Positions 1 through 64,000 of a stretch of 64,000 bases of DNA are shown piece after piece; position 1 is the stretch's first letter; every line of letters begins with the position of its first letter. The DNA comes from Methylophilaceae bacterium (GTDB taxonomy: Bacteria; Pseudomonadota; Gammaproteobacteria; Burkholderiales; Methylophilaceae): NCBI GenBank assembly GCA_028351715.1, contig JAOMKM010000001.1, positions 49,365 through 113,364 of the forward strand, in the 5' to 3' direction. A model generated the notes under the pieces. It did not search any database. It was not told the DNA's origin and was given only the letters and a program-made list of their open reading frames with translations. Position numbers and translations under genes: made by a program.

Positions 1-177
1 GTCCAATGCTTTATCTCTAATCTCATCGTTTAATAAAAGAAGCTTTTTATGTGAAAGTTTTTTTGAGTCATTTAGGCCTAAAATAGTATTATTTGGATTA
101 AGAATTACTGCTGCTGCATAAACTGGCCCTGCAAGCGGACCCCTTCCTGCCTCATCAATTCCACAAGTTACAATCAT
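1..177 (-). CDS. rnhB: Ribonuclease HII, N-terminal part (truncated by window edge)
   Basis: Reverse-strand translation [30 protein letters not shown]...[11 protein letters not shown] has the RNase [17 protein letters not shown] and DSKKLS motifs; its ATG overlaps the lpxB stop. Confidence 0.95.
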
Positions 178-1304
178 TTTATATATTTTTTTAATACATC
201 CAGAATTAAGGACGATGTATTACATCTAAGTGACTTGTGAAGATCAGTAAACTCTTTTTTAATTAATTCTTTATATTTTTTATTTTTTATAATTTTTAAT
301 GCTTCTCTTGCGATTTCTTGGGGGTTTGCCTTAGTCTGAACTAGCTCAGGGGAGATAAATTTATTCAAAAGAATATTAGGTAGGCCTATCCATGGAATTA
401 TCTTCATTCTGCTTAGTATTTGCCATGACAACCAAGAAGTCTTATAAATAATTAGCATTGGTTTCTTGAATAATGCTGTTTCAAGTGTTGCTGTACCAGA
501 AGCAACAATAACAAAATTAGAAGCATTAATAGCATCATGCGAGTGACCAATTATAGGTCTAATATTTAATGACATGTTTTTACTTATGCTGTGATTAATT
601 TTCTCGAAGTTCTCTTTGCTGTTACAAGGAATTACAAATAAGACATTTTTCAACTGACCTTGAATAATCAATGCTGAGCTCAACATGATATCAAGGTGCC
701 ATTTAAGCTCACTAGCCCTGCTTCCTGGAAGGATGGTGATTACAAAATTATCATTATTAATGCCAATTTTTTTTCTACTTACCGACATGATTGGTTTTGT
801 TGGAATAATGCTTGCTAATGGGTGACCAACATATGTTGAAGGCATCTTTATTGACTTGAAAATTTTAACTTCGTGAGGGAAAACTAAAAAAAGATGATTC
901 ATGTAATTTTTCATTGAATACATTCTTTTTTTTCTCCATGCCCATACCGACGGAGAAACATAATGAAATACTTTAACTTTTCTTTTCTTTAATGTCTTTT
1001 CAATAAAAAAGTTAAAGTCAGGAGCATCTATACCAATATAAATATCAGGCTTTTCCTCAATAAGATATTTAATTAAATTTTTTCTGGAAGCTAATAATTT
1101 AACTATATTTTTTATCGCCTCAGCATACCCATGTATACCCAGAATTTTATAATCAAAAAATGAACTAAGCCCATTAAGCTTCATCATCGGGCCACCAACG
1201 CCGACATAATTAACATTCTTAAATTTTTTATTAATCTCTAGCATTAATTGACTCGCAATTAAGTCACCTGAAGCTTCACCAGCAACAATTGCTATTTTAG
1301 TCAT
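174..1304 (-). CDS. lpxB: Lipid-A-disaccharide synthase
   Basis: [23 protein letters not shown] and SVWAWR motifs; lpx operon context. Confidence 0.95.
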
Positions 1305-2084
1305 TTATCTTACAATACCTCGTTTAGAGTGTTTTATAAAATCCACATAAAGATTAATCGATAACGAATCATTAGCCATAATGCCTAGAATAGATATTGC
1401 TTCGTCTAGAGTATTTCCATCACGATAGATTGCCTTATATCCTTTCTTAATTATAGCTATATCTTCTGCAGAGAAATCTCTTCTTTTTAAACCCTCAACA
1501 TTTATTCCATTTGGTTTCGCACTATAGCCAGCAGCCATAATGAATGGTGGTACATCTTGAAAAACAATTGAACCCGCAGCAACAATTGAATGAGATCCGA
1601 CCTTACAGTGTTGATGGACACCAGTAAGCCCTCCTAGAATTGCATAATCATTAATCTCTACATGTCCTGCAAGAGATGTATTGTTTGCAAGGATTATATT
1701 ATCTCCAATGACACAATCATGTGCGACATGAACATAAGCCATAATCCAGTTATCACTGCCAATAGTTGTAACTTTTTTATCTTGTACTGTGCCACAATTA
1801 AAGGTGCAAAATTCACGAATTGTGTTTCTATCACCAATTTTCAGCATTGTTGGCTCATCACTATACTTTTTATCTTGAGGGGACTCACCAATTGAACAGT
1901 AATGAAAAATTTTATTATCTTTTCCGACGCTAGTATGACCAGTAATAGTTACGTGGTTTCCAATAACGCTACCTTCGCCAATTTCTACGTATTGACCTAT
2001 AATTGAATAGGGTCCAATTTCTACGTTTTCAGAAATTCTTGCACCGGGGTGAACAATAGCAGTTTGATGAATATTTAAGGGCAT
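1305..2084 (-). CDS. lpxA: UDP-N-acetylglucosamine acyltransferase
   Basis: Left-handed beta-helix hexapeptide repeats, IHQTAIVHPGARI start, AHDCVIGDN, GLTGVHQHCKVG. Confidence 0.96.
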   Translation of the reverse strand: MPLNIHQTAIVHPGARISENVEIGPYSIIGQYVEIGEGSVIGNHVTITGHTSVGKDNKIFHYCSIGESPQDKKYSDEPTMLKIGDRNTIREFCTFNCGTVQDKKVTTIGSDNWIMAYVHVAHDCVIGDNIILANNTSLAGHVEINDYAILGGLTGVHQHCKVGSHSIVAAGSIVFQDVPPFIMAAGYSAKPNGINVEGLKRRDFSAEDIAIIKKGYKAIYRDGNTLDEAISILGIMANDSLSINLYVDFIKHSKRGIVR

Positions 2085-2111
2085 AGATATTAAAATTACT
2101 ATTTATTTTTA

Positions 2112-2564
2112 TTATATTTTTTTAAGGATACACATCATACTAGCCTCAGCAACAACCTCACCATCGACCTTAGCTATTCCACTGTACTTCCATATACCTT
2201 TAAGAATTCGATCAATCTTCACATTTAGGATTATTTGATCTCCTGGGCCTACTGGCTTCTTGAATCTAGCATTATCTATTCCTGCAAAATAATATACCGA
2301 CTCTTCAGATGGTTTTGTATCCATTGTCTTAAAAGAAAGCACTGCTGCTGCCTGAGCCATTGCTTCTACAATTAATACACCTGGCATTACCGGATGATAA
2401 GGAAAGTGTCCCGGAAAGAATGGCTCATTTATAGTCACATTCTTAATGGCGGTGATTTCTTTTCCTAAATCCAGCGAAATAACTTTATCGATAAGCACAA
2501 AAGGATATCGATGCGGCAAATGATCTAAGATCTCATGAATATCCATACTATTTTTTTTTGTCAT
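2112..2564 (-). CDS. fabZ: 3-hydroxyacyl-ACP dehydratase
   Basis: [13 protein letters not shown] and [22 protein letters not shown] motifs. Confidence 0.97.
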
Positions 2565-3545
2565 CTATCCATCCACTTTTTTTATGTTAGCAGCAAATCT
2601 TAACCATTCCTTATGTTCAAGAAATGGTGTGATTGAGGTGTATTTATTTCCTTCCTTAATTATTGATTTTGTAATCATGGTCCCTGGTGAAATAGTTGTA
2701 TTGTCTGCAATTGATAAATGACCCAATATCATAGCTGCACCACCAATTTTACAGTTTTTCCCTATTATGGCACTACCTGCAATACCTACACATCCAGCTA
2801 TAATTGTATTTTGGTTAATAATACAGTTATGACCAATCTGTACCTGATTATCAATTTTAACGCCGGATTTAATAATCGTATTATCTAATGCACCTCTATC
2901 AATTGTACTATTTGAACCAATATCAACATTATCAGAAATAATTACTGAGCCCATTTGTGGAATTTTAAGCCACTTACTGTCTTTATCCTGAGAATAACCA
3001 AATCCATCAACACCAATTGCAGCACCAGGAAATATTTCACAATTGGATCCTATTATAACGTTGTCACCAATATTCACTTGTGGGTGAATCTTGGTCCCAT
3101 TTCCAATGATAACATTAGCGCCAATTGTTGAATTTGCCTCAATGGTTACAAATTTCCCAAGATTGATATTTTCCTTAATAACAACATAGGGACCCACATA
3201 TACATTTTTTTCAATTTTGGAATTTTTACCTATTATGGCTGTATTGTGATGCTCTTCAACAATATCTACTCTTTTTTTAAAGAAATTAGCTGCTATAGCA
3301 AAAGCAAGGTAAGGATTTTCAACAAAAATAGAGGGGCCTGCCCAATCATTCGAATCTTCTTTCCGGAGTATCATCAATCCAGCCTCACATTTCATAAGCT
3401 GATCTTTAAGCTTTTTATCTGAATAAAAAGATACAGAACTAGAATCTGCGGAGATTAATGAAGAGATATTATTAACCACTACTTCATGATCAGTAGAGAT
3501 ACCATTTAATAGGTTAGCAAGCTCTTTAGAGGACGCATTAGGCAT
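2565..3545 (-). CDS. lpxD: UDP-3-O-(3-hydroxymyristoyl)glucosamine N-acyltransferase
   Basis: Hexapeptide repeats with GVDGFGYSQD and IGSNSTIDRGALDNT. Confidence 0.95.
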   Translation of the reverse strand: MPNASSKELANLLNGISTDHEVVVNNISSLISADSSSVSFYSDKKLKDQLMKCEAGLMILRKEDSNDWAGPSIFVENPYLAFAIAANFFKKRVDIVEEHHNTAIIGKNSKIEKNVYVGPYVVIKENINLGKFVTIEANSTIGANVIIGNGTKIHPQVNIGDNVIIGSNCEIFPGAAIGVDGFGYSQDKDSKWLKIPQMGSVIISDNVDIGSNSTIDRGALDNTIIKSGVKIDNQVQIGHNCIINQNTIIAGCVGIAGSAIIGKNCKIGGAAMILGHLSIADNTTISPGTMITKSIIKEGNKYTSITPFLEHKEWLRFAANIKKVDG

Positions 3546-3557
3546 TTCTTTACCTTT

Positions 3558-4052
3558 TTATTTATCTGAGCCCATCGCCTTAACAACATCCTTGGTGATA
3601 TCAACACCATCACCAGCATAAGCAACTCCTTGATACAGAATAAGGTCAAACTTTTCTTTTTCAGCAAATTTCTCAATTGCTCTATTTATTTTTCCTTGTA
3701 AAGAGTTTATCTCCTCCCGCCTTCTTAAATTAATATCTTCTTTAAGCTCCCTCTCTTCTCTCTGAATATCAATTTTAGTTAGCTGTAATTCTCTTTCCTT
3801 TGCTTTTTTGGTCGCATCATCCATAGTTAAGCTATTTTTTTTATATTTCTGAGCACTAGTTTCTAAAGCAACTATCGATTTTTTTAGCTTGTCTGTTTTT
3901 GCTTTAAATTCTTTTGCAAGTTTTTTATTGCTTATAGCAGTTTGAGGTGCTTGTTTTAATATTTTGTTTATCTGAACAAAGCCTATCTTTAATTCGGCAT
4001 AAGCTGTACCTATAAATATCATTAAAAAAATTGTTAGAAATATTCTTTTCAT
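3558..4052 (-). CDS. skp: OmpH/Skp family periplasmic chaperone
   Basis: Signal peptide followed by a coiled-coil-rich OmpH domain; lies between bamA and lpxD. Confidence 0.88.
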   Translation of the reverse strand: MKRIFLTIFLMIFIGTAYAELKIGFVQINKILKQAPQTAISNKKLAKEFKAKTDKLKKSIVALETSAQKYKKNSLTMDDATKKAKERELQLTKIDIQREERELKEDINLRRREEINSLQGKINRAIEKFAEKEKFDLILYQGVAYAGDGVDITKDVVKAMGSDK

Positions 4053-4079
4053 ACCATTATCTCCCTTTTAATTATAAAA

Positions 4080-6407
4080 TTAGAAATTAGTGCCCATTCC
4101 AAACTGGAAGGTTTCAGTCTTATCATGCTCGTCATCATTTAGTGGTAGTCCGAGTGAAATATTTAAAGGACCAAATGGGGAAAGCCATAAACCAGCTACT
4201 CCCACCGAATATCTCATTTCTGAAATCTTGGGTGAGTCTTCGAAAACTCCACCCGCATCAAAAAACGCACTCATCCTTATGCTCTCACTTCTTTTCATTC
4301 CTGGTACAGGAAAAAATGTTTCTGCAGAAAGCTGTAGAGTCGATTTTCCGCCATTAGTTATATAATCCTTATAATTAGTATCATATACCTTTTTACCAAC
4401 AGAACCGTCCTTAAACCCACGAATTGTTTTTTGCCCCCCAACTCTGAATCTTTTGTAAAATGGAAGGACATCATCACCATATGCGTCAATATACCCTATG
4501 TCACCTTTAATTCTTGTAGTTAAATTATCTCCTATTGGGAAAAATTTCTCAGAAGAAATAGCAAATTTGTAATACTTAACGTCCAATACTGGGGCGGTTG
4601 ATTCGAGATTTATTACATATTTTGTTCCAGTCGTAGGAAAGGTTACATCATCTCTCGTATCCTTTTCAAGGCCTGTAAAGAAAAGCCAAGAACTGGTATC
4701 ACATGTAGTTGTTGAGCTTCCTGTGCTTGTGCAATAATTTTTATAGGCGCTTGGAGCATTTCCAGATAATGTAAGCTCTGTTAAATCTAATTGAGTACCA
4801 ACCACAATTACATCATGTTCAGTTATCGGAACAATAAAGGTCAAGCCACCACCCAATGAGTCAGTTTGATATTCAGCTTGTCCTACTTGCCCTTTAGTGT
4901 CCACAGTTTTTTTGTAACCTGAAATTCCGCGAGTGATACCGTCATCTGTAAAGTAAGGGTCAGTAAAGGTAAGGCTGTAGACACTATTAACATCTCCAGT
5001 ACTAATTGTTGTTGACACATTATTACCTGTGCCAAAGAAATTAGCTTGAGCAACACTTAGAGTTCCTACAATACCTTCACTTGAGCTTAGGCCAGCTCCA
5101 ACGCTTATACTACCAGTATTTCTCTCTGCAATTTTAACGTTGAGATCAATTTGGTCTGACACGCCTGGCACAGATGGGGTTTCGATATCAATTGCATCAA
5201 AAAACTGCGTTCGACTTAACCTCTCTCTTGATCTTTGAATATTAGCTTCAGAAAACCATGAAGACTCCAACTGCCTCAACTCTCTTCGAATAACTTTATC
5301 TTTTGTCTTGTCATTACCAATAATATTGATTCTTCTTACGTAAATTTTCTTGCCTGGGTCTAGAAGAAAATTAAAATCTACTATGTTTTTTACTTTATCG
5401 ATTTTTGGAATAAGATTTATATTAGCAAAAGCAAAACCGTAATCACCTAATTTAGAAGTCATTGCTGCTGAGGATTGATTTATGAGCTTTCTGTTGAATA
5501 TATCTCCCTCTTTAACCAAGACTTGATCTTTTAAGTCTTTTAGACTGAGTGATTCTTTATCACTAGATTCAAGCTCTTCAGGTATTTTCCCAGATACCTT
5601 GATTGATCCGATTGTATACTTATCACCTTCATCAATATTAATTTCAATATAGATATTTTTTTTATTTTTAGAGATGCTTACTGTGGTTGAATTTATTTTA
5701 AAATCCAGATATCCTCTGTCCATATAAAATGTCTTTAGGTTTTCAAGATCGCCTGATAGCTCTACCTTAGAATACCTATCATCTTTGTTGTACCAGGATA
5801 AAAAGTTAGTTGTTTTTAGAGTTAACTGTTCAAATAAATCATCTTTTTTATAGACACGATTACCAACAATATCAATAGATTGAATTCGTGAAACTCGCCC
5901 TTCTTCAACGTAGAAGTTTATATTAACTCTATTTCTTTCAAGAGGAACCACCTCAGATACCACTCTGGCCGTATATTTACCTCGCGATAAATACTGCCTT
6001 GCAATTTCTTGTTCCGCTTTCACAAGATCAGCTTTATCAAAAACTAAGCCAGTCCCAACATTCATTCCTGCAAGCCCTTCATTTAGATTCTCAGGTTGAA
6101 ATATTTCTGTTCCATAGTAATTGATCTCATAAATTATAGGTCTTTCACTAACAGAAATTATGATCGTAGATCCTTGTCTTTCAACAGCTACATCCTTAAA
6201 TTGACCAGTTTTAAATAATAAACTTATGGTTTTAGAAAAATCGATACTACTAATTTCATCATCGATTTCAAATGGAATGTTACCAAAGATAAGGCCAGGA
6301 TCAATCCTCTGAAGCCCCTCAACCTTTATATCAGAGACTCTAATTTCTTCTTGGGAATAAGAATTGAATGTGAAAATTAATAAAAAAGACAATAATAATT
6401 TAATCAT
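4080..6407 (-). CDS. bamA: Outer membrane protein assembly factor BamA
   Basis: POTRA repeats plus C-terminal barrel with RFRVGGQKTIRGF and terminal FQFGMGTNF. Confidence 0.96.
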   Translation of the reverse strand: MIKLLLSFLLIFTFNSYSQEEIRVSDIKVEGLQRIDPGLIFGNIPFEIDDEISSIDFSKTISLLFKTGQFKDVAVERQGSTIIISVSERPIIYEINYYGTEIFQPENLNEGLAGMNVGTGLVFDKADLVKAEQEIARQYLSRGKYTARVVSEVVPLERNRVNINFYVEEGRVSRIQSIDIVGNRVYKKDDLFEQLTLKTTNFLSWYNKDDRYSKVELSGDLENLKTFYMDRGYLDFKINSTTVSISKNKKNIYIEINIDEGDKYTIGSIKVSGKIPEELESSDKESLSLKDLKDQVLVKEGDIFNRKLINQSSAAMTSKLGDYGFAFANINLIPKIDKVKNIVDFNFLLDPGKKIYVRRINIIGNDKTKDKVIRRELRQLESSWFSEANIQRSRERLSRTQFFDAIDIETPSVPGVSDQIDLNVKIAERNTGSISVGAGLSSSEGIVGTLSVAQANFFGTGNNVSTTISTGDVNSVYSLTFTDPYFTDDGITRGISGYKKTVDTKGQVGQAEYQTDSLGGGLTFIVPITEHDVIVVGTQLDLTELTLSGNAPSAYKNYCTSTGSSTTTCDTSSWLFFTGLEKDTRDDVTFPTTGTKYVINLESTAPVLDVKYYKFAISSEKFFPIGDNLTTRIKGDIGYIDAYGDDVLPFYKRFRVGGQKTIRGFKDGSVGKKVYDTNYKDYITNGGKSTLQLSAETFFPVPGMKRSESIRMSAFFDAGGVFEDSPKISEMRYSVGVAGLWLSPFGPLNISLGLPLNDDEHDKTETFQFGMGTNF

Positions 6408-6433
6408 TAACCAACCGACTAATTAAAAATGTG

Positions 6434-6463
6434 ATTATATACTGAAATTCGGCATTTATGCAA
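6434..6463 (-). promoter_or_regulatory. Candidate sigma70 promoter for the bamA operon
   Basis: Minus strand TTGCAT, 18 bp, TATAAT, just upstream of bamA in the dxr-bamA gap. Confidence 0.5.
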
Positions 6464-6568
6464 TAAAATATTGCTCTAAGTTATTGAGAAATAACAATGT
6501 TTTCTGTTAGAAAAAAAATATAATAATTATCTGGAATAAAACCTATTTTTTAACCTAAATTATATGTC

Positions 6569-7726
6569 TTAAGCCTTGGATAGTAGGCTGTGAGCTTTAA
6601 TTCTCGCCTCACTATCAATAGCCAGAATATCCTCTATATTGTCTGGATTTTTTGGTGACCATGATTCTAAGGCTAAATTAATTAATATTGGTATCTTTGT
6701 AAAGGGGATAATTTTATTAAGGAATGCCTCAACAGCAATTTCATTAGCTGCATTAAGGATTATTGTCGTTGCCATGCCCTTAGAGAATGCTTGGTAAGCT
6801 AAATCTAAACAAGGAAATAAATTATTGTCAGGGCTCTCAAATGTCAGGTCATCAGATTCTTCAAGCTTAATTCCCTCAACTCCTGATGTAATTCGATCGG
6901 GAAATCCTAGGGCGTATGAAATAGGAATTTTCATATCTGGGAAGCCAAGCTGGCTTATTAAGCTACCATCAATAAACTCAACAAATGAATGGATAATACT
7001 TTGTGGGTGGATTAATACTTCAATTTTATCAACAGGCATATCAAAAAGATACGCTGCCTCAATTACCTCTAAGCCCTTATTCATCATGGTTGCTGAGTCA
7101 ATTGTAATTTTCTTCCCCATTACCCAATTTGGATGTTTAAGCGCTGATTCAACTGTAACATCGCATAACTGTTCACATGTAAGATTTCGAAATGGCCCTC
7201 CAGAGGCAGTTAATATTATTTTGTTAATCGCATTATTATAATTATTATGTGTAATCTGAAAAATAGCGTTATGTTCACTATCAACAGGAATTAGTTTTGC
7301 ATTGAACTTTAAACACAAATCCATCATTAATGAGCCCGCCATCACCATAGACTCTTTATTTGCCAGAAGAATTGTTTTTCCATTAATAACCGCATCCATC
7401 GTAGGAAGTAATCCAGCAGAACCAGATATTGCAGCAACAACATCAGATACCTCCTCTGCACTAGCTATAGATCTATAACCTGAAATTCCATATAAAATTT
7501 CAGGCTTATAAACATCCTTTATTAACTCATGAATTTTATTTGCAGATATTTCATCCTTAGTAACAATAACTGAGGGTCTAAATTCAATGGCTTGAACAAG
7601 GAGTAGGTCAGTATTTGTATATGAAGATAAAGCAAAAATATTGAATCTTTCAGGATGAAGCCTAACAACATCTAACGTGCTACATCCAATACTGCCAGTT
7701 GAGCCTAGGATTGATAAAGATCTCAC
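6569..7726 (-). CDS. dxr: 1-deoxy-D-xylulose 5-phosphate reductoisomerase
   Basis: RSLSILGSTGSIGCSTLDVV; ANKESMVMAG; start assigned to a GTG at 7726 (GTGA overlap with the cdsA stop) rather than the ORF-track ATG at 7789. Confidence 0.94.
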   Translation of the reverse strand: MRSLSILGSTGSIGCSTLDVVRLHPERFNIFALSSYTNTDLLLVQAIEFRPSVIVTKDEISANKIHELIKDVYKPEILYGISGYRSIASAEEVSDVVAAISGSAGLLPTMDAVINGKTILLANKESMVMAGSLMMDLCLKFNAKLIPVDSEHNAIFQITHNNYNNAINKIILTASGGPFRNLTCEQLCDVTVESALKHPNWVMGKKITIDSATMMNKGLEVIEAAYLFDMPVDKIEVLIHPQSIIHSFVEFIDGSLISQLGFPDMKIPISYALGFPDRITSGVEGIKLEESDDLTFESPDNNLFPCLDLAYQAFSKGMATTIILNAANEIAVEAFLNKIIPFTKIPILINLALESWSPKNPDNIEDILAIDSEARIKAHSLLSKA

Positions 7727-8517
7727 AAAACAACCCCAAAGACATAAGAATAATTTAAGATTAATGTGAAAATTGGAATCGTAGGGCAAAAACTATCAAT
7801 TCTATCTAAAATACCACCATGCCCAGGAATAATTGAGCCACTATCCTTTAAGCCTGACATTCTTTTTAATAATGATTCGTAAAGGTCTCCAAAAATACTT
7901 AAGGCAGTTATCAATATAGTTGCAGAAATAATTAATAAAGAATCGACTCCAATATAAAAACTTAACGAGAGCGCAAATATAATATTAAGAAAAAAAGCTC
8001 CTAAAGCACCTTCAATAGTTTTTCCGGGACTTACATTTTTCATAAGCTTATGCTTGCCATACTTCTTACCAAATAAATATGCTCCAGTATCCGCAATAAA
8101 AATAGATATAAAAATAAATAGTAAAAATAATTTATTATCTAAGAAGAGCCAAGTAACAGAGATCCATAAAGGTAGAATTAAAATAATCCCCAAAATTACT
8201 TTCATATAAGAAGGTACTAAAAATTTATTAAGAAGATGAAATGGAGCAAAGAAAAGCCAAAAAATTAATGATATTAAAAGTATGGTATTGATATTATCAA
8301 TATTAAAGAAATAAAAATATACAAAGGCTGCTAATGAAACTATCCATAGAACAATTTTTTGATTAAAATCTAGCTTTAGTAATGATCCCAACTCGTAAAG
8401 AGCTATAATTGATACGCCAGAGGATAAAATAGTAAACGCCAATGAATCTAAAATAAAAAAACTCATTAAAAAAATTGTTAACATTAATAATGCAGATATA
8501 AGTCTAGTTTTAAGCAT
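7723..8517 (-). CDS. cdsA: Phosphatidate cytidylyltransferase
   Basis: Multi-TM protein with KRMSGLKDSGSIIPGHGGILDRIDS signature. Confidence 0.95.
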   Translation of the reverse strand: MLKTRLISALLMLTIFLMSFFILDSLAFTILSSGVSIIALYELGSLLKLDFNQKIVLWIVSLAAFVYFYFFNIDNINTILLISLIFWLFFAPFHLLNKFLVPSYMKVILGIILILPLWISVTWLFLDNKLFLLFIFISIFIADTGAYLFGKKYGKHKLMKNVSPGKTIEGALGAFFLNIIFALSLSFYIGVDSLLIISATILITALSIFGDLYESLLKRMSGLKDSGSIIPGHGGILDRIDSFCPTIPIFTLILNYSYVFGVVL

Positions 8518-8521
8518 TTAA

Positions 8522-9265
8522 TTAAATATCCATTAATGAACCGAAACGTCTCTTTCTTGTTTGAAAAAAATACAATGCATTAGTAAAAATTGACTCATCA
8601 AAGTCAGGCCAAAGAGCGTCTGTAAAAAAAAGTTCAGAGTAGGCTAATTGCCATAACATAAAATTACTAAGTCTTTTCTCACCACCAGTTCTAATCAGAA
8701 GATCTATTTCAGGCAAGCCATAAGTATCTAAATTTTTAGACAATAATTTTTCAGATATAGTTTGTTTAGCTTTTGCATTATTAATAAATTTATTTGCCGC
8801 TCTTACTATCTCAGATCTTCCACCATAACTAATAGCGATATTTAATTGCATTCCATTATTTTTTTTACATTTTCTCTCAACAGAAGTAATTTTTTTTTGT
8901 AAGTCAGATGGTAGAGATGATAAATCGCCAATAAATTTAATTTTTATATTATTTGATTTGATCTTATCTTTCTCATTATCAATAGACTTATCAAATAGAT
9001 TTAGAAGGGATAGCACTTCATTTTTAGGTCTTGTCCAGTTCTCTGTGCTAAAAGCAAATAAGGTAAGAGAATTAATATTATATTTTTTTGCTAGGCCAAT
9101 AACATTTTTAACTACATGAACTCCTCTTACGTGTCCAGCCTCTCTTGGTAACAATCTTTTTTTTGCCCAACGACCATTACCATCCATAATAATTGCTATA
9201 TGTTTTGGTAAGCCTTTCGATTTAAGAAAAAACTTTCGAGAAAATAAAAAATTAAAAAACTTCAA
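8522..9265 (-). CDS. uppS: Isoprenyl transferase (undecaprenyl diphosphate synthase)
   Basis: IAIIMDGNGRWAKKR; LTLFAFSTENW; DLLIRTGGEKRLSNFMLWQLAYSE. Confidence 0.96.
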   Translation of the reverse strand: MKFFNFLFSRKFFLKSKGLPKHIAIIMDGNGRWAKKRLLPREAGHVRGVHVVKNVIGLAKKYNINSLTLFAFSTENWTRPKNEVLSLLNLFDKSIDNEKDKIKSNNIKIKFIGDLSSLPSDLQKKITSVERKCKKNNGMQLNIAISYGGRSEIVRAANKFINNAKAKQTISEKLLSKNLDTYGLPEIDLLIRTGGEKRLSNFMLWQLAYSELFFTDALWPDFDESIFTNALYFFQTRKRRFGSLMDI

Positions 9266-9267
9266 AT

Positions 9268-9822
9268 TTATATAGCTAAAAGATCTTTCTCTTTAAGCTC
9301 CGTTAATTTATCAATTTCATTGATAAATTGGTCAGTATTTTTTTGGACTTCATCCTGAGATCTTCTTTCCTCGTCCTCACTAATCTCTTTATCCTTAATT
9401 AATTTTTTTAGAGCATCATTCGCTTCTCGCCTAACGTTTCTCATAGAGACTTTAGCATTCTCGGCTTCTGACTTGACTACTTTAATTAATTCTCGCCTTC
9501 TTTCTTCTGTTAGGGGGGGCATTGGTATTCTGATAGTTTCACCTGAGGTTGCTGGGTTTAAACCAAGATCACTCTCACGGATAACTTTTTCAATAATAGG
9601 AATCATTGTCTTCTCGTAAGGCTGAATATTTATTGTTGTTGAATCAGCAAGAGTAACGCTCGCAACCTGACTTAAGGAAGTAAGTGACCCATAATAATCC
9701 ACATTAATATGATCTAAAATTCCTGTATGAGCTCTTCCAGTTCTTATCTTAGAGAGATTAGATTTCAGTGAATCTAAACTCTTTTGCATTTTTGTTTTAA
9801 CGGTTGCTTTAATTTTTTCCAT
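9268..9822 (-). CDS. frr: Ribosome recycling factor
   Basis: [27 protein letters not shown]; start probably the second ATG (9822). Confidence 0.96.
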
Positions 9823-9841
9823 AAACATAATCTCCGTTTTA

Positions 9842-10558
9842 TCAGATGACTACTCGAGTCCCTTCGTCATGACCCATTAGAACATTGTGAAGTGCATCTT
9901 GTTTGAAAATATTAAATACTGCTATTGGTAACTTTTGATCGCGGCATAATGTAAATGCAGTTGCATCCATAACTTTTAAATTATTTTGAATTGCTTCATT
10001 GAATGTCACTTTCTTGTACATAACAGCATCTTTATTTATTGTCGGGTCATCTGAGTATATTCCATCAACTTTTGTTGCCTTAATCATGATGTCAGCATTA
10101 ATTTCCATAGCTCTAAGTGCTGCAGCTGTATCAGTAGTAAAGAAAGGGTTGCCTGTCCCTGCAGCAAATATAACAATCTTTTCATCCTCTAGATACCTTA
10201 TTGCCTTCCCTCTTATGTAAGGCTCAACAATTTGGTCAATGTTAATAGCAGATTGAACACGACTAATAAGTCCTGCATGCTTCATTGCATCCTGAAGAGC
10301 CAATGCATTCATTACTGTTGCGAGCATACCCATATAATCTGCAGTTGCTCTATCCATGCCTGCAGCTCCAAGAGCTACGCCTCTAAAGATATTTCCCCCA
10401 CCAATTACAATAGCAATCTCAACACCTAGCGATTTTATGCTTTTTACTTCGCTTACGATTTTATTGATAGTTTCAGGATTAACGCCAAAAGCATCATCAC
10501 CCATCAAGGCTTCACCTGAAAGTTTTAGTAGAATTCTTTTATATATTGATTTAGCCAT
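9842..10558 (-). CDS. pyrH: Uridylate kinase
   Basis: [46 protein letters not shown]. Confidence 0.97.
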
Positions 10559-10586
10559 AAAGTATTATATTATTTTGTTTTAACTC

Positions 10587-10618
10587 AAAAAAAAAGATTG
10601 TTAAAAACAATCTTTTTT
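10587..10618 (-). terminator. Rho-independent-like hairpin after tsf
   Basis: AAAAAGATTGTT TTT AACAATCTTTTTTTTT on the minus strand, overlapping the tsf 3' end, upstream of pyrH. Confidence 0.75.
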
Positions 10619-11492
10619 AGCCTTGAGTAGCCGCAGCTACCTCTGCAGCAAAATCAGTTTCAATTTTTTCTATTCCCTCACCAACGGTAAACATCTTAAA
10701 TGAATGAAGGGTTGCATTATTTTTACTTAATAGTTCTTGAATAGTCATTTTGTCATCCTTGACAAATACCTGATTAAGCAAAGTTACTTCCTTAAGGAAT
10801 TTATTTACGGTCCCATCAGCAATCTTATCAAGCATTGATTCTGGCTTTCCAGCTTCCTTAGCTTTTTCAATAGCTACCCTTCTTTCAGCTTCTATCAACT
10901 CATTCTCAATACCTGATTTATCAATAGCTTTAGGTTTTAAGGCAGCAATATGCATTGCAATATCTCTTCCTAACTCTTCACTAGCTCCCTCAAGGTCTAA
11001 AATTACACCAATTTTTACACCATGAATATATGAGTGGAGCTTACCTTTCGCTTCGAGAAGTTGGAATCTTCTTGGAGTAATATTTTCTCCAATCTTCCCA
11101 ATAAGCAGTGTTCTTAACTCCTCAACAGCAATTCCATTTATTTTTACATCACTTAATGCGTCGATATTGGTGGGTTTATCTTCTAAAATGGCGAGTGAAA
11201 GATCGCTTACAAAACCCTTAAACTCATCGTTTTTCGCACAAAAATCAGTTTCTGAATTAACTTCTAGAAGAACACCGCTTTTGCCATCATTGCTTATAGA
11301 AGCAATAACTGCACCTTCTGCAGCAACTCGATTTGATGCTTTTGATGCTTTATTACCAAACCTAACTCTTAATAACTCCTCAGCACGCTGCTCATCTCCT
11401 TCTGCTTCTGTTAATGCTTTCTTGCAATCCATCATAGGCGCATCAGTCTTCGCCCTTAAAGCCATTACCATACTTGCTGTAATTTCTGCCAT
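10617..11492 (-). CDS. tsf: Elongation factor Ts
   Basis: MVMALRAKTDAPMMDCKKALTEAEGD; EVNSETDFCAKND. Confidence 0.97.
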   Translation of the reverse strand: MAEITASMVMALRAKTDAPMMDCKKALTEAEGDEQRAEELLRVRFGNKASKASNRVAAEGAVIASISNDGKSGVLLEVNSETDFCAKNDEFKGFVSDLSLAILEDKPTNIDALSDVKINGIAVEELRTLLIGKIGENITPRRFQLLEAKGKLHSYIHGVKIGVILDLEGASEELGRDIAMHIAALKPKAIDKSGIENELIEAERRVAIEKAKEAGKPESMLDKIADGTVNKFLKEVTLLNQVFVKDDKMTIQELLSKNNATLHSFKMFTVGEGIEKIETDFAAEVAAATQG

Positions 11493-11523
11493 TATATAAA
11501 TACTCCAAAAAACAAAAAATTAT

Positions 11524-12306
11524 TTAAGTTGCTTCTTTAGTCGAATCGTCTGACTCAGCTAATACTTGCTCATCTACACCTTCATCTGCTTCAGTTTTAG
11601 CAACCATTTTTGCAACTTCATTGATTGCTGCATTTTTACCTTCCAGAATAATGTCTGCCATACCTCTAGCATAAAGACGAATTGCACGACTTGAGTCGTC
11701 ATTCCCTGGTATAACATAAGCAATATTTTCAGTAGAATTATTTGTATCTACTACACCTATAATTGGAATACCTAGCTTGGTTGCTTCAACGACAGCCCCA
11801 TTTTCATAACCTACATCAATTACAAATATTGCATCAGGTAATGCATTCATAGTTTTAATGCCACCTATTGATCGCTCCAGCTTGTCATATTCCTTCTTTA
11901 GATTTAACCCTTCTTTTTTTGTAATCTTATCTAAACTTCCATCTTCAAACATAGCCTCTAATTCAACTAATCTTTTGATTGATTGCTTGATAGTTTTAAA
12001 ATTTGTCAGCATACCACCTAGCCATCTGTGATTTACGTAAGAACAACCTGCTCTTAACGCCTCTTCTTTTAGAATGTCTCTAGCTTGTCTTTTTGTACCA
12101 ACAAATAGAATGCGGCCTTTATTTGCAGCAAGTGTTTTTGCAAACTTCATAGCTTCTTCAAACATGGGAAGGGTTTTTTCGAGATTTACAATATGAATTT
12201 TATTTCTATCGCCAAAAATATAAGGTGCCATTTTTGGGTTCCAATAACGGGTCTGGTGTCCAAAATGAACGCCCGCTTCTAACATTTGTCTCATTGTTAT
12301 TGACAT
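11524..12306 (-). CDS. rpsB: 30S ribosomal protein S2
   Basis: [28 protein letters not shown]. Confidence 0.98.
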
Positions 12307-12343
12307 AACTTATCTCCTATTAAGGGTTATCACTTCATTAAAC

Positions 12344-12373
12344 TTAAAAATGACCATTTTTAATTAAAAATGG
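12344..12373. repeat. Overlapping inverted repeats in the rpsB leader
   Basis: Perfect 20-bp palindrome CCATTTTTAATTAAAAATGG (12354-12373) preceded by another TTAAAAATG arm (12344-12352). Confidence 0.7.
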
Positions 12374-12460
12374 CACCCCTAAAGTAAATTTAATGGGTTA
12401 TAGTTTTTCGCAGTACGAAAGCCCGCTATAATAACATATTATTTAAGAATTTTTCTACCT

Positions 12461-13249
12461 ATGACCGTCAACATTAATAATGAAGTAGATATTGAAAAAA
12501 TGCGGATTGCTGGCAAGTTAGCATCAGAAGTCCTTGATTATATAACAAATTTCGTCAAGCCTAATGTAACAACTGAAGAGCTTAATAGGCTTTGTCATGA
12601 ATATATGATTAATATACAAAAGACAATTCCTGCTCCGCTTAACTATGCCCCCCCAGGGCATACCCCCTACCCTAAATCAATCTGTACCTCGGTAAATAAC
12701 CAAATATGTCATGGAATACCTGGTGAAAAAATTTTAAAAAAAGGTGACGTTGTTAATATTGATATAACTGTCATAAAAAATAGTTATCATGGCGATACAA
12801 GTAGAATGTTTTATGTTGGAGAACCTTCAATTCAAGCTAGGCGCTTATGTGAAATTACTTACGAGTCAATGTGGCTAGGTATTAAGCAAGTTAAGCCAGG
12901 TAATTATCTGGGAGATATAGGTTCTGCTATACAAAACCATGCAGAAAAGAATGGATTCTCAGTGGTACGAGAATTTTGTGGTCATGGTATTGGTAAAGTA
13001 TTTCATGAGGACCCTCAGATTCTTCATTATGGAAGTCCCGGTAAAGGCCTTAAGCTAGAAGCTGGAATGATATTCACTATCGAGCCTATGATTAATGCTG
13101 GAAAAAAAGACATTAAAATACTCCCCGATGGATGGACAGTTGTAACAAAAGACCGGAGCCTCTCTGCACAATGGGAGCACACCATTCTAGTTACAGAGGA
13201 GTCATATGAGGTTATGACTCTCTCAGCTGGGACCCCCTCGCCCTTCTAA
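12461..13249 (+). CDS. map: Type I methionine aminopeptidase
   Basis: CTSVNNQICHGIP, DVVNIDITV, YHGDTSRMF, EFCGHGIG, FTIEPMI metal-ligand motifs. Confidence 0.97.
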   Translation: MTVNINNEVDIEKMRIAGKLASEVLDYITNFVKPNVTTEELNRLCHEYMINIQKTIPAPLNYAPPGHTPYPKSICTSVNNQICHGIPGEKILKKGDVVNIDITVIKNSYHGDTSRMFYVGEPSIQARRLCEITYESMWLGIKQVKPGNYLGDIGSAIQNHAEKNGFSVVREFCGHGIGKVFHEDPQILHYGSPGKGLKLEAGMIFTIEPMINAGKKDIKILPDGWTVVTKDRSLSAQWEHTILVTEESYEVMTLSAGTPSPF

Positions 13250-13265
13250 ACATTAATTAATTAAG

Positions 13266-15809
13266 ATGAATATTCAACAATTGAAAGAAGCATTTCAACA
13301 AAAATTTCAAGATCTCGGCAAAAAATTCTTAAAAAACCACCAAAGTAAGATATTTTTATCACAACATACAAAATTAGTCGATAAGTCACTAATACAACTC
13401 TGGAATGGAAGAGATCTTATTGATGGTCTTTGCCTAGTTGCAGTGGGTGGTTTCGGAAGGAGTGAGTTATTTCCATATTCAGACGTTGATATTCTTGTTC
13501 TCTCCAAAAATGAATTAACCAAGAACCAATCTGAAAGAATTTCTGGTTTTATTGCCGACTGCTGGGATCTTGGGCTAAAAATTGGTCACAGTGTTAGAAA
13601 TATGAGTGAAGTAAGGGAAGAGTTTCATAAAGATGTTACAACTACTACAAATTTACTCGAAAATAGGCTTGTTATTGGTGATCACAAAGTTTTTAAAAAA
13701 TTACTTTTATTAATTGATAAAGAGATGTCAGTTAATAACTTTTATACAGAAAAAATAAAAGAACAAACTAAAAGACATAAAAAATATAAAGACTCAGCAT
13801 ACCAACTTGAACCAAATATTAAAGAAAGTCCAGGTGGCCTAAGAGATCTTCAAACGGTTATTTGGATTTCAAGTAGCCAAAAAAAAGGTAGGACTATAGA
13901 AGATTTATTAAAATATAAAGTAATAAATAAGCATGAATTTAATAAAATAACTCTCCATAAAAATCGAATCAACAAAAGAAGAATTCTACTTCATTTGTTA
14001 TCAAAATCTACTGAGGAACGCTTAAGTTTTGATCTTCAAAATCAATTAGCAGAAGTGCTTGGTTATCAAAGCAAAGACAATAAAAAAGCAAGTGAAATTG
14101 TTATGAAATACTATTATAAATCAATAAATTATATAATATTATTCAATGAAATTCTTTTAAAAAGACTAGATCCAAAAACATACTCTTCGAACCAAATAGA
14201 TCATCCAATGAACTTCATAAAATACAACAATTTATTGGAAATAAAAAGTTCAACAAACAAACAGATGACTAGGTATTTATTCGCCCCATTTTTAATTATG
14301 CAGCAAGATAAAGATATAGTTGGATTTGGTCCAAACCTTTTAGGCGCGCTTAATAATGCATCAAAGTTTATAGACTCAAAAGTGCGTAAGAAAAAAGACC
14401 ATCAAGACTCATTTATTAAAATTCTTAAAAGTGATAACAAGGTAAACCGATCACTTCGCCTTATGAATAAAACAAATATACTTGGACGGTTCATTCCTCA
14501 GTTTGGAAAAGTTGTCGCACAAATGCAACATGATTTATTTCATATCTATACTGTTGATGAACACACACTAAATCTAATTGAAAATATTAGGCGCTTTAGT
14601 AAATCCAATCTAAAGCATGAGTTTCCTGAATGTTATAAAATATTTATTAATTTCAAAGAGCCAGAAATACTATATCTTGCAGCAATATTTCATGACATAG
14701 CCAAAGGTAGAGGGGGGGACCACTCAGAACTAGGGGAAAAAATAGCTAAGCGTTTTGTTAAAACTTATAATTTAAGTGGTGAATATGAAGATATAATTCC
14801 GTGGTTAGTCAAAGCACATCTAAATATGTCAAACACAGCTCAAAAAAAAGACCTCTCTGATCCTACAATCATTGATAACTTTGCAAATTTTGTTGGAAGT
14901 CAAAGAAATTTGGATGCTCTATATTTACTTACTGTGGCAGATATAAGAGCAACAAGCCCCCATGTTTGGAATGAATGGAAATCTTCACTTTTAAGTAATC
15001 TTTATAATTTAACAACAAAAAACCTTTCTAGAAGATCTCTTTCAATTGAAGAAATAATTAAAATTAGAAAAAGTGCAGCAGAAAATATCCTCAAAAAATA
15101 TACGATTAATAAGGCTGATTACAAGGAACTATGGAAAGAATTTGGGCCTAAATATTTTTTCAGGTTCGAGGAACAAGATATAGCTTGGCATACAAGACTT
15201 CTGCTACCCCATTTAATGACAAGTGAGACAATTGTAAGAGCTCATCACGGCAATTACGGGAATGGAATTGAGGTGATGATATACACAAAAGATTCCAGTG
15301 CCCTTTTCGCTAAGATTGTAAAATTTTTTGAAACAATAGATGTTGAAATTATGCAAGCAAGGGTATTCACGACAAGTCATGGGTATGCGCTTGATATATT
15401 TAGCTTAATGATTGAATCGAGCTCAAATTTTATCTTCGCAGACCTTTTTAAAGTAATTGAGAAGGGCCTTACAATTGCTATTAAAGATAAATACGAATTA
15501 AATAAGGAAAAGTTAAGTAAAACAAAACAAGCTATTCACCATAATTTTGATACAAAAGTTATTTTTCATAAAAATAAAGAAGATAATTTTGATTTGCAAA
15601 TTATTACAGACCAAAAGTCAGGTATCCTTAATTTAATATCTAATGAAATTAATTTTTTTGGTTTCTCAATCAATGATGCAAGGATAAACACTTTAGGAAA
15701 TAGAGTTGAGGATTTGTTTGTTATTTCCTCAGATAAGAAACAAATCACGACAAAAAATCTAGCTTTGTTAGCTTCAAATTTAAGAGTAAAATTAGAAAAT
15801 GAAATTTGA
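13266..15809 (+). CDS. glnD: [Protein-PII] uridylyltransferase / uridylyl-removing enzyme
   Basis: NTase motif VGGFGRSELFPYSDVDILVL, HD domain FHDIAKGRGGDHSELG, C-terminal ACT-like region. Confidence 0.95.
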   Translation: MNIQQLKEAFQQKFQDLGKKFLKNHQSKIFLSQHTKLVDKSLIQLWNGRDLIDGLCLVAVGGFGRSELFPYSDVDILVLSKNELTKNQSERISGFIADCWDLGLKIGHSVRNMSEVREEFHKDVTTTTNLLENRLVIGDHKVFKKLLLLIDKEMSVNNFYTEKIKEQTKRHKKYKDSAYQLEPNIKESPGGLRDLQTVIWISSSQKKGRTIEDLLKYKVINKHEFNKITLHKNRINKRRILLHLLSKSTEERLSFDLQNQLAEVLGYQSKDNKKASEIVMKYYYKSINYIILFNEILLKRLDPKTYSSNQIDHPMNFIKYNNLLEIKSSTNKQMTRYLFAPFLIMQQDKDIVGFGPNLLGALNNASKFIDSKVRKKKDHQDSFIKILKSDNKVNRSLRLMNKTNILGRFIPQFGKVVAQMQHDLFHIYTVDEHTLNLIENIRRFSKSNLKHEFPECYKIFINFKEPEILYLAAIFHDIAKGRGGDHSELGEKIAKRFVKTYNLSGEYEDIIPWLVKAHLNMSNTAQKKDLSDPTIIDNFANFVGSQRNLDALYLLTVADIRATSPHVWNEWKSSLLSNLYNLTTKNLSRRSLSIEEIIKIRKSAAENILKKYTINKADYKELWKEFGPKYFFRFEEQDIAWHTRLLLPHLMTSETIVRAHHGNYGNGIEVMIYTKDSSALFAKIVKFFETIDVEIMQARVFTTSHGYALDIFSLMIESSSNFIFADLFKVIEKGLTIAIKDKYELNKEKLSKTKQAIHHNFDTKVIFHKNKEDNFDLQIITDQKSGILNLISNEINFFGFSINDARINTLGNRVEDLFVISSDKKQITTKNLALLASNLRVKLENEI

Positions 15810-16059
15810 CCTTAATAGATCTGATATAGATAGAATCATTGAAATGGCATGGGAAGATAGGACTTCCTTAGATGCTATTTACAGGCAATTTAATTTAAAA
15901 GAAGACTCTCTCAAGCTCTTAATGTCAAAAGAATTAAAAGCTTCAAGCTATCGATTATGGCGCAAGAGAATGAAGAAGAGTAATTTAAGACATGAAGCCT
16001 TAAGGCCTAAAGGAATAACTAGGGCATATGCATCAAATCAATACAAGCAAAAGAATTAA
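15799..16059 (+). CDS. TIGR03643-type small protein of unknown function
   Basis: 86 aa; [30 protein letters not shown]...SYRLWRKRM resembles the TIGR03643 family; coupled to the glnD 3' end. Confidence 0.75.
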
Positions 16060-17453
16060 TTATGAGGGCTAATCATTTTTTTTGGATTAACAGTTAGATC
16101 AAAAGTTTTTTCATCAATTAAACCTGTTTTAAGTGCTTCCTGCTTTAATGATGTTCCATTTTTATGAGCTGCTTTAGCTATTAAAGTTGCCTCATCATAT
16201 CCAATCAGGGGAGTAAGGGCTGTAATTAGCATAAGGCTATCATTCATTAGTTTATTAATGGTTTCCTTATTAGGTTTTATTCCAGTAAGGCAATTATCAT
16301 TAAATGTCTTACAAGCATCAGAAATAAGCTGTAATGACTGCAGCACATTGTAAGCTATCATTGGTTTATAAGTATTTAACTCTAAATGTCCTTGAGATCC
16401 AGCAAATCCTATTGCAGCATCATTCCCATAAATATGAGCGCATACTTGAGTTAAAGCCTCAATTTGTGTTGGATTTACTTTACCTGGCATGATTGAACTT
16501 CCTGGCTCATTTTCAGGTAAATTTAATTCACCTAAGCCACCTCTTGGTCCAGAGCTAAGTATTCGTATATCATTTGCTATTTTAAATAAAGATACAGCTG
16601 TAGCTTTGATTGCTCCAGATAATTCAACCATTGCATCGTGACTTGCAATAGCTTCAAATTTATTCGGCGCTGGCGTAAAAGGTAAATTCGTTAAATTAGC
16701 AATATTCTTTGCGACAGACTTGTCCCAACCTTTATGAGTGTTAAGTCCTGTTCCAACTGCAGTTGCTCCTTGTGCAATTTCATATATTCTTGGAAGTACT
16801 TTATTCATTCGCTGGATAGACATTTTAATTTGGTGAGAATAACCTGAAAATTCTTGAGATAATGCGATGGGAGTTGCATCCATCATATGGGTTCTACCAA
16901 TCTTCAAAATACCATCAAACTCTTTAACTTTCATCACTAAAGTTTTATAAATTTTATTTAGAGCTGGTAAGAATAAATTATTGATAGTTAGTGCAGATGC
17001 AATATGCATAGCTGTAGGAAAGGTATCATTTGATGACTGACTCATATTGCAATGATCGTTTGGATGTATTGGATTTTTTGAACCAATAACACCGTCTAGA
17101 ATCTCGATTGCTCTATTAGCTATAACTTCATTTGCATTCATATTTGATTGAGTCCCAGAACCAGTTTGCCAAACTGCTAAAGGAAAATTGTTATCAAATT
17201 TTCCATCAATAACTTCACTTGAAGCTTGAATGATTGCATTCGCTTTAATGCTATCTAATTTACCACTTTCTTCATTTGACATAGCGCAAGCTTTTTTAAC
17301 TAAACCAAGAGCTCGAATTATTGAAATTGGTTGTAACTCCCAACCAATCGGGAAATTGATAATAGCTCTTTGAGTTTGTGCTCCCCAATACTTATCACTG
17401 GGTATTTCTATTGATCCGAATGCATCAGTCTCAACTCTTAAATTACTTTTCAT
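16056..17453 (-). CDS. fumC: Class II fumarate hydratase
   Basis: [24 protein letters not shown] signature. Confidence 0.97.
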
Positions 17454-17459
17454 TAATTT

Positions 17460-17720
17460 TTATACCTTTTTCTTACTTTTATAGTTTGAGTATTCTTTAA
17501 TCAACTTTAGCAAGTATTTCATATCATTACTAGGGCATTTTTTATTCTTAGTTAGTAGTTTTAATAATGTATTATCATCAATCTCAAGAAGTCTTAAAAG
17601 CTCCAACTTATCATTCAGTGTCATATTTGTTAATGTTGCCATTTCAAATCTATTTAATAATAAATCAAGCTCCAGAAAACCTCTTTTGCATCTATATATA
17701 ATCTCATTATCAATGCTCAT
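17460..17720 (-). CDS. sdhE: Succinate dehydrogenase flavinylation factor SdhE
   Basis: 86 aa with YRCKRGFLELDLLLNRF (RGxxE motif), directly after sdhB. Confidence 0.9.
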   Translation of the reverse strand: MSIDNEIIYRCKRGFLELDLLLNRFEMATLTNMTLNDKLELLRLLEIDDNTLLKLLTKNKKCPSNDMKYLLKLIKEYSNYKSKKKV

Positions 17721-18462
17721 TTGAGTTATTCTTTATCAAAAAAATTTTATGTTTGTCTTTAAAGTTAGTTTTCTGTTTTTTAATTTGCATATTTTTTATC
17801 TTTGAAATTGCTTTCGATGGATTTAGCCCCTTGGGACAGACATCAGCACAGTTCATAATATTGTGACACCGATATAATCGATCAGGATCATCTAGGTCCA
17901 CCAAACGATCATCTGCACCTTGGTCTCTTGAGTCAGCTAGAAACCTATATGCTTGAAGGAGCCCAGCTGGGCCAACAAACTTGTCTGGATTCCACCAAAA
18001 AGATGGGCATGCAGTTGTACAAGCTCCGCACATTATGCATTCATATAGACCATCAAGCTTTTTTCTATCTTCAGGACTTTGAAGTCTTTCTTTTTTAGGC
18101 GGTAATTCTTTGTTTATTAAGTATGGTTTAACTGAATTATGTTGATCAAAAAATTGAGTCATATCTACTACCAAGTCTCTAATAACTGGTAGCCCAGGCA
18201 TTGGCCTGACAACAACAGGAAGTTTTAAGTCGGCTAATTTAGTGACGCAAGCTAATCCATTTTTTCCATTAATATTCATTGCATCCGAGCCACACACCCC
18301 CTCCCTACAAGACATACGCATAGATAAAGAGTCATCTATGGATTTAATTTTAATTAATAGATCCAATAGCATGACATCAGTATTGGTAACCTTAATGTCA
18401 TAGTTCTTCATATAAGGCTTTTTGTCTTTGTCTGGGTCAAATCGATATATGGATATTTTCAT
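17710..18462 (-). CDS. sdhB: Succinate dehydrogenase iron-sulfur subunit
   Basis: SCREGVCGSDAMNINGKNGLAC; CIMCGACTTACPSFWWN; CADVCPKGLNP. Confidence 0.97.
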   Translation of the reverse strand: MKISIYRFDPDKDKKPYMKNYDIKVTNTDVMLLDLLIKIKSIDDSLSMRMSCREGVCGSDAMNINGKNGLACVTKLADLKLPVVVRPMPGLPVIRDLVVDMTQFFDQHNSVKPYLINKELPPKKERLQSPEDRKKLDGLYECIMCGACTTACPSFWWNPDKFVGPAGLLQAYRFLADSRDQGADDRLVDLDDPDRLYRCHNIMNCADVCPKGLNPSKAISKIKNMQIKKQKTNFKDKHKIFLIKNNSNEH

Positions 18463-18471
18463 TATTTATAC

Positions 18472-20220
18472 CTAATACACTCGCTCTTTTAATTGGAATG
18501 ATTCGACAGTTAATGGCTTCAGGTTAACTGGTCTATACGTTACAATTTTACTTAAAGGATGATAAATAGAATGCTTCAACCATTCTTCGTCGTTACGTTT
18601 AGGGTAATCAGATCGAGAATGTGACCCCCTACTTTCTTTACGGTTACTTGCTGAAATAATTGTAGCCTCAGCTACCTCTATAAGATTTATTACTTCTAAT
18701 GCCTCTATACGCGCAGTATTAAATACACTGGAGGTATCAGAGATGAAAAGATTATCTACTTTACTTCTAAGCTCCTTAATCATTTCAACGCCCTCTTCGA
18801 GTAAAGCTGGAAACCTAAAAACCCCACAATGATCCTGCATTACTTCTCTTATTTCATTACCAACAGACCGAGGATCTTCTCCATTCCTCTTATCTTCAAG
18901 TGACTCTAATCTTTTAATAGTAGATTCACCAGCATTGTCCGGAAGTGTTTTTAGAATTTTATTTTTAGAATTTTCAATAACGTTAATACCCGCTGCTCTT
19001 CCAAATACAATCAGATCAAGTAGTGAGTTCGAACCAAGACGATTTGCTCCATGAACTGAAACACAAGCACATTCTCCAACTGCATAAAACCCCTCAATAA
19101 CTTGCCCATTAGATGTGTCCCTAACTTGCCCATTCATATTCGTTGGTATGCCTCCCATCATATAATGAACAGTAGGCACAACTGGTATCGAATTTTTTAC
19201 TGGATCTACATTCGCAAACTTAATAGCCGTTTCTCTAATTCCAGGTAACCTTTCATCAATTAATTTCTCTCCAAGATGTGAGAGTTCTAAAAACACTCCA
19301 TCTTTATTTGGTCCAATCCCTCTTCCTTCTTTTACCTCTGTAGCAATAGCCCTGGAAACAACATCGCGACTTGCAAGATCTTTTGCTTTTGGTGCATATT
19401 TTTCCATAAACCTTTCACCTAGTGCATTTACTAAATAACCACCCTCACCTCGAACTCCTTCGGTAATTAAGACCCCTACATTTAAAATACCAGTGGGATG
19501 AAATTGCCAAAATTCCATATCCTCTAAAGAAATTCCTGCTCTAGCGGCCATACCTAAGCCATCACCTGTATTGATGTATGCATTGGTACTGGCCTGAAAT
19601 ATCCTTCCGGCTCCTCCGGTAGCAAATATTGTATTTTTAGCATGAAATATAGCTAAATCACCTGTTTGCATCTCTATTGCAATAACTCCAAGTACTACTC
19701 CATATTCATCACGAATTAGATCAAGACAAACCCATTCAATAAAAAACTGGGTATTAAGCTCTATATTTTTTTGGTATAGCGTATGCAACATAGCATGACC
19801 TGTTCGATCAGCAACAGAGCAGGTTCTAGAGATAGATGTTTCACCAAAATTCTTAGTCATACCGCCAAAGGGTCTCTGGTAAATGCGTCCGTCATCGTTC
19901 CTATCAAAGGGCATACCCATGTGCTCTAATTCATAGATAGCCTCGGCTGCATTTTTACACATAAACTCAATGGCATCTTGATCACCTAAATAATCAGAGC
20001 CTTTAATCGTGTCGTACATGTGCCAGACCCATTTGTCTTCACTTATATTAGCAAGTGCTGCCGCTATTCCTCCTTGTGCAGCAACTGTATGTGATCTTGT
20101 AGGAAAAACTTTAGATATAACAGCAACATTTAACCCTTCAGTTGCTAGCTGCATCGATGTTCTTAGTCCAGCTCCCCCACCGCCAACAATTATTGCATCA
20201 AATGTAAATTTTTTAATCAT
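18472..20220 (-). CDS. sdhA: Succinate dehydrogenase flavoprotein subunit
   Basis: [24 protein letters not shown]; start probably [18 protein letters not shown] at 20220 (ORF track extends to 20232). Confidence 0.97.
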
Positions 20221-20563
20221 ACCTATACCCAATTAAAAAATAAGTAAGATATATGAGCTGAAGGAACATCAGGATTAGGAATAATAAGTTAACAGTATTT
20301 CGCAGATAGATGATTTTTATATAATCTTCTGTAACATGTAAAATACCTATCCAGGCGTGAAAAAACATCACATAAAAAAATACTAATGTTGAGTGCCTTA
20401 TTACCCATGAGCCAAACAGTGATGACCAGACATCAAATGTTATTGGCTCCGATGAAAAAATAATAACTGATAGTGTCCCCATATAAGTAACCATAAATAA
20501 TGCTGTAAATCTTTGGTATAGCCATTGAGTCATCCCCCCAAAAGGCTTTTTAAAATTATTCAT
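20213..20563 (-). CDS. sdhD: Succinate dehydrogenase membrane anchor subunit
   Basis: Three-TM protein ending [28 protein letters not shown]; between sdhC and sdhA. Confidence 0.9.
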
Positions 20564-20931
20564 ACTAAATAAATCACAATAAAAGTACCTAAGAAACTTA
20601 AAACTAATACTGATTTACTACTTAATCTAGCCATAATCAAATCATTTCCAATTTGCATATCTAGCAGCAAATGTCTTAGCCCAGCAATTAGATGATGAAT
20701 AATTCCCCATAACATAGAATAAAAAATAGCAACAAAAGGAAATGTACTTAGAAGTGAGATAGTAACTTCATAACTAGCTAGCGACTTAAGTGAGTTACAA
20801 AATGCTATAACCAAAAAAGGCATAAAAATAAATAAGGCAACGCCACTCATTCTGTGAAGAATCGATACTAGTGCAGTTATGGGAAATTTGATAGTAAAGA
20901 GATTTAAATTTTTTATTTTCCTTTTTTCCAT
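20560..20931 (-). CDS. sdhC: Succinate dehydrogenase cytochrome b556 subunit
   Basis: ALVSILHRMSGVALF and HHLIAGLRHLLLD motifs; likely start MEKRKIKNLN at 20931. Confidence 0.93.
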   Translation of the reverse strand: MEKRKIKNLNLFTIKFPITALVSILHRMSGVALFIFMPFLVIAFCNSLKSLASYEVTISLLSTFPFVAIFYSMLWGIIHHLIAGLRHLLLDMQIGNDLIMARLSSKSVLVLSFLGTFIVIYLV

Positions 20932-20933
20932 TT

Positions 20934-22118
20934 TTAATAGGCCTCCTTTACAGCTTTTGCAACCCAATCAATTAGTCGTGGATCAAAAGGTTTTGGTATT
21001 AAATATTCTCGACCAAACTTCATTTGCTTAACCTTATAGGCATCTAACACTATTTGTGGAACAGGCTCCTTGGCTAGCATGGCTAATGCATAAGCAGCTG
21101 CCAATAGCATATCGTTATTTATTTCTGTAGCCTTGGCATCCAATGCTCCCCTAAAAAGAAATGGGAAACCTAGGACGTTGTTAACTTGATTCGGAAAGTC
21201 TGATCTACCTGTGGCCATAACAATATCATTACGAATCGAATGAGCTTTTGACGGAAGAATCTCTGGGTCGGGATTAGCTAAGGCAAATATAATAGGATTT
21301 TTTGCCATTAATTGAACGTTAGCTTCATCTAGAAGATTCGCCCCTGATACGCCAATAAATACGTCGGCGTCAACCATAGCATCGCTCAATAATCTTCCTT
21401 CGGTTTCAATCGCAAGGTCTTTATTGTATTTATTTAAATCTTTTCTATTCGTATGAAGTATGCCCTTTCTATCCAACATTGTAATATGTTTTGCACCCAT
21501 CAACTTTAATAGCCTCGCACAAGAACAGCCAGCCGCACCGGAGCCTAAAAAGACAATACGAACATCATTAATATTCTTTTTTTGGATCTCTAAAGCATTT
21601 TTTAATGCTGCAGCAACAATAACTGCCGTTCCGTGCTGATCGTCATGAAATACGGGGATTGATAAACGTTTTTTTAATTCACTTTCAATATAAAAGCAGT
21701 GGGGTGCTGCAATATCCTCTAGATTAATACCACCAAAGGTAGGCGCAATATTAATAACTGTTTGAATAAATTCGTCAGGGTCAGTGCAGTCAATTTCAAT
21801 ATCATAAACATCAATATCAGCAAACTTTTTAAATAATACTGCTTTCCCCTCCATTACTGGTTTAGAGGCCAAAGCTCCAACATTACCAAGACCAAGGACC
21901 GCAGTACCATTAGTTATAACTGCAACTAAGTTTCCCTTATTTGTGTAACGGTAAGCGTTATCTGGGTTCTTGGCAATTTCCCTAACAGGCACTGCTACTC
22001 CAGGTGTGTAAGCCAAAGATAAATCATCTGCCGTATCACATGGCTTTGACGATTCAACACTTAACTTTCCAGGCTTAGGATTTTCATGATAGTTTAATGC
22101 TTTTTTTTTGTGATTCAT
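20934..22118 (-). CDS. NAD(P)-dependent malic enzyme (short form, no phosphotransacetylase domain)
   Basis: [53 protein letters not shown]; 394 aa. Confidence 0.93.
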
Positions 22119-22121
22119 AAA

Positions 22122-22829
22122 TTATTCTAATTCAGTCGCATAGTGGTGATTTTCAGTAAGGCAAAGACCAAGACGCCACTCAATTGGACTGTTGTCATAG
22201 GTAAAAGAAATTCTCTCCACGCTTAATATAGGTGAATTAACCTTTACGCCTAAAATTTTTGCCACCTCACTGTTTGCTGCTACCGCCTTAATTTTTTCTT
22301 TAGCATGCAACATCTGAATACCAAAATCTGATTCATACATTCGATACATTGAGCCCTTTTTTTCTACAATTTTCTCAGGAGTAAGGCCACGGAAAGATGA
22401 TGCAGGAACTTTTATCAGATCTAAAATTAAAGGTTTTTGATTAAATGTTAATACACGTTTAATCGATACTATAGTCGATGCATTATTTATCTTCAATGTT
22501 TTAGCTAATCCATTGCTTGCTTTTTCCTTCCCAAAAGATATTAGACGGTTATCAAGCTTTTCCTTATTACCTATACTTGAGGTAAGCCTAAGAAATCGTA
22601 ACTGAATATTTTCTTCATTGTGGCTTGCAACAAACGTTCCTTTTCCCTGTCTCCTTATAAGTATGCTTTCAGCCGCAAGCTCATCAATTGCCTTCCTAAC
22701 TGTCCCTTGGCTAACATTAAATGAATGTGCTAATTCAATCTCACTGGGAATAGACTGTCCTGGATGCCATAATCCACCTACTAAGTTTTCAGTAATTCTT
22801 TTTTTTATTTGTACGTATAGCGGATTCAT
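22122..22829 (-). CDS. GntR family transcriptional regulator (HutC-like, UTRA domain)
   Basis: N-terminal wHTH SIPSEIELAHSFNVSQGTVRKAIDELAAESILIRRQGKGTFV and a C-terminal UTRA-like domain. Confidence 0.93.
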   Translation of the reverse strand: MNPLYVQIKKRITENLVGGLWHPGQSIPSEIELAHSFNVSQGTVRKAIDELAAESILIRRQGKGTFVASHNEENIQLRFLRLTSSIGNKEKLDNRLISFGKEKASNGLAKTLKINNASTIVSIKRVLTFNQKPLILDLIKVPASSFRGLTPEKIVEKKGSMYRMYESDFGIQMLHAKEKIKAVAANSEVAKILGVKVNSPILSVERISFTYDNSPIEWRLGLCLTENHHYATELE

Positions 22830-22881
22830 TCTCCACTCTCCTTGAGTAAATATATAAATTACTTATTTATAGTCTTATATA

Positions 22882-22893
22882 TCTTATATAAGA
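22882..22893. promoter_or_regulatory. Palindrome TCTTATATAAGA, candidate GntR operator 1
   Basis: Perfect 12-bp palindrome about 50 bp upstream of the gntR start, identical to 23006-23017. Confidence 0.55.
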
Positions 22894-23005
22894 GTAAAAA
22901 ATAATCAAGACTTTTTTTTAAAATAAAAAATTTTCCAATAAATTAAATAAGTTACTGTTATTAATATATATTTTATAATTTCTTTTTATGTTTACTTATT
23001 AACTC

Positions 23006-23017
23006 TTATATAAGAAT
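23006..23017. promoter_or_regulatory. Palindrome TCTTATATAAGA, candidate GntR operator 2
   Basis: Second identical copy in the same 230-bp intergenic region. Confidence 0.5.
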
Positions 23018-23059
23018 TAATAAAATAATTAACATACATTTGAATTTAAATTGGGTGTG

Positions 23060-23314
23060 TTAACTTAATAACTTTTTTTTAATTGATTGGAGTTCGAGCT
23101 GGTGATTACTATAGCTTTCGTAAACATTTAGCGAAGATCTACTATACCAATAGCGACTGTTAGCCTCATCACCTTCTATTTTATGAAGAACAGCATGAAT
23201 CCATTGGGCAACTGGAGAATTAATATCTTGGACAATTCTATGAGCACCATCCCAGTCTTCTGAGATAAGAATCAGATCAATCGCCTTAAGACATTGCTGA
23301 TCAAGTAAACTCAT
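23060..23314 (-). CDS. Conserved hypothetical protein
   Basis: 84 aa; DWDGAHRIVQDINSPVAQWIHAVLHKIEGDEANSRYWYSRS; overlaps the upstream ORF start-to-stop. Confidence 0.7.
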   Translation of the reverse strand: MSLLDQQCLKAIDLILISEDWDGAHRIVQDINSPVAQWIHAVLHKIEGDEANSRYWYSRSSLNVYESYSNHQLELQSIKKKLLS

Positions 23315-23492
23315 CTAAAAGCTTTTCTTGCTCAATTCTATAATCACAATTAACCTTATGTTTTTCTAATAAACCATTGATTTTTAATGATTCTTCTTTG
23401 CAAAATTTACATCTATAATTATTTACTGCGGGATCTTTTTTTTCCTGAGGGTAATCGATATAGAAGTTTTTTTTCATAATACATTCTATCAA
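23301..23492 (-). CDS. Small Cys/His-containing hypothetical protein
   Basis: YRCKFCKEESLKINGLLEKHKVNCDY has a CxxC...HxxxxC zinc-finger-like spacing; start MIECIM (23492) or MKKNF (23477); overlaps TonB receptor stop. Confidence 0.65.
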   Translation of the reverse strand: MIECIMKKNFYIDYPQEKKDPAVNNYRCKFCKEESLKINGLLEKHKVNCDYRIEQEKLLDEFT

Positions 23493-25711
23493 AAATTATA
23501 TAATACCCCAACATTAAATGACCTACCCATTCCCGGTACTGCGGTTCCATTTTTAACACCAGTCATCATTGTTGAACCCTGTCCCAAATAAGTCCCGCCA
23601 AGAGGATCGCTGTACCTCCTATCAAAAACATTTGCTACGGACAGATTGAGCATTACATTCTTATAAGAATAATCGCTAGTTATATTGACTAAGCCGTAGC
23701 CTGGTGTCTGGTTTTCATTTCGAATGGCAGAAGTTTTTCCCTTCTCTTTGACTAACATTACTTCCAAACGATTACTCCATGCACCTTTATTCTGCTCTAG
23801 TGTAGCTTTAAGATTTAGTGGCATTATTCTGTAAAGGTTGTCGTGTGTATCATTATTCCTTCCTCTTACGTAAGCAAGTGAGCTCGTAACCCTTAAATCT
23901 CCAAAATAACTATAATAGCCTAGGTTTTTATAGGCGCTAATATCAAATCCGAAAATTCTTGCTGACTGATTATCTAAACTTAATGTGCTAAAACCATCCG
24001 AGCGACTCATGCAGCTTTTACCGACCTCACCGCATGTTACAGCATCGATATAGTCCTCAACATATGTGTAATATGGATTAAATTTAACTTGGTAGTCATC
24101 TTTTTTAGAGTCATGCCAATCAGCTGACCATGCAATAGTGTGGGCTTTTTCTGGATTTAGATTAATATTACCAACATAACCATTACCATCTCCATATGAA
24201 TTATTCATGTTGGCTGCCATGGTCCATGTAGACCAAGTATATCTTTCGTAGAGGTTTGGACTTCTATTCTTAATCGCATAACCTAATTCAGATGTAAGTG
24301 TTGGTGAGACAATATACTCAGCAAGTGCTGTTAAATCCCAGTTATGATTGGTCCGTGTGCGATCACTGGCATTAAAGGTATCAGAATTTGCCTTCTGATT
24401 GTTCGTCATACCACCATAAGTATTTAAATCGGCATAGCCATGAACCTCGCCTGCATTCATCCTAACCATCCCATACCTTAGCCCAACTGAAATCAGCAGA
24501 TCTGGTTCCCATAAATTAGTCAATTCTCCATAAATATCATACCTATCACGAGATCCATCATTAATATTTACAAAGGTATTTGGAGACATGCTTCCCGAAC
24601 CACTAGCCGCCCACAAATCATCTAATCGGTAGCGTTGAAATTCAGAACCAACTGTGAGAGTGTTATTTTCATCTAAATTGATGTCTGCCTTAACAGTAAA
24701 CCCTAAATTAATCCCCTCACTATCCATTGGGTTTCCAGGAGCATTGTTTGGGTACCAATATTGTTTATCTGAGCCAAAATTCATTGCGTGATCGGTGCTT
24801 TCAATATAAGTCCGAGCCTCAATATCCCCCCAGTTAAATTTATCTGAATACTTTAAATTAAAACTCCTACTATCATTACCAGTCATATCCATCCTCTGAT
24901 TAATAAGACCCTGGTAAGGAGAATGCTGAATAGAGACCTTAAGGTTTAATTCTGATGATCCTTTTTTTGATCCAAGATTAAAAAGATGGTTAGAAATTTT
25001 ATAAGCGGAAGAGCCAGCTTCGGCCGCATCAATCCAATCCCGCCCAACAATAGTAGCTCCCACCTTAAAATCATCGGCTGAACTATAATTTTTAGCGTCA
25101 GTATAATTACCACTGTATTTAAAATAGAGTTTATCTGTAGCTATAACTGTATTAATATTTGCTCCAAAAGCCTGGTTATTGCTTCGGAAAGAACTTCTAA
25201 GACTTCCTTTTTTAATAATTTCACTCGATTTAGAATATTCTGGAGCTTTTGAATCAACAATTACTGTGCCTCCAATACTGTCACCACCCATGCTGACCGG
25301 GGTAATGCCTGCAAAAACTTTAAGCTTACTAATATTATTAATATCAATGTATGAGAATGGCGAGTTTGAATGGCTTGCACATCCTGAAATAAGGTCCATT
25401 CCATCGACTCTAACCTTAATCCGATCATCCGCAAGACCATGGATAACAGGCATTCCTGATGATCCAGCATTTGATATATTATCAGAACCTACAAAATAAT
25501 TTAACAATGACCCAGCATCACTTGAATCTATTACTCTGCTATTAATTTTATCTTTTTTAAGAATTTTCCCTGAAGAGATAGAGCCATTATTTAGTGGGTA
25601 CTGAATATTAATAATATCGGTATCAATCTGAATCTCAGCCAATACATAATTAAAACTTAAAAAAGGTATAACTAATAATAAATATTGAATTGCTCTTAAT
25701 TTCTTCTGCAT
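23489..25711 (-). CDS. TonB-dependent outer membrane receptor (OprC-like copper receptor or other metal receptor)
   Basis: Signal peptide, plug domain (DDRIKVRVDGMDLISGC, KVFAGITPVSMGGDSIGGTVIVDSK), beta-barrel ending in RSFNVGVLYNF; linked to a DUF2946-like gene. Confidence 0.88.
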   Translation of the reverse strand: MQKKLRAIQYLLLVIPFLSFNYVLAEIQIDTDIINIQYPLNNGSISSGKILKKDKINSRVIDSSDAGSLLNYFVGSDNISNAGSSGMPVIHGLADDRIKVRVDGMDLISGCASHSNSPFSYIDINNISKLKVFAGITPVSMGGDSIGGTVIVDSKAPEYSKSSEIIKKGSLRSSFRSNNQAFGANINTVIATDKLYFKYSGNYTDAKNYSSADDFKVGATIVGRDWIDAAEAGSSAYKISNHLFNLGSKKGSSELNLKVSIQHSPYQGLINQRMDMTGNDSRSFNLKYSDKFNWGDIEARTYIESTDHAMNFGSDKQYWYPNNAPGNPMDSEGINLGFTVKADINLDENNTLTVGSEFQRYRLDDLWAASGSGSMSPNTFVNINDGSRDRYDIYGELTNLWEPDLLISVGLRYGMVRMNAGEVHGYADLNTYGGMTNNQKANSDTFNASDRTRTNHNWDLTALAEYIVSPTLTSELGYAIKNRSPNLYERYTWSTWTMAANMNNSYGDGNGYVGNINLNPEKAHTIAWSADWHDSKKDDYQVKFNPYYTYVEDYIDAVTCGEVGKSCMSRSDGFSTLSLDNQSARIFGFDISAYKNLGYYSYFGDLRVTSSLAYVRGRNNDTHDNLYRIMPLNLKATLEQNKGAWSNRLEVMLVKEKGKTSAIRNENQTPGYGLVNITSDYSYKNVMLNLSVANVFDRRYSDPLGGTYLGQGSTMMTGVKNGTAVPGMGRSFNVGVLYNF

Positions 25712-25785
25712 AATTAGCCTAAATATAAAATATAAAACCCTTTCTATTTACCTGAAAGGAATTAAAATTACTATTGATTTAATAT

Positions 25786-26157
25786 CTAAGCTTTAGGTGG
25801 GGCGTTTGGATGTAAAGAGACTAGTAAGTATCTGTAATTAAAGTTCGGACTATAGTTATTTGGAGTTACAGCTAGGAGGTGCTTATATTTTATGCCCTTA
25901 GTGCTAACACTATTAAGAATAATTTGTTCAGATGATAAAGAACAATAACTACAATGCTCCATTGGGTTTATATCATCACTGCCACTTGAATCATTTACAT
26001 TAACAAGCTTAATACCTGAAGAGGAGCAAATAACCTCATAATGCTCTAATTCATTTGATGAGGAGCTCGCTTGAGATATTAATGGCGCTAATGTAATAAA
26101 AAGAAAAGCTAAAATAGCTATCCAAAATACGCCTTTATTGCTTCTAAGCTTTAACAT
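25786..26157 (-). CDS. DUF2946-like small membrane/periplasmic protein
   Basis: N-terminal TM segment, MEHCSYCSL (HCxxC) motif and C-terminal NAPPKA; next to the TonB receptor. Confidence 0.65.
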   Translation of the reverse strand: MLKLRSNKGVFWIAILAFLFITLAPLISQASSSSNELEHYEVICSSSGIKLVNVNDSSGSDDINPMEHCSYCSLSSEQIILNSVSTKGIKYKHLLAVTPNNYSPNFNYRYLLVSLHPNAPPKA

Positions 26158-26214
26158 GGCGTGAATTTTAAAGGAAAATACAATAAGCTGTCAAATATAA
26201 AGATAAATAACAGA

Positions 26215-27393
26215 CTAATTATTCCAAATCTTTGTTTTAGTTATAGTAAATAAGCCAATAAAAAATATTATGAAAAGTCCTAGAGACAAGCCAAAAGTTG
26301 AGAACCATAAGATAGGAACAATTATTCCCGCCACAACAGATGAAAAAAGCATCTGAGAAAATGCTTGACCTGAAGCTGCTGTACCTCTTATTTTTGGAAA
26401 CTGATCTAATGCTGCAATTGAAATAATAGGCATTACTGCAGCCATTCCAATATTATATAAAGCAACTAAGCCAATATTTATTGCTGCTTCATTTTCAAAA
26501 AAGAAACAAAAAAATAAATTTAATAATACGATACAAGTCATCCAATAATACCCCCTTCGAAGTAGCATTGAAGGGCTAATCCTTCCCGCTCCCCTCTTAG
26601 CAATGAATGAACCAATCATCATTCCTGTAACAGTTGGTATAAATAAATAACCAAACTGTTGAGATGTAAATCCTAAATGATCAATTAAAAAAATAGGGCT
26701 AGCTAAAACATAAATAAAAAAAGCTGAAAAATTAGCAGATAAAGATAAAATTAGGAAAATAAATTCTTTATTATTTAGCAATAATTTATACCGTGGGATT
26801 ATGTCTTTAAGAGAAAAGGGTACAAGCATATTATTTTTGATAGTTTCAGGTAGAATTTTTGAAGCCATAAACATTGATACTGCAGCATAAAAAGCTAAGA
26901 AAATAAAAATACTTTGCCAATGGAAGCCTAAAAGAAGACCGCCTATCATAGGTGCTATAGCTGGAGCTATACCGAATAAAATTTGAACGGTTGCCATTAC
27001 CCTCTGCGCCTCTGCTCCTTGATACAAGTCTCTTACCATAGCTCTTGCAACTACACTACCGGCCCCTCCACCGATTCCCTGTAATGCTCTAAAAAACCAT
27101 AAGGATTCAACTGAAGTTGAAAAAGCACAGCCAAAAGATGCAAGAAAAAATAATACTAATCCCCACTGCATAGTCTTAATTCTTCCTATACCATCTGATA
27201 TTGGCCCATGAAATAAAAGCATGATTGTGTATGGAAGAAGATAAAATGTAAGACTTTGTTGGATTGCTTCTGGTGAAGCCAATAAATCGTTGGAAAGAAT
27301 ATGGAATGCAGGTAAATATGTATCAATAGCAAACGGTGCTAGTGAGGATAAAGCAGCTAAAGTAATTACTCTTGGGTTAAGGAAAAGACTCAT
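26215..27393 (-). CDS. Bcr/CflA-type MFS drug-resistance transporter
   Basis: 12-TM MFS; FAIDTYLPAFHIL start, GRIKTMQWGL, FRALQGIGGGAGSVVARAMVRDLYQG. Confidence 0.92.
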   Translation of the reverse strand: MSLFLNPRVITLAALSSLAPFAIDTYLPAFHILSNDLLASPEAIQQSLTFYLLPYTIMLLFHGPISDGIGRIKTMQWGLVLFFLASFGCAFSTSVESLWFFRALQGIGGGAGSVVARAMVRDLYQGAEAQRVMATVQILFGIAPAIAPMIGGLLLGFHWQSIFIFLAFYAAVSMFMASKILPETIKNNMLVPFSLKDIIPRYKLLLNNKEFIFLILSLSANFSAFFIYVLASPIFLIDHLGFTSQQFGYLFIPTVTGMMIGSFIAKRGAGRISPSMLLRRGYYWMTCIVLLNLFFCFFFENEAAINIGLVALYNIGMAAVMPIISIAALDQFPKIRGTAASGQAFSQMLFSSVVAGIIVPILWFSTFGLSLGLFIIFFIGLFTITKTKIWNN

Positions 27394-27414
27394 ATTGCTC
27401 TAATTATATTAAAA

Positions 27415-28605
27415 CTAAGGGGTAGCGTGAAATTTTTCTAATCTTTCTTTTTCATCACCCTTTTCTATTTTTTTAGAATTCTCATTTGTTCTAAACATGA
27501 TAGGCTTAGCTTCAACACCAGGATTTTGTGAATCTTTTATTGCTTGATCAATTATGTGGCGATCTGGAGACTTTGAACAAACTGGATCAGCACCTTCGGC
27601 ATTTCCAGTTAATAAAAGTGCTTGGCATCTACAACCACCTAAATCATTTTCTTTTTCAGAACAGCTTCTGCACGGTTCCTGCATCCAATCATCACCACGA
27701 AATTTATTGAATGCTGGTGAATCATACCAGGCTCCTTTTAATGGTGAATCATTAACATTGGGAAACTCTAAATTAGGAATCACTCTTGCAGAATGGCATG
27801 GAAGAACATCTCCATTAGCAGTCACTATCATGAATACTTCGCCCCATCCGTTCATACATTTTTTTGGTCTATCATCAAAATAATCTGGGACCACAAAAAA
27901 TATCTTCATCTTATTACCAACACGCTCTCGAAACTTATTTGTTACTTTTAATGCATTCTCTACTTGCTCTTTTTTAGGCATTAATTGATCTCTATTCACT
28001 AATGACCATCCATAATATTGAGTATTAGCTAGTTCTATATAGTCGGCTCCTAGACCTTCTGCCATTTCTAGAATTTCTTGAATATGGTCGATATTGTATC
28101 TATGCATAACAACATTTAGTACCATCGGATATCCTCTATCCTTGATCATAGCTGCTACTTTTTGTTTTAATTTGAATGTTTTGGTATTAGTTATAAAGTT
28201 ATTAATTTCTTCAGTGATATCATGCATTGATAATTGAATATGATCGAGACCACCGTCTTTCAGTGCGTCAATTCTTTTCTCGTTCATACCAGCACCAGAT
28301 GTTATTAAATTACTGTAATAACCTAACGAACTGGCTTCAGTCACAATCTCTTCAATATCTTTCCTTAGTAATGGCTCTCCTCCTGAAATTCCAAGCTGCG
28401 CAGCTCCTAAATCTCTTGCCTGCCTTAAGACTCTAATCCATGAATCAGTATCTAGTTCATTTTGAGTATGTTTATCGAAGTCCGTTGGGTTGTAGCAAAA
28501 AGCACATTGTAGTGGGCATTGATAGGTAATCTCAGCTAGCAACCACAATGGTTGAGTTGTTGTAGTTGAAGCTGAAACGCCATTATTTTTTTTATCTAAT
28601 TCCAT
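27415..28605 (-). CDS. pqqE: PQQ biosynthesis radical SAM enzyme PqqE
   Basis: LLAEITYQCPLQCAFCYNP radical SAM CxxxCxxC; SPASM-type C-terminal cysteines CRSCSEKENDLGGCRCQA. Confidence 0.97.
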   Translation of the reverse strand: MELDKKNNGVSASTTTTQPLWLLAEITYQCPLQCAFCYNPTDFDKHTQNELDTDSWIRVLRQARDLGAAQLGISGGEPLLRKDIEEIVTEASSLGYYSNLITSGAGMNEKRIDALKDGGLDHIQLSMHDITEEINNFITNTKTFKLKQKVAAMIKDRGYPMVLNVVMHRYNIDHIQEILEMAEGLGADYIELANTQYYGWSLVNRDQLMPKKEQVENALKVTNKFRERVGNKMKIFFVVPDYFDDRPKKCMNGWGEVFMIVTANGDVLPCHSARVIPNLEFPNVNDSPLKGAWYDSPAFNKFRGDDWMQEPCRSCSEKENDLGGCRCQALLLTGNAEGADPVCSKSPDRHIIDQAIKDSQNPGVEAKPIMFRTNENSKKIEKGDEKERLEKFHATP

Positions 28606-28609
28606 TTTC

Positions 28610-28888
28610 CTAGTTTACCTTCTCAATCCATGCCTTATCTAAAGCTAACTCTATCATTCCTTCGATATCTTTAGCAATATTTGGGGCATCTGTGAATTTC
28701 TTACTTAATGTCTCTGTTATTGATTCAACAGTTGACTCACCGTCGACTAAATTTAAGACTTCTCCAGCACTACCGTTCAATTTAACCATACCTTCTGGGA
28801 ATAATATGACGTAACAATCCTGTGCTTTCTCCCATTGAAAACGATGGTGTGCTGCAATCTTATATATATCTTTAGTTTCAATCGCCAT
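28610..28888 (-). CDS. pqqD: PQQ biosynthesis peptide chaperone PqqD
   Basis: 92 aa; [37 protein letters not shown], between pqqC and pqqE. Confidence 0.95.
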
Positions 28889-29627
28889 AATTAATTACTG
28901 GTTGCCTCAAGTAGTCCCTATCTTCTACTTTTATATTTGATGATGCAAGCATAATTGAGTCTGCAATCACCCACAAAACATTAAGCTTGAATTGTAAAAT
29001 CTCTAAGGCTTGCTCTTGAGTTTCTCTAGTTTTGCTAAAATAATCTAATGTAACTCCAAGTCCATGCGCAACATCTCTTCTTGCTTCAGTTAAGCGCTTT
29101 TTAAAATAAGTTAGCCCTGATTCATCTATCCAAGGATACATCTCAGGCCACGAACTAATTCTTTGTTGATGAATGTGAGGGGCAAATAACTCTGTCAAAG
29201 ATGAACAGACAGATTCTTGCCACGTGCGTTGTTTAGCGAAATTTATATAAGCATCAACCGCAAATCTAACTCCTGGGCTCACATGCTCAAGTGAGATCAC
29301 ATCTTCTCTAGAAAGACCAACAGCTTTACCTAAGTTAATCCATGCCTCAATACCACCCTCAACTTCTCCTTCTCCATCATGGTCAAGAATTCTAACAATC
29401 CACTCTTTCCTGATCGCTTGATCTGGGCAATTTGATAAAATTGCTGCATCTTTCAAGGGGATGCTGATTTGATAATAAAATCTATTTAAGACCCAGCTTT
29501 GTAATTGTTCTTTTGATAATTTACCTTCATACATCATCACGTGGAAAGGATGGTATATGTGATAACCTTTCCCTTTCTCTCTTAGCCTGTCTTCAAACTC
29601 TTTTCTTGTCCAAGGTTTTCTCATCAA
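28878..29627 (-). CDS. pqqC: Pyrroloquinoline-quinone synthase PqqC
   Basis: [32 protein letters not shown]. Confidence 0.97.
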
Positions 29628-29634
29628 ATAGTCC

Positions 29635-30549
29635 TTAAATAATAATATCCATACCGTCGTAAGACACCTCTATATTATGAGAATTTAAAATTTTTCGCTC
29701 TTCAGAATCTTCTCTTAAGATAGGGTTAGTATTATTAATATGAATTAAAATTTTACGTGGTTTTTTAAGGTTACTTAGAGTTTCCATAATGCCACCTTTA
29801 CTGGATTGATCTAAGTGCCCCATTTCGCTTGCTAATTTATCATTTATACCATGTCTCGACATCTCATCATTTGTCCATACAGTTCCATCAATTAAAACTA
29901 CATCGGCATTACCCATAAAATCCAAAACATGTTTCTCAATAACACCTAATCCTGGAGCATAAAAAAGAGTCTTACCAGATTTAGTATCTTCAATATTGTA
30001 TCCAACATTGTCACCAGGGACAGTATTATGTCTGTGAGGTGAATATGGAGGTGCTTCGCTTTTTAAGGGAACAGCTGTAAAAATTAAATTATCTGCCTTT
30101 GGGATTGTATATGGAACTTGCTCGGTTGAAACCTCATGCCAATTAACCCCTCTAAAGTGACCCAAAATATTAAATATTGGATAACCAGTTGTCATGTCTT
30201 CATAAACTGACTTTGTACAGTAGATATCCCATGGCTTATCATGCTCTCTTAATATCAATAAACCCGTCGCATGGTCGATCTGCCCATCAGTTATTACAAT
30301 AGAGGATATACCTGTATCTCGAATTTTTCTTGCTGGCTGTAGAGGGGGGAATGACTCAATTTGAGCCCTTATATCAGGAGAAGCATTGAATAAAATCCAA
30401 TCCACTCCATTTGAGCTAACAGTAATAGAGGACTGTGTTCTTGCTTTTAAATTTGAGTTCTTTGACCTTAAACCTGCACAATTTTCGCAATTACAATTCC
30501 ATTGAGGAAAGCCGCCACCAGCTCCGGAACCTAAAACTCTAATATGCAT
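29635..30549 (-). CDS. pqqB: PQQ biosynthesis protein PqqB (metallo-beta-lactamase fold)
   Basis: [26 protein letters not shown]. Confidence 0.97.
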
Positions 30550-30629
30550 ACAATTTCCAAATCATTATATTTAATCGATGAATATTGAAGCACTATCAGG
30601 GAATGCAACAGGGGAAAATGTCTATTCCA

Positions 30630-30650
30630 AACTCATGATATCCATGAGTT
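30630..30650. repeat. Inverted repeat AACTCATG-N5-CATGAGTT between aroF and pqqB
   Basis: 8-bp perfect arms, 5-nt spacer, directly at the aroF stop and upstream of pqqB. Confidence 0.65.
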
Positions 30651-31671
30651 AATCTGAAATAGTTCGACCTAAGATCTTAGCAATAGCAGATAATTCACCC
30701 ATTAGTACCTTAAGCTCATCTGGGTTAATTGCTTGATCCGCATCACACCATGCCTCACATGGGTTTGGATGCATTTCAACCAAAAGACCATCTGCTCCTG
30801 CGGCAATCGCTGCTCTTGAAAGAGCAGGTACCATAAATGCTTTACCACCTGCATGAGATGGATCAACAATAACTGGAAGATGTGTTTCTTTTTTCAAAAC
30901 AGGGATAGCTGTAACATCTAAAACATTTCTATACGCCGTCTCAAACGTTCTTATTCCTCTTTCACAGAAAATAATATTATGATTCCCGCCGATAGCTATA
31001 TATTCTGCAGCCATTAGCCACTCAGAAATTGTAGCTGACATTCCCCTCTTCAAAATTACAGGTACATCTATCTTTCCTACTTCTTTAAGTAACTCGAAAT
31101 TTTGCATGTTTCTTGTACCAATTTGAATGACGTCAACTTTTTTATCTAAAAATGCATCTAAATGTCTTACATCTAAAAGTTCGGTCACCATTGGTAAACC
31201 TGAATTATTTGCAGCTTCTCTAAACATATCTAAACCATCTAAACCAGCACCCTGAAAGGAATATGGACTTGATCTTGGTTTAAAAGCCCCCCCTCTCATT
31301 AACTTAACACCCGCAGCTTTAACTCCATCTGCTGATTTTTTCATCTGTTCTGGGGTCTCAACTGAACAAGGCCCGGATATAATTTGAATATGATCTCCAC
31401 CAATTAAGTGACCTTTTACATTTACAACTGTGTCATTCGGATGCCATTCACGGCCCACAATCTTATATGGCTTGACAATACTAAGAGCTTGCTCAACTCC
31501 TGGCAAAGATTGCAATAATTCTGGGTCTAAAAGACGCTCGTCACCAACTGCTCCAATGACTGTCTTTTCAGTTCCTTTCGAAACTGTTCCCTCAAGGCCT
31601 TTTTGCTTAATACGAGAAACAACATTCTCAATTTGTTCCTCGGTAGCAGTATTATTCATAACAATAATCAT
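30649..31671 (-). CDS. aroF: 3-deoxy-7-phosphoheptulonate synthase (AroF, ferredoxin-like N-domain type)
   Basis: QIISGPCSVETPEQM; MRGGAFKPRSSPYSFQG; PVIVDPSHAGGK. Confidence 0.94.
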   Translation of the reverse strand: MIIVMNNTATEEQIENVVSRIKQKGLEGTVSKGTEKTVIGAVGDERLLDPELLQSLPGVEQALSIVKPYKIVGREWHPNDTVVNVKGHLIGGDHIQIISGPCSVETPEQMKKSADGVKAAGVKLMRGGAFKPRSSPYSFQGAGLDGLDMFREAANNSGLPMVTELLDVRHLDAFLDKKVDVIQIGTRNMQNFELLKEVGKIDVPVILKRGMSATISEWLMAAEYIAIGGNHNIIFCERGIRTFETAYRNVLDVTAIPVLKKETHLPVIVDPSHAGGKAFMVPALSRAAIAAGADGLLVEMHPNPCEAWCDADQAINPDELKVLMGELSAIAKILGRTISD

Positions 31672-31680
31672 ATTTGAATC

Positions 31681-32784
31681 CTAAATATTACAATTACTCA
31701 AAATTTTTATAAATTTATCATTTTCTAATTCTAAACCAATGCTAACCCTCAAAAATTCAGGCATTTTATAATTTGCAATTGATCTAACGATGATACCGTT
31801 TTTTAGTAAATGCTGATAATACATCATTGCAGCCTGCTCGTCTTCAAATTTAAAAGCTATAAAATTTCCATATGACTTAATAAAATCAATTCCTAAACCA
31901 GAAAAAGCAGTTGTTATCTGCTTCATACCTAAATTATTTATTTTTTTGCTATTTAAAATAAAGTCGTCGTCATCTAATGATGCTATGGCGGCTATTTGTG
32001 CAAGATTATTCACGTTAAAAGGCTGACGAATCCGGTTCATAACCTCAATAAGGTGAGAACTTGAAACTCCATAACCAAGTCGCATTCCAGCGAGCCCATA
32101 AGCCTTAGAAAAACTTCTTGAAATTAAGAGGTTTTTATAATTAGAAATCCAGCCAAAAGCCTCAGACTTTATATCATCATCAAGGTATTCGTCATAGGCC
32201 TCATCAAGGACAACGATAATATTCTTTGGTACATTATCTAGGAAAGATTTTAGTGTGCTTTTATCAATTAATGTTCCCGTAGGGTTATTTGGATTGGCAA
32301 TATAAATAACTTTAGTATGTTTATTGATTGCTAATAGAAATTGTTCTAAGTCATGAGCATAATTATTTGCAGGGACCTCTATGCCTTTTGCGCCAACGGC
32401 CTGTACAACAAGTGAATATACTGCAAAAGCATGCTCAGAATATATTGCCTCATCATTTACAGTCAGAAATGTTCTAGCTACAAGCTCTAAAATGTCATTA
32501 GATCCATTCCCTAGGATTATTTGATTTGATGAAATATTAAATTTTTTATTAATAGCCTCCTTTAAATAAAAAGCATTACCATCTGGATACCTAGAAACCT
32601 CTTCGATATTATTTTCAATTGCTTTTTTTGCTTTTGGGCTAATTCCTAGAGGATTTTCATTTGATGCAAGTTTGACAATATCATGTTCTGGTATGTTCAG
32701 CTCTCGAGCAACCTCCTTGATTGGCTTACCACCCTCATAAGGATGAATAGAATTAATATAGTCAGGAATTACAATGGAGTTCAT
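31681..32784 (-). CDS. hisC: Histidinol-phosphate aminotransferase
   Basis: SIHPYEGGKPIKEVAREL; LASNENPLG; RSFSKAYGLAGMRLGYG; start probably MNSIVIPDYI at 32784, which removes the overlap with pheA. Confidence 0.93.
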   Translation of the reverse strand: MNSIVIPDYINSIHPYEGGKPIKEVARELNIPEHDIVKLASNENPLGISPKAKKAIENNIEEVSRYPDGNAFYLKEAINKKFNISSNQIILGNGSNDILELVARTFLTVNDEAIYSEHAFAVYSLVVQAVGAKGIEVPANNYAHDLEQFLLAINKHTKVIYIANPNNPTGTLIDKSTLKSFLDNVPKNIIVVLDEAYDEYLDDDIKSEAFGWISNYKNLLISRSFSKAYGLAGMRLGYGVSSSHLIEVMNRIRQPFNVNNLAQIAAIASLDDDDFILNSKKINNLGMKQITTAFSGLGIDFIKSYGNFIAFKFEDEQAAMMYYQHLLKNGIIVRSIANYKMPEFLRVSIGLELENDKFIKILSNCNI

Positions 32785-32791
32785 TTTTTTA

Positions 32792-33850
32792 CTAAACGGG
32801 ATATGATCCCAAAATTTTAACAAATGAAGCTTTAAGCTCAAGTTGATTTAGCGATAATTTAACAGATTTATCCTGGTAGTGACCCTCTATATCTATAAAA
32901 AATACATATTCCCAAAGTCCTAATTTTGAAGGTCTAGACTCTAGCTTTGTCATGCTAACTTTATTTTTTGCAAATGGTGCGACAAGTTCTGCAATCGCTC
33001 CAGGTTTATTTTTAGTTGCAATAACAATTGAAGTTTTATCCTTACCACTTGGCTTTACATCGTGCTTTGACAGAACTAGAAAACGAGTCGTATTATTAAT
33101 TTCGTCTTCAATATTTTTAAATAATATGTTTAGGTTGTATAAGTCCGCAGCCTTATTACTAGCGATTGATGCAGAACTTTTATTTTTCGAAGATAATCTT
33201 GCACCTTCAGCATTACTCATTACAGGAATTTTATTAACATTAGGTAAATTAATCATAATCCAATCATGACACTGTGCTAATGATTGACCGTGAGCATAAA
33301 GTGTTTTTATCTTATCAGTAGATTTATTTTTGGAGAGCAAACAGTGATGTATTGGTAATATTATTTCCCCACAAATTTTAAGATCTTTAGTTAGCAATAA
33401 ATCTAAAGTTCTACTAATTGCACCCTCAGTTGAGTTTTCAACAGGTACAACACCATAATTTGAGCTATCAGACTGTACTGAGTTAAAAACCTCATCAATA
33501 CTATCTGTTGGACTTAGATTAATATTTCCTCCAAATTGCCCAATAGTAGCTTCTTCGCTAAACGTACCTAGGGGGCCTAAAAATGAAACACAAATTTTCT
33601 TTTCGAGCGCTCGGCAATTAGAGATAATAGATTTAAAAATATCAATGACACCTTCTTTTGATAATGGGCCTTCATTCATTGCTGTTAGAGCAGATAAAAC
33701 TTGCGCTTCTCTTTCTGGACGATAGATAACTCCGTCATCTTTAGTTTGCCCAACATCCTTGGCTAGATTAGCCCTTTTAGACAATAAGCCTAATAATTTC
33801 TTATCAACATTGTCAATTTCAGCTCTTAGTTTATTTAATTTTTTTTTCAT
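32792..33850 (-). CDS. pheA: Bifunctional chorismate mutase/prephenate dehydratase
   Basis: N-terminal LRAEIDNVDKKLLGLLSKRA; FLGPLGTFSEEAT; ACT-domain ESRPSKLGLWEYVFFID. Confidence 0.96.
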   Translation of the reverse strand: MKKKLNKLRAEIDNVDKKLLGLLSKRANLAKDVGQTKDDGVIYRPEREAQVLSALTAMNEGPLSKEGVIDIFKSIISNCRALEKKICVSFLGPLGTFSEEATIGQFGGNINLSPTDSIDEVFNSVQSDSSNYGVVPVENSTEGAISRTLDLLLTKDLKICGEIILPIHHCLLSKNKSTDKIKTLYAHGQSLAQCHDWIMINLPNVNKIPVMSNAEGARLSSKNKSSASIASNKAADLYNLNILFKNIEDEINNTTRFLVLSKHDVKPSGKDKTSIVIATKNKPGAIAELVAPFAKNKVSMTKLESRPSKLGLWEYVFFIDIEGHYQDKSVKLSLNQLELKASFVKILGSYPV

Positions 33851-33852
33851 TG

Positions 33853-34929
33853 TTAATTATTTTTTTCAAATCTGTGCATAAAATTAATCAGTGCCTTTAC
33901 CCCATCTATATTCATAGCATTATAAATAGATGCTCTTAAACCACCAACTAATCTGTGCCCTTTTAAGCCATAAAGACCATTTTCCTCTGCCTCAGTAACA
34001 AATTGACTTGTCAAATTGTCATTAGCAATCCTAAAAGGCACATTCATTCTAGATCTATTACTAATATCAGTATCATTGTAATAGAAATCACTAGAGTCAA
34101 TAAAATTATAAAGCTCATTTGCCTTCTTAATATTTTCTTCCTCCATAAATTCAAGACCTCCTCTAGCTAAAATCCACTTAAAAACTAATCCAGCAATATA
34201 TATACTAAATGTTGCTGGCGTATTAATCATAGAATTGTTGGCTGCCTGTATCTTCCAATTAAAGGTGGTAGGTATTTTTTTATTAGCCACGTCAATCAAG
34301 TCATCCCGAACTATAACAAGCGTTAATCCTGCAGGCCCAATATTTTTTTGCGCACTAGCATAAATAACACCATAACTTTTAATATCAATTGGTCTAGAAA
34401 GAATGTTAGATGACATATCGCAAACCAAAGGAATATCCTCGATAATTGGTACATCGAAGAACTCTACCCCATGTATCGTCTCATTTAAACAGTAATGAAG
34501 GTAGGCATCATCTTTGGCGTAATTCCACTCGCTAGATTGTGGAGCTTTTTTATAATCGATGGGTTCAGAAGTAGCACTCAAATTTATTCCATTAAATGGC
34601 TTAGCATCATCAAATGTTCGTTTAGACCAGTATCCAGAAACTACATAGCTTGCAGTTCTATCATTAAGGAGATTCATCGGCACCATAAAATTTTGTGTTA
34701 TTGCCCCTCCTTGCAAAAATAAAACTTTGAAGTTTTCTGGGATACCAAGCAAGAGTCTTAAATTACTCTCAGCCTCATCTATGACTGGAAAATATTGTTT
34801 ACTTCTATGTGACATTTCCATTACTGACATACCTGTTCCATTCCAATCTATGAGTTCAGACTGAACTTTTTTCAATACATCAGTTGGTATTACTGCCGGA
34901 CCTGCCGAAAAATTAAATTTGCAACTCAT
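33853..34929 (-). CDS. serC: Phosphoserine aminotransferase
   Basis: [42 protein letters not shown]; start probably [11 protein letters not shown] at 34929. Confidence 0.96.
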
Positions 34930-37483
34930 TTTGGCCATCATCATCTATCTGGTCAGTTTCAACAATTTTTTCAATTCCAGATAGTTTTTCATCTTTTGAT
35001 AAATTAATTAAAGTGACGCCTTGTGTAGCCCTTCCTAGCTCTCTTATTTCGTTAACTCTTGTTCGAATTAAAACCCCACCAGTTGTAATTAACATAATTT
35101 CATCATGATCACCTACTAACTTAGCAGCTACAACTATTCCATTTCTTTCGCTAACCTGAATAGCTTTAACTCCCTGTGTTCCTCTGCCTGATTTTCTGAA
35201 TTCAGAAAGAACTGTTCTCTTACCAAAACCATTTTCAGTAGCAACCAATACTGATTGTTGATCTGAAGAGGCAATTAATAATGATAGTACCTGCTGATTT
35301 TCTGCCAACTTCATCCCACGCACGCCACGAGCATTTCTACCCATACTTCTCACATCATTTTCATCAAACCATACAGCCTTCCCACCATTTGATACTAATA
35401 CAATATCATTACCACCGTCAGTAACTCCAGCACCAACTAGAAAATCTCCGTTATCAAGTTTGATTGCTATAATTCCAGACTTTCTTGGGTTTGAAAAATC
35501 TGATAACGGAGTTTTTTTAACTGTTCCTTTTGCTGTTGCCATAAATATAAATTCATCATCAACAAAGTCTTTTACTGCAAGAATTTCATTTATTTTTTCC
35601 CCTGGCATCAATGGAAATAAATTAACAATTGGCTTACCTTTACTTATACGAGTCCCTTGTGGCACCTCGTATACTTTTAACCAATAAACTTGCCCCCTAC
35701 TAGAGAAACATAAAATATTATCATGTGAGTTAGCAACAAACATTTGTTCAATAAAATCATCATCCTTAGCAGTCATTGCTTGCTTACCACGACCACCTCT
35801 TTTTTGGGCTCTGTATTCATCTAGAACTTGAGCTTTTATATAGCCAGTATTAGATAGAGTTACAACCATATCCTGAGGGGTTATAAGATCTTCAATCGAT
35901 AGATCTTGCGCATTAGCGACAATTTCACTTCTTCTTTTATCTCCATACTGAGTCCTAATCTCATTAAGTTCAGTTGTAATGATTGAGGTAACTCTTTCAG
36001 ATTTTGACAAGATATCCATTAAGTCTAAAATCGTATCCATTATTTCTCGGTATTCATTAACAATTTTTTCCTGTTCTAGACCAGTTAATCTCTGAAGTCT
36101 TAATTGAAGAATTTCTTGCGCTTGATTCTCTGAAAGTCCATAACCATTTTGTTTTAAGCCGTAATCTTTTGATAGACCATCTGGCCTTGATAGATTATCT
36201 GATGATTTCTTGAGCATAGCCTCAACAACTTCTGACTTCCATAAACGACCCATTAATTCTTTTTTAGCATCTGGTGGAGTCGCTGCTCCTTTAATAATTT
36301 TTATCATTTCATCAACATTAGCTAAAGCTACAGCCAAACCCTCTAAGACGTGACCTCTATCTCTAGCTTTTTTAAGTTCAAATACCGTTCTTCTTGTAAT
36401 AACTTCACGTCGATGTTTTAGAAATGCATCAAGAATTTGCCACAAATTTAATAATTTAGGCTGGCCATCAATAAGAGCAACCATATTCATACCAAAACTA
36501 TCTTGAAGTTGTGTTTGTTTATATAAATTATTTAAAACTACGTCAGGAATTTCACCTCTTTTTAGCTCAATAACTACTCTCATTCCAGACTTGTCAGATT
36601 CGTCACGCAAATCTGAAATTCCTTCAATTTTTTTGTCTCCCACAAGCTCAGCAATTTTTTCAATAAATGTCTTTTTATTTACTTGGTAAGGAAGTTCATC
36701 AACAATTATTGATTCTCTATTTCCCTTCTCGAGATCTTCAACATGAGTCCTTCCTCTCATAATTACTCGACCACGACCAGTTTTATAGCCATCTCTTACC
36801 CCAGCGATACCGTGGATAATTCCAGCAGTTGGAAAATCTGGAGCAGGAATAATCTCTATTAATTCATCTGTTGTAATTTCTGGATTTTTTAGCATTGCCT
36901 GAAGCGCATCAATAACTTCTGATAAATTATGTGGAGGTATATTAGTTGCCATACCTACAGCAATACCTGAACTACCATTAATTAGAAGATTTGGCAGCCT
37001 TGTAGGCATCACAAGTGGCTCATGTTCCGAACCATCATAATTTGGGCCAAAATCAACTGTTTCTTTATCGAGATCAGCTAATAGCTCATGAGAAATTTTA
37101 GACATTCTGATTTCGGTATATCGCATTGCTGCGGCATTATCTCCATCAACTGAACCAAAATTACCCTGTCCATCCACCAACATATAACGAAGGCTAAAAT
37201 CTTGCGCCATTCGAACAATAGTGTCATATACTGCTGTATCACCATGAGGGTGATATTTACCAATAACGTCACCAACTATTCTTGCAGATTTCTTATATGG
37301 TCGATTAAAGCTGTTACTTAGCTCATGCATTGCAAAAAGGACCCTTCTGTGAACAGGCTTAAGCCCATCTCTTACATCAGGAAGTGCTCGACCCACAATT
37401 ACACTCATTGCATAGTCAAGATAAGATGTTTTCATCTCCTCTTCTAAGCTAACTGGGATTGTTTCTTTGGCGAATTGGTCCAT
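34913..37483 (-). CDS. gyrA: DNA gyrase subunit A
   Basis: [76 protein letters not shown]. Confidence 0.98.
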
Positions 37484-37570
37484 ATTTTGAATTTATCTTG
37501 GTTGTCTAATTTATTTGAATTTCCATGTTATTTTATCATGTAACTAAGACGAATAAAGTGGGTTTGATAC

Positions 37571-38737
37571 TTATTTATTAAGGTAATTTAAGTCGCTCTT
37601 AATGTCTTGAATATCTTCTAATCCAACTGCAATCCTAATCAAATTATCTGATATACCTACATCAGCCCTCTCTAAAACAGTTAATCTAGAATGTGTTGTT
37701 GAATTTGGGTGAGTAATAGTAGATTTAGTATCGCCAAGATTGGCTGTAATTGAAAGCATCCTAGTGGAATCAATTGTTTTCCATGCTTCAGGTTTCCCAC
37801 CTTTTACTTCAAATGAAACAATTCCCCCACCAGATGATTGTTGCTTGATGGCTAAATCATATTGAGGATGAGACTTAAGACCTGGATAATATACCTTCAA
37901 AACCTTTTTTTGTGCTTCGAGCCATAAAGCTAGTTCAAGGGCATTATCTGAATGAGCATTCATACGTAAACTTAATGTTTCTAAACCTTTTAAGAATACC
38001 CATGCATTAAATGCGCTCATCGTAGGGCCGGCAGACCGTAAAAATGAATAGACTTCGTTCATGTCTTTTTTATTACCTAATACTGCCCCACCTACACATC
38101 TGCCCTGTCCATCAATATATTTTGTTGCAGAATGAATAATAATATCAGCACCAAATAAAATAGGCTTTTGGAGTGCTGGGGTGCAAAAGCAATTATCAAC
38201 AACTAACTTAATATTCGATCCATGAGCTAATTCGGCCAGAGATTTTATATCACAAATCTCAGTGAGTGGATTTGATGGAGTTTCAACAAAAAATAGCTTT
38301 GTATTTTTCTTTATCGCTTCAGACCACTCATCTAGATCAGTAAAGTTAACGTACGTAACATCTAAACCCCATCGACGTAAAATATTATTTAATAGCTGAA
38401 CCGACGTACCAAAAATACTTTTTGATATCACTACATGATCACCACTACTGCATAACGACATAAAGCAGGCAAGAATAGCGGCCATTCCACTAGAAGTAGC
38501 TACGCATTTTTCAGCACCTTCAAGAGCAGCAAGGCGCTCCTCAAACATTGTAACCGATGGATTCGTAAATCTAGAATAGACGTTTCCCATCTTAGAGTTT
38601 GAAAATCGATCAGAAGCTTCCTTAGCATTCTTAAAAACAAAGCTTGAAGTTAAGAATAATGCCTCAGAATGCTCACCCTCTCCTGTCCTTATTGTTCCAG
38701 CTCTTATGGCGTCCGTATTAAATTTATTTTTTTTCAT
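37571..38737 (-). CDS. metZ: O-succinylhomoserine sulfhydrylase
   Basis: Cys/Met metabolism PLP family; VYSRFTNPSVTMFEERLAALEGAEKCVATSSGMAAI; SATKYIDGQGRCVGG; purF-metZ synteny. Confidence 0.93.
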   Translation of the reverse strand: MKKNKFNTDAIRAGTIRTGEGEHSEALFLTSSFVFKNAKEASDRFSNSKMGNVYSRFTNPSVTMFEERLAALEGAEKCVATSSGMAAILACFMSLCSSGDHVVISKSIFGTSVQLLNNILRRWGLDVTYVNFTDLDEWSEAIKKNTKLFFVETPSNPLTEICDIKSLAELAHGSNIKLVVDNCFCTPALQKPILFGADIIIHSATKYIDGQGRCVGGAVLGNKKDMNEVYSFLRSAGPTMSAFNAWVFLKGLETLSLRMNAHSDNALELALWLEAQKKVLKVYYPGLKSHPQYDLAIKQQSSGGGIVSFEVKGGKPEAWKTIDSTRMLSITANLGDTKSTITHPNSTTHSRLTVLERADVGISDNLIRIAVGLEDIQDIKSDLNYLNK

Positions 38738-38772
38738 ATTTAGTATACATTCAAAATTATAAAATTTTATAG

Positions 38773-38803
38773 CAAAAAAAAACCCGCTCAGCTATGACGG
38801 GTT
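38773..38803 (-). terminator. Intrinsic terminator in the metZ leader
   Basis: Minus strand AACCCG-tcatagctgag-CGGGTTTTTTTTT, within the untranslated leader. Confidence 0.85.
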
Positions 38804-38810
38804 ATCATCG

Positions 38811-38865
38811 CTTTAGCTGTTATTTTTATAGCGCCCGCAAGCTGTTACTTTCAAATCGGCGCTTA
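38811..38865 (-). ncRNA. SAM-II/SAM-V-like riboswitch aptamer upstream of metZ
   Basis: Minus strand AGCGCC-GATTTGAAAGTAACAGCTTGCG-GGCGCT-ATAAAAATAACAGCTAAAG: P1 helix, GAUUU loop start and 3' AUAAA...AGCUAAA segment match the SAM-II/SAM-V pseudoknot core. Confidence 0.8.
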
Positions 38866-38871
38866 GCATAT

Positions 38872-38900
38872 ATTATGATGAAAACTATACACTAGGTCAA
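38872..38900 (-). promoter_or_regulatory. sigma70-like promoter for the metZ leader
   Basis: TTGACC (38900-38895), 17 bp, CATAAT (38877-38872), which would start transcription near 38865, the 5' edge of the aptamer. Confidence 0.65.
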
Positions 38901-38911
38901 TATATATAAAC

Positions 38912-40447
38912 TTACGCATGCTCCTGACCAACCTCCTCAGTTGGCGAGAAATCAAGCTGCGCTGAAGGGTTTGACTGATTTTCATTGATCGTATTTTCCG
39001 ATCTTCTCAATTCAATTTTATTCAAATAAGCCTTATCAATATCTCCAGTAACATATTTTCCATCGAAACATGAGCAATCAAATTCCTTAAGTGAAGAATT
39101 TTCTATGGAGATATTAGATTTTAAATCTTCCAGGCATTGATAAATTAAACCATCAGCACCAATTTCATCGCTAATCTCATTTTCATTTCGTCCGTGAGCA
39201 ATTAACTCATTAAGCGTTGGCATGTCGATACCATAAACATTTGCAAATTTTACAGGTGGCGCCGCTGAAGCAAAAAATACTTTTCTAGCTCCAGCGTCAC
39301 GAGCCATCTGGACAATTTCTCTTGAGGTTGTTCCTCTAACAATAGAATCATCAATTAATAAAACGTTTTTATCCTTAAATTCAAATTTAATAGGATTTAA
39401 TTTTTGACGGACAGATTTTTTTCTAAGCGCTTGACCTGGCATAATGAAAGTTCTACCTACATATCTATTCTTAATAAATCCTTCACGAAAATCTACCTTT
39501 AGATTTTTTGCAACCTGTTGTGCGCATGGTCTACTTGTATCTGGTATTGGAATAACGACATCTATCTTAATGTCGCCCCATTCCTTTTTAATTTTTTTTG
39601 CTAATGTTTCTCCCATATTTAGCCTTGTTTGGTATACAGAAACCCCATCAATCATTGAGTCTGGTCTAGCTAGATAAACATATTCAAAAATACATGAGCT
39701 TTTTAATGCCGCAGGAACACATTTTTTTGAATAAAAATTACCGTCTAGATCAATGAAAATTGCTTCACCAGGCTCAACATCTCTTAGCAACTTAAAACCC
39801 AGAACATCAAGAGCAACGCTTTCAGATGCAACCATATATTCAGGACCGTCCTGCGTTTCATTAATACCAATTACTAACGGCCTAATACCGTGGGAATCTC
39901 GAAAAGCAACTAAACCAAAATTAGCGACCATTGAGACTACTGCGTAGGCTCCCTGGCACCTTTTAAAAACAGTGGTAACTGCATCAAAAATAATACCAGA
40001 AGTTAATACATTTTTTTGGGTTGCTTGTTCAATTGAGTGAGCTAATACATTTAATAACACCTCGGAATCTGAATTGGTATTAATATGTCTAAGGTCTTGC
40101 TTAAATATATCTTCTTTCAATCGATCAGCATTTGTTAAATTACCGTTATGACCAAGAACAATTCCATAAGGAGAATTTACATAAAGAGGTTGTGATTCAG
40201 CGTTTGATGAAGAACCTGCAGTTGGGTACCTTACATGGCCAATTCCAGCATTTCCTACAAGATTTCTCATATGCCTTGTATGGAAGACATCTTTTACATA
40301 ACCATTATTTTTACGCATGTAAAAACGACCATTATCAGAAGTAACGATTCCAGCTGCATCTTGACCTCGATGTTGAAGAACTAATAAGCCGTCATAGAGC
40401 ATCTGATTGACTGGTTTGTTAGCTACAATACCTATAATTCCACACAT
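38912..40447 (-). CDS. purF: Amidophosphoribosyltransferase
   Basis: MCGIIGIV N-terminal Cys; LQHRGQDAAGI; VLLIDDSIVRGTTSREIVQMARDAGA. Confidence 0.98.
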   Translation of the reverse strand: MCGIIGIVANKPVNQMLYDGLLVLQHRGQDAAGIVTSDNGRFYMRKNNGYVKDVFHTRHMRNLVGNAGIGHVRYPTAGSSSNAESQPLYVNSPYGIVLGHNGNLTNADRLKEDIFKQDLRHINTNSDSEVLLNVLAHSIEQATQKNVLTSGIIFDAVTTVFKRCQGAYAVVSMVANFGLVAFRDSHGIRPLVIGINETQDGPEYMVASESVALDVLGFKLLRDVEPGEAIFIDLDGNFYSKKCVPAALKSSCIFEYVYLARPDSMIDGVSVYQTRLNMGETLAKKIKKEWGDIKIDVVIPIPDTSRPCAQQVAKNLKVDFREGFIKNRYVGRTFIMPGQALRKKSVRQKLNPIKFEFKDKNVLLIDDSIVRGTTSREIVQMARDAGARKVFFASAAPPVKFANVYGIDMPTLNELIAHGRNENEISDEIGADGLIYQCLEDLKSNISIENSSLKEFDCSCFDGKYVTGDIDKAYLNKIELRRSENTINENQSNPSAQLDFSPTEEVGQEHA

Positions 40448-40464
40448 AAGACTCTCTTATAAAA

Positions 40465-40965
40465 TTAGGTAAGCATACCGTCGTATTTTACATTGATACG
40501 CCAATCAAAAGGTAAATATGGCAAAGTATTTTGAATTGTTTCTTTGAGAAGTATAACTACGGATGATTTATACCATGACTCTGTTAATGGAAATTCACTC
40601 TTCTCAACCAAATAAATAATTAACATACTCAATAATAACCCTCTGACAAAACCAAAAAAACCACCCATAAATATATTAATAAAGCTCAATCCCGCTGATT
40701 TAATAAACTTATTTATTAATTTAATAATTAACGCAGATACTATTAATACTAAGATAAAAATAGCAAGATAGATGATGATATTATTGACAGGATCATCAAA
40801 ACCAAATGGAACATAAGAAACAAAAAGGATGCTGTATTTATTTGCGCAATAAAAAGCTAAAACAAGGCCTAACAAAGCTAAAAGTTCTCTTACAAAACCC
40901 CTATAGAAACCAAAAAATAATGATATCAAAATAATAAATGCTAAAAAGTAATCAATAAATACCAT
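40465..40965 (-). CDS. cvpA: CvpA family membrane protein
   Basis: DYFLAFIILISLFFGFYRGFVRELLALLG; directly upstream of purF. Confidence 0.92.
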   Translation of the reverse strand: MVFIDYFLAFIILISLFFGFYRGFVRELLALLGLVLAFYCANKYSILFVSYVPFGFDDPVNNIIIYLAIFILVLIVSALIIKLINKFIKSAGLSFINIFMGGFFGFVRGLLLSMLIIYLVEKSEFPLTESWYKSSVVILLKETIQNTLPYLPFDWRINVKYDGMLT

Positions 40966-40970
40966 TAATA

Positions 40971-41498
40971 TTATTTTCGCTTAATAATTCCAGGAAGGTT
41001 TTGGCCCTTAAGAATAGATAATGCTGTTTGAGCTTCTGTTTTTGAATTAAATGCTGTAGTTGTTAATTTCAATTTTTCCTTACCAGACATTTCAATCATC
41101 TCCAGTCTAGCGTCATATCCAAGTGATTTTATCCGGCCAAGCAACCTACTAGCATTTGTTTCATCAGAGAAAATACCTACTTGTATGAAGTAAGGACTTT
41201 TATCGGTATTAAAGTTCTGAGATACACTTAATTTTGAAGGATAATTTTTTTCTTTTGATTGTGATTGTGATAAATTTTGAGTTTTAAGACTATCGTTATA
41301 GCTATCAATTGTGATGTCATTATTTTTCTCTAGGAATGAAATTTTTATCGGGGTTTTAAGATTAATATTAGTTCTATCTTGCAGAAAAAAAATTGATAGT
41401 CCAAATAAAAAAATTAAAATAATAACGGCACCAAACAAGCGTCTTTTAGCACGTCTTATCATTATACTTTCTTGAAAAGATTCTTTATTATCAGCCAT
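40971..41498 (-). CDS. SPOR-domain protein (DedD-like)
   Basis: Single TM segment and C-terminal SPOR repeat YFIQVGIFSDETNASRLLGRIKSLGYDA. Confidence 0.88.
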   Translation of the reverse strand: MADNKESFQESIMIRRAKRRLFGAVIILIFLFGLSIFFLQDRTNINLKTPIKISFLEKNNDITIDSYNDSLKTQNLSQSQSKEKNYPSKLSVSQNFNTDKSPYFIQVGIFSDETNASRLLGRIKSLGYDARLEMIEMSGKEKLKLTTTAFNSKTEAQTALSILKGQNLPGIIKRK

Positions 41499-41504
41499 TA
41501 GGGG

Positions 41505-42773
41505 TTATCTTATCAAACATTCAGAAACAGTAAAAAAGGAACCAAACACGACTATATTATCATCAACTGATGATTTATCGTAGGCATTCATATAAGCTTT
41601 ATGCAAATTATCACTGGTATAAATTAAAGCATCGTCTTTGATAGATTTTATTATGTTTAGAATTTCGATAGTAGGCCTTGCTCTAAGTGAATTAATTTTT
41701 GAAATATGCCATTCATCAACTAACTCCATGAATGGAGCAACAATATCTTCAATAGATTTATCCTCCAAAACTGAAAATACCGCATAAACCTTTCCTTTTT
41801 TCTTAGATTTATATATGAAATTATATAAACTTAATGCCGCTTCTTGATTATGGGCAACATCGGCTATGATATAAGGATTCTTAGAGGTGATTTCAATTCG
41901 ACCTTTTAAATTACAGTTTAATAAACCATTCACAATTGCTTCTTTCCTTATATCTAGTTGGTCACTCAGTATCTCTATACATCTTAGAACTCCTGCAATA
42001 TTTGTTATTTGATGTTGGCCTTGAATATTTGGATAAGGTAATTCCACTATAATTTTTTTAGCTCCAATATAATCAAAATTTTTATGATGGCATTTAATTT
42101 TATACTCATTACCAATAAGTGAAATATCTGCATTAATATCTTTTGCATATTTAAGAATAGAATTAGGTGGATTATCAATATTTATTATTGCATTTTTATT
42201 TTTTCTAAATATTCCTGCTTTTTCATAGCCTATTTTTTCAACAGTATCTCCTAGATATTCCTGATGGTCTAAGCTAACTGACGTAACTATTGATATCTCT
42301 GGCTCAAATACATTAACTGCATCATGTCGTCCACCAAGGCCTACCTCTAAGATAGCTATATCCACATTAGCCTTTATCATCAAATTCATTGCAGCTAGTG
42401 TAGTTATCTCAAAATAAGTAAGCGATATTTTACCTCTGCTATCATCAATAAATTTAATTGAATCAACAATCAAATCATCACTTAATGGTTTTTTATCGAT
42501 ATTAATTCGCTCATTAAAATTGAAGAGATGTGGGGATGTATAACAGCCAACTTTAAATCCAGCATGACTTAGGATTGATTCAAGGAATTTACAGGATGAG
42601 CCTTTTCCATTTGTTCCTGCAACAAGAATAATATTGAATGTTGGATTTAAATTACATAGTTCCTTCACCTGTCTCACTCGATCAAGTCCTAGTAAAATAC
42701 TCTTTGAATTAATTGTATCTATGTAGGCGAGCCAATCATTCAACAAGTTAGACGTGGGGCGCTCTATAGGCAC
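41505..42773 (-). CDS. folC: Bifunctional folylpolyglutamate synthase/dihydrofolate synthase
   Basis: ILVAGTNGKGSSCKFLESIL; YTSPHLFNFNERI; LEVGLGGRHDAVNVF. Confidence 0.95.
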   Translation of the reverse strand: MPIERPTSNLLNDWLAYIDTINSKSILLGLDRVRQVKELCNLNPTFNIILVAGTNGKGSSCKFLESILSHAGFKVGCYTSPHLFNFNERINIDKKPLSDDLIVDSIKFIDDSRGKISLTYFEITTLAAMNLMIKANVDIAILEVGLGGRHDAVNVFEPEISIVTSVSLDHQEYLGDTVEKIGYEKAGIFRKNKNAIINIDNPPNSILKYAKDINADISLIGNEYKIKCHHKNFDYIGAKKIIVELPYPNIQGQHQITNIAGVLRCIEILSDQLDIRKEAIVNGLLNCNLKGRIEITSKNPYIIADVAHNQEAALSLYNFIYKSKKKGKVYAVFSVLEDKSIEDIVAPFMELVDEWHISKINSLRARPTIEILNIIKSIKDDALIYTSDNLHKAYMNAYDKSSVDDNIVVFGSFFTVSECLIR

Positions 42774-43627
42774 TAACTTACTTTAAGGGTAGATATTAAA
42801 TTTGCCAATAATTTTCTTAGCTGCCTTCTATCTACAATCATATCAATTGCACCATGATCTAGAAGGAATTCTGATGTCTGAAATCCTGCTGGTAGTTTCT
42901 CTCTAACTGTTTGCTCAATCACTCGAGGTCCTGCAAAACCAATTAAAGCCTTAGGTTCAGCAAGTATTAAATCACCCAGCATAGCAAAACTTGCCGAAAC
43001 ACCACCCATAGTAGGATCAGTCAATAAAGAAATAAATGGAAGCTTAGCATTACTTAGCTTAGTTAATGATGCGCTTGTTTTAGCCATTTGCATAAGTGAT
43101 AGCAGGCCTTCTTGCATCCTTGCTCCGCCACTAGAAGTAATACAGATAAAGGGGCATTTATTCTTAATTGCTCTATTAACCCCAAGAACAAATTTCTCAC
43201 CAACAACTGAACCCATTGATCCACCCATAAATTTGAACTCAAATACAGCAACAACAACTGGCATAGACTCAATCAATCCTTGATAAACGACTAATGCATC
43301 ATTTTCATTGGTTTTTCTTTGTGATAAAGACAGTCTATCTTTGTAGCTAACAGTATCCTTAAATTTAAGCGTATCTACTGGTAATAGTTTTTGGGCAATT
43401 TCAATTTGAGCTGGCGTATCTAAAAGTAGTTTAATTCTCTCTCTGGCTGAAATTCTATTATGAAAATTACAGTTTGGGCAAACCTCCATATTCTTTTCAA
43501 GATCAGATCGATATAGAACTGAATGACAAGATGGGCATTTATGCCACAACCCTTCAGGTATGCTCTTCTTAAGCCTACCAACAATTCTCTTAATTTTTGG
43601 TGGCACCACACTTTTCAACCAACTCAT
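42773..43627 (-). CDS. accD: Acetyl-CoA carboxylase carboxyltransferase subunit beta
   Basis: Zn ribbon [43 protein letters not shown]. Confidence 0.97.
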
Positions 43628-43652
43628 ATAGTTTTGACTTTCATTTTATTTT

Positions 43653-44447
43653 TTATGAAATATTTCTCTTCATTTCACTCATTAAATTTCGGATATTCTC
43701 CAAAAGATCTTCTTGATTTGAATTTTCAACTTCGTTAATAATTCGACTTCCAATTACAACAGCATCTGATATCAATGCAACTTGCTTTGCAGTTTCTGCG
43801 TCTTTAACACCAAAACCAACTGCAACAGGCAAATCACTATATTTCTTAATATTTTTAACTCGCTTAGTGACTTGATTTATATCAATATTTGCTGACCCTG
43901 TTACCCCTTTTAACGATACATAATATAAGAAACCAGTTGCTTGCTCAACGATGAGACTTATTCTATTATCCTCAGTTGTAGGTGATAAAAGAAAAATACT
44001 ATCTATCTCATGTTTTTTTAATAGAGCTACAAAATCTTTAGATTCTTCAGGTGGGTAATCAACTGTAATGACACCATCGACATCCGCATCTCTAATAAGG
44101 TCAACAAAATGTTCAATTCCAATAGCTTCTATTGGGTTTGCATAGCCCATCAGAATGATTGGCGTTTTAGTATCTTTTTTTCTAAATTCATTTACCAATT
44201 GTATTGTTTTTTTTATTCCAACATTATTTGCTAATGCTCTCTCACTTGCTCTTTGAATAACTGGACCATCTGCCATAGGATCAGAAAAGGGTATTCCTAC
44301 CTCAATCATATCTGCGCCCGACTCAACAAGAGCATGAAGCATTTTAACAGTCATGTCAGGGTGGGGGTCGCCTGCAGTAATAAAAGGAATTAAAGCTTTT
44401 TTATTTTCACTTTTTAAACGAAGAAAAGTAGTTTGAATTTTTGACAT
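43653..44447 (-). CDS. trpA: Tryptophan synthase alpha chain
   Basis: ALIPFITAGDPHPDMT; DMIEVGIPFSDPMADGPVIQRASERAL. Confidence 0.97.
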   Translation of the reverse strand: MSKIQTTFLRLKSENKKALIPFITAGDPHPDMTVKMLHALVESGADMIEVGIPFSDPMADGPVIQRASERALANNVGIKKTIQLVNEFRKKDTKTPIILMGYANPIEAIGIEHFVDLIRDADVDGVITVDYPPEESKDFVALLKKHEIDSIFLLSPTTEDNRISLIVEQATGFLYYVSLKGVTGSANIDINQVTKRVKNIKKYSDLPVAVGFGVKDAETAKQVALISDAVVIGSRIINEVENSNQEDLLENIRNLMSEMKRNIS

Positions 44448-44449
44448 AT

Positions 44450-45652
44450 TTATAAAGTAAGTCCTGCAAGACCTGCAACTGTATTGATATCCTTATCACC
44501 CCTACCTGATAAATTAACCAAGATAATCTTATCCTTAGCCATTGTTGCTGCAAGCTTTTCTGCATATGCTAAGGCATGGCTTGTTTCTAGGGCAGGAATA
44601 ATTCCCTCAATCAAACAGAGATTATGAAATGCCTTTAATGCATCATCATCAGTTACAGCTACATATTCTGCCCTACCAGAATCTTTAAGCCAAGCATGTT
44701 CTGGCCCTACACCTGGATAATCTAATCCAGCAGAAACTGAATGAGTATCTATAATTTGTCCTTCTTCATTTTGCATTAAATACGTTCTATTTCCATGCAA
44801 AACTCCTATAGGGCTATTAGATGTTAAGGGTGCCGCATGCCTACCTGTTTCAACTCCTTCACCCGCAGCCTCTACTCCTATTAATCGTACATTTTTATCA
44901 TCAATATATGGATAAAAGATTCCCATAGCATTTGATCCGCCTCCAACGCAAGCTAAGATAGCATCTGGCTGGCTGCCAGCTAAATCTGGCATCTGAGTTT
45001 TACATTCTTTTCCTACAACTGAGTTAAAGTCTCTCACCATCATAGGGTAAGGATGTGGGCCAGCAACAGTGCCAATAATATAAAAAGTATCTGAAACATT
45101 AGTAACCCAGTCCCTTAGTGCCTCATTTAATGCATCCTTTAGTGTTTTGGAACCACTTTCAACTGGCACTACTTTGGCACCTAAGAGCTTCATCCTATAA
45201 ACATTTGGGGATTGCCTCTTTATGTCTTCTGACCCCATATAAACAACACAATCAAGACCTAATCTTGCTGCAATAGTAGCAGTTGCAACACCATGCTGAC
45301 CCGCGCCAGTTTCTGCAATTACCCTTGGTTTACCCATTTTTTTTGCTAATAACGCCTGACCAACTGTGTTATTTACTTTATGTGCACCTGTATGATTCAA
45401 ATCCTCTCTCTTTAGAAAAATCTTTGCGCCACCAATTTGGTTTGTAAGCCTTTCAGCAAAATAAATTGGGCTAGGTCTCCCAACAAAATGCTTTAAATCA
45501 TGATGAAATTCACTTAGGAAGTCAGGATCATCCTTGAATTTATCGTACATGTCCCTTAGCTCATCTAATGCTTCGACAAGCGTCTCAGCTACAAAAGTTC
45601 CACCAAATTGACCAAAATGGCCAAAAGCATCGGGTAAATCATATGCTTGCAT
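44450..45652 (-). CDS. trpB: Tryptophan synthase beta chain
   Basis: [39 protein letters not shown]. Confidence 0.98.
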
Positions 45653-46262
45653 TTGTAACTCCTAAAATAAATTTTCTCATTAAATGATAATCCTTTATGC
45701 CTTTATCAATCTCTATACCACTACTAACATCGACACCATAGGGATCTATTAATTCCAATAAACTTTTTACATTATTCGGATTTAACCCACCAGCAATAAT
45801 AAAAGGTTTCGAAGGGTTTAATGGAATCGTCTCCCAATCAAATACTTTTCCACTGCCGCCTCTTGTATCCTTAGAATAAGAATCTAGTAAAAGAGCTTTT
45901 GCGGAATCAAAGTCTTCAATACATTTTAACAAATTTATATCAGATTTCATTGGAATTGCCTTAATGTAAGGCAAATTATATTGGTTGCAAAATAATTCAT
46001 CCTCATCACCATGAAACTGAAGCAAATTTACTGGGCATGCATTTATTGCTTGCTCTACCTCAGATTTACTCTGATTAACAAATAAACCAACAGTCGAAAT
46101 GAATGGAGGTAAATTCTGAATTATTTTATTTGCTTCTTTTGGACTTATAAATCTTGAGCTTTTAGAATAAAAAACAAATCCTAATGCATCTGCGCCTAAC
46201 TTAGATGCGGTAATTGCATCATCTAAATTAGTAATACCACAAAATTTAATTTTAGCTCTCAA
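45639..46262 (-). CDS. trpF: Phosphoribosylanthranilate isomerase
   Basis: [52 protein letters not shown]. Confidence 0.96.
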
Positions 46263-47050
46263 TCTAATTTTCCAAAAAATTTAAGTTTGTTTTCTGCCTC
46301 GGGCAGACCCCATTTATCATCATACTTTATATTGGTTAGATATAAACCATTTGGCATAAAGGTGGGAGGGGCTTTGGACCTATCTTTTTGAGTTAATAAT
46401 AAATCAATAAAATCAGGAGCTTTTAATTCCCTTCCAACTAAAATTATTGCCCCAATCATATTTCTTATTTGGTGATGTAGAAAACCATTAGCTCGAATAA
46501 TAAATATATAGTTATCATCAAACTGCTTGACATCAAAATAGTAAATATCTCTTACTGGAGAAGCTGCTTGACATTCCGATGATCGAAATGAACTGAAGTC
46601 ATGCTCCCCAATAAATCTTGTACATGCTTGATGGACTAAATCATAATTTAAAGGATAAAAATTCCATCCAGCATAAGAAGCCCATAGAGCAGAATTTATT
46701 GGATTATTAATGAGGAGGTATTGATATTCTCTTGACAACGCCGAATACCTAGCATGGAAGTTATCTGAAACTTCCTTTGCCCACGTAACTCTTATTGAGG
46801 AAGGCAGCAATGAATTAACTCCTTTTACCCATGCGCTAATTGGTCTAATAATATTAGTATCAAAATGAATTATTTGACCAAGCGCATGTACTCCAGAGTC
46901 AGTTCTTCCTGCAGCGTAAATAGTAATTTTTGATTGGGTGATCGAGGATAAGGCATTCTCAATTAGGCTCTGAACATTTTTAACCTCAGGTTGCCTTTGC
47001 CACCCAAAAAATGAATGTCCATCATATTCTATTGAGGCAGCAATTCTCAT
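46259..47050 (-). CDS. truA: tRNA pseudouridine(38-40) synthase
   Basis: IEYDGHSFFGWQRQPEVKNVQSLIENAL; AAGRTDSGVHALGQ. Confidence 0.97.
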   Translation of the reverse strand: MRIAASIEYDGHSFFGWQRQPEVKNVQSLIENALSSITQSKITIYAAGRTDSGVHALGQIIHFDTNIIRPISAWVKGVNSLLPSSIRVTWAKEVSDNFHARYSALSREYQYLLINNPINSALWASYAGWNFYPLNYDLVHQACTRFIGEHDFSSFRSSECQAASPVRDIYYFDVKQFDDNYIFIIRANGFLHHQIRNMIGAIILVGRELKAPDFIDLLLTQKDRSKAPPTFMPNGLYLTNIKYDDKWGLPEAENKLKFFGKLD

Positions 47051-47664
47051 AGTATTAAGAGTTGAATAAGTAAAATTAGAATGATAAAAATTAATGCCAT
47101 AAAATAATCAATTAATTCAGGCTTAATAATACTAATTTTATTATTTAAACTATCAATATTCTCACTATTTAATTTTTTTCGTATATCTTGGGTAATACTT
47201 GAAAATTTAAATTCATATTTTTTAAAGATTTCTAAATATTCAAAAGTGAGATAAAGCCTGGCAGAGAGACGCTCAATATTAAAGCCAATAAGAGTAAACG
47301 GATAACAAAGTTTAATCAAAAATCTAATAAAAAAATCTTTAGGTAAAGTTTTTAATAATATCATTACCAACATAAAAATATTAATGAGGCGAAATAAGTT
47401 CTCTATAGCAATAAATAATCCTTCGTATGAGATTGAAATAAAAGAGTAATAAAATAATAATTCACCAGGAGTGATCAATGGGTAAATTATAATTAATGCA
47501 AATAGGAAATATTTTATCTTTTTAATAAGTGTAATAGCTGAAAGATTATTAACATAAGCTAAATAAAATAGAATAAAGAAAATTAGTACCTGGATAGTAA
47601 AAGATACTTTTCCAAGGATAAATAAAACCAACAAACCTAAAAATAAAACAAATGAATTAAACAT
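47047..47664 (-). CDS. EcfT/CbiQ-like integral membrane protein
   Basis: 205 aa multi-TM; layout and RLSARLYLTFEYLEIFKK-type C-terminal coupling region resemble ECF transporter T components. Confidence 0.55.
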   Translation of the reverse strand: MFNSFVLFLGLLVLFILGKVSFTIQVLIFFILFYLAYVNNLSAITLIKKIKYFLFALIIIYPLITPGELLFYYSFISISYEGLFIAIENLFRLINIFMLVMILLKTLPKDFFIRFLIKLCYPFTLIGFNIERLSARLYLTFEYLEIFKKYEFKFSSITQDIRKKLNSENIDSLNNKISIIKPELIDYFMALIFIILILLIQLLIL

Positions 47665-47672
47665 TTACATTT

Positions 47673-49088
47673 TTATCTTGGATCATCATCCTTATTGCTA
47701 TCAGAGGTAAAATTACTAGGATTAGATATACCAGAATCATCAATTGAACTCTGACCAACAGAATTTTTTTGTGACACTTCATCATATGATAAATTTGATT
47801 CACTATTATCCTCATTAGGGTTAGGCTGATTGGAATCTAAATCCTCTGACAGACTTGAAAAAGGAGTATTTATTTGGCCAGAATTAATTTCTTTCTTTCT
47901 TTTTCTAACAATAAATAATAAGCCAAGTAACAACGTTAGAAGGAAGATAAGCACCAAAACAAAAATAGGTTTAATTGAATCATTATTTTTCTCGTCGTCT
48001 ACAATAACTTCTTCAATAATATTCTCATTTTGATCAGTTATAGATGAGATAAATGTACTAGAGGAATCCACAACTGGTGGCTCCTTAGGCTTATCAATCT
48101 GATCAGAAATAATTTCTGGAGCTTCAATTTCAACTTTCTTTGGTTCAATAATTGGCTTATTTCTATTCTCAATAGCCCTTAATGCCTGATCTTTTTCAAG
48201 TAATTTTTTGTTAGCAATCTCAAGCTCTTTCTTTAGTTTTAATAACTCATTAGAGACTTTTTTCTTTTTAATTGAATTGTTATTTGGTTTATTTTTCTGT
48301 GTGGCCTTCTTCCAAGAAATATTTTCTCGTTTAAGTATTTTTCTTGCTTCGAGGTGAGATAATTTTTCAAAGTAATTCCGCAAGGGTAATTTTAATGTTT
48401 TACCTTTTATCAATCCATTAAGATTGCCATCAAAAGCACTTGGATTTAACTGGTATATCGAAATTACAATCTGCTCTGTAGTAATTCCAGCCAGAGGATT
48501 ATCTCGTGCTATCTGAAATAATGTTTTTCCTGGTATTGCTTTAACAGTTTTTTTCTTTTTGCTAGCTTTAATGTTTGATTTTTTTTCAACTATTTTTTTT
48601 GAATCAACTTTTTTAAGTTTCTCAGGATTTTTCTTTCCTTGATTCTCACTTTTTATTATCTTTTTTTCTTGAGTTCTTTTTCTAGGGCTCAGATTTGTTG
48701 GAGGATCAAGGAGGACTGTATATTCTTTTAGAATTTTTCCACTAGTTGATTCAACTTGAATTAATAAATCTAGGAATGGTTCAGTAACTGGAATTTTACT
48801 AGTTAGTCTTAATGTAGCTTGCTTTGAATTTTTAGGAATTAATGACAGTACAATATCATTATGAATTTTTGTTCTCATAATTCCTTGAGAATCATAATTT
48901 TCTTTTGGTGCAATCGATGGCTTTAAAAGATCAATTTTATCTTCGCTAGAAAGGTTAACCTGAATTGATACATCCAATGGAGAGTTTTGATTTGATTTTA
49001 AGATAATTTTACCTAATTGGAGTGAGTATGCATTTATTGAAAGTCCAACTAAACACACCAGTAAAAAATTTATATACTTAACAATCAA
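47673..49088 (-). CDS. FimV-like protein (LysM-type region, short form)
   Basis: N-terminal FimV domain (YSLQLGKIILKSNQNSPLDVSIQV), LysM-like GKTLFQIARDNP...LKLP segment, single TM, acidic tail; between asd and truA. Confidence 0.85.
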   Translation of the reverse strand: MIVKYINFLLVCLVGLSINAYSLQLGKIILKSNQNSPLDVSIQVNLSSEDKIDLLKPSIAPKENYDSQGIMRTKIHNDIVLSLIPKNSKQATLRLTSKIPVTEPFLDLLIQVESTSGKILKEYTVLLDPPTNLSPRKRTQEKKIIKSENQGKKNPEKLKKVDSKKIVEKKSNIKASKKKKTVKAIPGKTLFQIARDNPLAGITTEQIVISIYQLNPSAFDGNLNGLIKGKTLKLPLRNYFEKLSHLEARKILKRENISWKKATQKNKPNNNSIKKKKVSNELLKLKKELEIANKKLLEKDQALRAIENRNKPIIEPKKVEIEAPEIISDQIDKPKEPPVVDSSSTFISSITDQNENIIEEVIVDDEKNNDSIKPIFVLVLIFLLTLLLGLLFIVRKRKKEINSGQINTPFSSLSEDLDSNQPNPNEDNSESNLSYDEVSQKNSVGQSSIDDSGISNPSNFTSDSNKDDDPR

Positions 49089-49089
49089 T

Positions 49090-50208
49090 TTATTTGTCCT
49101 TAATAATTAAAATTTGCAACATTCTTCTTAGGGGTTCAGCGGCCCCCCATAATAATTGATCGCCAACGGTAAATGCTGATATTAAATTATCACCAAGCTC
49201 TAATCTCCTAACTCTTCCAATTGATATATCTAGCGTACCTGATACAGCTGCTGGAGTTAAATTATGTATGCTTGCCTCTTTCTCGTTTGGCACAAGTTTT
49301 ACCCATTTGTTAGCAGAATTAATTAAATCATTAATTTCTGTTATCTCATAATGTTTTTTAAGCTTTATAGTTAAAGCCTGACTATGAGAACGCATTGATC
49401 CAATTCGTGTGCACAGCCCATCAACATTAATTTTTTCATAATTATTCATTAATATCTTATTTGTTTCAAATTGCCCCTTCCACTCTTCCTTACTTAAACC
49501 CTTACCAAGATCCTGATCAATCCATGGTATTAAATTTCCTGCAAGTGGTACCTGAAAATTTTCTTTACTAAAATCTGATGAACGCATTTTATTTAAAACT
49601 ATTTTATCAATATCAAGTATATTAAAATTTATTTTTTTCATTTCTGGCTCAGCTGATGAATGCAGCTGACCCATTTGAACTAATAATTCCTTCATATTTT
49701 TTGCCCCAGCCCCACTAGCAGCCTGATAGGTCATGCTTGAGACCCATTCTATTGCACCCTCTTTAATTAAACCATGTATTGCAAGAAGCATAAGAGATAC
49801 TGTGCAATTTCCACCAACCCACGTTCTAAGCCCATTTTTTAGAGCAGTATTAATAGATGACTCATTAATGGGATCTAGAACAATAACAGATTCATTTGCC
49901 ATCCTTAGGGTTGAAGCGGCATCAATCCAGTGACCACCCCAGTTATCTTTTTTTAAGGAGGCATAAACCTTTTTAGTATAATCACCCCCTTGGCACGAAA
50001 GAATAATATCCATCTTTGAGAGCTCTTTAATTGAGTGAGCATCTAATAAAATTTCTTCGCCATTAATGATCTCTGGTGCTTTCATTCCAACTTGTGATGT
50101 TGAAAAAAAGGAGGCATTGATATTACTAAAATTATCTTCCTCTTTCATCCTGTCTACTAAAACAGAACCAACCATTCCTCTCCACCCAACAAAGCCAACT
50201 TTTTTCAT
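49090..50208 (-). CDS. asd: Aspartate-semialdehyde dehydrogenase
   Basis: MKKVGFVGWRGMVGSVLVDRM; WVGGNCTVSLMLLAI. Confidence 0.97.
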   Translation of the reverse strand: MKKVGFVGWRGMVGSVLVDRMKEEDNFSNINASFFSTSQVGMKAPEIINGEEILLDAHSIKELSKMDIILSCQGGDYTKKVYASLKKDNWGGHWIDAASTLRMANESVIVLDPINESSINTALKNGLRTWVGGNCTVSLMLLAIHGLIKEGAIEWVSSMTYQAASGAGAKNMKELLVQMGQLHSSAEPEMKKINFNILDIDKIVLNKMRSSDFSKENFQVPLAGNLIPWIDQDLGKGLSKEEWKGQFETNKILMNNYEKINVDGLCTRIGSMRSHSQALTIKLKKHYEITEINDLINSANKWVKLVPNEKEASIHNLTPAAVSGTLDISIGRVRRLELGDNLISAFTVGDQLLWGAAEPLRRMLQILIIKDK

Positions 50209-50210
50209 TT

Positions 50211-51284
50211 TTATCCCTTTAGTCTTTCAACAATAGCATCGCCCATCTCTTCACATCCCAATAGTTTTGTTCCACTTGAATAGATATCTGCTGTTCGGTA
50301 ACCATCATAAAGTACTTTTTTAACAGCATTTTCAATTTGATCAAACTTACCCTGATCATTAAATGTATATTTAAACATCATTGCCAATGACAAGATTGTT
50401 GCAAGAGGATTAGCCTGATTTTTTCCCGCGATATCTGGTGCTGAGCCGTGGCTGGGCTCATACATACCTTTATTATTTTCGTCTAATGAAGCGGAGGGTA
50501 ACATGCCTATAGAACCTGTAAGCATTGATGCTTGATCGGATAATATATCACCAAAAATATTTCCAGTTACAATAACGTCGAATTGTTTTGGATTGCGAAC
50601 TAGCTGCATCGCTGCATTATCAACATACATATGACTAAGTTCGACATTAGGATAATCAATTGCAGTTTCTGTAACAATTTTTCTCCATAATTCCGTAGCC
50701 TCAAGAACGTTTGCTTTATCAACAGAACATAATTTTTTAGTTCTTTTATCAGCTGTTTTAAATGCTACATGAGCAATTCTTCTAATTTCAGACTCTGAAT
50801 AACGCATTGTATTTATACCTTCTTGCTCTCCATTGGCATTTACTGAAATCCCACGTGGTTGACCAAAATAAATATCACCTGTGAGCTCTCTGATAATCAT
50901 AATATCTAAATCTGAAACAACTTCTGACTTTAGGCTAGATGCATGAACAAGTTCAGCAAACATGATTGCAGGCCTTAGATTGGCAAATAAATTAAGGGCT
51001 TTTCTAATTCTAAGTAGTCCTCTTTCGGGACGCATGTCTCTTGGAAGTTTATCGTACTTCCAGTCACCAACAGCGCCAAGTAATACAGCGTCTGCATTTA
51101 GAGCCAAATTAAGAGTTTTTTCAGGTAATGGGTCTTTACATTCATCGTATCCTGAACCTCCAATTGATGCATATTCAATTGAACCAGTTAAGCCAAAGGT
51201 ATCAAGAACCTTAACAGCTTGCTTAATAATCTCCGGACCAATTCCATCTCCAGGTAAAACTGCAATTTTCATTTTTTTATTCAC
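50211..51284 (-). CDS. leuB: 3-isopropylmalate dehydrogenase
   Basis: [38 protein letters not shown]. Confidence 0.97.
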
Positions 51285-51924
51285 CTTTTAACCAAGGAAA
51301 GTTTTCCTGGTAATTTTTTTCGAAATTTTGAATTTCAGTTTTATTTTTTAAGGTTAACCCAATATCATCTAACCCCTCCATCAAGCAAGATTTTTTAAAG
51401 CTATCTATTTCAAAATACTTATCTAAACTTTCTTTGTGCTCATCATAAATTCTTTGTGACCTTAAATTAACTGTAATTTGATATCTAATATTTTCATCTA
51501 CTCTTATAAAAATCTCATCTACAATACTTTTATCTAGGACAATTGGAAGAATGCCGTTCTTAAAACAATTCCCATAAAATATATCGGCAAAACTTGGTGC
51601 AATTACAACTTTAATTCCAAAATCTAACAATGCCCAAGGGGCATGCTCTCTGCTAGACCCACAGCCAAAGTTTTCTCTTGCAACTAAAATTGAACCGTTT
51701 TTATATCTAGGTAAATTTAAAATAAAATCAGGGTTAATTTTTCTTTTGGAATTATCCATGCCAGGCTCACCATGATCAAGATATCGCCATTCATCAAACA
51801 AATTAGGTCCAAAGCCTGATTTCTTAATAGACTTTAAAAACTGTTTAGGAATAATTGCATCTGTATCAACATTTGCTCTATCTAGTGGAATTACAAGCCC
51901 TTTGTGTTCATTGAAAGGCTCCAT
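51277..51924 (-). CDS. leuD: 3-isopropylmalate dehydratase small subunit
   Basis: [39 protein letters not shown]. Confidence 0.97.
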
Positions 51925-53324
51925 TAATTAAGCTCCCTAATATCAACAAATTTACCATAAATGGCTGCTGCTGCTGCCATTTGTGGACTAACTAAATGTG
52001 TTCTTCCTCCCTGACCTTGCCTACCTTCAAAATTTCTATTTGAGGTAGAGGCACATCTTTCACCAGGACCTAATTTATCTGCATTCATTGCTAGGCACAT
52101 AGAGCAGCCTGGTTCACGCCATTCAAAGCCTGCTTTTGTAAATATTTTATCTAAACCTTCAGATTCTGCTTGAAGCTTTACTAAACCAGAACCAGGAACG
52201 ACTAATGCTAACTTTATATTCTTAGCAATTTTTTTGGCCCCAACAATAGCTGCAGCAGCTCTTAAATCTTCAATTCTTGAATTAGTACATGAACCAATAA
52301 AAACTTTATCAATTAATATTTCTTTTATTGGTGTATCTGGTTTTAAATTCATATACTTTAGCGCTATTTGATAACTGGAGCTCAATGTTTTGTCTTTGTA
52401 GTGGTCTGGGTTTGGAATTTTGCTATTTATACTGGAAACCATTTCAGGAGAGGTTCCCCATGTAACCTGTGGTTCAATCAAACTACCATCAATCTCAACT
52501 TCAGTATCAAATATTACATCTTTGTCACTTACTAGATTTAACCAATCTTTTTTAGCTTTTTCCCATAAAGCACCTCTTGGGGCCAATGGCTTGTCTTTAA
52601 TGTAATCAATAGTTTTATCATCAACGGCTACAAGTCCAACTCTTGATCCTGCTTCAATAGCCATATTACAAAGAGTCATTCTTCCTTCCATAGATAAAGA
52701 GCTTATTGATGTCCCTGCAAATTCAATTGCATGGCCAGTCCCTCCAGCAGTACCAATCTTACCTATTATCGTTAAAGCGACATCTTTGGCAGTTACACCG
52801 TTTTGAAGATTTCCGTTTACGTTAATTCGCATAGTTTTAAATTTGTTAACAATCAAACACTGTGTTGCAAGAACATGCTCAACATCTGAAGTTCCTATGC
52901 CCATAGCTATTGCTCCAAATGCCCCATGAGTACTAGTATGAGAATCTCCACAAACTATTGTCATACCTGGTAATGTTGAACCCTGCTCTGGACCAATTAC
53001 ATGAACAATACCTTGACGTTCATCATTCATTTTAAATTGAAGTAAATTAAATTCTTCACAGTTCTTATCAAGAGTTTCAACTTGGATTTTTGATATTGGA
53101 TCTTCTATTTCTATAGACCTATCAGTTGTAGGAACATTATGATCTGGGACTGCAAGAATAGATTTAGCTCTCCAAATTTCTCTATTGGCTAACCTAATTC
53201 CTTCAAATGCTTGAGGGCTAGTAACCTCATGTATTAAGTGACGGTCTATATAGATCAAAAAGGTGTCGTTATCTTCCCTGACAACATGCCTTTTAAATAT
53301 TTTTTCGTATAAAGTTGACGCCAT
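51924..53324 (-). CDS. leuC: 3-isopropylmalate dehydratase large subunit
   Basis: [51 protein letters not shown]. Confidence 0.98.
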
Positions 53325-53332
53325 CTAAAAAA

Positions 53333-53827
53333 TTAATCTCTAAAGTTTCCAAAATGTAATGGGAAATTATTATGTTTTGCTTTTACCGTTGCAATACATT
53401 CTTGTAGTACGTCTCTTTTGGCTCCATTAACTCTAACCTCATCTCCCTGAATAGTACTTTGAACCTTAATTTTTGACTCTTTGATTGTTTTAATAATCTC
53501 TTTTGCTAGCTCAATCTCAATTCCACTTTTAATGATTAGGTTCTGCTTTGACTTGCTTCCAGAAACTGTTTCTATTTTTTCAGAGTCTATTCTTTTTGAG
53601 CTATCAGGTTCTTTTTTCTCCATAGCTGGAAAAAGAATATCTTTTATTTGATTGATTTGAAATTCAGAGTCTCCATTTAGAGAGATCTTCATTTCCTTAT
53701 CAAATAACTCTACCTTTGCACTTGTTCCTTTAAAGTCATAACGATTAATTATCATTCTCATAGATACGTCAACTGCATTTTTAATGTTTTCCATATTTGC
53801 TTTAGATGTAATGTCAAATGACGGCAT
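53333..53827 (-). CDS. YajQ family cyclic di-GMP-binding protein
   Basis: MPSFDITSKANMENIKNAVD; RYDFKGT; C-terminal HFGNFRD. Confidence 0.95.
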   Translation of the reverse strand: MPSFDITSKANMENIKNAVDVSMRMIINRYDFKGTSAKVELFDKEMKISLNGDSEFQINQIKDILFPAMEKKEPDSSKRIDSEKIETVSGSKSKQNLIIKSGIEIELAKEIIKTIKESKIKVQSTIQGDEVRVNGAKRDVLQECIATVKAKHNNFPLHFGNFRD

Positions 53828-53837
53828 AAATGATTCC

Positions 53838-55055
53838 TTATAATTTATTTTTTTTGTTTGCGATTCTTAGTCTTAGAGCATTAAGCTTAATAAATCCAGC
53901 AGCATCTTGATGATCGAAAGCACCATCATCGTCTTCAAATGATGCAATCTCTTGATCTAAAAGAGAATTATCACTATCTCTTCCTAGGATAGTTATATTT
54001 CCCTTGTAAAAACTTAATTTCACCCATCCATTAACATTAGCCTGTGTATGGTCAATTAATGTTTGCATTGCAACCCTTTCAGGACTCCACCAATATCCAT
54101 TATAAATTAATGAGGCATACCTCGGCATAATCTCATCTTTTAAATGAGCAACTTCCCTATCTAAGGTAAGTGACTCAATAGCCCTATGTGCTTTCAATAA
54201 TATTGTTCCTCCTGGTGTTTCATAACAACCTCTAGCTTTCATTCCCACATATCTATTTTCTACTAGATCCAACCTTCCAATTCCATGCTTTCCGCCTATA
54301 CTATTTAGGAGCTCTAAAATTACATGTGGGGATTTATTGCTGCCGTTTAAACTTACTGGGTCTCCACTCTTAAAACCAATCGTAATTTCCTCTGAGTCGT
54401 CTGGGGCATCTTTTGGGTTTACTGACCACCTCCACATGGATTCCTCTGGTGAATTTTTTGGGTCCTCAAGATGTCTACCTTCGTATGATATATGCAGTAA
54501 GTTTGCATCCATGCTATACGGACTTCCACCTGACTTATGTTTCATTTCCACTGGAATACTATTACTTTCTGCAAACTTTAAGAGCTTCTCTCTACTTAAA
54601 AGATCCCATTCCCTCCAGGGAGCAATAATTTTTATCTCTGGATTAATTGCATAAGCACCCAATTCAAATCTAACTTGATCATTACCTTTTCCTGTTGCCC
54701 CATGCGATATTGTATTGCTTCCAGTCTCATGAGCAATCTCAACCAACCTCTTTGCAATAAGAGGCCTTGCTATTGAAGTACCTAATAAATACTCACCTTC
54801 ATAAATGGCATTCGCTCTAAACATTGGAAATACGTAGTTACTTACAAATTCTTCCCTCAAATCTTCAATAAATATTTCCTTTACGCCAGCAGATTTTGCT
54901 TTGGATCTTGCTGGTTCTATTTCCTCTTTCTGACCAAGATCTGCTGTGAAAGTAACAACCTCACAACCATATTCTTGTTGTAGCCATTTTAATATTACCG
55001 ATGTGTCTAAACCGCCGGAGTATGCAAGTACAATTTTATTAACGTCTTTAATCAT
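53838..55055 (-). CDS. argG: Argininosuccinate synthase
   Basis: [37 protein letters not shown]. Confidence 0.98.
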
Positions 55056-55059
55056 CTAT

Positions 55060-55971
55060 TTATTTCCCAGTAATAAGATATTCTAATAGTGCTTTTTGAG
55101 TATGCAGCCTATTTTCAGCTTCTTCCCAAACAATGCTCTGAGGACCATCAATAACTTTCGCTGAAACTTCTTCACCTCTATGTGCAGGTAAGCAGTGCAT
55201 GAAAAGAGCGTCCTTGTTAGCTAATTTCATCATATCTTCATCTACTTGCCAGTCAGCAAAATCTTTAACTCTTTCTTTTTTTTCATCCTCAAAGCCCATA
55301 CTTGTCCATACATCTGTAGTAACAATATCTGCTCCTCTTGCAGCTTCCATAGGATCCTCAAACTCTTCAAAATGATCGCTCCCGTAAAGGCCAGCTCTTT
55401 CTACTTCTACCTCATATCCTTTTGGTGTCGAAACGTGAATATTAAAATCTAATAGTTCTGCTGCTTGTAGCCAAGTGTTGCATACGTTATTTGAATCACC
55501 AATCCATGCAACAGTCCTACCTTTAATCGATCCTCTTTTCTCAATAAAAGTAAATATATCAGCTAAAATCTGGCATGGATGATACTCATTTGTAAGTCCA
55601 TTAATCACAGGTACCCTAGAATTATTTGCGAATCTTTCAATAATATCTTGCTCAAAAGTTCTAATCATTACAGCATCACTCATTCTTGATATAACTTGAG
55701 CAGCGTCCTCTGCAGGCTCACCTCTTCCTAATTGAGAATCCTTAGTATTTAAATATATAGCAGAACCTCCAAGTTGATGCATTCCTGACTCAAATGACAG
55801 TCGTGTCCTTGTGCTCGCTTTTTCAAAAATCATAACCAATGTTCTATCAACTAATGGCCAGTACTTTTCATAAGCCTTATATTTTTCTTTAATCCATTTA
55901 GTTTTATCGAAAATAGATTCTATTTCCGATGCATCGAGATCGTTAAATTTAAGGAAATGCTTTATAGTCAT
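55060..55971 (-). CDS. argF: Ornithine carbamoyltransferase
   Basis: FEKASTRTRLSFESGMHQLGG; HPCQILADIFTF; MHCLPAHRGEEV. Confidence 0.97.
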   Translation of the reverse strand: MTIKHFLKFNDLDASEIESIFDKTKWIKEKYKAYEKYWPLVDRTLVMIFEKASTRTRLSFESGMHQLGGSAIYLNTKDSQLGRGEPAEDAAQVISRMSDAVMIRTFEQDIIERFANNSRVPVINGLTNEYHPCQILADIFTFIEKRGSIKGRTVAWIGDSNNVCNTWLQAAELLDFNIHVSTPKGYEVEVERAGLYGSDHFEEFEDPMEAARGADIVTTDVWTSMGFEDEKKERVKDFADWQVDEDMMKLANKDALFMHCLPAHRGEEVSAKVIDGPQSIVWEEAENRLHTQKALLEYLITGK

Positions 55972-57167
55972 TTATCATTTTTCTCTAAAAAATTTAATAT
56001 TAAATCTGTTAACTTATCAACTAACAGCATAGCTTCTTCTTTTTTAATAACAAGTGGTGGAAGAAGCCTTACAACGTTATCTGCAGTTACATTAATTAAC
56101 AACTTATCATCTAGAGCAATATTTATTAAATCAACACACGGTATAGACAACTCTATTCCTATCATAAGCCCCATATGTCTAATAGATTTTACACCAGGAT
56201 GCTTACCAATTCTAAGTGACAGTTCCTTATAAATTAAGTTACCTTGTACAGTTGCATTACTAATTAATCCTTCTTTTTTTATGATTTCTAATGTTGTTAA
56301 TCCAGCAACGCAAGCAAGTGGGTTGCCGCCAAAAGTTGAGCCATGCTTACCTGGAGCCATTAAACTAGAAACCTTATCATTTGCAACACATGCACCAATT
56401 GGAACCCCGGAAGCTAAACCCTTAGCCAAAGTCATTACATCAGGTTTAATTTCAGAATGTTGATGGGCAAACCATTTACCTGTTCTTCCAATTCCACACT
56501 GAACTTCATCCAGCATAAGCAACCAATTATTGTCGTCACAAATACCTCTAAGTGAAGATAAATACTCATTAAAATTATCTGGTATATTAACTCCCCCCTC
56601 ACCTTGAATTGGCTCTATTAAAATAGCTGAAATCTTATTTTTTTTATCTGCTATTTTTTTTAGAGCGGCCATATCGTCATAAGGAACCCTAATAAAGCCT
56701 GGCATTAAAGGCTCGAATCCAGCTTGATATTTTCTACCTCCTGAAGCAGATAAAGTCCCCATAGTTCTTCCATGGAAACCACCTTCCATAACAATAATAT
56801 TTGGAGTATCAATACCTATTTTATGGCCATGTAACCTTGCTAATTTTATTGCTGCCTCATTTGCCTCACATCCAGAATTACAAAAGAAAACTGAAGATAA
56901 TTTTGAAATGCCTACTAATGCATCTGCAAGCATTGATTGCTCTTCAATATGATAGTAGTTAGAAATATGTATTAATTTTGCAGCTTGTTTAGATATGGCT
57001 TTAACTAAGATTGGATGATTGTGGCCTAAAGTGTTCACTGCAACTCCAGATAATCCATCAAGGTACTTATTTCCAAATTTATCGACCAGCCAAACACCCT
57101 CTCCTTTATCGAAGGAAACGGGTAATCTTTTGTAAGTATTTAATAGGCTGCTTTTAATTAAACTCAT
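55968..57167 (-). CDS. argD: Acetylornithine aminotransferase
   Basis: FCNSGCEANEAAIKLAR; LMLDEVQCGIGRTGKWFAHQ; LAKGLASGVPIGA; overlaps argF. Confidence 0.95.
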   Translation of the reverse strand: MSLIKSSLLNTYKRLPVSFDKGEGVWLVDKFGNKYLDGLSGVAVNTLGHNHPILVKAISKQAAKLIHISNYYHIEEQSMLADALVGISKLSSVFFCNSGCEANEAAIKLARLHGHKIGIDTPNIIVMEGGFHGRTMGTLSASGGRKYQAGFEPLMPGFIRVPYDDMAALKKIADKKNKISAILIEPIQGEGGVNIPDNFNEYLSSLRGICDDNNWLLMLDEVQCGIGRTGKWFAHQHSEIKPDVMTLAKGLASGVPIGACVANDKVSSLMAPGKHGSTFGGNPLACVAGLTTLEIIKKEGLISNATVQGNLIYKELSLRIGKHPGVKSIRHMGLMIGIELSIPCVDLINIALDDKLLINVTADNVVRLLPPLVIKKEEAMLLVDKLTDLILNFLEKNDK

Positions 57168-57177
57168 AATATAAATA

Positions 57178-57204
57178 AAAACGGCGGCCTAAAGCCGCCG
57201 TTTT
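57178..57204 (-). terminator. GC-rich hairpin terminator after the PuuD-like gene
   Basis: AAAACGGCGGC-ctaaa-GCCGCCGTTTT, 11-bp perfect stem in AT-rich surroundings. Confidence 0.85.
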
Positions 57205-57219
57205 ATGCTCTAGTTGTAT

Positions 57220-57843
57220 TTATAGTCCAAGTAATGCTCGGTGTGACAAGCCATTCGTCATTAATAAAAGCATTGGTATTGATAGTACTGTGTTGGTTCT
57301 AGATGCTAATAATGCAACCCTTCTGGCACTAGACTTCTCTTCATCTGTTGCTTTTTTCAAACCCAATATTTTTTGTTGATTAGGCCAAATCAAGCCCCAA
57401 ACATTAAATAACATTATGGTTCCCATCCATGAGCCAATTCCTATAGCTTCATAACCAGGTCTTAAAAGAAATGCGTCAGTAAAACTTGCGCCAAGTAACG
57501 CCGCACCCGCAACCCATGTTGCTAAAGCTGCCCATCTGAACCATAAAAGAGCTAATGGTGCCACATGTTTAGCTATGCCAGCTCCAGTCCCGTCAGCAGT
57601 AGCAGCCTTCATTGCAGGTACCTGAACAAAATTAAAGTAATAAAGTAATCCAATCCATGCAACACCCGCGATCACGTGGAAAAATCTCATAAAGCCAAGA
57701 TAAATTGAGCCTGCATCACCAAGAAAGCCTTCAAAAATGCCAACTGTCATCATGTCACTCCAATCTAAAATTACCAGCGACGCTATCGAAACTACAATGC
57801 CTGCAATTATCGTACCCTTTATTGTGTCTAATGGGTTTTTCAT
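57220..57843 (-). CDS. Urate hydroxylase PuuD N-terminal-like membrane protein
   Basis: GSIYLGFMRFFHVIAGVAWIGLLYYFNFVQVPAMK; MGTIMLFNVWGLIWPNQQKILG; no cytochrome c CxxCH. Confidence 0.75.
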   Translation of the reverse strand: MKNPLDTIKGTIIAGIVVSIASLVILDWSDMMTVGIFEGFLGDAGSIYLGFMRFFHVIAGVAWIGLLYYFNFVQVPAMKAATADGTGAGIAKHVAPLALLWFRWAALATWVAGAALLGASFTDAFLLRPGYEAIGIGSWMGTIMLFNVWGLIWPNQQKILGLKKATDEEKSSARRVALLASRTNTVLSIPMLLLMTNGLSHRALLGL

Positions 57844-57938
57844 ACGGTTTACTCCTCAAATAAATATAATATAATTCAAAAGTGAGATTATACTTAAACT
57901 TCCTTCATTAATACATATTAATTCATTAATACTTAATT

Positions 57939-58781
57939 ATGTTCCTAATTCATAAGGGCGTCCAATGGATGCTAATTTCTACTATATTTTTTTCAATCAT
58001 GGGTGCTTGCGTAAAATTTGGTGGTGATTATTTTAGCCCCTATGAATTAGTCTTTTATCGGGCTCTTTTGAGCCTAATTATCATTACTGCAATAATGAAA
58101 ATAACCAATGTAAAAATTAAAAGTAAATATCCTCAACTACATATTGCTCGCTCTGTAGTTGGATCTATATCACTTTTATTATTTTTCTATGCCATCTGCT
58201 ATTTACCCCTGAGTACTGCTATGACACTAAATTATACCTCTCCGTTATTTGTTGGTTTACTCATGCCTTTTATACTCAAACGTAAAGTGAAGAACTGGTT
58301 ATTTCTTGCAATTTTGGTTGGCTTTATTGGGGTTTTCTTTACACTTAAACCTACAATAGATAATCAAAATTATTTGACAGGATTTATTGGATTAACCTCA
58401 GGTTTTGGTGCTGCAATGGCATATTTATTCGTGACACAGCTGGCACAGCTTAAAGAGCCCGATATTCGAACAGTATTTTACTTCACTTTAATTTCGACTA
58501 TTGGTGCGGGGTTAATATCATTACTAGATGGATTTCATAAGCCACGAATAGAAGATTTTTTCTTTCTTTTTTTACTGGGTGTATCAGCAACTATAGCTCA
58601 ATTAGCCATCACAAAAGCATACAGAGTTGGTAACACTTTAGGGAATGCAGGTCTATCTTACTTGGCAATAGTATTTTCAACTATTATCGGAGTATTTTAT
58701 TTTAAAGAAACTATCGATTGGATTAGTTTTATTGGTATCGCTTTAATTATTCTTAGCGGATTACTTGCCTCAAGAAGATGA
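57939..58781 (+). CDS. EamA/DMT superfamily transporter
   Basis: Ten-TM two-repeat architecture; FSPYELVFYRALLSLIII; PLSTAMTLNYTSPLFVGLLMPF. Confidence 0.9.
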   Translation: MFLIHKGVQWMLISTIFFSIMGACVKFGGDYFSPYELVFYRALLSLIIITAIMKITNVKIKSKYPQLHIARSVVGSISLLLFFYAICYLPLSTAMTLNYTSPLFVGLLMPFILKRKVKNWLFLAILVGFIGVFFTLKPTIDNQNYLTGFIGLTSGFGAAMAYLFVTQLAQLKEPDIRTVFYFTLISTIGAGLISLLDGFHKPRIEDFFFLFLLGVSATIAQLAITKAYRVGNTLGNAGLSYLAIVFSTIIGVFYFKETIDWISFIGIALIILSGLLASRR

Positions 58782-59420
58782 TTAAGGTTCCATTAATCCA
58801 CATCGTATTGCTATTAAAGCAATTTCAGCTGAATTATTTGCGTTGAGCTTCTGTTTAATATTGTAAAGGTGAGTACCAACTGTTCTCGGACTTAAACACA
58901 TTGTATCTGCTATTTCGTTTGTGCTTTTTCCTTTCGCTAGCGCAATAAATACTTCAAATTCTCTATCCGACAGAATCTCCACAGGATTATTTTCACCCGA
59001 AAGATTTGTTATTGCCATTTGTTGAGCAATTGAACCTTCTAAGTATTTTTTCCCGCTATAAACTGTCCGTATTGCTTTAATTAACTCTTCAGCAGCGCTC
59101 CTTTTTGTTAAGTAACCAAGCGCACCTGCTTTTAGTACTCTCTTAGGATGAACAGAGTCTTCATGGGCTGATAAGACAAGAATTTTTGCGCTTTTATCAT
59201 TAGCTAGAATTCTATCTATTGCTTCAATCCCCCCAATTCCTGGCATTGTGATATCCATTATTACTAAATTAGGCTGCAATTCTTTATACGACTTTATGCC
59301 TAATTCACCTGACTCAGCCTCCCCAATAACCTCCATATCTACTTCGGTATTAATAAGCATTTTGAACCCCATACGAACTACAGCATGATCGTCTACTAAC
59401 AGTACTTTGATTTTACTCAT
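58782..59420 (-). CDS. NarL/LuxR family two-component response regulator
   Basis: KVLLVDDHAVVRMGF receiver; LSDREFEVFIALAKGKSTNEIADTMCLSPRTVGTHLYNIKQKL HTH. Confidence 0.95.
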   Translation of the reverse strand: MSKIKVLLVDDHAVVRMGFKMLINTEVDMEVIGEAESGELGIKSYKELQPNLVIMDITMPGIGGIEAIDRILANDKSAKILVLSAHEDSVHPKRVLKAGALGYLTKRSAAEELIKAIRTVYSGKKYLEGSIAQQMAITNLSGENNPVEILSDREFEVFIALAKGKSTNEIADTMCLSPRTVGTHLYNIKQKLNANNSAEIALIAIRCGLMEP

Positions 59421-59423
59421 ATC

Positions 59424-61154
59424 TTAATTTTTACCTTTTGCCCTACTAGCATTAATAGGAATATAAAATCTAAGTATAGTTCCTTTATTTCTTTTTGTAT
59501 CAAGCTCAAATTTTCCTCTCAAAGAATTTACTCTCTCCTGAATTCCAACTAAGCCAAATTGTTTCGTTTTTGTTAAAAGGTTTTTATTGAAACCAACTCC
59601 ATTATCTGCAAACTCTAGAAATATAATTTTATTTTTTATTTCTATTAAGATATTAACTTTTGATGCATTAGCATGTTTTAGACAATTATTCATTGCCTCC
59701 TGAATAATTCGATAAACATTAATATTTATAGCTTCACCCAAGTTATCTAAATTAGCATCTGCATTTAAGGTAATATCAAGTCCTTTATGCTGCTTCTGCC
59801 AGCTTGCTACAAGATCTTTTAGAGTGTCTTTAAGTCCCAAATTATCAAGTGAGCCAGGCCTCAGCTTTCTTATTATATTATGCATTCCATCATAAATTTG
59901 ATTGGCTGCAGCAGTTACTGAAATAGAACTTTCCTGAATATCTTTATCCTTATCTTTTGATCGATTAGTTATATTTTGAGCAAAAATCTTGATAGCTGAG
60001 ACATACTGACCTAACTCATCATGCAATTCACGTGCAAGACTTCTTCTTTCATCTTCAATATGATCTTGGATAATAGCTGTTAGTTGTCTATTTTTTTCTA
60101 ATTGTAGTTGAGATTTTTTTGCAATTAATTTTTCAGAAATATCTCTTATACTCACAATATCTCCAATAATTTTTTTGCTTTTGGGGTCAATAAGAGCAGA
60201 TGCCGAGATAGAAACATCAATTAGTTTTCCATTTTTTGCTAATCTCTGAGTTTCAAAATTTTTAATAATCTTGTTTTTACTAACAACATTAAAGTTTTCT
60301 TTAAGTTCGCTAGATCTATTTTTAGGAATAATTAACATTGCAGATTTACCTAAAATTTCAGCTTTTTTATATCCGAACATCTTTTCAGCTGAACTATTCC
60401 AGAAAGAAACATTTAAATTACTATCGTGCATAATAACTGCATCTGCTGTCTGTTCAGCTATCAAAGCTAATCTATTATTTTCATTAATGAAACTCTCAAG
60501 AGATAACCCCATTTTATTAAAGTTATCTGCGATAAGCTTAAATTCAGGGACGGAAAATTTTGGTAATCGCACTGAGAAGTTACCCTTACCCATTTTTTCA
60601 ATCGCATTAAGCATTGGGTTTATTGGCCTTAACCACTTACCGAGAGTCAAATATAGAGTAATGTTAAGTGCAATAAAAAAGAGCAATACAGTAATAAGTA
60701 GACGACTTGTTTCGGCCCAGGCCTCCTTTATAGCTCCAGTAGGATTAGTTTGAACTACTAACCGCCCATAATTAATAAATCGAGATTTTGTCTCCATAGG
60801 CGGAGCAAGCAATTTAACAAACCATTTTGGTGGGTTTTCATCTATTCTGTAAGTGCTATCTGGTGTTCGGTAAATTAAACGATTTTTAAGGTCATAAAGA
60901 GAGATAGTATTACTCCTAACATGCCCTAGCTCCATTAAAAATAAACTCATTACCTTGTCGGTGTTTCCCCACTCAGGATTCTGAATAGAACTTGTAATTA
61001 CCGTGTCTAATAACTGCATAGATACCCTATTGGCAGATTCAACTCCCTCTCTAATCTGCTGCTTTGTTGTTGCCATTGTTGCGAAAAACAATGCAAGCAT
61101 AAATATAAGCATAATAATTGTTAGTAGGAAATTTAATCGTAATCGTAATGTCAT
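59424..61154 (-). CDS. PAS/HAMP-containing sensor histidine kinase (HisKA_3 type)
   Basis: Periplasmic sensor region between TMs, HAMP, PAS (VIMHDSNLNVSFWNSSAEKMFGYKK), RSLARELHDELGQYVSAIKIFAQ H-box, HATPase. Confidence 0.94.
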   Translation of the reverse strand: MTLRLRLNFLLTIIMLIFMLALFFATMATTKQQIREGVESANRVSMQLLDTVITSSIQNPEWGNTDKVMSLFLMELGHVRSNTISLYDLKNRLIYRTPDSTYRIDENPPKWFVKLLAPPMETKSRFINYGRLVVQTNPTGAIKEAWAETSRLLITVLLFFIALNITLYLTLGKWLRPINPMLNAIEKMGKGNFSVRLPKFSVPEFKLIADNFNKMGLSLESFINENNRLALIAEQTADAVIMHDSNLNVSFWNSSAEKMFGYKKAEILGKSAMLIIPKNRSSELKENFNVVSKNKIIKNFETQRLAKNGKLIDVSISASALIDPKSKKIIGDIVSIRDISEKLIAKKSQLQLEKNRQLTAIIQDHIEDERRSLARELHDELGQYVSAIKIFAQNITNRSKDKDKDIQESSISVTAAANQIYDGMHNIIRKLRPGSLDNLGLKDTLKDLVASWQKQHKGLDITLNADANLDNLGEAININVYRIIQEAMNNCLKHANASKVNILIEIKNKIIFLEFADNGVGFNKNLLTKTKQFGLVGIQERVNSLRGKFELDTKRNKGTILRFYIPINASRAKGKN

Positions 61155-61322
61155 GACCTTAATAATATCTTTTAATTTGATTATTTTAAAAATTATTTAA
61201 AGACTTGTATCATATGAACTTAATTAAAGATATGTATGTAATCATTAAAAATTTGTTCTTTTAGTATATTTTAATAGGGTAATAAGTAAAAAATAAAAAA
61301 GTTAAACATGTTGGGATAAAAA

Positions 61323-63296
61323 ATGACAATAGAATCAATGCATAATGAAGAACGAATTTTCTCTCCTAGTGAAAAAATTCAAGCAACATCAACTATTTCT
61401 GGAATGAACAGTTATAAAGATTTGTGTAAAAAAGCCGCGACTGATTACGAAGGTTTTTGGTCTGATTTGGCAAATGAATTATTGATATGGGACAAACCAT
61501 TCACTAAAATCTTAAATGAGGAAAATGCCCCATTTTATAAATGGTTCGAAGATGGTCAGCTTAACGCATCTTATAATTGCCTTGATCGGCACTTAAAAAC
61601 CAAATCCGATAAAGTGGCCATTATATCCGAGGGTGATGATGGATTAGTTACCAAAATAACCTATAGAGCTTTATATGAAAAAGTTTGTCAGTTTGCAAAT
61701 GGATTAAAATCACTTGGTCTAAAATCTGGAGATACTGTTGTAATATATCTCCCCATGACAATAGAGGCAGTAGTAGCGATGCAGGCCTGCGCAAGAATCG
61801 GCCTAATTCACTCAGTAATATTTGGTGGATTCTCTGCGAAAAGTATTCAAGAGCGAGTTGTAGATGTGCGTGCGAAGTTAATTATTACATCGGATATGCA
61901 ATTTCGTGGTGGAAAATCTATCCCTCTAAAAACTGCCATTGATGAAGCTATTGCGATGGGTGGATGTGAATCAGTTCAGAATGTTATTGTCTGGAATCGA
62001 GATGCAGCAAAGCCAGAACAAAAAGGCTATGAAGTTGATTGGCATGATCTAGTCAATGATATGGATTTATTTTGCAAACCCGTTTCGGTAAATTCAGAAC
62101 ACCCATTATTTATTCTTTATACATCCGGCTCCACAGGAAAGCCAAAAGGCGTTCAACATTCTACTGCCGGCTACTTACTTCATGCAATGAATACTTGCCG
62201 CTGGACATTTGATCTCCAAGATAATGATATTTATTGGTGCACAGCAGATGTAGGCTGGATAACAGGTCATACCTACGTTGCTTATGGTCCAACTGCTATG
62301 GGGGCAACACAAGTAATTTTTGAGGGCATTCCGACCTTTCCAGATGCGAGTCGTTTTTGGAAAATTATCGAGCAACATAAAGTTAGTATTTTTTATACTG
62401 CTCCTACTGCAATAAGAGCATTGATAAAATCTTCAGAGGTAAATCCAGATACTCATCCGAAGAAATCTAACTTAAGCTCATTAAGAATTTTAGCAACTGT
62501 GGGTGAACCAATCAACCCTGAGGCATGGATGTGGTACTACCAAGAAGTTGGTAACAATAAATGTCCGATTACAGACACTTTTTGGCAAACAGAAACTGGA
62601 GGGCATGTGATAACCCCACTGCCAGGTGCAACACCACTTGTTCCTGGCTCATGCACACTTCCATTTCCAGGTATAGAAATTGATGTTGTTGACGAAGTTG
62701 GAAAAAATTTAGATTGGGGTAATGGCGGGCTATTAGTAATTAAAAAACCATGGCCATCTATGATTAGAAATATTTGGGGCGACCCAGAGCGATTCAAAAA
62801 AAGCTATTTCCCAGAGGAACTGGGTGGAAAATTATATTTAGCAGGAGATGGTGCCATAAGAGACAAAGAAACAGGTTATTTCACTATCATGGGAAGGATT
62901 GATGACGTCTTAAATATTTCAGGCCATAGACTAGGAACTATGGAAATTGAGTCAGCATTAGTTGCAAATCCATTAGTGGCTGAGGCTGCAGTAGTTGGTA
63001 GGCCACATGATGTAAAAGGTGAGACAATAATTGCCTTCGTTGTTCTTAAGGGAAATAGACCAAATAAAGAGAATGCAAAAGAAATTAATGATAAATTAAG
63101 AGATTGGGTAGCAAAAGAAATAGGTCCTATAGCAAAGCCAGAAGAAATTCGGTTTGGGGACAACCTTCCTAAAACTAGGTCAGGAAAAATTATGCGGAGA
63201 CTCCTCAGGTCAGTTGCTAAAGGAGAAAAAATTACTTCAGATATCACAACACTTGAAAATCCTGCAATATTAGACCAGCTAGGAGAAACAATATAG
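61323..63296 (+). CDS. acs: Acetyl-CoA synthetase (AMP-forming acetate-CoA ligase)
   Basis: [62 protein letters not shown]. Confidence 0.97.
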
Positions 63297-63327
63297 AATA
63301 AGTGCTTGGGTACTTTAAAATCTCGAA

Positions 63328-64000
63328 ATGAATCAATCACTTAAATTTTTATTAAAAAAAATACTAGTCCCTCTTGGAGCTGGATTTTTAACTATTGTCT
63401 TTGTAGCCTTTTTGACGTTTCATTTTCTAATTGACGACAACCTGGATAATATAAAAACACGAATATTCAAACAAGTACAAAAAAAAATTGGGCATGAATT
63501 TACAGTAGAAAACCTTGAAGCAAATTGGAAAATTACCAGCCCTAGCCTAACTTTGTATAATGTCTCAATTTTTAATTACGATAAATCACAAACATTAAAT
63601 ATAGAAAAAATCCAAGCAGATATCTCATGGTTAAGTTTAATAAAATTATCACCAGTCTTTGATGAAATAGTAATATATCAACCAGTATTAGATATTAAAA
63701 AAGAAAAAAATGGGGTCCTCTCTGTTAATGGCATAGCAGTTGATCATGAAAAAAATAGTAGCTTTTCTACCTGGCTACTAAATCAAGATGATATTGTAGT
63801 CTACAACGCAAGCGTGTCTTGGCTTGATAAGACAAAATCAAACAAAACACTCAAATTAAATGACCTAAAAATTCATTATGGGTCCTCTAAAATTTTTTCA
63901 TATATTGGGAGAAGAACTCTCGATGCTTCAACTAAAATCTCTCAGGGAACACCCAATAGAATAAAATTAAATGGATATATTGATAGCCCAACTATTGCTG
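63328..64000 (+). CDS. YhdP/AsmA-like large membrane protein, N-terminal part (truncated by window edge)
   Basis: Translation MNQSLKFLLKKILVPLGAGFLTIVFVAFLTFHFLIDDNLDNIKTRIFKQVQKKIGHEFTVENLEANWKITSPSLTLYNVSIF has the TM plus AsmA-like start of the YhdP family; open to the window end. Confidence 0.7.
   Translation, partial: MNQSLKFLLKKILVPLGAGFLTIVFVAFLTFHFLIDDNLDNIKTRIFKQVQKKIGHEFTVENLEANWKITSPSLTLYNVSIFNYDKSQTLNIEKIQADISWLSLIKLSPVFDEIVIYQPVLDIKKEKNGVLSVNGIAVDHEKNSSFSTWLLNQDDIVVYNASVSWLDKTKSNKTLKLNDLKIHYGSSKIFSYIGRRTLDASTKISQGTPNRIKLNGYIDSPTIA

Follow-up and report, generated by a model that had tools for sequence, protein, structure and literature searches.

In a Methylophilaceae genome, a terminator-like hairpin, a riboswitch-like fold and a promoter lie together in the leader that separates purF from metZ, and the locus raises the question of what kind of RNA this is and how it would control metZ. 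We analyzed it within a window, by which we mean the whole stretch of 64,000 nucleotides under study, taken from an assembly of 873 kb in 31 contigs whose family is placed in the Betaproteobacteria by NCBI. An initial annotation had located a promoter, a P1 helix, an aptamer core, a terminator and an antiterminator here, and reading the minus strand of this intergenic leader we find all five in the places it gave (Table 1). The end of the −10 box is 8 nt from P1, and transcription would start just ahead of that helix. The folding energy of the leader as a whole is ordinary compared with shuffled sequences (z = −0.66), and phage records searched with the leader as a DNA query gave no match.

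Our reading is that the element is, very probably, a terminator-coupled SAM-II riboswitch by which SAM is predicted to turn metZ off. The proposed class membership rests on homology, conservation and covariation in P1, and from the sequences we infer that the RNA binds SAM, that it switches in this direction and that transcription terminates there in vivo. By itself such an element is an ordinary SAM-II.

Table 1. Features of the purF–metZ leader and its flanking genes, in window coordinates (SAM-II numbering of 2QWY)
Feature	Position	Strand	Basis
purF, upstream neighbour	38912..40447	-	TIGR01134; conserved synteny
Promoter, sigma-70-type, TTGACC-N17-CATAAT	38872..38900	-	10/12 consensus matches; kept in genus relatives
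RF00521 SAM_alpha (SAM-II) match	38792..38872	-	25.8 bits, gathering 36
P1 5' strand AGCGCC	38858..38863	-	sequence; P1 covaries, 88 distinct sequences
GAUUUG, comprising G8, A9 and pocket U10-U12	38852..38857	-	conservation; contacts from PMC3764141
CAGCUUGC, comprising P2a C16 and P2b 5' strand U20 U21 G22 C23	38837..38844	-	family alignment
P1 3' strand GGCGCU	38830..38835	-	P1 covariation
Antiterminator 5' strand CAGCUA, overlapping the predicted SAM-binding strand	38814..38819	-	folding, complementarity
GCUAAAGCG, comprising P2b 3' strand G42-A47 (ligand-contacting) and 48-50 of P2a	38809..38817	-	family alignment
Intrinsic terminator AACCCG-UCA-UAGC-UGA-G-CGGGUU and nine-U tract	38774..38803	-	sequence, folding; arms AACCCG 38803-38798 and CGGGUU 38786-38781, U-tract reaching 38774
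Antiterminator 3' strand UAGCUG, within terminator loop/stem	38789..38794	-	folding, complementarity
metZ, O-succinylhomoserine sulfhydrylase, controlled gene	37571..38737	-	NCBIfam NF006003, 667 bits, cut-off 522

Assignment to the SAM-II class

The best Rfam match of the element is RF00521, which in a local scan aligns over its full model. Genome-wide, RF00521 yields no other match at E ≤ 0.001 (E = 3.5e-4 for this one). Its 25.8 bits here fall below the gathering score of 36 bits. That score is the cut-off set by the curators and corresponds to no structural feature. Scanning the whole 64-kb window with Rfam at gathering scores returned nothing. The threshold accounts for this: other members of the order have homologues scoring up to 52.5 bits, and RF00521 scores over the family run in an unbroken range from there down to the value in the window. 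The homologues that pass the gathering score have the same core. Weak matches to Trp_leader, RF_site6 and other Rfam families are far below cut-off and were taken as chance.

Numbered as in the crystal structure 2QWY, the core reads C7 followed by G8 A9 U10 U11 U12, then U20 U21 G22 C23, and finally G42 C43 U44 A45 A46 A47. The window carries, letter by letter, all 13 nucleotides of the SAM-II pocket (U10–U12, U20, U21, G22, C23 and G42–A47; list and contacts from PMC3764141), and in a family alignment of 90 elements (88 distinct sequences) 12 of the 13 positions never vary, while U10 is present in 89. These data also bear on the ligand. Riboswitch classes can include variants of altered specificity, and the aptamer fold could be right for a ligand other than SAM, such as SAH, methionine or another SAM relative. 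We consider this improbable, since the nucleotides that contact SAM in the pocket are kept, including the invariant sulfonium readers U11 and U21, and since the controlled genes are methionine and SAM genes.

The same alignment supports the P1 helix of the predicted SAM-II aptamer. In P1, 99.5% of cells are paired and four of the five pairs show changes on both sides; the covariation score of the whole structure was equalled by none of 500 shuffles. The strands of P2b, UUGC and GCUAAA, are complementary in 88/88 distinct sequences and invariant, so they allow no covariation test, and the pseudoknot rests on identity with the solved SAM-II. This UUGC:GCUAAA pairing is the conserved register of the predicted pseudoknot throughout the relatives. 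The initial annotation had instead proposed an AGCU:AGCU pseudoknot, which is possible in the window sequence but had to be abandoned: its fourth pair fails in 29 of the 88 distinct relatives, without covariation. For P2a, C16–G50 is found in 89/90 elements and the longer alpha-type helix is absent, and because G24 faces a freely varying base 41, P2b is not extended.

The aptamer had been labelled SAM-II/SAM-V-like, and the two classes do have a common core and ligand pocket (PMC6061858). SAM-V is the translational sister class, and some metZ leaders in the genus show SAM-V-like traits, namely a P3 hairpin and overlap with the ribosome-binding site (RBS). We nevertheless think it most unlikely that the element itself is a SAM-V. 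Of the two models that the initial annotation had suggested for cmsearch, RF00521 matches, if below gathering, but for RF01826 neither the local Rfam scan nor a search at E ≤ 1 yields a match at the element, its weak matches lying elsewhere in the same genome. The element lacks both P3 and the P2b extension; it is coupled to a terminator, shows no Shine–Dalgarno overlap and has its start codon 36 nt past the U-tract. The SAM-II half of the label is therefore retained, on the RF00521 match and the 13 pocket nucleotides, and the SAM-V half dropped.

Terminator and antiterminator

A simple terminator scan missed the hairpin of the window because of its bulge, and folding found it. The first reading had given the terminator as two arms around 11 open bases; the hairpin itself stands, but UCA and UGA pair and lengthen the stem, so that only a UAGC tetraloop and a single bulged G stay unpaired, at −9.7 kcal/mol. 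Terminators occur downstream of 132 of the 163 unique elements with a median of −16.8 kcal/mol, and the bulged terminator of the window is weaker than this family median.

Terminator coupling had been presented as a useful variant, but by the literature it is not an unusual one: most SAM-II riboswitches are transcriptional (PMC6061858), and termination is the predicted mode of the SAM-II of Sinorhizobium (S.) meliloti metZ, a prediction supported by Northern blots that show a leader RNA of ~100 nt (PMC9373788). Our element resembles SAM-II (RF00521) and the S. meliloti metZ case in its core, its pocket nucleotides, the gene and the predicted terminator-coupled OFF switch. It differs from the RF00521 consensus in being betaproteobacterial, in scoring below gathering and in having a short P2a rather than the alpha-type GGCC/GGCC.

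The usual antiterminator of the family pairs GCUAAA with UUUAGC, and in the window CAGCUA pairs with UAGCUG. We compared GCUAAA and the three preceding bases with the 5' arm or loop of the terminator in the 132 elements. Helices of at least 6 bp were found in 75/132, as against 17/132 with the strand reversed, and the mean uninterrupted helix was 5.55 bp compared with 3.79 bp for shuffled terminators and 3.86 bp for the reversed strand. Base 41, which adjoins GCUAAA, covaries weakly with its antiterminator partner (27/77 Watson–Crick, shuffled mean 18.8, p = 0.019, a value that is too small because the sequences are related). Among the pairings that the initial annotation expected to be conserved in relatives, P1 covaries and antiterminator complementarity is frequent, and only AGCU:AGCU finds no support.

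Folding of the window RNA gives nearly equal energies for the full platform with antiterminator (−10.4 kcal/mol) and for the terminator (−9.7 kcal/mol). As the RNA grows, the antiterminator forms first (−9.3 kcal/mol), and when the GCUAAA strand is masked the terminator becomes the minimum fold. The following switch is predicted. With little SAM, CAGCUA, which overlaps the ligand-contacting GCUAAA, would pair with UAGCUG of the terminator, and RNA polymerase would continue into metZ. Once SAM occupies the triplex of the P1/P2b pseudoknot, GCUAAA would be held, the terminator AACCCGUCA-UAGC-UGAgCGGGUU would form before the U-tract, and metZ would be off. Because SAM binding uses GCUAAA, it should free the terminator. 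The coupling, the use of the SAM-binding strand by the antiterminator and the predicted sign of control were already part of the first reading, and folding and family complementarity agree with them.

A terminator with an alternative hairpin may also point to attenuation that depends on a protein or the ribosome, or the leader may hold a constitutive terminator between purF and metZ, in either case without a ligand-binding RNA; a weak Trp_leader match (17.8 bits, gathering 41) could be cited in the same sense. We give such explanations hardly any credence, as a separate promoter lies between purF and the element, its core outside the terminator is near-invariant in 88 distinct sequences from several gene contexts, and relatives of the RBS type keep the aptamer without the terminator.

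A beta/gamma-proteobacterial branch and its probable earlier sightings

The element that we assign to SAM-II recurs in the leaders of 29 out of 30 metZ orthologues compared from the genus and family. A covariance model, R1, was built from 12 of these leaders, that of the window among them, and gives rough E-values; its match to the window was for that reason not counted as evidence, and the RF00521 match is the independent one. R1 matches 146/200 genomes of the order, covering 86/109 genera (E ≤ 0.01), and 87/185 genomes of the class (E ≤ 0.001). The independent RF00521 model lands at the same places, yet passes gathering in only 36/200 and 17/185 genomes, respectively. The element belongs to a large beta/gamma-proteobacterial branch of predicted SAM-II riboswitches that is mostly missed by Rfam's cut-off, and as the 36 genomes against 146 for the branch model illustrate, the current RF00521 threshold hides most such SAM-II outside the alphaproteobacteria. 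The downstream gene is metZ in 95 of the 163 unique elements and metX, metK, metH, metF, metE or metN in others, with examples checked by NCBIfam.

Two further arrangements were observed. At nine loci (L052, L064, L067, L110, L111, L113, L127, L128 and L137) SAM-II precedes a small ORF and a transporter of the MATE family, mostly as tandem pairs, with a different core, GAUUUAAUCGACAACUUGC...GCUAAAGCGUCGC, in the second copy. At L037 and L042, SAM-II precedes metK, and a SAH riboswitch (RF01057) lies within ~1.4 kb.

Members of this branch appear to have been noticed before under other names. Leyn et al. (2014; PMC4239095) describe a novel beta-proteobacterial metXZ element with six conserved regions and a terminator–antiterminator, which precedes metZ in three Methylophilales, and give SAM_alpha as occurring only in Rhizobiales and Rhodobacterales. 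Compared by description, that element is like ours in lying in metX and metZ leaders of beta-proteobacteria and in combining a pseudoknot with a terminator and antiterminator; it is left there as novel, with ligand and class unassigned, in contrast to the SAM-II assignment made here. Judged by the taxa, gene and architecture given there, our family is almost certainly the metXZ element.

In Khoo et al. (2012; PMC3521395), Bp2_Cand287 is reported beside purF, metZ and metX, and a role as a cis-acting element of methionine metabolism is proposed. The corresponding Burkholderia sRNA family Bp2_287 (RF02424) resembles our element in its purF–metZ, metX locus, and the Burkholderia-type form (L061), which also has a purF-like ORF upstream, carries a P3 hairpin insert. 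RF02424 passes its cut-off in one genome (L061:1500-1703). There the match lies antisense to a SAM-II core that is accompanied by a P3 hairpin, a terminator and metZ. Nine weaker RF02424 matches (L062-L070) likewise lie opposite R1 matches, making 10/10 compared, which suggests that RF02424 was modelled on the wrong strand. In the open-licence literature we found no paper that links SAM-II with either RF02424 or the metXZ element.

We consider it likely that a single beta/gamma-proteobacterial SAM-II branch, found in roughly three of every four genomes of the order, comprises both the metXZ element and the RF02424 'sRNA', and that within the genus the transcriptional SAM-II of metZ has been replaced by translational SAM-V-like aptamers, one lineage having a tandem as a sister or intermediate state. 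What would be new is the unification of the two as SAM-II and, at metZ, a change of expression platform inside a single genus that includes a tandem form. The orphan methionine element of 2014 and the Burkholderia 'sRNA' of 2012 would thereby gain a predicted ligand and mechanism.

Proposed platform switching at metZ

Three types of metZ leader occur in the genus: some have a terminator only, some are purely translational, and some are tandem. In the tandem leaders (L006, L007, L008 and L010) a terminator-coupled SAM-II is followed, just ahead of metZ, by a SAM-V-like aptamer of the RBS type with a P3 hairpin (GACAUUUGUC). Their order of parts is like that of the tandem SAM-II/SAM-V of Ca. Pelagibacter bhmT (PMC2704228, PMC11508383), which belongs to another bacterial class and another gene; the window, unlike that tandem, has the single terminator form.

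Of the two translational clades on a tree of MetZ proteins, one groups with the tandem clade as its sister (100/99) and the other stands apart. Terminator-bearing and RBS-only leaders are separated by two changes on this tree, counts that are blind to gain versus loss. A path from terminator through tandem to translation is suggested. The genus offers a natural series, at one gene, between control of termination and control of translation.

A second model, R2, whose seeds include the second aptamer of the tandem leaders and whose E-values are again rough, matches the neighbouring translational clade weakly. Further R2 matches lie at other loci of the genus, including two in the genome that contains the window, and a search of viral contigs for the SAM-V-like pattern found none. 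The two copies lie outside the window (G000:C2) and form a near-identical SAM-V-like pair (L182:845-908 and L182:1070-1133), and a small ORF of unknown function follows each copy. L183 has a similar pair ~1 kb from a tmRNA gene.
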